From: Candidatus Neomarinimicrobiota bacterium
GTDB lineage: Bacteria > Fidelibacterota > UBA2242 > B5-G15
Assembly (NCBI GenBank): GCA_017656425.1
Contig: JACDNV010000026.1
Span: 1 to 22,665, forward strand
Reading direction: 5' to 3'
DNA: 22,665 nt
The notes below the pieces were generated by a model. It worked only from the letters and a program-made list of their open reading frames with translations. It did not search any database and was not told where the DNA came from. A program made the position numbers and the translations under genes. The first letter of the stretch is position 1. Each line of letters opens with the position of its first letter. This document shows positions 1 to 22,665 of the stretch, in pieces.

Positions 1-37
1 CGTGCGGCTTCGTCCTCTTAAATTGCTCCTTCGACAT
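1..37 (-). CDS. tuf: Elongation factor Tu, N-terminal fragment
   Basis: The minus strand from 37 reads MSKEQFKRTKPH before the window ends. This is the characteristic start of EF-Tu, the GTPase that delivers aminoacyl-tRNA to the ribosome. A strong ribosome binding site (AAGGAGAGGAG) lies just upstream of the ATG. The gene follows four tRNA genes on the same strand, the arrangement known from tufB of E. coli and many other bacteria, so it is probably cotranscribed with them. Only 12 codons are visible; the GTP-binding motifs are outside the window. The identification rests on the peptide plus the tRNA context. Confidence 0.9.
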   Translation of the reverse strand, partial: MSKEQFKRTKPH

Positions 38-82
38 CGCTCCTCTCCTTCTTTATAAATTCTTTTCAGCTTTCAAATGCCG

Positions 83-155
83 AGCCCACGACCAGAATTG
101 AACTGGTGACCTCATCCTTACCAAGGATGTGCTCTACCAACTGAGCTACGTGGGC
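83..155 (-). tRNA. thrT: tRNA-Thr (anticodon GGT)
   Basis: The minus strand folds as a cloverleaf. The 7-bp acceptor stem is GCCCACG/CGTGGGC, the anticodon stem CATCC/GGATG carries the loop TTGGTAA (anticodon GGT, reading ACC), and the T-arm loop is TTCAATT. The discriminator base is T at 83, and CCA is not encoded. It lies 45 bases upstream of the tuf start codon and is the last tRNA of the cluster. Confidence 0.97.
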
Positions 156-185
156 AGAAATCACTCTTAATTACAAATATCAAGG

Positions 186-256
186 AGCGGGTGAAGGGAA
201 TCGAACCCTCGTCACTGGCTTGGAAGGCCAGGGCTTTACCACTAAGCTACACCCGC
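186..256 (-). tRNA. glyT: tRNA-Gly (anticodon TCC)
   Basis: The acceptor stem is GCGGGTG/CACCCGC. The anticodon stem CTGGC/GCCAG carries the loop CTTCCAA (anticodon TCC, reading GGA), and the T-loop TTCGATT is standard. The discriminator is T and CCA is not encoded. It sits 6 bases after tRNA-Tyr and 30 bases before tRNA-Thr(GGT), so the three are very likely processed from one transcript. Confidence 0.97.
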
Positions 257-262
257 AAAGCG

Positions 263-346
263 TGGGCCGGGATGGATTCGAACCACCGTAGGCATTACGC
301 CGGCAGATTTACAGTCTGCTGCCATTGTCCACTCGGCCACCGACCC
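263..346 (-). tRNA. tyrU: tRNA-Tyr (anticodon GTA)
   Basis: This 84-nt class II tRNA has a long variable arm. The acceptor stem is GGGTCGG/CCGGCCC with one T-G wobble and discriminator A. The anticodon stem GCAGA/TCTGC carries the loop CTGTAAA (anticodon GTA). CCA is not encoded. A 166-base spacer separates it from the upstream tRNA-Thr(TGT). Confidence 0.97.
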
Positions 347-512
347 ACTTTTTTCTATGAATAATCTGTATATATAGTTAAAACTATTACTTTTCATATT
401 ATAAACGGCTCTATTTAACGAAAGCACTCAGGTGCTCTCTCCCAATTACCCATTCAGGCAGGTATTGGTGACCAAATATCTAATTTTCAAATACCATCTT
501 AGCTTCTTACTG

Positions 513-585
513 AGCCACCAGCAGGACTCGAACCCGCGCCCCGTCGCTTACAAGGCGACTGCTCTACCAACTGAGCTATGGTGGC
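513..585 (-). tRNA. thrU: tRNA-Thr (anticodon TGT)
   Basis: The acceptor stem is GCCACCA/TGGTGGC. The anticodon stem GTCGC/GCGAC carries the loop CTTGTAA (anticodon TGT, reading ACA), and the T-loop is TTCGAGT. The discriminator is T and CCA is not encoded. It is the first gene of the tRNA-tuf cluster, so the promoter should lie at coordinates above 585. Confidence 0.97.
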
Positions 586-1027
586 AACCCATTTTAAAAA
601 GCAAAGAAAATTAAAATATTTTTAATCTTATATCAATATAAATTTTTTAAACTTATATTAAACTTTAATTTATACCCTTATTTAAAATACATTATAAAAC
701 AATCAGCAAGCTTCAAAAAACTTCTTTTACTTTTCTATTCTTCAGAACTATCTCTTTTCTTATAAATTCCCTACTATTCTTCACCTCTGTAAACATAATT
801 CCCAGATTTCTACGATTAAACTCCGAAAAATTAACTACAGTTTCAATTTTTTGTTCCGTACTATTAATCCCAACTATTTACCCTTTCCCTTGCAATTACC
901 ACTCGAAATAGCCTTTTTTATTATTGATTATCTACCGCCTCCATAAAAACCCATCTTAACGCTCTTTATACGCATCCCTGATATTTTCTCAAATTTATAG
1001 TAATGAAGAAAACTTTTTTATTTTTTC
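586..1027. other. Spacer upstream of the tRNA-tuf cluster and downstream of lacZ
   Basis: No gene is visible here. The promoter of the tRNA-tuf operon should be in this stretch on the minus strand. A consensus TATAAT lies at 691-696 (minus), but no good -35 is found at normal spacing. A TTGATA at 631-636 (minus) lacks a convincing -10. The plus strand is pyrimidine-rich and poor in G. I see no strong GC-rich terminator for lacZ. Confidence 0.6.
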
Positions 1028-4225
<3,198 letters not shown>

Positions 4226-4328
4226 TCACACACTCTCCAGCTATCAAAGTGGGTAATATGTTTCTATTGGGATTCCCGACACTTTAATAAAATTAACCAA
4301 ATTAATTTCTTTTTATTAAAAGGATTGC

Positions 4329-4336
4329 AACCGGTT
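4329..4336. promoter_or_regulatory. Second CG-centred palindrome upstream of lacZ
   Basis: AACCGGTT sits 20 bases after the symporter stop codon and about 150 bp from the similar site at 4177-4184, upstream of the predicted lacZ promoter. It could be an auxiliary operator for repression by looping. An 8-bp palindrome alone is weak evidence. Confidence 0.2.
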
Positions 4337-4356
4337 AAAGACATTATCATCATATA

Positions 4357-5760
4357 TTAAGTTCTCTTTTGTACTAAAATGTTAATCACAATAATTATAC
4401 CCGCAAGGACAATACCCACAAAGAATGGTTCAACACCGAATAGATAAGAGGGGCTTCCATTTGAAGCATTAGCATAACCATAAACAATCCAGAAAAGATT
4501 TGCTATAAAAGGAATAACAAGAATTAAACCAGATGTTTTTGTATTTAACAATTTCCTATCAAAAATAGCATCGAGAACAGACACCAGTAGCGATGGTATC
4601 ACAATTGAGCCTACAACGTACCAGATACTTACAACAGATGGAAAAAACATTACAAGTACTGTTGAGAGTCCAATTGTTAAAATAATTCCAAACCTTGTAT
4701 AGTTGTTCACTTTGCTCTCATCTGAATTCTTGGAATTACGCCATATTATATCTCTTGCAAAAGTCATTGATGATAAAAAAGATAATGAGTCCATTGTAGA
4801 CATAATCGTTGCAAAAATTGCCACAAAAAATAATCCTTTTAAAAAAGGTGGCAATAACTTATCAGACAGAATTATAAAAGAAAGTGTTGGATTTATTCCT
4901 TCAAGATTAGCTCTGGCATATAAACCTACTGATAATGTCAAAAAATCAAATATCATCCAGAATAATACAGAGACAAGCATTCCATTTTTAGCTGTTTTTT
5001 GATTAATGGCAGAATAACATCTCTGATAAAAAGCAGGGTCAACAATAGTCCACATAGCAATAAAGAACCAAACAACCAGAAATGAAAATCTTTGTCCTCC
5101 AAGGGGTTCAAGATGTGTATCTGGAAGATTCCCTTTTAAATACTCAAATCCACCTAACTTAATAACACATATGGAAAAGAGTATTAAGAATCCCAGAAAC
5201 ATCAAAATAAACTGGAGTATATCTGTACTGACAACAGATTTGAATCCTCCTCGAAACAGATAGAAAGTCGAAGCAATGGCTCCAATAAAAAATGAAATCC
5301 AGAACGGTAATCCCAGAATAACTGACAAAATATAGCCTATCATAAGATAATATGGCGCTGGTGTTACCAATATAAAAACCAGCACGCTTCCTATCAAACC
5401 GGGTACCTTACCATACTCATTATAAAGTAAATCAGGTATGGTAAACTGGTTCTTATTCCTTATTCTACCAGCCAGGAAAAATGCAAAAATTATAGCAAAT
5501 ATATAGTATGGCAATCCCATTGCAAACCAATTTAGAATGCCATAATTATATATAAATTCACCAATGCCAAGTATCCCTCCATACCAAGTTGACACAAGAG
5601 TTGCTACAAAAGCTGGTAGTGTCAGCTTCCTGCTGGCAAGGAGGTAATCTTCTGCATCATTTCTAGTTTTTTTGCCACTTTTTATTCCTATGTAACCCAG
5701 AATCACAAAGTATAAAACTATTACACTAAAATCCCAGATGCTTAATTCTATCTTTTCCAT
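4357..5760 (-). CDS. Sodium:solute symporter (SSS family), possible thiamine transporter
   Basis: This 467-residue, almost wholly hydrophobic inner-membrane protein has the SSS/SSF-family pattern. It has an N-terminal helix followed by a charged loop with YLLASR, then W-Y-G-G-I-L-G-I-G-E-F early on and a G-G-F-K-S-V-V-S-T-D loop in the middle. These proteins couple Na+ entry to uptake of sugars, amino acids, vitamins or other solutes. The ATG is 8 bases after the thiamine diphosphokinase stop (TAG), so the two are almost certainly cotranscribed. The family alone does not give the substrate. The neighbour suggests thiamine or a precursor, and SSS-type thiamine transporters (ThiV) have been predicted by comparative genomics. 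The downstream beta-galactosidase would instead suggest a sugar, but it has its own likely promoter. An AT-only inverted repeat (4282-4322) follows the gene. Confidence 0.85.
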   Translation of the reverse strand: MEKIELSIWDFSVIVLYFVILGYIGIKSGKKTRNDAEDYLLASRKLTLPAFVATLVSTWYGGILGIGEFIYNYGILNWFAMGLPYYIFAIIFAFFLAGRIRNKNQFTIPDLLYNEYGKVPGLIGSVLVFILVTPAPYYLMIGYILSVILGLPFWISFFIGAIASTFYLFRGGFKSVVSTDILQFILMFLGFLILFSICVIKLGGFEYLKGNLPDTHLEPLGGQRFSFLVVWFFIAMWTIVDPAFYQRCYSAINQKTAKNGMLVSVLFWMIFDFLTLSVGLYARANLEGINPTLSFIILSDKLLPPFLKGLFFVAIFATIMSTMDSLSFLSSMTFARDIIWRNSKNSDESKVNNYTRFGIILTIGLSTVLVMFFPSVVSIWYVVGSIVIPSLLVSVLDAIFDRKLLNTKTSGLILVIPFIANLFWIVYGYANASNGSPSYLFGVEPFFVGIVLAGIIIVINILVQKRT

Positions 5761-5768
5761 TTCCCGAT

Positions 5769-6416
5769 CTATTTGTTTAAGATTAAGATTAAACTCCCTC
5801 TGGTAAATTCAATAATAACTTTATCGTTTAAACTTATATTGCTCAACCCAAGTGATGATGGTAAAAGATCGCAATTCTCAAGATTATATTTAAACCCTTT
5901 TAAAGTCAATTTTTCTGCTCTATCAAAAGTAAATAGTGATATCAATTGCTCTTTTTTGGTATCTACTTCATAACAACGTGGGGATAAGACATACACATCC
6001 TGTAGTCTATCTGAAATTAAAATTTTATATTTTTCAATAAATTTTTTTGATACAAACAAATTTGCCAGCGTATGATCAAGTCTCTTACCGAGAAAACCAA
6101 TCATTATAATATTATTCACTCCATCCGGAATATGATTGAACGCCTTTTCAAGATCATTATTATCCTGCATCGGTTCATGAATTATCTCAACTCCAGAGTC
6201 CTTTAATTTATGGAGCATTTCTCTCTTGATAGAGTCAAAATCACCTACCACAATTTCCGGTTTAATTTCTATTTTGCTCAACACATTTGCACCACCGTCA
6301 ACTGCTATTCTATACTTTGCCCTATAGTTATATTTTTTAATCTCATTTATATCCGGTTCAGAATTACCAATTAATAATGCAAATTTAGTAAATATATCCC
6401 CAGGTAATCTTACCAA
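5769..6416 (-). CDS. Thiamine diphosphokinase (thiamine pyrophosphokinase)
   Basis: This 215-residue enzyme transfers pyrophosphate from ATP to thiamine to make thiamine diphosphate in the cytoplasm. Family motifs are clear: AVDGGAN (38-44), VVGDFDS (56-62), QDNNDLEKAF (84-93) and GFLGKRLDHTLANL (107-120). The conserved acidic residues Asp40, Asp59, Asp61, Asp88 and Asp114 bind metal and nucleotide in the family. The start codon is TTG, supported by GAGG six bases upstream; no in-frame ATG precedes the conserved core. It lies 23 bases after the unknown gene at 6440-7342 and 8 bases before the symporter gene, forming a three-gene operon. This enzyme uses preformed thiamine, which fits salvage from outside. 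I see no THI riboswitch signature upstream. Confidence 0.93.
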   Translation of the reverse strand: MVRLPGDIFTKFALLIGNSEPDINEIKKYNYRAKYRIAVDGGANVLSKIEIKPEIVVGDFDSIKREMLHKLKDSGVEIIHEPMQDNNDLEKAFNHIPDGVNNIIMIGFLGKRLDHTLANLFVSKKFIEKYKILISDRLQDVYVLSPRCYEVDTKKEQLISLFTFDRAEKLTLKGFKYNLENCDLLPSSLGLSNISLNDKVIIEFTRGSLILILNK

Positions 6417-6439
6417 TTTTCACCTCATAAACTGTAGAT

Positions 6440-7342
6440 TTATGAACTTTTCTCTTTCAATTTATCGCTCAATTTATTCATATCTATCTCAAGTTGAAAA
6501 TTTTTGATATGCTCTTTTACTTTACTTTTATATTGTTGGGAATTGAAATACTTTAACACTACCTTTGACAGAGGTAATATCAACCAATCTGGCTCCCAGT
6601 TTATTATTTCATAAGTTTTTTTATTTATTACACAACCGTAATAAAAAGCCCATGCAAGTTGAAAGAATGTGTATTTTGGTAGAAGTTGTCTTTTTGCAGC
6701 CTCTATTAACGCCTGATGTTTAGAATTTACAAAATAAAACACGCGAGTAAACATATATGCTGTGTAGAAATGAGCAGGTTTATTTGAAATACCATCAAAA
6801 GATAATCTTTTCCCGAGAAGTATCAATAATTCCATCAGCATGTCACCAAGCCCGAGCCCTGGGAAACGTTGCCCAGGTAATGCAGGCTTCGCGGGTGAAA
6901 AACTTTTTGTAGGATCCTGCAGAAGCAACCATTCTATATGAAGAAAATTCAGAGTATTGTTCTCAAGTTTTATCGGCAATACTCTACTTGGTATTGTAAC
7001 GTCCTTCTTCACTACGAGTTCACAGATACAATGATCACAATCTTTTTTCCCATCAAAATAAATAAATAGTTTATTCAAAAATGGGTCAGAAGTATCTATG
7101 CATATTCGGAGATTCTTTAGTCCTTTTCTTTCCAGAACCTTTGTAATACCAAATTCATCAAGCACCCTCTTTATTCCCTTTTCAGTAAACAGTCCCAGAA
7201 ATAGTCTTGTATCTGCTTTTATTCTACCGCTATCATCCAGAATGGACTCCATTGTTATCTTCTCATCCTCAAATCCGAATTGAAGATCGGCTAAAGTTAA
7301 CCTCCTAGCTATTTTTCTGAATTCCTTTTTATAATTTGGCAT
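6440..7342 (-). CDS. Conserved protein of unknown function with a PGQ-PGLGLG motif
   Basis: I do not recognise this 300-residue protein. It has no signal peptide or membrane helix and is probably cytoplasmic. Two features stand out. One is a cysteine/histidine cluster (Cys102, His104, Cys105, Cys107) that could bind metal. The other is a conserved-looking block at about 134-166: L-H-I-E-W-L-L-L-Q-D-P-T followed by PGQRFPGLGLG. The glycine-rich turn followed by a helix, and the later H-F-Y at 191-193, recall the acetyl-CoA-binding region of GNAT acyltransferases, but this is only a resemblance. It is the first gene of an operon with thiamine diphosphokinase and the symporter. The ATG has no clear Shine-Dalgarno sequence, unlike most genes here. 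Confidence 0.8.
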   Translation of the reverse strand: MPNYKKEFRKIARRLTLADLQFGFEDEKITMESILDDSGRIKADTRLFLGLFTEKGIKRVLDEFGITKVLERKGLKNLRICIDTSDPFLNKLFIYFDGKKDCDHCICELVVKKDVTIPSRVLPIKLENNTLNFLHIEWLLLQDPTKSFSPAKPALPGQRFPGLGLGDMLMELLILLGKRLSFDGISNKPAHFYTAYMFTRVFYFVNSKHQALIEAAKRQLLPKYTFFQLAWAFYYGCVINKKTYEIINWEPDWLILPLSKVVLKYFNSQQYKSKVKEHIKNFQLEIDMNKLSDKLKEKSS

Positions 7343-8299
7343 TCATTTTATCTATTATTTCTATATTTGTAATTATTATACTTATTTAAACCACCTGTCC
7401 TTCCTACAATTCTAACCTCAAATTTATTCGCTTTATTCAATTTATCTTACAGTCAATTCGAATATTCATACGAAATTGTAAAAATAACTCTCCAGATATC
7501 TGTATATCAAACAGGATAAGTTCTTATATCCGATAAATTAACATATCAGAATTATCATTATAGAATTTAAATTTTCGTCTACTTCCTAAGGATACCATAC
7601 CCATTTCTGCAAACTTAAACTATACTTTCCTATTATCAGGATTCAATTATACCATTTCTTTGTATATTACTTATTTTTAGGCAGCATTTCAATAGGATGA
7701 CTCATAATACCAAAATTGGATACATCCGAATATGACGACTTAGAATAATCTGAGAAAATCTCTGAGTTATATTATTAAAATATATCGTAACATCCATTAG
7801 ATTTTCTTTATCTTTACCTTTTAATCTCCTCTTTCTAATGCCGTCACCAGTGTGTAGTTCCTGTAGGTTTGCATAACATTATTAAACAATTATCTATGGG
7901 TATTTTATTAATGGGAATTTTATTGAGTTCAATTACACTGTATACCGTAATTTCGTATTTTACTTCGCCACCCTCAATAGAATGTTACCCTGTCATGGTA
8001 GTTCTAGTCTCTTTTATCCTTTTATATGCTCCCCCAAAATATTTTTTCTAAAGTAGAAACATTAAGAGTTCTTTCAGGAAACACAACTATGCTTAACTCT
8101 AATAAGTGCTTAAACCCATTGTAGATATTTCTTCCTAAAATATTCTCAGGAACTCCTCTTTTCCCATATTCCTACCCATCTTCCTTTTTCTAAAGAAATC
8201 TGGATACATTCAGAAGAGACCGATTGATTTACATTCATAGGTTGTAGCACTGTAGCCAAGACAATTTAACTTCATTATGAAGAAAGTTTAATTTATGCC
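7343..8299. other. Long spacer (about 950 bases) without a convincing gene
   Basis: I see no coding region, RNA gene or repeat in this stretch. A TTG-initiated 60-codon reading frame at 7869-8051 on the plus strand has no ribosome binding site and is probably chance. Next to the nadC stop there is a small imperfect inverted repeat (AACTTCAT/ATGAAG..AGTT, about 8268-8289) that could act as a weak terminator. The plus strand is strikingly poor in G. The promoter of the 6440-7342 operon should be at the left edge. Confidence 0.6.
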
Positions 8300-9241
8300 T
8301 TAGTTTATTAACAGTGTAAAATCAAGTGATTTTGCCGAATGGGTAATATATCCAGTAGAAACAACATCCACACCACTTTCTGCATATTCGACAATATTAT
8401 TTTCATTGATATTTCCTGATGCCTCGAAAAAAATTTTCGAGTAAACATCAGGAGATTTCTTTACATCTTCTATAATATTAAAAATTAAATCGGGTTTAAA
8501 GTGGTCAAACATTATAGCAAATGGTATCCTTTGAGAGATTGCTGTGGCAATTTTCATAACTTTATTGAACTCTACCGGCGTTTTTACTTCAACTTCCACA
8601 AATCCCAACTCGTCATTTTTAACCAGTATCTCTTTTATCGCAAGTTCCAGATTCTTTTCATCTTCACTAATGCTTAAAATTTTTAGATGATTGTCTTTAA
8701 GCATAGCCGAGTCATACAAATTTAAACGATGCGTCAAGCCTCCCGCTACTGATACTGCTTTCTTTTCAATATTTCCCAGTAATGTTTTTCTTGTCGCTGC
8801 AATCATAGTGTCAAACTTTTTAATTTTTTCTACCAATAAGTGAGTATCAGTAGAAATTCCACAAACTCTCTGGAAAATATTCAATATAGTTCTTTCAACT
8901 CCAAGGATATCCTTAGCTTTCCCTGAAATTTCAAATACAAGATTACCTCGACCAATCTTTTCGCCATCCTTCTTCATTAATTTTACATCAATGCTTTTCG
9001 TATTAAGTAAAAATTTTACCTCTTCCGTGCAGGATACAACACCATCACTTTTTGCTATGATTGATGCCTCAACTTTCCTATTATAAATATTTGAAGGGAA
9101 AATAGAAGAATCGCTCTGGTATTTATCATGCTCAAGTAAAAAATCAAAGAGCTTAACAAGATACCTTTCATACCGACTCACATCGATCCGGAGCTCATTG
9201 CTCCTATCAAATACTTTTTTTACCAGATTTTTCCTGTCCAT
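8300..9241 (-). CDS. nadC: Nicotinate-nucleotide pyrophosphorylase (quinolinate phosphoribosyltransferase)
   Basis: This 313-residue enzyme converts quinolinate and PRPP to nicotinate mononucleotide, pyrophosphate and CO2 in de novo NAD synthesis. Family motifs appear in order: ERTILNIFQRVCGIST (116-131), ATRKT (149-153), GGLTHRLNLYDSAMLKDNH (167-185) and, near the C-terminus, FEASGNI and the V-D-V-V-S-T-G-Y turn. The substrate-binding residues (Arg117, Arg151, Lys152, His171, Arg172, Lys182, His185) are present. The Pro that usually follows RKT is Leu here. The gene starts 9 bases after the inactive M16 gene, so it is the last gene of that operon. No nadA or nadB is nearby. A molybdenum-locus paralogue (ModD) is less likely given the context. 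Confidence 0.9.
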   Translation of the reverse strand: MDRKNLVKKVFDRSNELRIDVSRYERYLVKLFDFLLEHDKYQSDSSIFPSNIYNRKVEASIIAKSDGVVSCTEEVKFLLNTKSIDVKLMKKDGEKIGRGNLVFEISGKAKDILGVERTILNIFQRVCGISTDTHLLVEKIKKFDTMIAATRKTLLGNIEKKAVSVAGGLTHRLNLYDSAMLKDNHLKILSISEDEKNLELAIKEILVKNDELGFVEVEVKTPVEFNKVMKIATAISQRIPFAIMFDHFKPDLIFNIIEDVKKSPDVYSKIFFEASGNINENNIVEYAESGVDVVSTGYITHSAKSLDFTLLIN

Positions 9242-9250
9242 AATTAGCTC

Positions 9251-10762
9251 TTATTGGAAAAGATCCTCGGGTTTTACAATTTTAATATTTTCGTGCTTTA
9301 TTCTTAAAGGAAAGCTTGCAATTATTTTATCCTCCTCAAGAATCTCTTTTTGTTTCGGTGTCCTGTAGGAAATTGGGGTAGGTCTATCCTCTACAAGTAT
9401 ATTTTTCAACTCCTCAGCATTACTCGTTACAAATATAATTTTCATATTATCATACTGCAGATATTTTTTTATTACATTATTCACTTCATCAAGAGTAACT
9501 TCTGATAACCTTTTTTTAAATTTTTTCAAATGTCCATCTTCAATTCCATAAAATTTATCATCAATAGCATATCCAAGCTTCAGCATTGTCGTAGGAGCAT
9601 AGTTTAGAATATAGGAGTATAGGAAATTTTTTGTTATTTTAAAATCTTCTCTGGTCATTCCGTTATCCACAAGTCTTACAAGCTCCCGAATGGCTGCTCT
9701 TAGAGCAAAGACTTTCGCTTCATTTGGTACAGGTCTAATCCATATTTCAAAAATCTGTTTTCTTCTAGCTACATTAGGAGGAGGGAATTGTCTTCTTCCA
9801 CCTTCTGGGAAATATTCTATATAGCTATAATCTCCATAATTTAATCCCCTTGCTTCCCTTATAACCTGGTAAAGGTGACTTGAAGAATTTCTGTGTTCCC
9901 CAAACCATGAGTTCGCCAAAGCCAGTGCGTACCAATCGTCCTGACCTCTTATGATGTCTATAGGATAACCCATACTGATTGCAGTGGCTTCAGTATTTTT
10001 CTCAACTATAACAACTTCATAACCACTAATCAGTTTTGGATTAATCTCTGGAGGAGATATTTTTTCACCTACAGGCAAGGCTGACAAATCTTTTTTTAAA
10101 TTTTCAACGAGGTATGCGGGGAATCTACCACCAATTCCTACTATTACATTTTTTTGTGTATAATATTTTTTGTAAAATTTTTTAACATCCGCTACAGTAA
10201 TTGCTTTAACACTTGATATTCTTCCCTCTTTTAGATGTCCGTATTTTGTATTCTTAAATATTTCCGTATAAAGAACTGCTTTACCAAGTTCCTCATCATT
10301 GGAATATTTCAGCACATTCTCCAGGTAATTTAGCACACTCGATCTAACCCTTTCCAGGTCCTCTTCTCTAAAAGCTGGTTTTGTAAGCGATTCAATTAAC
10401 AGTTTATAAAACTTATATAGGTTATCCTTATGAACACGCCCATATATGACAACCTGTTCCGCATCAACTTGTACATCATAGGATGCGGCAATTGGGTAAA
10501 GCTTCTCAATTATTTCTTCGTAGCTATTTTCCAGAGTAGAGCCCTCAGTCAGCATTCTTGCTGTAATATATGCAAGGCCCTCTTTACCAGGCGGATCATA
10601 TTGAAAACCTGCATTGAAACAAATTCGAAAACTTATAGTCGGATCAGATTTGACAGGCAGTTTTACAAATTGACTATTTTCAATTGCTGATTTACTACAA
10701 TTAAAAATCATAAATGGAACAATTACTAATAAAAAACTGAACAAAATTTTATTCCAGATCAT
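9251..10762 (-). CDS. Inactive M16-family peptidase homologue, lipoprotein
   Basis: This is a 503-residue M16-fold protein whose zinc motif is lost. Where family members have HxxEH, this one reads GLAYITARMLTEGS. It is therefore the non-catalytic partner of the active M16 protein encoded just upstream; such pairs form clam-shell heterodimers. The N-terminus is a signal peptide ending in I-F-N-C with Cys22, suggesting a lipid anchor. An in-frame GTG lies two codons upstream and overlaps the previous stop (GTGA). The ribosome binding site GGGGGAG is almost touching that GTG but is properly spaced from the ATG at 10762, so I choose the ATG. The start lies 2 bases from the end of the active gene and the stop lies 9 bases before nadC. 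Confidence 0.88.
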   Translation of the reverse strand: MIWNKILFSFLLVIVPFMIFNCSKSAIENSQFVKLPVKSDPTISFRICFNAGFQYDPPGKEGLAYITARMLTEGSTLENSYEEIIEKLYPIAASYDVQVDAEQVVIYGRVHKDNLYKFYKLLIESLTKPAFREEDLERVRSSVLNYLENVLKYSNDEELGKAVLYTEIFKNTKYGHLKEGRISSVKAITVADVKKFYKKYYTQKNVIVGIGGRFPAYLVENLKKDLSALPVGEKISPPEINPKLISGYEVVIVEKNTEATAISMGYPIDIIRGQDDWYALALANSWFGEHRNSSSHLYQVIREARGLNYGDYSYIEYFPEGGRRQFPPPNVARRKQIFEIWIRPVPNEAKVFALRAAIRELVRLVDNGMTREDFKITKNFLYSYILNYAPTTMLKLGYAIDDKFYGIEDGHLKKFKKRLSEVTLDEVNNVIKKYLQYDNMKIIFVTSNAEELKNILVEDRPTPISYRTPKQKEILEEDKIIASFPLRIKHENIKIVKPEDLFQ

Positions 10763-10764
10763 TT

Positions 10765-12093
10765 TCACTCCCCCTTTAATAATACAATTGTCCTCTTTGC
10801 TGAATCAAAATAGTATTCGGCCGCTTCTTTAATATCCTCTGGTTCAATCTTTTCAAGGGTATTGAACATTCTATCTATACAATCCACACCACCCGTTATC
10901 GCAATGAATCTTGCAAGTCTACCAGCAACATGATCGGGCGAATCAAGGCTCTGTAGAAAAGAATACTTTATGTGATTTTTAACGTCTTCAATTTTTTGTT
11001 TATCCAAAACATTAATCTTTAATTTCTCCACAGCCGAGATAATTGCTGATTTTACATATTCTATATCATCCTCTGATTTTATCATTGTATACACCGTAAA
11101 AAGAGAGGGATCTCGATTAATACCAAAATCAGGATAGATAAACTCAACCTTCTGCTCTTTTAGAAACAGTGTTTTGTATAAGTCACTGTTCTCACCGAAA
11201 GCAAGTTCCTCAATAACCAGCGATGCTACATATCGTTTATCATCAGATTTAAAGCTATCCCCCTTATAAGCTATCGCAAGTATGGGCAAAGTTTTTCCTT
11301 TATATTTTACCTCTCCATACTTTTCTTCCCTTTGCTCAGGTTCGGTTTCAATTTTCGGTGGTACATACCCTGACTCCCAACCCCTATAATATTTTTTAAT
11401 AAGTTTTATCACCATATCGCGTTTGACATCCCCCGCTATCACTATAACCACATTTTCTGGGCGGTAGTATCTATTAAAAAATGATAGGCTGAATTCGTAC
11501 ATTCCTGGCATAGCCTTTATATCTTCTTCAAAACCTATAGTTGTATGTTTATATGTATGTTTCTCAAATGCAAGACTATGTAGTTTCTCTTCTAATAAAA
11601 ACCATGGGTTCATCCTACCCTTTAGATATTCTCCATATACAGCTCCTGTCTCAGTTTTGAACACATTTTCAGTGTAGGAAAGGTTTTTGAATCTATCGCT
11701 CTCCAGGTCAATTACTTTTTTAAGATATTTATTGCTAAATTTTAAATGATAGCAAGTAAAATCATCAGTAGTGTAAGCATTTGCATCAGCACCAATCTGT
11801 GTCAAAATTTTATCATAAACATTACCAGGATACCTTTTCGTTCCTCTGAACATCATATGCTCAAAAAGGTGAGCAAAACCGGAATGGCCGGGTTCCCATT
11901 CATCCCTGCTACCGGTTCTTACTATTGAATAGTATGCAACTAATCCTTCAGATTCCATCGGAATAGTTACTACGGTCAGACCATTTTCAAGTTTATCAAC
12001 GTAGTATTTATACGGAAAGACTTCTGGATATACACTTCGAGAAATAATCATTGTCAGCATAGCAATAAAAATTATTAAAATTGGATTTTTCAT
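10765..12093 (-). CDS. M16-family zinc metallopeptidase (insulinase/pitrilysin type)
   Basis: This 442-residue exported zinc peptidase has an N-terminal signal peptide (about 1-20). The active site is the inverted motif HLFEH (His75, Glu78, His79), with the third ligand Glu155 in AVYGEYLKGR, the normal 76 residues further on. The second half has the R/Y-type M16 C-terminal fold. An upstream in-frame ATG would add 17 residues, but AGGGGGAG lies seven bases before the ATG at 12093, which I take as the start. The next gene encodes the HxxEH-less partner with a nearly identical ribosome binding site, so the two are probably made together and act as a heterodimer in the periplasm, degrading peptides. 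Substrate unknown. Confidence 0.92.
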   Translation of the reverse strand: MKNPILIIFIAMLTMIISRSVYPEVFPYKYYVDKLENGLTVVTIPMESEGLVAYYSIVRTGSRDEWEPGHSGFAHLFEHMMFRGTKRYPGNVYDKILTQIGADANAYTTDDFTCYHLKFSNKYLKKVIDLESDRFKNLSYTENVFKTETGAVYGEYLKGRMNPWFLLEEKLHSLAFEKHTYKHTTIGFEEDIKAMPGMYEFSLSFFNRYYRPENVVIVIAGDVKRDMVIKLIKKYYRGWESGYVPPKIETEPEQREEKYGEVKYKGKTLPILAIAYKGDSFKSDDKRYVASLVIEELAFGENSDLYKTLFLKEQKVEFIYPDFGINRDPSLFTVYTMIKSEDDIEYVKSAIISAVEKLKINVLDKQKIEDVKNHIKYSFLQSLDSPDHVAGRLARFIAITGGVDCIDRMFNTLEKIEPEDIKEAAEYYFDSAKRTIVLLKGE

Positions 12094-12656
12094 TATACCA
12101 CTCCCCCTAAACAAAATACAGAGAAAGATAAATATTTTATGCAATTAAAGCTATAATAAATAAAACGAACAGCTAACGCTTGAAAGTTGGCTTATTAAAT
12201 ATTTCCAAGTTATACCTTTCTGGCAAGAATCTTCGATCTATTGTCTAAAATTACTGAATGATGATGGATACATATTGTAGTACATCCACCCTGGTAAATC
12301 TGAACTATCAAAACTGATTTCATAAAATCCTGAGAAGCACTACCAGTTTTTATGTGCTGATAAATATCTTTTACAAATTTATTCTAACAAATGTTTGATA
12401 AATTCACTATCATATATATTAAAATTTCTTTATATATACTATCACCTTTATACTTCTTCATTATTCTACACCATTTCTAAAAGAAAACATTAATCTCCTA
12501 TCAGTATAACCAACACTACTATCATTCGCCAATACACTTATCCATTTCTAAAAAACTACTTCATTATTATTATTAACTTTTTATATTGCCATATAACTTA
12601 AAAACTTTGAATAATAAGTATTTTACTATATCTTTACTGCTATTTCCGGAGGTATG
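12094..12656. other. Spacer between divergent M16 operon and phosphatase gene
   Basis: No gene is visible. Promoters for both divergent operons must lie here, but the DNA is so AT-rich that I cannot single out convincing boxes. In 12421-12600 the plus strand has about 39 C but only 4 G, an extreme strand asymmetry. Confidence 0.6.
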
Positions 12657-13331
12657 ATGGATAAAACAAAATTACTAATCTTCGACCTGGATGGAACTCT
12701 TGTAAACTCATTCAATGACATTGCAGAAAGCGTCAATGAAACTCTCAGAAATTTCGGATATAATGAATTGGATAAGAAAGTTGCCATTCAATATATAGGT
12801 GATGGAATAAAAAAACTTGTTAGTCGTGCATTTGGTAAGTCACTTTATAATGACTCTGAGCATGAATGGAAGGAAGAAGAATTAACTAAATTCTACAATC
12901 ATTATGTAGATAATTACGAAAAGAATTTACTCAATACCACAGTATTATACCCCTGTGTAAAGGAAACGATAGAAAAATTGAAATTAATGGATACATTGAT
13001 GGTTGTTCTTTCAAACAAAAACGAAAGATTATCAAAAAAAATACTGGAGGCTCTTAAAGTTAAAGATTATTTTGATCTCATATTTGGGGGTGACTCTTTT
13101 ACAACAAAGAAACCTGACCCTAACCCGATACTTAATATCTTAAAATATTTCAGCGTCTCTGTGGATAAAGCTATGATTGTTGGAGATAGTGAAAACGATA
13201 TTATTGCAGGGAAGAATGCTGGTATCAAAACGTGTGCTGTCACTTATGGGTTAAAACCGAAAGAGGAACTTGAAAAGCATAATCCAGATTATATAATAGA
13301 CGAATTTAAAGAGATACTGAATATTATTTAG
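12657..13331 (+). CDS. gph: HAD-superfamily phosphatase, phosphoglycolate phosphatase-like
   Basis: This 224-residue cytoplasmic hydrolase has all four HAD motifs: DLDGT (10-14, nucleophile Asp10), Ser119-Asn120, Lys151/Lys152 in TTKKPDPNP, and GDSEND (176-181). The helical cap between motifs I and II matches the Gph/PGMB group, which removes phosphate from 2-phosphoglycolate or related small phosphoesters. Two ATGs are adjacent (12654 and 12657). GGAGG ends one base before the first and four before the second, so I choose the second. Its 3' end overlaps the convergent dCMP deaminase gene by 8 bases. The exact substrate cannot be read from sequence; a pyrophosphatase (PpaX) or beta-phosphoglucomutase-like role is possible. 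Confidence 0.85.
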   Translation: MDKTKLLIFDLDGTLVNSFNDIAESVNETLRNFGYNELDKKVAIQYIGDGIKKLVSRAFGKSLYNDSEHEWKEEELTKFYNHYVDNYEKNLLNTTVLYPCVKETIEKLKLMDTLMVVLSNKNERLSKKILEALKVKDYFDLIFGGDSFTTKKPDPNPILNILKYFSVSVDKAMIVGDSENDIIAGKNAGIKTCAVTYGLKPKEELEKHNPDYIIDEFKEILNII

Positions 13332-13797
13332 TATTCTCCTGATCCACAGGATGCACTCTCCAGTCTCTTGCGGGATAAATTACTTTAATCTCACCATCTG
13401 TATTTTTTAATACAACCTTTTCTATCAATGCATTAGCTATAATGGCTTTACACTGATTGCAAATAAAGGTATGACCAACAACATATATCGTCGCACCAGC
13501 AGTGCTGTGACCATTCCTTGCTGCCAGAACCACTGCATTGGACTCCGCATGAGACCCCACTGCCCGGCACTTTTCAAGCTGTGTACCCGACTTTATTTTG
13601 TGTCTGTCTCTATAGCAAAATCCAATCTCAAGGCAGTTTTGTTGATGTGTAGGTGCTCCGTTATATCCTGTAGATATTATGTCCTTATTCCTTACAATTA
13701 CCGCTCCGACTTTATTTCTGAAACATGTCGACCGGGACGCAACCATTTCGGCTATATCAAGAAAATACTCATCCCAACTTTTTCTTCTCTCCGTCAC
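13324..13797 (-). CDS. dCMP deaminase (cytidine/deoxycytidylate deaminase family)
   Basis: This 157-residue zinc enzyme converts dCMP to dUMP, feeding thymidylate synthesis. The zinc and catalytic motif is SHAE (His83, Glu85), followed by Cys113-x-x-Cys116. The Pro normally before the first Cys is Ile here. The N-terminal S-W-D-E-Y-F-L-D-I-A and G-Y-N-G-A-P motifs are typical of dCMP deaminases. The start codon is GTG, with GGGAGG about five bases upstream. It is divergent from pepF and convergent with gph, overlapping its end by 8 bases. A role in competence (the ComEB name) is not implied. Confidence 0.92.
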   Translation of the reverse strand: MTERRKSWDEYFLDIAEMVASRSTCFRNKVGAVIVRNKDIISTGYNGAPTHQQNCLEIGFCYRDRHKIKSGTQLEKCRAVGSHAESNAVVLAARNGHSTAGATIYVVGHTFICNQCKAIIANALIEKVVLKNTDGEIKVIYPARDWRVHPVDQENTK

Positions 13798-13849
13798 TTT
13801 TCCCTCCCAGATAAATCAGACAAAGCGTTTATAAAACCATCCTTATTAA

Positions 13850-13868
13850 TATAATACAACAATTGTAT
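13850..13868 (+). promoter_or_regulatory. Possible -10 element and small inverted repeat upstream of pepF
   Basis: A consensus TATAAT at 13850-13855 lies about 75 bases before the pepF ATG. It overlaps the inverted repeat ATACAA-CAA-TTGTAT (13854-13868). No good -35 is seen at 16 to 18 bases. This may be a promoter with an operator, but the evidence is thin. Confidence 0.25.
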
Positions 13869-13929
13869 GAGTCAAATGAAAATAATAAATTCCATCCCTG
13901 ATTTCTAAAATTTTAAATGGGGAATATCG

Positions 13930-16410
13930 ATGGAGGTCTTAAAACTTGCACCTATCTTTTTGACAATTTCTTTAATTTTATGTGCAAATATAAACGCCAA
14001 GCAATACAATAATAGACAAGAAATTCCTAAGAAGTACCGATGGAATATTACAGATATTTACAAAACAGAAGAAGACTGGATAAAAGCTAAAAAAGAGGTT
14101 GTAAAGAAATTTCCACTCATAACAAAATATAAAGGAAAACTCGGAAAATCATCCAAGTATTTATTAGAATGCTTAAAACTGAATAGTGAAATTGATAAAG
14201 ATCTATCAAAATTCTATACTTATGCCGCATTAAAATCAGATGAAGATATTAGAATCTCAGAAAATCTTGCTAAAAAACAGGAAATTTTACAACTATATAC
14301 AGAATATAAATCAATAGCCTCATTTATAGAACCAGAAATACTCAAAATTGATAAGAAAAAGATTGAGAAATTTATCTATAAGGAACCTGAACTTGAAGAA
14401 TATAGATTTTACCTTGAGAACTTACAAAGGCAAAAAGCTCATCTTTTAAGTGAGAAAGAGGAAAAAATATTAGCACTATCTAACCTAATTACCAATTCAC
14501 CATATACAATCTTTAGCGTATTATCAAATGCTGATTTGCCCTATCCCGAGATTACTCTTTCAACCGGTGAAAAAATAAAACTCAATCAAGCAGGTTATCA
14601 AAAATACAGAACAGTTCAGAATATAAAAGATAGAGAGATGGTTTTTCATGAATTCTTCTCTTCCCTTGGGAAATTTCAACGGACATACGGGACTGACCTT
14701 GGTGCACTGGTAAAAACACACATTTTTTATACAAAAGTAAGAAACTACAATTCAACGCTGGAACTGGCACTCGATCCAAATAATATATCGACTGAGGTTT
14801 ATTTCAAACTTATTGAAAATGTTAACAAAAACCTCAATAGATTTCATAGATACCTTAAAATAAATAAAAAATTACTGGGACTTGACACCCTTAAATACAG
14901 TGATCTTTACGTACCCGCTGTAAAATCCATAGATACAGAGTTTGATTATGACGAAGCTAAAGAAATGGTACTGAATGCTTTAAAACCTCTTGGACGGGAA
15001 TATATTCAAACACTTAAAAGGGCATTTAATGAGAGATGGATTGATGTGTATCCAACAGAAGGGAAGCGTTCAGGTGCCTATTCCAATGGTAGTGCATACG
15101 ATGTACATCCCTATATCCTTCTTAATTACACGGGCCAATATAATGATGTTAGGCGCAAAGGCTTAATGCAGAATGCAGAATGCAAATTGAAAAATGCAAA
15201 ATCGTCTTTTGTCAGATTTGGCTTTTGTACTCAAAATGTATACAGAAATAAATTTGACTTTTGCATTTTGCAATCTTCATTTTTCAATTGCCGTAAGGCT
15301 ATCTTACCCCTCGGGAAATCGCCTTCGGCGACTTCGTGAATACAAGATGTTAGGCGCAAAGGCTTAATGCAGAATGCAGAATGCAAATTGAAAAATGCAA
15401 AATCGTCTTTTGTCAGATTTGGCTTTTGTACTCAAAATGTATACAGAAATAAATTTGACTTTTGCATTTTGCAATCTTCATTTTTCAATTGCCGTAAGGC
15501 TATCTTACCCCTCGGGAAATCGCCTTCGGCGACTTCGTGAATACAAGATGTTAGGCGCAAAGGCTTAATGCAGAATGCAGAATGCAAATTGAAAAATGCA
15601 AAATCGTCTTTTGTCAGATTTGGCTTTTGTACTCAAAATGTATACAGAAATAAATTTGACTTTTGCACATTGCAATCTTCATTTTGCAATTGCCGTAAGG
15701 CTATCTTGCCCTTCGGGAAATCGCCTTCAGCGACTTCGTGAATATAAGACATAAGTACTCTTGCTCATGAGCCCAGTCATACAATGCATAGTTATTTTTC
15801 CAATAAAACCCAACCGTATTCCACTGCCGATTACCCAATATTTGTAGCAGAAGTAGCAAGCACCTTAAATGAAATCTTACTTTTCTTTGATCAATATCAA
15901 AAAGCTACAGATGACAATATAAAATTGTATTTACTAATGGAGTTTCTTGATGGTATGAAGGGTACTCTTTTTCGCCAAACTCAATTTGCAGAATTCGAAC
16001 TTGAAATGCATAAAATAGCCGAAAAAGGCGGTCAGCTTACAGGAGACGTCTTATCCTCATTATATAAAAAAATTGTAAGAAAATACTATGGTCATGAAAT
16101 GGGAGTTTGTTTTGTACCTGATTATATAAAGTACGAATGGGCTTATGTGCCACATTTCTATTATAACTATTATGTATATCAATACGCTACTTCATTTACC
16201 GCATCAATATCACTGTCAAAAGATATTTTAGAAGGAAATCAAGAATCTATCAAAAGATATATAAATTTCCTTTCATCAGGTGGATCAGATTATCCAATAA
16301 ATCTCCTCAAAAAAGCAGGTGTCGACATGACTTCCGATGAACCATTCAACAAGACCATGGAATTTATGGACTGGGCTATGGATGAGTTAGGAAAAATAAT
16401 AAACCAGTAA
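13930..16410 (+). pseudogene. pepF: M3-family oligopeptidase (PepF-like) gene split by a 603-bp repeat insertion
   Basis: The first 405 to 407 codons (13930 to about 15150) and the last 218 to 220 codons (about 15748 to 16410) together encode one exported PepF-like zinc oligopeptidase of about 625 residues with an N-terminal signal peptide. The 5' part ends ..LLNYTGQYNDV. The 3' part resumes in the same frame with STLAHEPSH and then M-H-S-Y-F-S, the zinc-motif helix, followed by the later ligand Glu in FVAEVAS. Between them are three tandem 201-bp units carrying in-frame TGA codons, so an unprocessed message gives a 469-residue product lacking the active site. The zinc motif reads HEPSH, whereas the family has Gly in the fourth place (HExGH); CTC to CCC and GGT to AGT transitions would explain it and suggest decay. 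The start is supported by GGGG seven bases before the ATG. The metallophosphoesterase gene follows 54 bases later. Confidence 0.88.
15145..15747 (+). repeat. Three tandem 201-bp repeat units inserted in pepF
   Basis: Units start at 15145, 15346 and 15547, each with GATGTTAGGCGC. Units 1 and 2 are identical; unit 3 differs at about 8 positions, all in its last 100 bases. Each unit holds an inverted repeat: GCAAATTGAAAAATG (15182-15196 in unit 1) pairs with CATTTTTCAATTGC (15278-15291). Three tandem mini-hairpins follow: GCC-GTAA-GGC, CCC-CTC-GGG and TCGCC-TTC-GGCGA. A heptamer AATGCAG is repeated near the unit start. The array is flanked by the imperfect direct repeat AATATAA(T) at 15137-15144 and 15741-15747, which may be a target-site duplication. 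No protein-coding potential is evident. It looks like a small non-autonomous element that was then amplified. Confidence 0.9.
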
Positions 16411-16464
16411 AATAAACCTAGTATTATGATTAAAAAGCATATTAAAGCGTAAGAAAGATCAAAA

Positions 16465-17605
16465 ATGAAAATATACCAGTTAATCTTTTTTATTCTTGTT
16501 ACATTGATTATTTTTACATTAGCCAATTACTACGTCATTAAAAAAATTTATAACACTACGGGTCAAAATATTGCTATATTGATAATTTTAATAATCCTTG
16601 CAATCTCATATCCAGCAGGGAAAATAATAGAAAGGACGATATCCGGCTTACTATCAAGACCAATTACCTATGTTGGTGTTCATTATATTGCTTTTTTGTG
16701 AATGTCTTTTTTATGTTAATTTTATTTGAAGTTATAAGACTATTTTTTTAATAGTAACAAATAGCACATTCACACAACTACATTTAAAGTTTTACAATAC
16801 CTTTTTCAATGTTACACCATTATTAACAGCAATACTTATAACTATTTTAGGTTACCTTAATGCCTTCCAAATAGAAGTAAAGCATCTAAAATTGGATATA
16901 TATAAAAACATAAAAGGCATTAACAGCCTGAAAATAGCTTTTTTGAGTGATCTTCATCTGGGGCTAACTGTTTCAAAATCCCATCTTGAAAAAATAGTAG
17001 AAGAGATAAACACACACGACCCGGATTTAGTTCTTATAGCTGGCGATTTGATTGATGAAGATATTTTCTACATTGATGACAATATCCTAAAACCTATTAC
17101 AAATCTAAAGCCGAAATACGGAATATACACCTGCCCCGGAAATCATGAATATTATGCCGGTTTCAAAAGATCTATGGATTTCATTAAAAATAATAATATC
17201 AACGTTCTCACTGATGATGTACAACTGATTGATAATAAATTTTACATAGTTGGAAGACATGATAGAGCATCTACTCAAATGGGAATATCAAGAAAACCAT
17301 TATCTGAAATTGTTAAATATATTGATAATCATAAACCTATAATTTTATTGGATCATACACCCACGGGATTAGATGAAGCCTCCAGCTTGAATATCGATCT
17401 ACAACTCTCAGGACATACGCATCATGGACAGATATTTCCATTTAATTTTATTACAAGTCTGGTCTACAAGAAAAGCTGGGGGTATTTAAAAAAGGGTAAT
17501 ACCCATTTCTATATTTCAAGTGGTACTGGTGTCTGGGGACCACACATCAGAACTGGTAGCAACTCTGAAATAATCATAATAAATATAAATTTTAAAGCAA
17601 AATGA
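16465..17605 (+). pseudogene. Membrane-anchored metallophosphoesterase gene with two apparent frameshifts
   Basis: The region encodes a YkuE/YaeI-like calcineurin-type phosphoesterase in three frame segments. 16465-16697 gives the N-terminal membrane helices up to ..VHYIAF. After the T-run at 16692-16697 the frame moves by one, giving V-N-V-F-F-M-L-I-L-F-E-V-I-R-L. After the T-run at 16743-16749 it moves again, reaching L-N-A-F-Q-I-E-V-K and the catalytic domain. Adding one T to each run gives a continuous 380-residue protein, the usual length of the family. Metal-binding motifs are complete: SDLHLG, GDLIDE, GNHE and GHTHHGQ. The catalytic domain alone is open from about 16892. The gene may be a real mutant, a slippage-expressed gene, or intact with homopolymer sequencing errors. 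The substrate is unknown; some relatives act on lipid-linked phosphates. Confidence 0.8.
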
Positions 17606-17685
17606 AACATAGATAAATTGACTTCATTTAAAGCAGTGTCATTATGAATTTATTCTAATTATGATTAAATTCTTTAGCTCTTTGA

Positions 17686-18037
17686 GGGGGCGAATGGATT
17701 CGACGGGATTGAAGGTGTAATAAACGGCGTGCCGTGGTTTCTCGGGAGTCCACGTAAAACAAACCTGAGGTTGGATAAGTGCCAACTACAACTACGCTGT
17801 TGCCTAAATTATAGGCAACCGTCCTTTCTGATCTTGCCTGCGGGTCAGAAAAGGGCGTCATTTAGCAGGCTAGTCCATTGCCTTTTTTCGCCGGGTAATG
17901 GGCGAAATTTCAGGTGAAATAGCCTTTCCGGAATTTGCCCGTTGATGAAGGAAAGGCGAAAACTTAACAATGGGCTACGCACGTAGAGGTTTATTCCACC
18001 TCTTTCTCGGACGAGGGTTCGATTCCCTCCGCCTCCA
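17686..18037 (+). ncRNA. ssrA: Transfer-messenger RNA (tmRNA)
   Basis: The RNA rescues stalled ribosomes and tags their products for proteolysis. The 5' end GGGGGCGAATGGATTCGACGG is the family signature. It pairs with CGCCTCC (18030-18036) as a 7-bp acceptor stem with one G-T pair and discriminator A. The T-arm is GAGGG-TTCGATT-CCCTC. The tag frame lies at 17781-17807. A perfect 8-bp hairpin (GTTGCCTA/TAGGCAAC, 17799-17819) overlaps the end of the tag and its stop, and GC-richer pseudoknot-like segments follow. CCA is not encoded (CAA follows the discriminator). The glycosyltransferase gene converges with only 5 bases between, so a terminator would have to lie inside that gene. No convincing promoter was found. 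Confidence 0.96.
17781..17807 (+). CDS. tmRNA-encoded proteolysis tag, ANYNYAVA
   Basis: The frame GCC AAC TAC AAC TAC GCT GTT GCC TAA begins with the resume codon GCC, after the upstream UAAGU. With the charged alanine the tag is AANYNYAVA, 9 residues against 11 in E. coli. The start AAN and the Y-A-V-A end resemble known tags, but the C-terminus is Val-Ala where most tags end in Ala-Ala. Confidence 0.85.
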   Translation, partial: ANYNYAVA

Positions 18038-18042
18038 CAATT

Positions 18043-19281
18043 TTAACTAAAAAGAAATGATAAATAATTTTCCCAGTAGTAATCGAAACTGTAGTTTCTT
18101 ATTATTTTATCGTGGAAATTACTTATTCTATTTTGATTGTGCTCTAAAAACTTTAGAATTCGATTCGCATTATATACAGGGCTTTCATTAAAAGGGAGAT
18201 AAATTACGCCATCTTTTGTGATTTCTTTGAAAACCTGCAAATCACTTGAAGCAATAGGAATCCTTGCAAGTCCACCTTCAAGAATTGTCATTCCAAACCC
18301 TTCGTCTTTACTTGTTATGAGGACAAGGTCACCGGCAAAATATAAGTCACGAACAATCATATTGTTTTTTTCTGGGGAAATATTAAGCTCCTTCATCAAA
18401 TCGTTAAGAAACAAAACATTCTCATTCATACCTTTCTTATTAACTAATTTTTTTATTTCCCTGTAATATTCTTCACTATCGTCATCAATTACCAAACCTG
18501 TTATCAATAATATAACATCTGGATAGGTTAATTTAATTGATTCAATTATTTCTATAGATCTCTCAATGTTTTTTCTAACAAGAAACCTGACAGGAGATAC
18601 GATAAAAGGGAATCTTGTTCTAATATCAACTCTTTCCAGTATTCCGTGTGTTTCGTCGCAGAATTTATAAAAGTCTGCATAATCAATCATATTCGGAACC
18701 ACAATTATATCTTTCTTACTCAGTCCCATTATTTCAACCATTTGTCTCCGTCTTACTTCAGATATAGTTATATACTTTATGTTAGGACTGGTGAGTGCCT
18801 CTTTTAGCAAAACCCATGGACGCCTGTTATATAATCTACTCCTATACTCATCCATTGCCCATGCAAGGTCATGCACCCATATATAAAATTTTTTACCTGG
18901 ATTTTTCTCTATGAAATTAAATAAAGCTTCCGTCAGTATAAGATTATTGGGCATAGTCATTACATTATGAATAATAATATTTTGTATGTTTCCTATTTCA
19001 GCTTCAACTTTACGCTGAATCTGTGATAATCGATATTCATAGTTTTCTGGCAGTGACCCAAGTTTCAATACGCGTTGAATATTCCGTATTGCAGAGTGGT
19101 TGGGACTAAATTCAGGGACAATACTCGTTTTGATATTATGGTCTTCTATTTTACCCTCACCTGCCAGAAGGGTAACCAGATAACCTTTTTTTGCAAATAG
19201 TTCTGAAAATGGTTTAAGTAAAGTTTCAACACCCCCTACAACGGGTGGTAGTGTATAATGAATTATTAAAACCTGCTTCAT
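18043..19281 (-). CDS. Glycosyltransferase, family 4 (GT-B fold)
   Basis: This 412-residue cytoplasmic or membrane-associated enzyme transfers a sugar from a nucleotide-sugar donor. The N-terminal domain opens with the acceptor-side loop PPVVGGVET (12-20), and the C-terminal donor domain carries the E-x7-E motif in EGFGMTILE (Glu327, Glu335), both typical of GT4. The ATG at 19281 is chosen over one 15 codons upstream because GGGAGG lies five bases before it. It stands alone, convergent with ssrA, with no other cell-envelope genes in view. Donor and acceptor sugars cannot be inferred. Confidence 0.87.
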   Translation of the reverse strand: MKQVLIIHYTLPPVVGGVETLLKPFSELFAKKGYLVTLLAGEGKIEDHNIKTSIVPEFSPNHSAIRNIQRVLKLGSLPENYEYRLSQIQRKVEAEIGNIQNIIIHNVMTMPNNLILTEALFNFIEKNPGKKFYIWVHDLAWAMDEYRSRLYNRRPWVLLKEALTSPNIKYITISEVRRRQMVEIMGLSKKDIIVVPNMIDYADFYKFCDETHGILERVDIRTRFPFIVSPVRFLVRKNIERSIEIIESIKLTYPDVILLITGLVIDDDSEEYYREIKKLVNKKGMNENVLFLNDLMKELNISPEKNNMIVRDLYFAGDLVLITSKDEGFGMTILEGGLARIPIASSDLQVFKEITKDGVIYLPFNESPVYNANRILKFLEHNQNRISNFHDKIIRNYSFDYYWENYLSFLFS

Positions 19282-19977
19282 CGAATCCTCCCTACAATTT
19301 CCAAAAGGAATATAAACAAAAATCAACTATTATGCACATATAAGAAGTTTATTGTACAAAGCAATAGAATTCTGTTGAAATTATAAAGCATAGATAAAGG
19401 TACCGCATTTTATATTTTACATTTTGATTTATCATAGATTTCTATATATTCGTTTAATACCTTCTAAGATAATAATAAAATCATAATTTTATTTACCTGT
19501 TTCTCATCTATTCATACAAGGTTATCGTTTTGGAAATTTATGTGAATATCCAGAATTTGGGGCTTCATAGCAGATTAGTGAATGGGAAAAATGAAGGGAC
19601 TTGCTGATTGTTGGAGATATCCTGATTATTTCTCTGCTTAAACTCTTCAATTTCCCTAATATCAGGAAAATAAAAAAAACTTGCTAAACATAGTAATTTG
19701 TTCCTATATTTAAAAAAATTGTAAGGTGATGTTTAAATTAATAATAATATAATAGCATATAAAAAATATGGGTGAATAAAAGAAATTATTCCAAATAGTA
19801 ACTTTCAATTAGGAATTAGGAAGAGATATTTTATATTAGTTCAGAAAGTATAAACTCGGAGCAAATGAATGGGTGTCTACTCCGGATAGGGCAAGAAATA
19901 ATCTCAAAAGAGATTATTATCAGTCAGACCAAAAAATAATTAGAAAATTCATTAAATCAAATTGAGAGGAGAAAAAG
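19282..19977. other. Spacer of about 700 bases with a possible gene remnant and a hairpin
   Basis: No intact gene is visible. Near the right end, at about 19853-19963 on the plus strand, one frame reads K-L-G-A-N-E-W-V-S-T-P-D-R-A-R-N-N-L-K-R-D-Y-Y, which looks like protein. Shifting frame by one base twice would extend it upstream to about 19773, suggesting a decayed short gene. A perfect 9-bp hairpin (AATAATCTC-AAAA-GAGATTATT) sits at 19897-19918 inside it, without a T-run. The first half of the spacer is featureless AT-rich DNA. Confidence 0.45.
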
Positions 19978-20793
19978 ATGAAGCACTTCAAAAATGTTTT
20001 AGTACTATCAATACTTTTCATAGGTATTGTATCAATGCTTTGGATTATAGGTTGTGAAAATGAAAGTTCAGTAACTGATTTTCAACAACAGGAATTCTCT
20101 AACCCTTATAATTGTGTCGGCAAACAACATAATGAGGGACTAGCCTATGTTTATGATAATCTTAAAACCATAGAATTGACAAAGGAAAATTTTCTTGATG
20201 CTTCAATTATCCAAATCACTAATTATCTCCAATTACATGGATTCTCAGATGTAGATTATTTTATAAATCTTGGAGTTAATATCGCAAAATATCATAATAG
20301 AACGTTTTGCAAAGCTACTTCAACATGGGATTCGGCTTTAGACTCGGTGATAGAAACCAGTGGATTTTCAGATAGGCAAAAATTCTACCTTCGTAGATTA
20401 GATGAAGTTTCTGAAATGGATATTCCTATTGAATTAATATCTGATTCACTTAATTTGATTGGAGCGCAAGCATATACTGAATTGGGCGATAGTTTAGCAA
20501 CAGTAGTGTTAATAGCCGCATCTGTAATGCAGAATTCTTTGGAATATTGGTATACGCATGGAAAAGAATGGATAGATTTACTTTCAGACAAAGATGTTAC
20601 ACTCGGTAAAGTAGCTGCTGGCTGGTTTGATTGGCGTGGTGTTGTTAAATACGATGTTGCTGGTGCTTTGGGAGGTGCAGTTGGTGGATTAATAACTGGA
20701 GGTCCAAGTGGCATATTGGTTGGAGCAGGTGCTGGAGCGGCAACAGCCTCAATCTCTAATGCTGCTTACCAAATTGTGGATCATTTTTTTTAA
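19978..20793 (+). CDS. Lipoprotein of unknown function with C-terminal glycine zipper
   Basis: This is an unknown 271-residue protein. A signal peptide ends in W-I-I-G-C, so Cys26 is probably lipidated and the protein anchored in a membrane facing the periplasm or outside. Residues 42-58 read NPYNCVGKQHNEGLAYV; I have the impression of similar N-P-x-x-x-V-G-x-x-H-N-x-G-L blocks in other uncharacterised secreted proteins, but cannot confirm it. The middle is mostly polar and helical. The last 40 or so residues are glycine- and alanine-rich (for example GALGGAVGGLITGG), a glycine-zipper pattern seen in membrane-inserting peptides including some bacteriocins. The ribosome binding site GAGGAG is well placed. 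A strong hairpin follows the stop, then a small membrane-protein gene. Confidence 0.8.
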   Translation: MKHFKNVLVLSILFIGIVSMLWIIGCENESSVTDFQQQEFSNPYNCVGKQHNEGLAYVYDNLKTIELTKENFLDASIIQITNYLQLHGFSDVDYFINLGVNIAKYHNRTFCKATSTWDSALDSVIETSGFSDRQKFYLRRLDEVSEMDIPIELISDSLNLIGAQAYTELGDSLATVVLIAASVMQNSLEYWYTHGKEWIDLLSDKDVTLGKVAAGWFDWRGVVKYDVAGALGGAVGGLITGGPSGILVGAGAGAATASISNAAYQIVDHFF

Positions 20794-20807
20794 AGTTCAT
20801 TTAAAAA

Positions 20808-20844
20808 TAAGTAGAAGACTTGATAGAAACGAGTCTTCTACTTA
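20808..20844 (+). terminator. 13-bp perfect hairpin after the lipoprotein gene
   Basis: TAAGTAGAAGACT and AGTCTTCTACTTA form a perfect 13-bp stem around an 11-nt loop, starting 15 bases after the stop codon. The following sequence (ATTATC) is not a real T-run, so termination may be partial or the hairpin may protect the mRNA end. It lies 41 bases before the small membrane-protein gene. Confidence 0.5.
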
Positions 20845-20885
20845 ATTATCAAAGTGACAAATATAATATACAAGGACCATTTGAT

Positions 20886-21059
20886 ATGTTGAAAAGATTA
20901 ATATTATCAACTTTTGTATTTTTTATATTAATGAACATTATGAGTGTAATTTTCATTTATCCAGGAAATTATTTAAAATCGGTCACTGCATCATTTTTTT
21001 CATCATTGTTATTCTTTCTATTTCAGTTGTTGTTCATGAAAGCTCGACTTAAGAAGTAA
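20886..21059 (+). CDS. Small two-helix membrane protein
   Basis: This unknown 57-residue protein has two predicted membrane segments: about residues 5-25, and about 33-52 after a short loop with P-G-N-Y-L-K. It has a basic C-terminus (MKARLKK). The ATG at 20886 has AAGGA about nine bases upstream; a longer TTG-started version would begin inside the hairpin and is rejected. It lies 92 bases after the glycine-zipper lipoprotein gene and just before the insertion sequence. Small two-helix proteins next to a membrane-active peptide gene can be immunity factors, but that is speculation here. Confidence 0.5.
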   Translation: MLKRLILSTFVFFILMNIMSVIFIYPGNYLKSVTASFFSSLLFFLFQLLFMKARLKK

Positions 21060-21513
21060 TGATACAACCTGTAACTTTATGTCCACCTAAGAAATAAAAA
21101 GATTTGAGTACACGTAAGATAACTCTTGAAAGATGATATAAGATAAAATGACTGACATGTTGTTTGAAATAATGGATTAAATATTAATATTAATATTATC
21201 GTAGTAGAAATTTATTGCAAAGATGAAAATTCTATACATTAGTTAAAACAAAAAAGCTAACTCTATATCCACACAGCAGAAAAAGCTGTTCGATCAATTT
21301 TGTCTGATTCAGGGACATGGTATACACTTTGAGAAGGCATTTTGCAATAATCTAAGCTGAAAAGATCAAGTATTACAGGTTTAAATTTAATGAGTTTGTT
21401 ATAATCAATTTTGCTTTTACCACCTGCTTCATAAGCTATTTTTAGTGGAGTAACACCTCCTTTATATCTGTTAATTCTGAGTGTGTTAAAGTAAACCATA
21501 TATGTATAGCATT

Positions 21514-21533
21514 TCCCATGGGGATCCACAGGA
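21514..21533. repeat. 20-bp double-hairpin micro-insertion (copy A)
   Basis: On the minus strand this is TCC-TGT-GGA followed at once by TCCC-CAT-GGGA, two tiny hairpins with 3-nt loops and a central GATC. It directly follows TA (minus strand) in the transposase gene. Removing exactly 20 bases restores the frame (TCT AAA TGC, Ser-Lys-Cys). Confidence 0.8.
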
Positions 21534-21934
21534 TAGACAAAAGATCAAGGCTATCTTTATAATCCTCAATGTCAAAGAACTCATCTTCTATAATTCGATG
21601 GAAAGCCTCTACATCGCTGTTGTAAGTCTTTTGTCCAGGTGGTATTCTTGAGTGATATACGTTATATCTTTTCAGCATTTTCTCAAATGGACTCAGTCTC
21701 TTTATAGATGAAACAGGATTCTTTCTGTTGTATACAATTACAAATTCACTACCATTGTCAGTCTGAACTGTAATCTCTTCGAGATTTACTCCACAACTTT
21801 GTAGGTGTTCCAATATAACTTTTGCAAAAATAGAAGCATTTGTTGAAGTATTCTCTCTGGCGAAACTCACAAAAGCTAAACCAGTCCTCACATCTCTTGC
21901 TGTATACATATATCCAGGAAATGATGAAATATAG

Positions 21935-21956
21935 TCTCATAGAGATCCCTATGGGA
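21935..21956. repeat. 22-bp double-hairpin micro-insertion (copy B)
   Basis: On the minus strand this is TCCC-ATA-GGGA followed by TCTC-TAT-GAGA. Each half is a hairpin with a 3-nt loop, and the whole is a near-palindrome with a central GATC. It directly follows CCTA in the transposase gene and is identical to copy C. Its removal restores the frame. Confidence 0.85.
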
Positions 21957-21982
21957 TAGGGATAATACTTCGGTATATCTTT

Positions 21983-22004
21983 TCTCATAGAGATCCCTAT
22001 GGGA
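21983..22004. repeat. 22-bp double-hairpin micro-insertion (copy C)
   Basis: This has the same sequence and orientation as copy B, 26 bases away, and directly follows GTTA on the minus strand. Removing it joins Glu-Leu to Lys-Asp-Ile-Pro in frame. Confidence 0.85.
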
Positions 22005-22419
22005 TAACTCTTTTGTATCTATCTGTATTAACTCAAATAACTTCAATCTCTTCTTTACCTCTCTTAAATCCCTCTTAACAACATGTTTCTTCTTACGTCT
22101 CCTTATTAGCCCATTCTGTTTCAGAACTCTGTATATAGCTCCTGTACTGCAGGGAATTTTAAATTCTTCCTTGATTCTGTAAGGACCTAAATATGGATGA
22201 GCCCTCCTTATCTCCAGTATCCTCTCCTCTAACTCCAAAGGTATCTTCCCTGGGTTGCTCCTCGGTGCCCTCGACCTATCTAAAAGCCCTTGTAACCCCT
22301 CCTCCCTGTACCTATTTAACCACTTATACACTGTCTTCCTTGTCGTTCCAAATAACCTCGCTGTCTTACTTACTCCATTCTTTAAAGCTGACTCTACCAT
22401 TTCCCTGTGCAAATTATAA

Positions 22420-22626
22420 CTATTTTTCATATCTTTTATCAGTTGACAATATCTTATTACCATGGGCTCTCTCCTCCTTCTTATATCCATCAAAACTTAC
22501 ACGGAGAGAGCCCTCTTCTTCAATCCCCTCTATCAAACCTACTCCATCTCCTTCTACTATCCTTCTAACCTCTATCAATCTCTCATCTGTTAGCCTCTTA
22601 ATCTCTCTTATCCCTATCAACCCCAT
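22420..22626 (-). CDS. Possible translated leader ORF upstream of the transposase
   Basis: This 68-codon frame begins ATG at 22626 with AAGGAG four bases upstream, a better exposed start than the transposase's own. It runs through the whole RBS-sequestering hairpin and ends 44 bases inside the transposase gene in another frame. The product is highly charged, with repeated Arg/Glu and Ile, and matches nothing I know. It may be a leader whose translation opens the hairpin. The purine-rich composition of this stretch makes chance open frames likely, so confidence is low. Confidence 0.35.
   Translation of the reverse strand: MGLIGIREIKRLTDERLIEVRRIVEGDGVGLIEGIEEEGSLRVSFDGYKKEERAHGNKILSTDKRYEK
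22464..22513 (-). promoter_or_regulatory. Hairpin sequestering the transposase ribosome binding site
   Basis: The minus strand has GGGCTCTCTCC (22503-22513) and its exact complement GGAGAGAGCCC (22464-22474) around a 28-nt loop. The 3' arm lies directly against the transposase ATG and includes part of its Shine-Dalgarno region (AAGGAGGAG). Such structures in insertion sequences are known to limit transposase translation from read-through transcripts. Confidence 0.6.
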
Positions 22627-22665
22627 TAATCTCCTTAACTGTATACCATGTGAATGAACTGTACA

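Follow-up and report, generated by a model that had tools for sequence, protein, structure and literature searches.

Double-hairpin inserts in an IS481-type transposase gene belong to a dispersed family of 20–22 bp repeats with a patchy distribution in one bacterial phylum

The window analysed here is a whole stretch of 22,665 nt (contig C26) from a 2.8-Mb genome of Candidatus Neomarinimicrobiota that is 99.7% complete. An IS481-type transposase gene lies at the very end of the window on the minus strand, and it is interrupted by three short elements, numbered here in gene order:

21263..22463, minus strand: IS481-type transposase gene, interrupted by the three elements; 378 codons with the flanks joined
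21983..22004, minus strand: 22-bp double-hairpin element 1, identical to element 2 and spaced 48 bp from it
21935..21956, minus strand: 22-bp double-hairpin element 2, TCCC-ATA-GGGA plus TCTC-TAT-GAGA on the minus strand
21514..21533, minus strand: 20-bp element 3, TCC-TGT-GGA plus TCCC-CAT-GGGA on the minus strand

On the plus strand, both 22-bp elements read TCTCATAGAGATCCCTATGGGA and the 20-bp element reads TCCCATGGGGATCCACAGGA. The initial annotation had described three double-hairpin inserts in a transposase ORF, and both their positions and their form were borne out. The elements disrupt the frame, whereas removal of their 64 bases produced a 379-codon frame including the stop, so that joining the flanks reproduced the clean 378-codon transposase that had been claimed. 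Its N-terminal part matched the NCBIfam model transpos_IS481 below the curated cut-off (7e-28), and the Pfam LZ_Tnp_IS481 and HTH domains were also found. When the double-hairpin pattern was searched with up to 3 mismatches, these three places were the only matches in the 22.7 kb window (expected 0.32), and none of 100 shuffled windows reached three. The dinucleotide TA directly precedes all three elements, as annotated, when the coding (minus) strand is read. Their common orientation was also stated correctly but means little, because each element is nearly its own reverse complement.

Exactly empty sites, with 0 bp in place of an element, were found in other copies of the IS, as the initial annotation would have it. 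The site of element 3 is empty in two IS copies of a genome of the same family (G001, C121 and C254), which read TTTGTCTA^AATGCTATAC; the junction lies in an ungapped 80-bp match (95%). A diverged IS481 transposase in the window's own genome (C13) reads through both 22-bp sites without elements (DVKYLDDIPEFFKYYCK). In a degraded IS copy at C9:112112, one element is kept and the 48 bp between elements 1 and 2 is gone; the left flank of this single element is that of element 1 and its right flank is that of element 2, which is what recombination of element 1 with element 2 would produce. The site of elements 1 and 2 is common to two IS copies with ~15% divergence while the window copy is otherwise unbroken, which is not fully accounted for. 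The three inserts are real insertions, since relatives of the IS exist without them and nothing was gained or lost at the junctions.

The same pattern recurred outside the window. In the window's own genome, the 22-bp form with up to 2 mismatches was found at 16 places, compared with 3 for a control pattern read backward, and the 20-bp form had 15 placements (control 0), a few of which overlap the 22-bp set. One weak match in a large open frame at C3:71829, with 3 mismatches, was taken as chance. Among 100 relatives searched, 43 contained the pattern, with a maximum of 87 copies in one genome. A search of 245 genomes, all of one phylum and available as partly fragmented assemblies, revealed 138 exact copies in 26 genomes, and the backward-read control gave none in any genome. 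Whole families of the phylum had no element at all, indicating that the distribution is patchy. From the fetched loci, 131 distinct copies were examined, and the same consensus was present in 46 unrelated contexts and many families. The family is therefore genuine, dispersed and patchy through the phylum. Recurrence in the genome and in many relatives, exact empty sites and covariation in both hairpins (see below) all support the original suggestion of mobile palindromes.

The element consists of two abutting hairpins, 4-3-4 plus 4-3-4 nt or 3-3-3 plus 4-3-4 nt, with GATC at the joint. The first loop follows the rule RNV and the second the rule BNY, loop sequence being otherwise free; a purine opens the first loop and a pyrimidine closes the second in 81 of 87 sequences. 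The element is strand-symmetric, with an RNV loop first and a BNY loop second on either strand. Covariation, which was not built into the search pattern, was tested on the 87 distinct sequences. Pairs 3-9 and 14-20 covaried from C:G to T:A (Fisher 3e-11 and 1e-13), but pairs 3-20 and 9-14, which a long palindrome would form, did not (0.07 and 0.73). A single long palindrome was thus rejected as the conserved form, although energy models sometimes favour it, and the stems are conserved as two adjacent hairpins. The architecture peaked sharply at a loop of 3 and a gap of 0, a test that is partly circular because the loci were picked by the same pattern. Single-strand folding energies were unremarkable against shuffled sequences.

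Exact pairs of occupied and empty sites were also found at other loci. A partial tRNA-Asp copy on C22 has an element in its T-loop, and the adjacent intact tRNA is the exact empty site; a partial tRNA-Lys copy on C2 forms the same kind of pair with its intact neighbour. In G020, inserts interrupt the anticodon loop and T-loop of partial tRNA-Ser copies that lie beside the intact gene. Further exact pairs were given by another relic of the window IS (C9:145569, against the window IS itself), by repeats on C17 and C22, and by repeat copies in G019 and G044. No target-site duplication was seen at the insertion sites examined. A supposed insertion within rRNA genes at C15 was rejected, there being no Rfam match.

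At one G020 locus (C265; L078:1480-2022), an intact tRNA-Ser is flanked by partial tRNA-Ser copies with three double-hairpin inserts, and a small GIY-YIG nuclease gene (1662-1916) lies between the intact tRNA-Ser and the downstream copy. Some copies are carried inside larger repeats, 10 of them sharing GATGGTTTCG^TAAAAAGTG. In genomes of family f4 (L080, L083-L087, L117, L121 and L124), many elements occupy a single position in a short repeat, GATGGTTTCG^TAAAAAGTGATTA; the element sequences at this one site differ, and copies of the repeat free of elements also occur. At C11:4600-5450 and C23:25300-25400 (L034, L041), several distinct hairpin units follow one another, and the rows end in short tandem repeats of GAGAT. 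Elements seem to have accumulated in these clusters, nested or in tandem, and some of the copies there resemble tandem duplications more than insertions.

Once repeated contexts had been removed, 46 sites were left for the analysis of the target. At position -2, G was absent (0/92, p 6e-10) and T was found in 57/92, and at position -3 a pyrimidine was found in 74/92; the consensus of this bias is YYR^YRR. When the targets were joined, 10 of the 46 had the junction at the centre of a triloop closed by at least 3 bp of stem, compared with ~1.9 expected at random positions. Swapping flanks among the sites still left an excess at triloop centres (5 and 5 versus ~1.3 each), indicating that base composition alone does not explain the preference. 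Longer loops showed only a small excess, and stems of at least 5 bp were found at 7 sites versus ~3. The preference for hairpin loops is significant at triloop centres and modest overall. Most elements are located in non-coding DNA, in defunct mobile elements or in partial copies of tRNAs. Of 114 elements, 15 lie in open frames of at least 150 aa, where 40% of random positions fall, and none of the 114 was found to disrupt a conserved host gene.

The best explanation of these results is probably that the inserts belong to a non-coding mobile family of 20–22 bp, spread in trans via a single-stranded folded intermediate, and that in the window they simply inactivate one IS copy, serving no function in its transposase gene. 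Several features suggest a folded single-stranded intermediate and target: insertion is exact and duplicates no target bases, both hairpins are conserved, the otherwise free loops follow a purine/pyrimidine rule, and the loops of other hairpins are preferred as targets. The intermediate would be the element itself as a folded single strand; an enzyme acting in trans would read the hairpins, requiring no fixed sequence, and would join the element into loops of folded single-stranded targets. More tentatively, the two triloop hairpins may join folded single-strand loops that include those of tRNA genes and of the elements' own hairpins, through a shape-reading enzyme outside the known transposase pairings.

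A Y1-type HUH transposase is the leading, though unproven, candidate for this enzyme, and clean insertion without target-site duplication is expected of such enzymes. Element counts correlated with Y1 transposase counts (rho 0.40, p 4e-5; within-family permutation p 0.026), and a Y1 gene was present in 21 of the 22 genomes with at least 3 elements, although Y1 genes are common regardless (71/100 genomes). A RAYT flanked by elements was rejected, since a double hairpin was near only 1 of the 28 Y1 loci examined. G017 contains 7 elements with no Y1 match. The initial annotation had proposed to look for a RAYT/TnpA gene in the window genome (G000); the sole Y1 domain there is a fragment, fused within the reading frame of a methylase. 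Thus, the count correlation lends some weak support to the Y1/RAYT route of the initial annotation, whereas the Y1 loci and the fragment in the own genome speak against it. The frame concerned (L135:1360-3798, minus strand, on C5 of G000) has 812 aa; the fragment, from a REP-associated tyrosine transposase, is embedded in frame in an Eco57I-type methylase, between the peptide repeats TGIPAC and TGISAC.

One alternative would also involve a Y1 transposase: the elements would be REPIN-like, each 22-mer made of two 11-bp mini-REP units as an inverted doublet, and a RAYT would move them in trans as it does Pseudomonas REPINs. The element reads TCCC-RNV-GGGA and then the inverted counterpart of this unit, a form that fits the proposal, as do the distribution of Y1 genes and the clean insertion. 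REPs and REPINs with their RAYTs (PMC3116915, PMC3733652) are likewise short, palindromic, dispersed and extragenic, with an inverted doublet and a possible Y1 link. However, they are defined by a GTAG (or CGTC) tetranucleotide tag at one palindrome end (PMC3733652), whereas the present elements end in TCYC...GRGA and have no such tag. Moreover, the two units here have no long spacer or loop between them, and the elements do not accompany Y1 genes as REPs accompany RAYTs. Considering also the genome without a Y1 match and the partial domain in G000, we regard the REPIN-like reading as possible but doubtful. A MITE of a DDE insertion sequence was rejected, because there is no target-site duplication, the total length is 20–22 bp and no IS ends were recognised. 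Movement through an RNA intermediate and reverse transcription, as reportedly proposed for the small dispersed repeats (SDRs) of cyanobacteria, would suit the covarying hairpins and the tRNA loops among the targets. But G000, at 99.7% completeness, has no RVT_1 match, nor have G028, G043 and G044, which carry 87, 24 and 32 elements, and strand symmetry of the element is not something that selection on an RNA requires. A reverse transcriptase (PF00078) was therefore rejected as the mover, and this route as a whole is unlikely.

Explanations without mobility, or with a transposase still made, fared worse. Palindromes might arise by local template switching or quasi-palindrome correction, or be ancestral repeats that were precisely lost, and the elements do occur in groups alongside other hairpins and within tandem repeats, with stems that stay perfect. 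Yet one consensus is found across the 46 unrelated contexts and many families, some of the empty sites are intact tRNA genes or transposase frames, which are necessarily ancestral, and there are no flanking direct repeats to allow precise loss; such an origin is very improbable. The initial annotation had alternatively considered skipping at the RNA or ribosome level, as with byp elements or mitochondrial hairpins. In favour of this, nothing but the three inserts interrupts the 378 codons of the transposase, and the diverged copy on C9 has the position of elements 1 and 2, which suggests that the inserts are not very recent. The scarcity of elements in open frames leaves such bypass unsupported, however: no conserved host gene was found broken, no element was found in a still-functional gene among the 114, unlike byp elements, degraded IS copies also bear elements, and several occupied sites are partial tRNA copies, presumably dead. 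We consider bypass extremely improbable, and a mobile family spread in trans remains our preferred reading.

The initial annotation knew of no described bacterial family of this form, which overlooks the cyanobacterial SDRs, elements of this same kind in another phylum. SDRs are reportedly mobile repeats of 21–27 nt with common folds kept by compensatory changes, and they are said to show nested insertions and to lie often inside other repeats; an RNA intermediate with reverse transcription has reportedly been suggested for them. The study by Elhai et al. (2008, Genome Res 18:1484) of SDR1-8 in Nostoc and its relatives is cited in PMC3116915 and PMC4390886, the latter of which places SDR5 precisely between nucleotides 3 and 4 of HIP1. 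Like SDRs, the present elements are short dispersed repeats with exact insertion, empty sites and a secondary structure kept by compensatory changes. Compared by description, they differ in phylum, in sequence, in their back-to-back triloop hairpins on GATC, in strand-symmetric loops, and in targets that are YYR^YRR and hairpin loops, not HIP1. On this comparison, SDRs are the closest precedent.

Mitochondrial double-hairpin elements are usually longer than the 20–22 bp family. Those of fungal and sponge mitochondria, which include repetitive hairpin-forming elements, are dispersed and potentially mobile in intergenic and genic DNA, and they stay in transcripts without being excised (PMC2800124). 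They share with the present elements two adjacent hairpins, dispersal and mobility, but they are organellar, whereas the bacterial family is 20–22 bp long, depleted in genes and without sequence in common with them. The mobile GC clusters of yeast mitochondrial DNA, which PMC2800124 cites, are tiny, GC-rich and palindromic, with putative preferred targets; by description, they differ in genome type, length and sequence. Literature searches returned these SDR, REP and mitochondrial precedents only, and the papers searched made no mention of the present element sequences. For elements of such kind, the evidence for insertion, structure and target is unusually clean. Tiny mobile repeats are known in cyanobacteria and mitochondria, and how some 20-odd bases move remains unsettled. 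A second bacterial lineage with such repeats offers a strict simple design, exact occupied and empty pairs, a measurable target rule and patchiness over 245 genomes, so that co-occurrence can serve to screen for candidate mobilising enzymes, which can then be assayed in vitro.

Two other features of the window were observed. An M3-family oligoendopeptidase gene is divided in two (13930-15339 and 15784-16410), shortly before its HExxH motif, by three tandem 201-bp repeats (15145-15747; 100%, 100% and 97%) that contain inverted arms of 28 nt, and a tmRNA gene with the predicted tag ANYNYAVA lies at 17686-18038.
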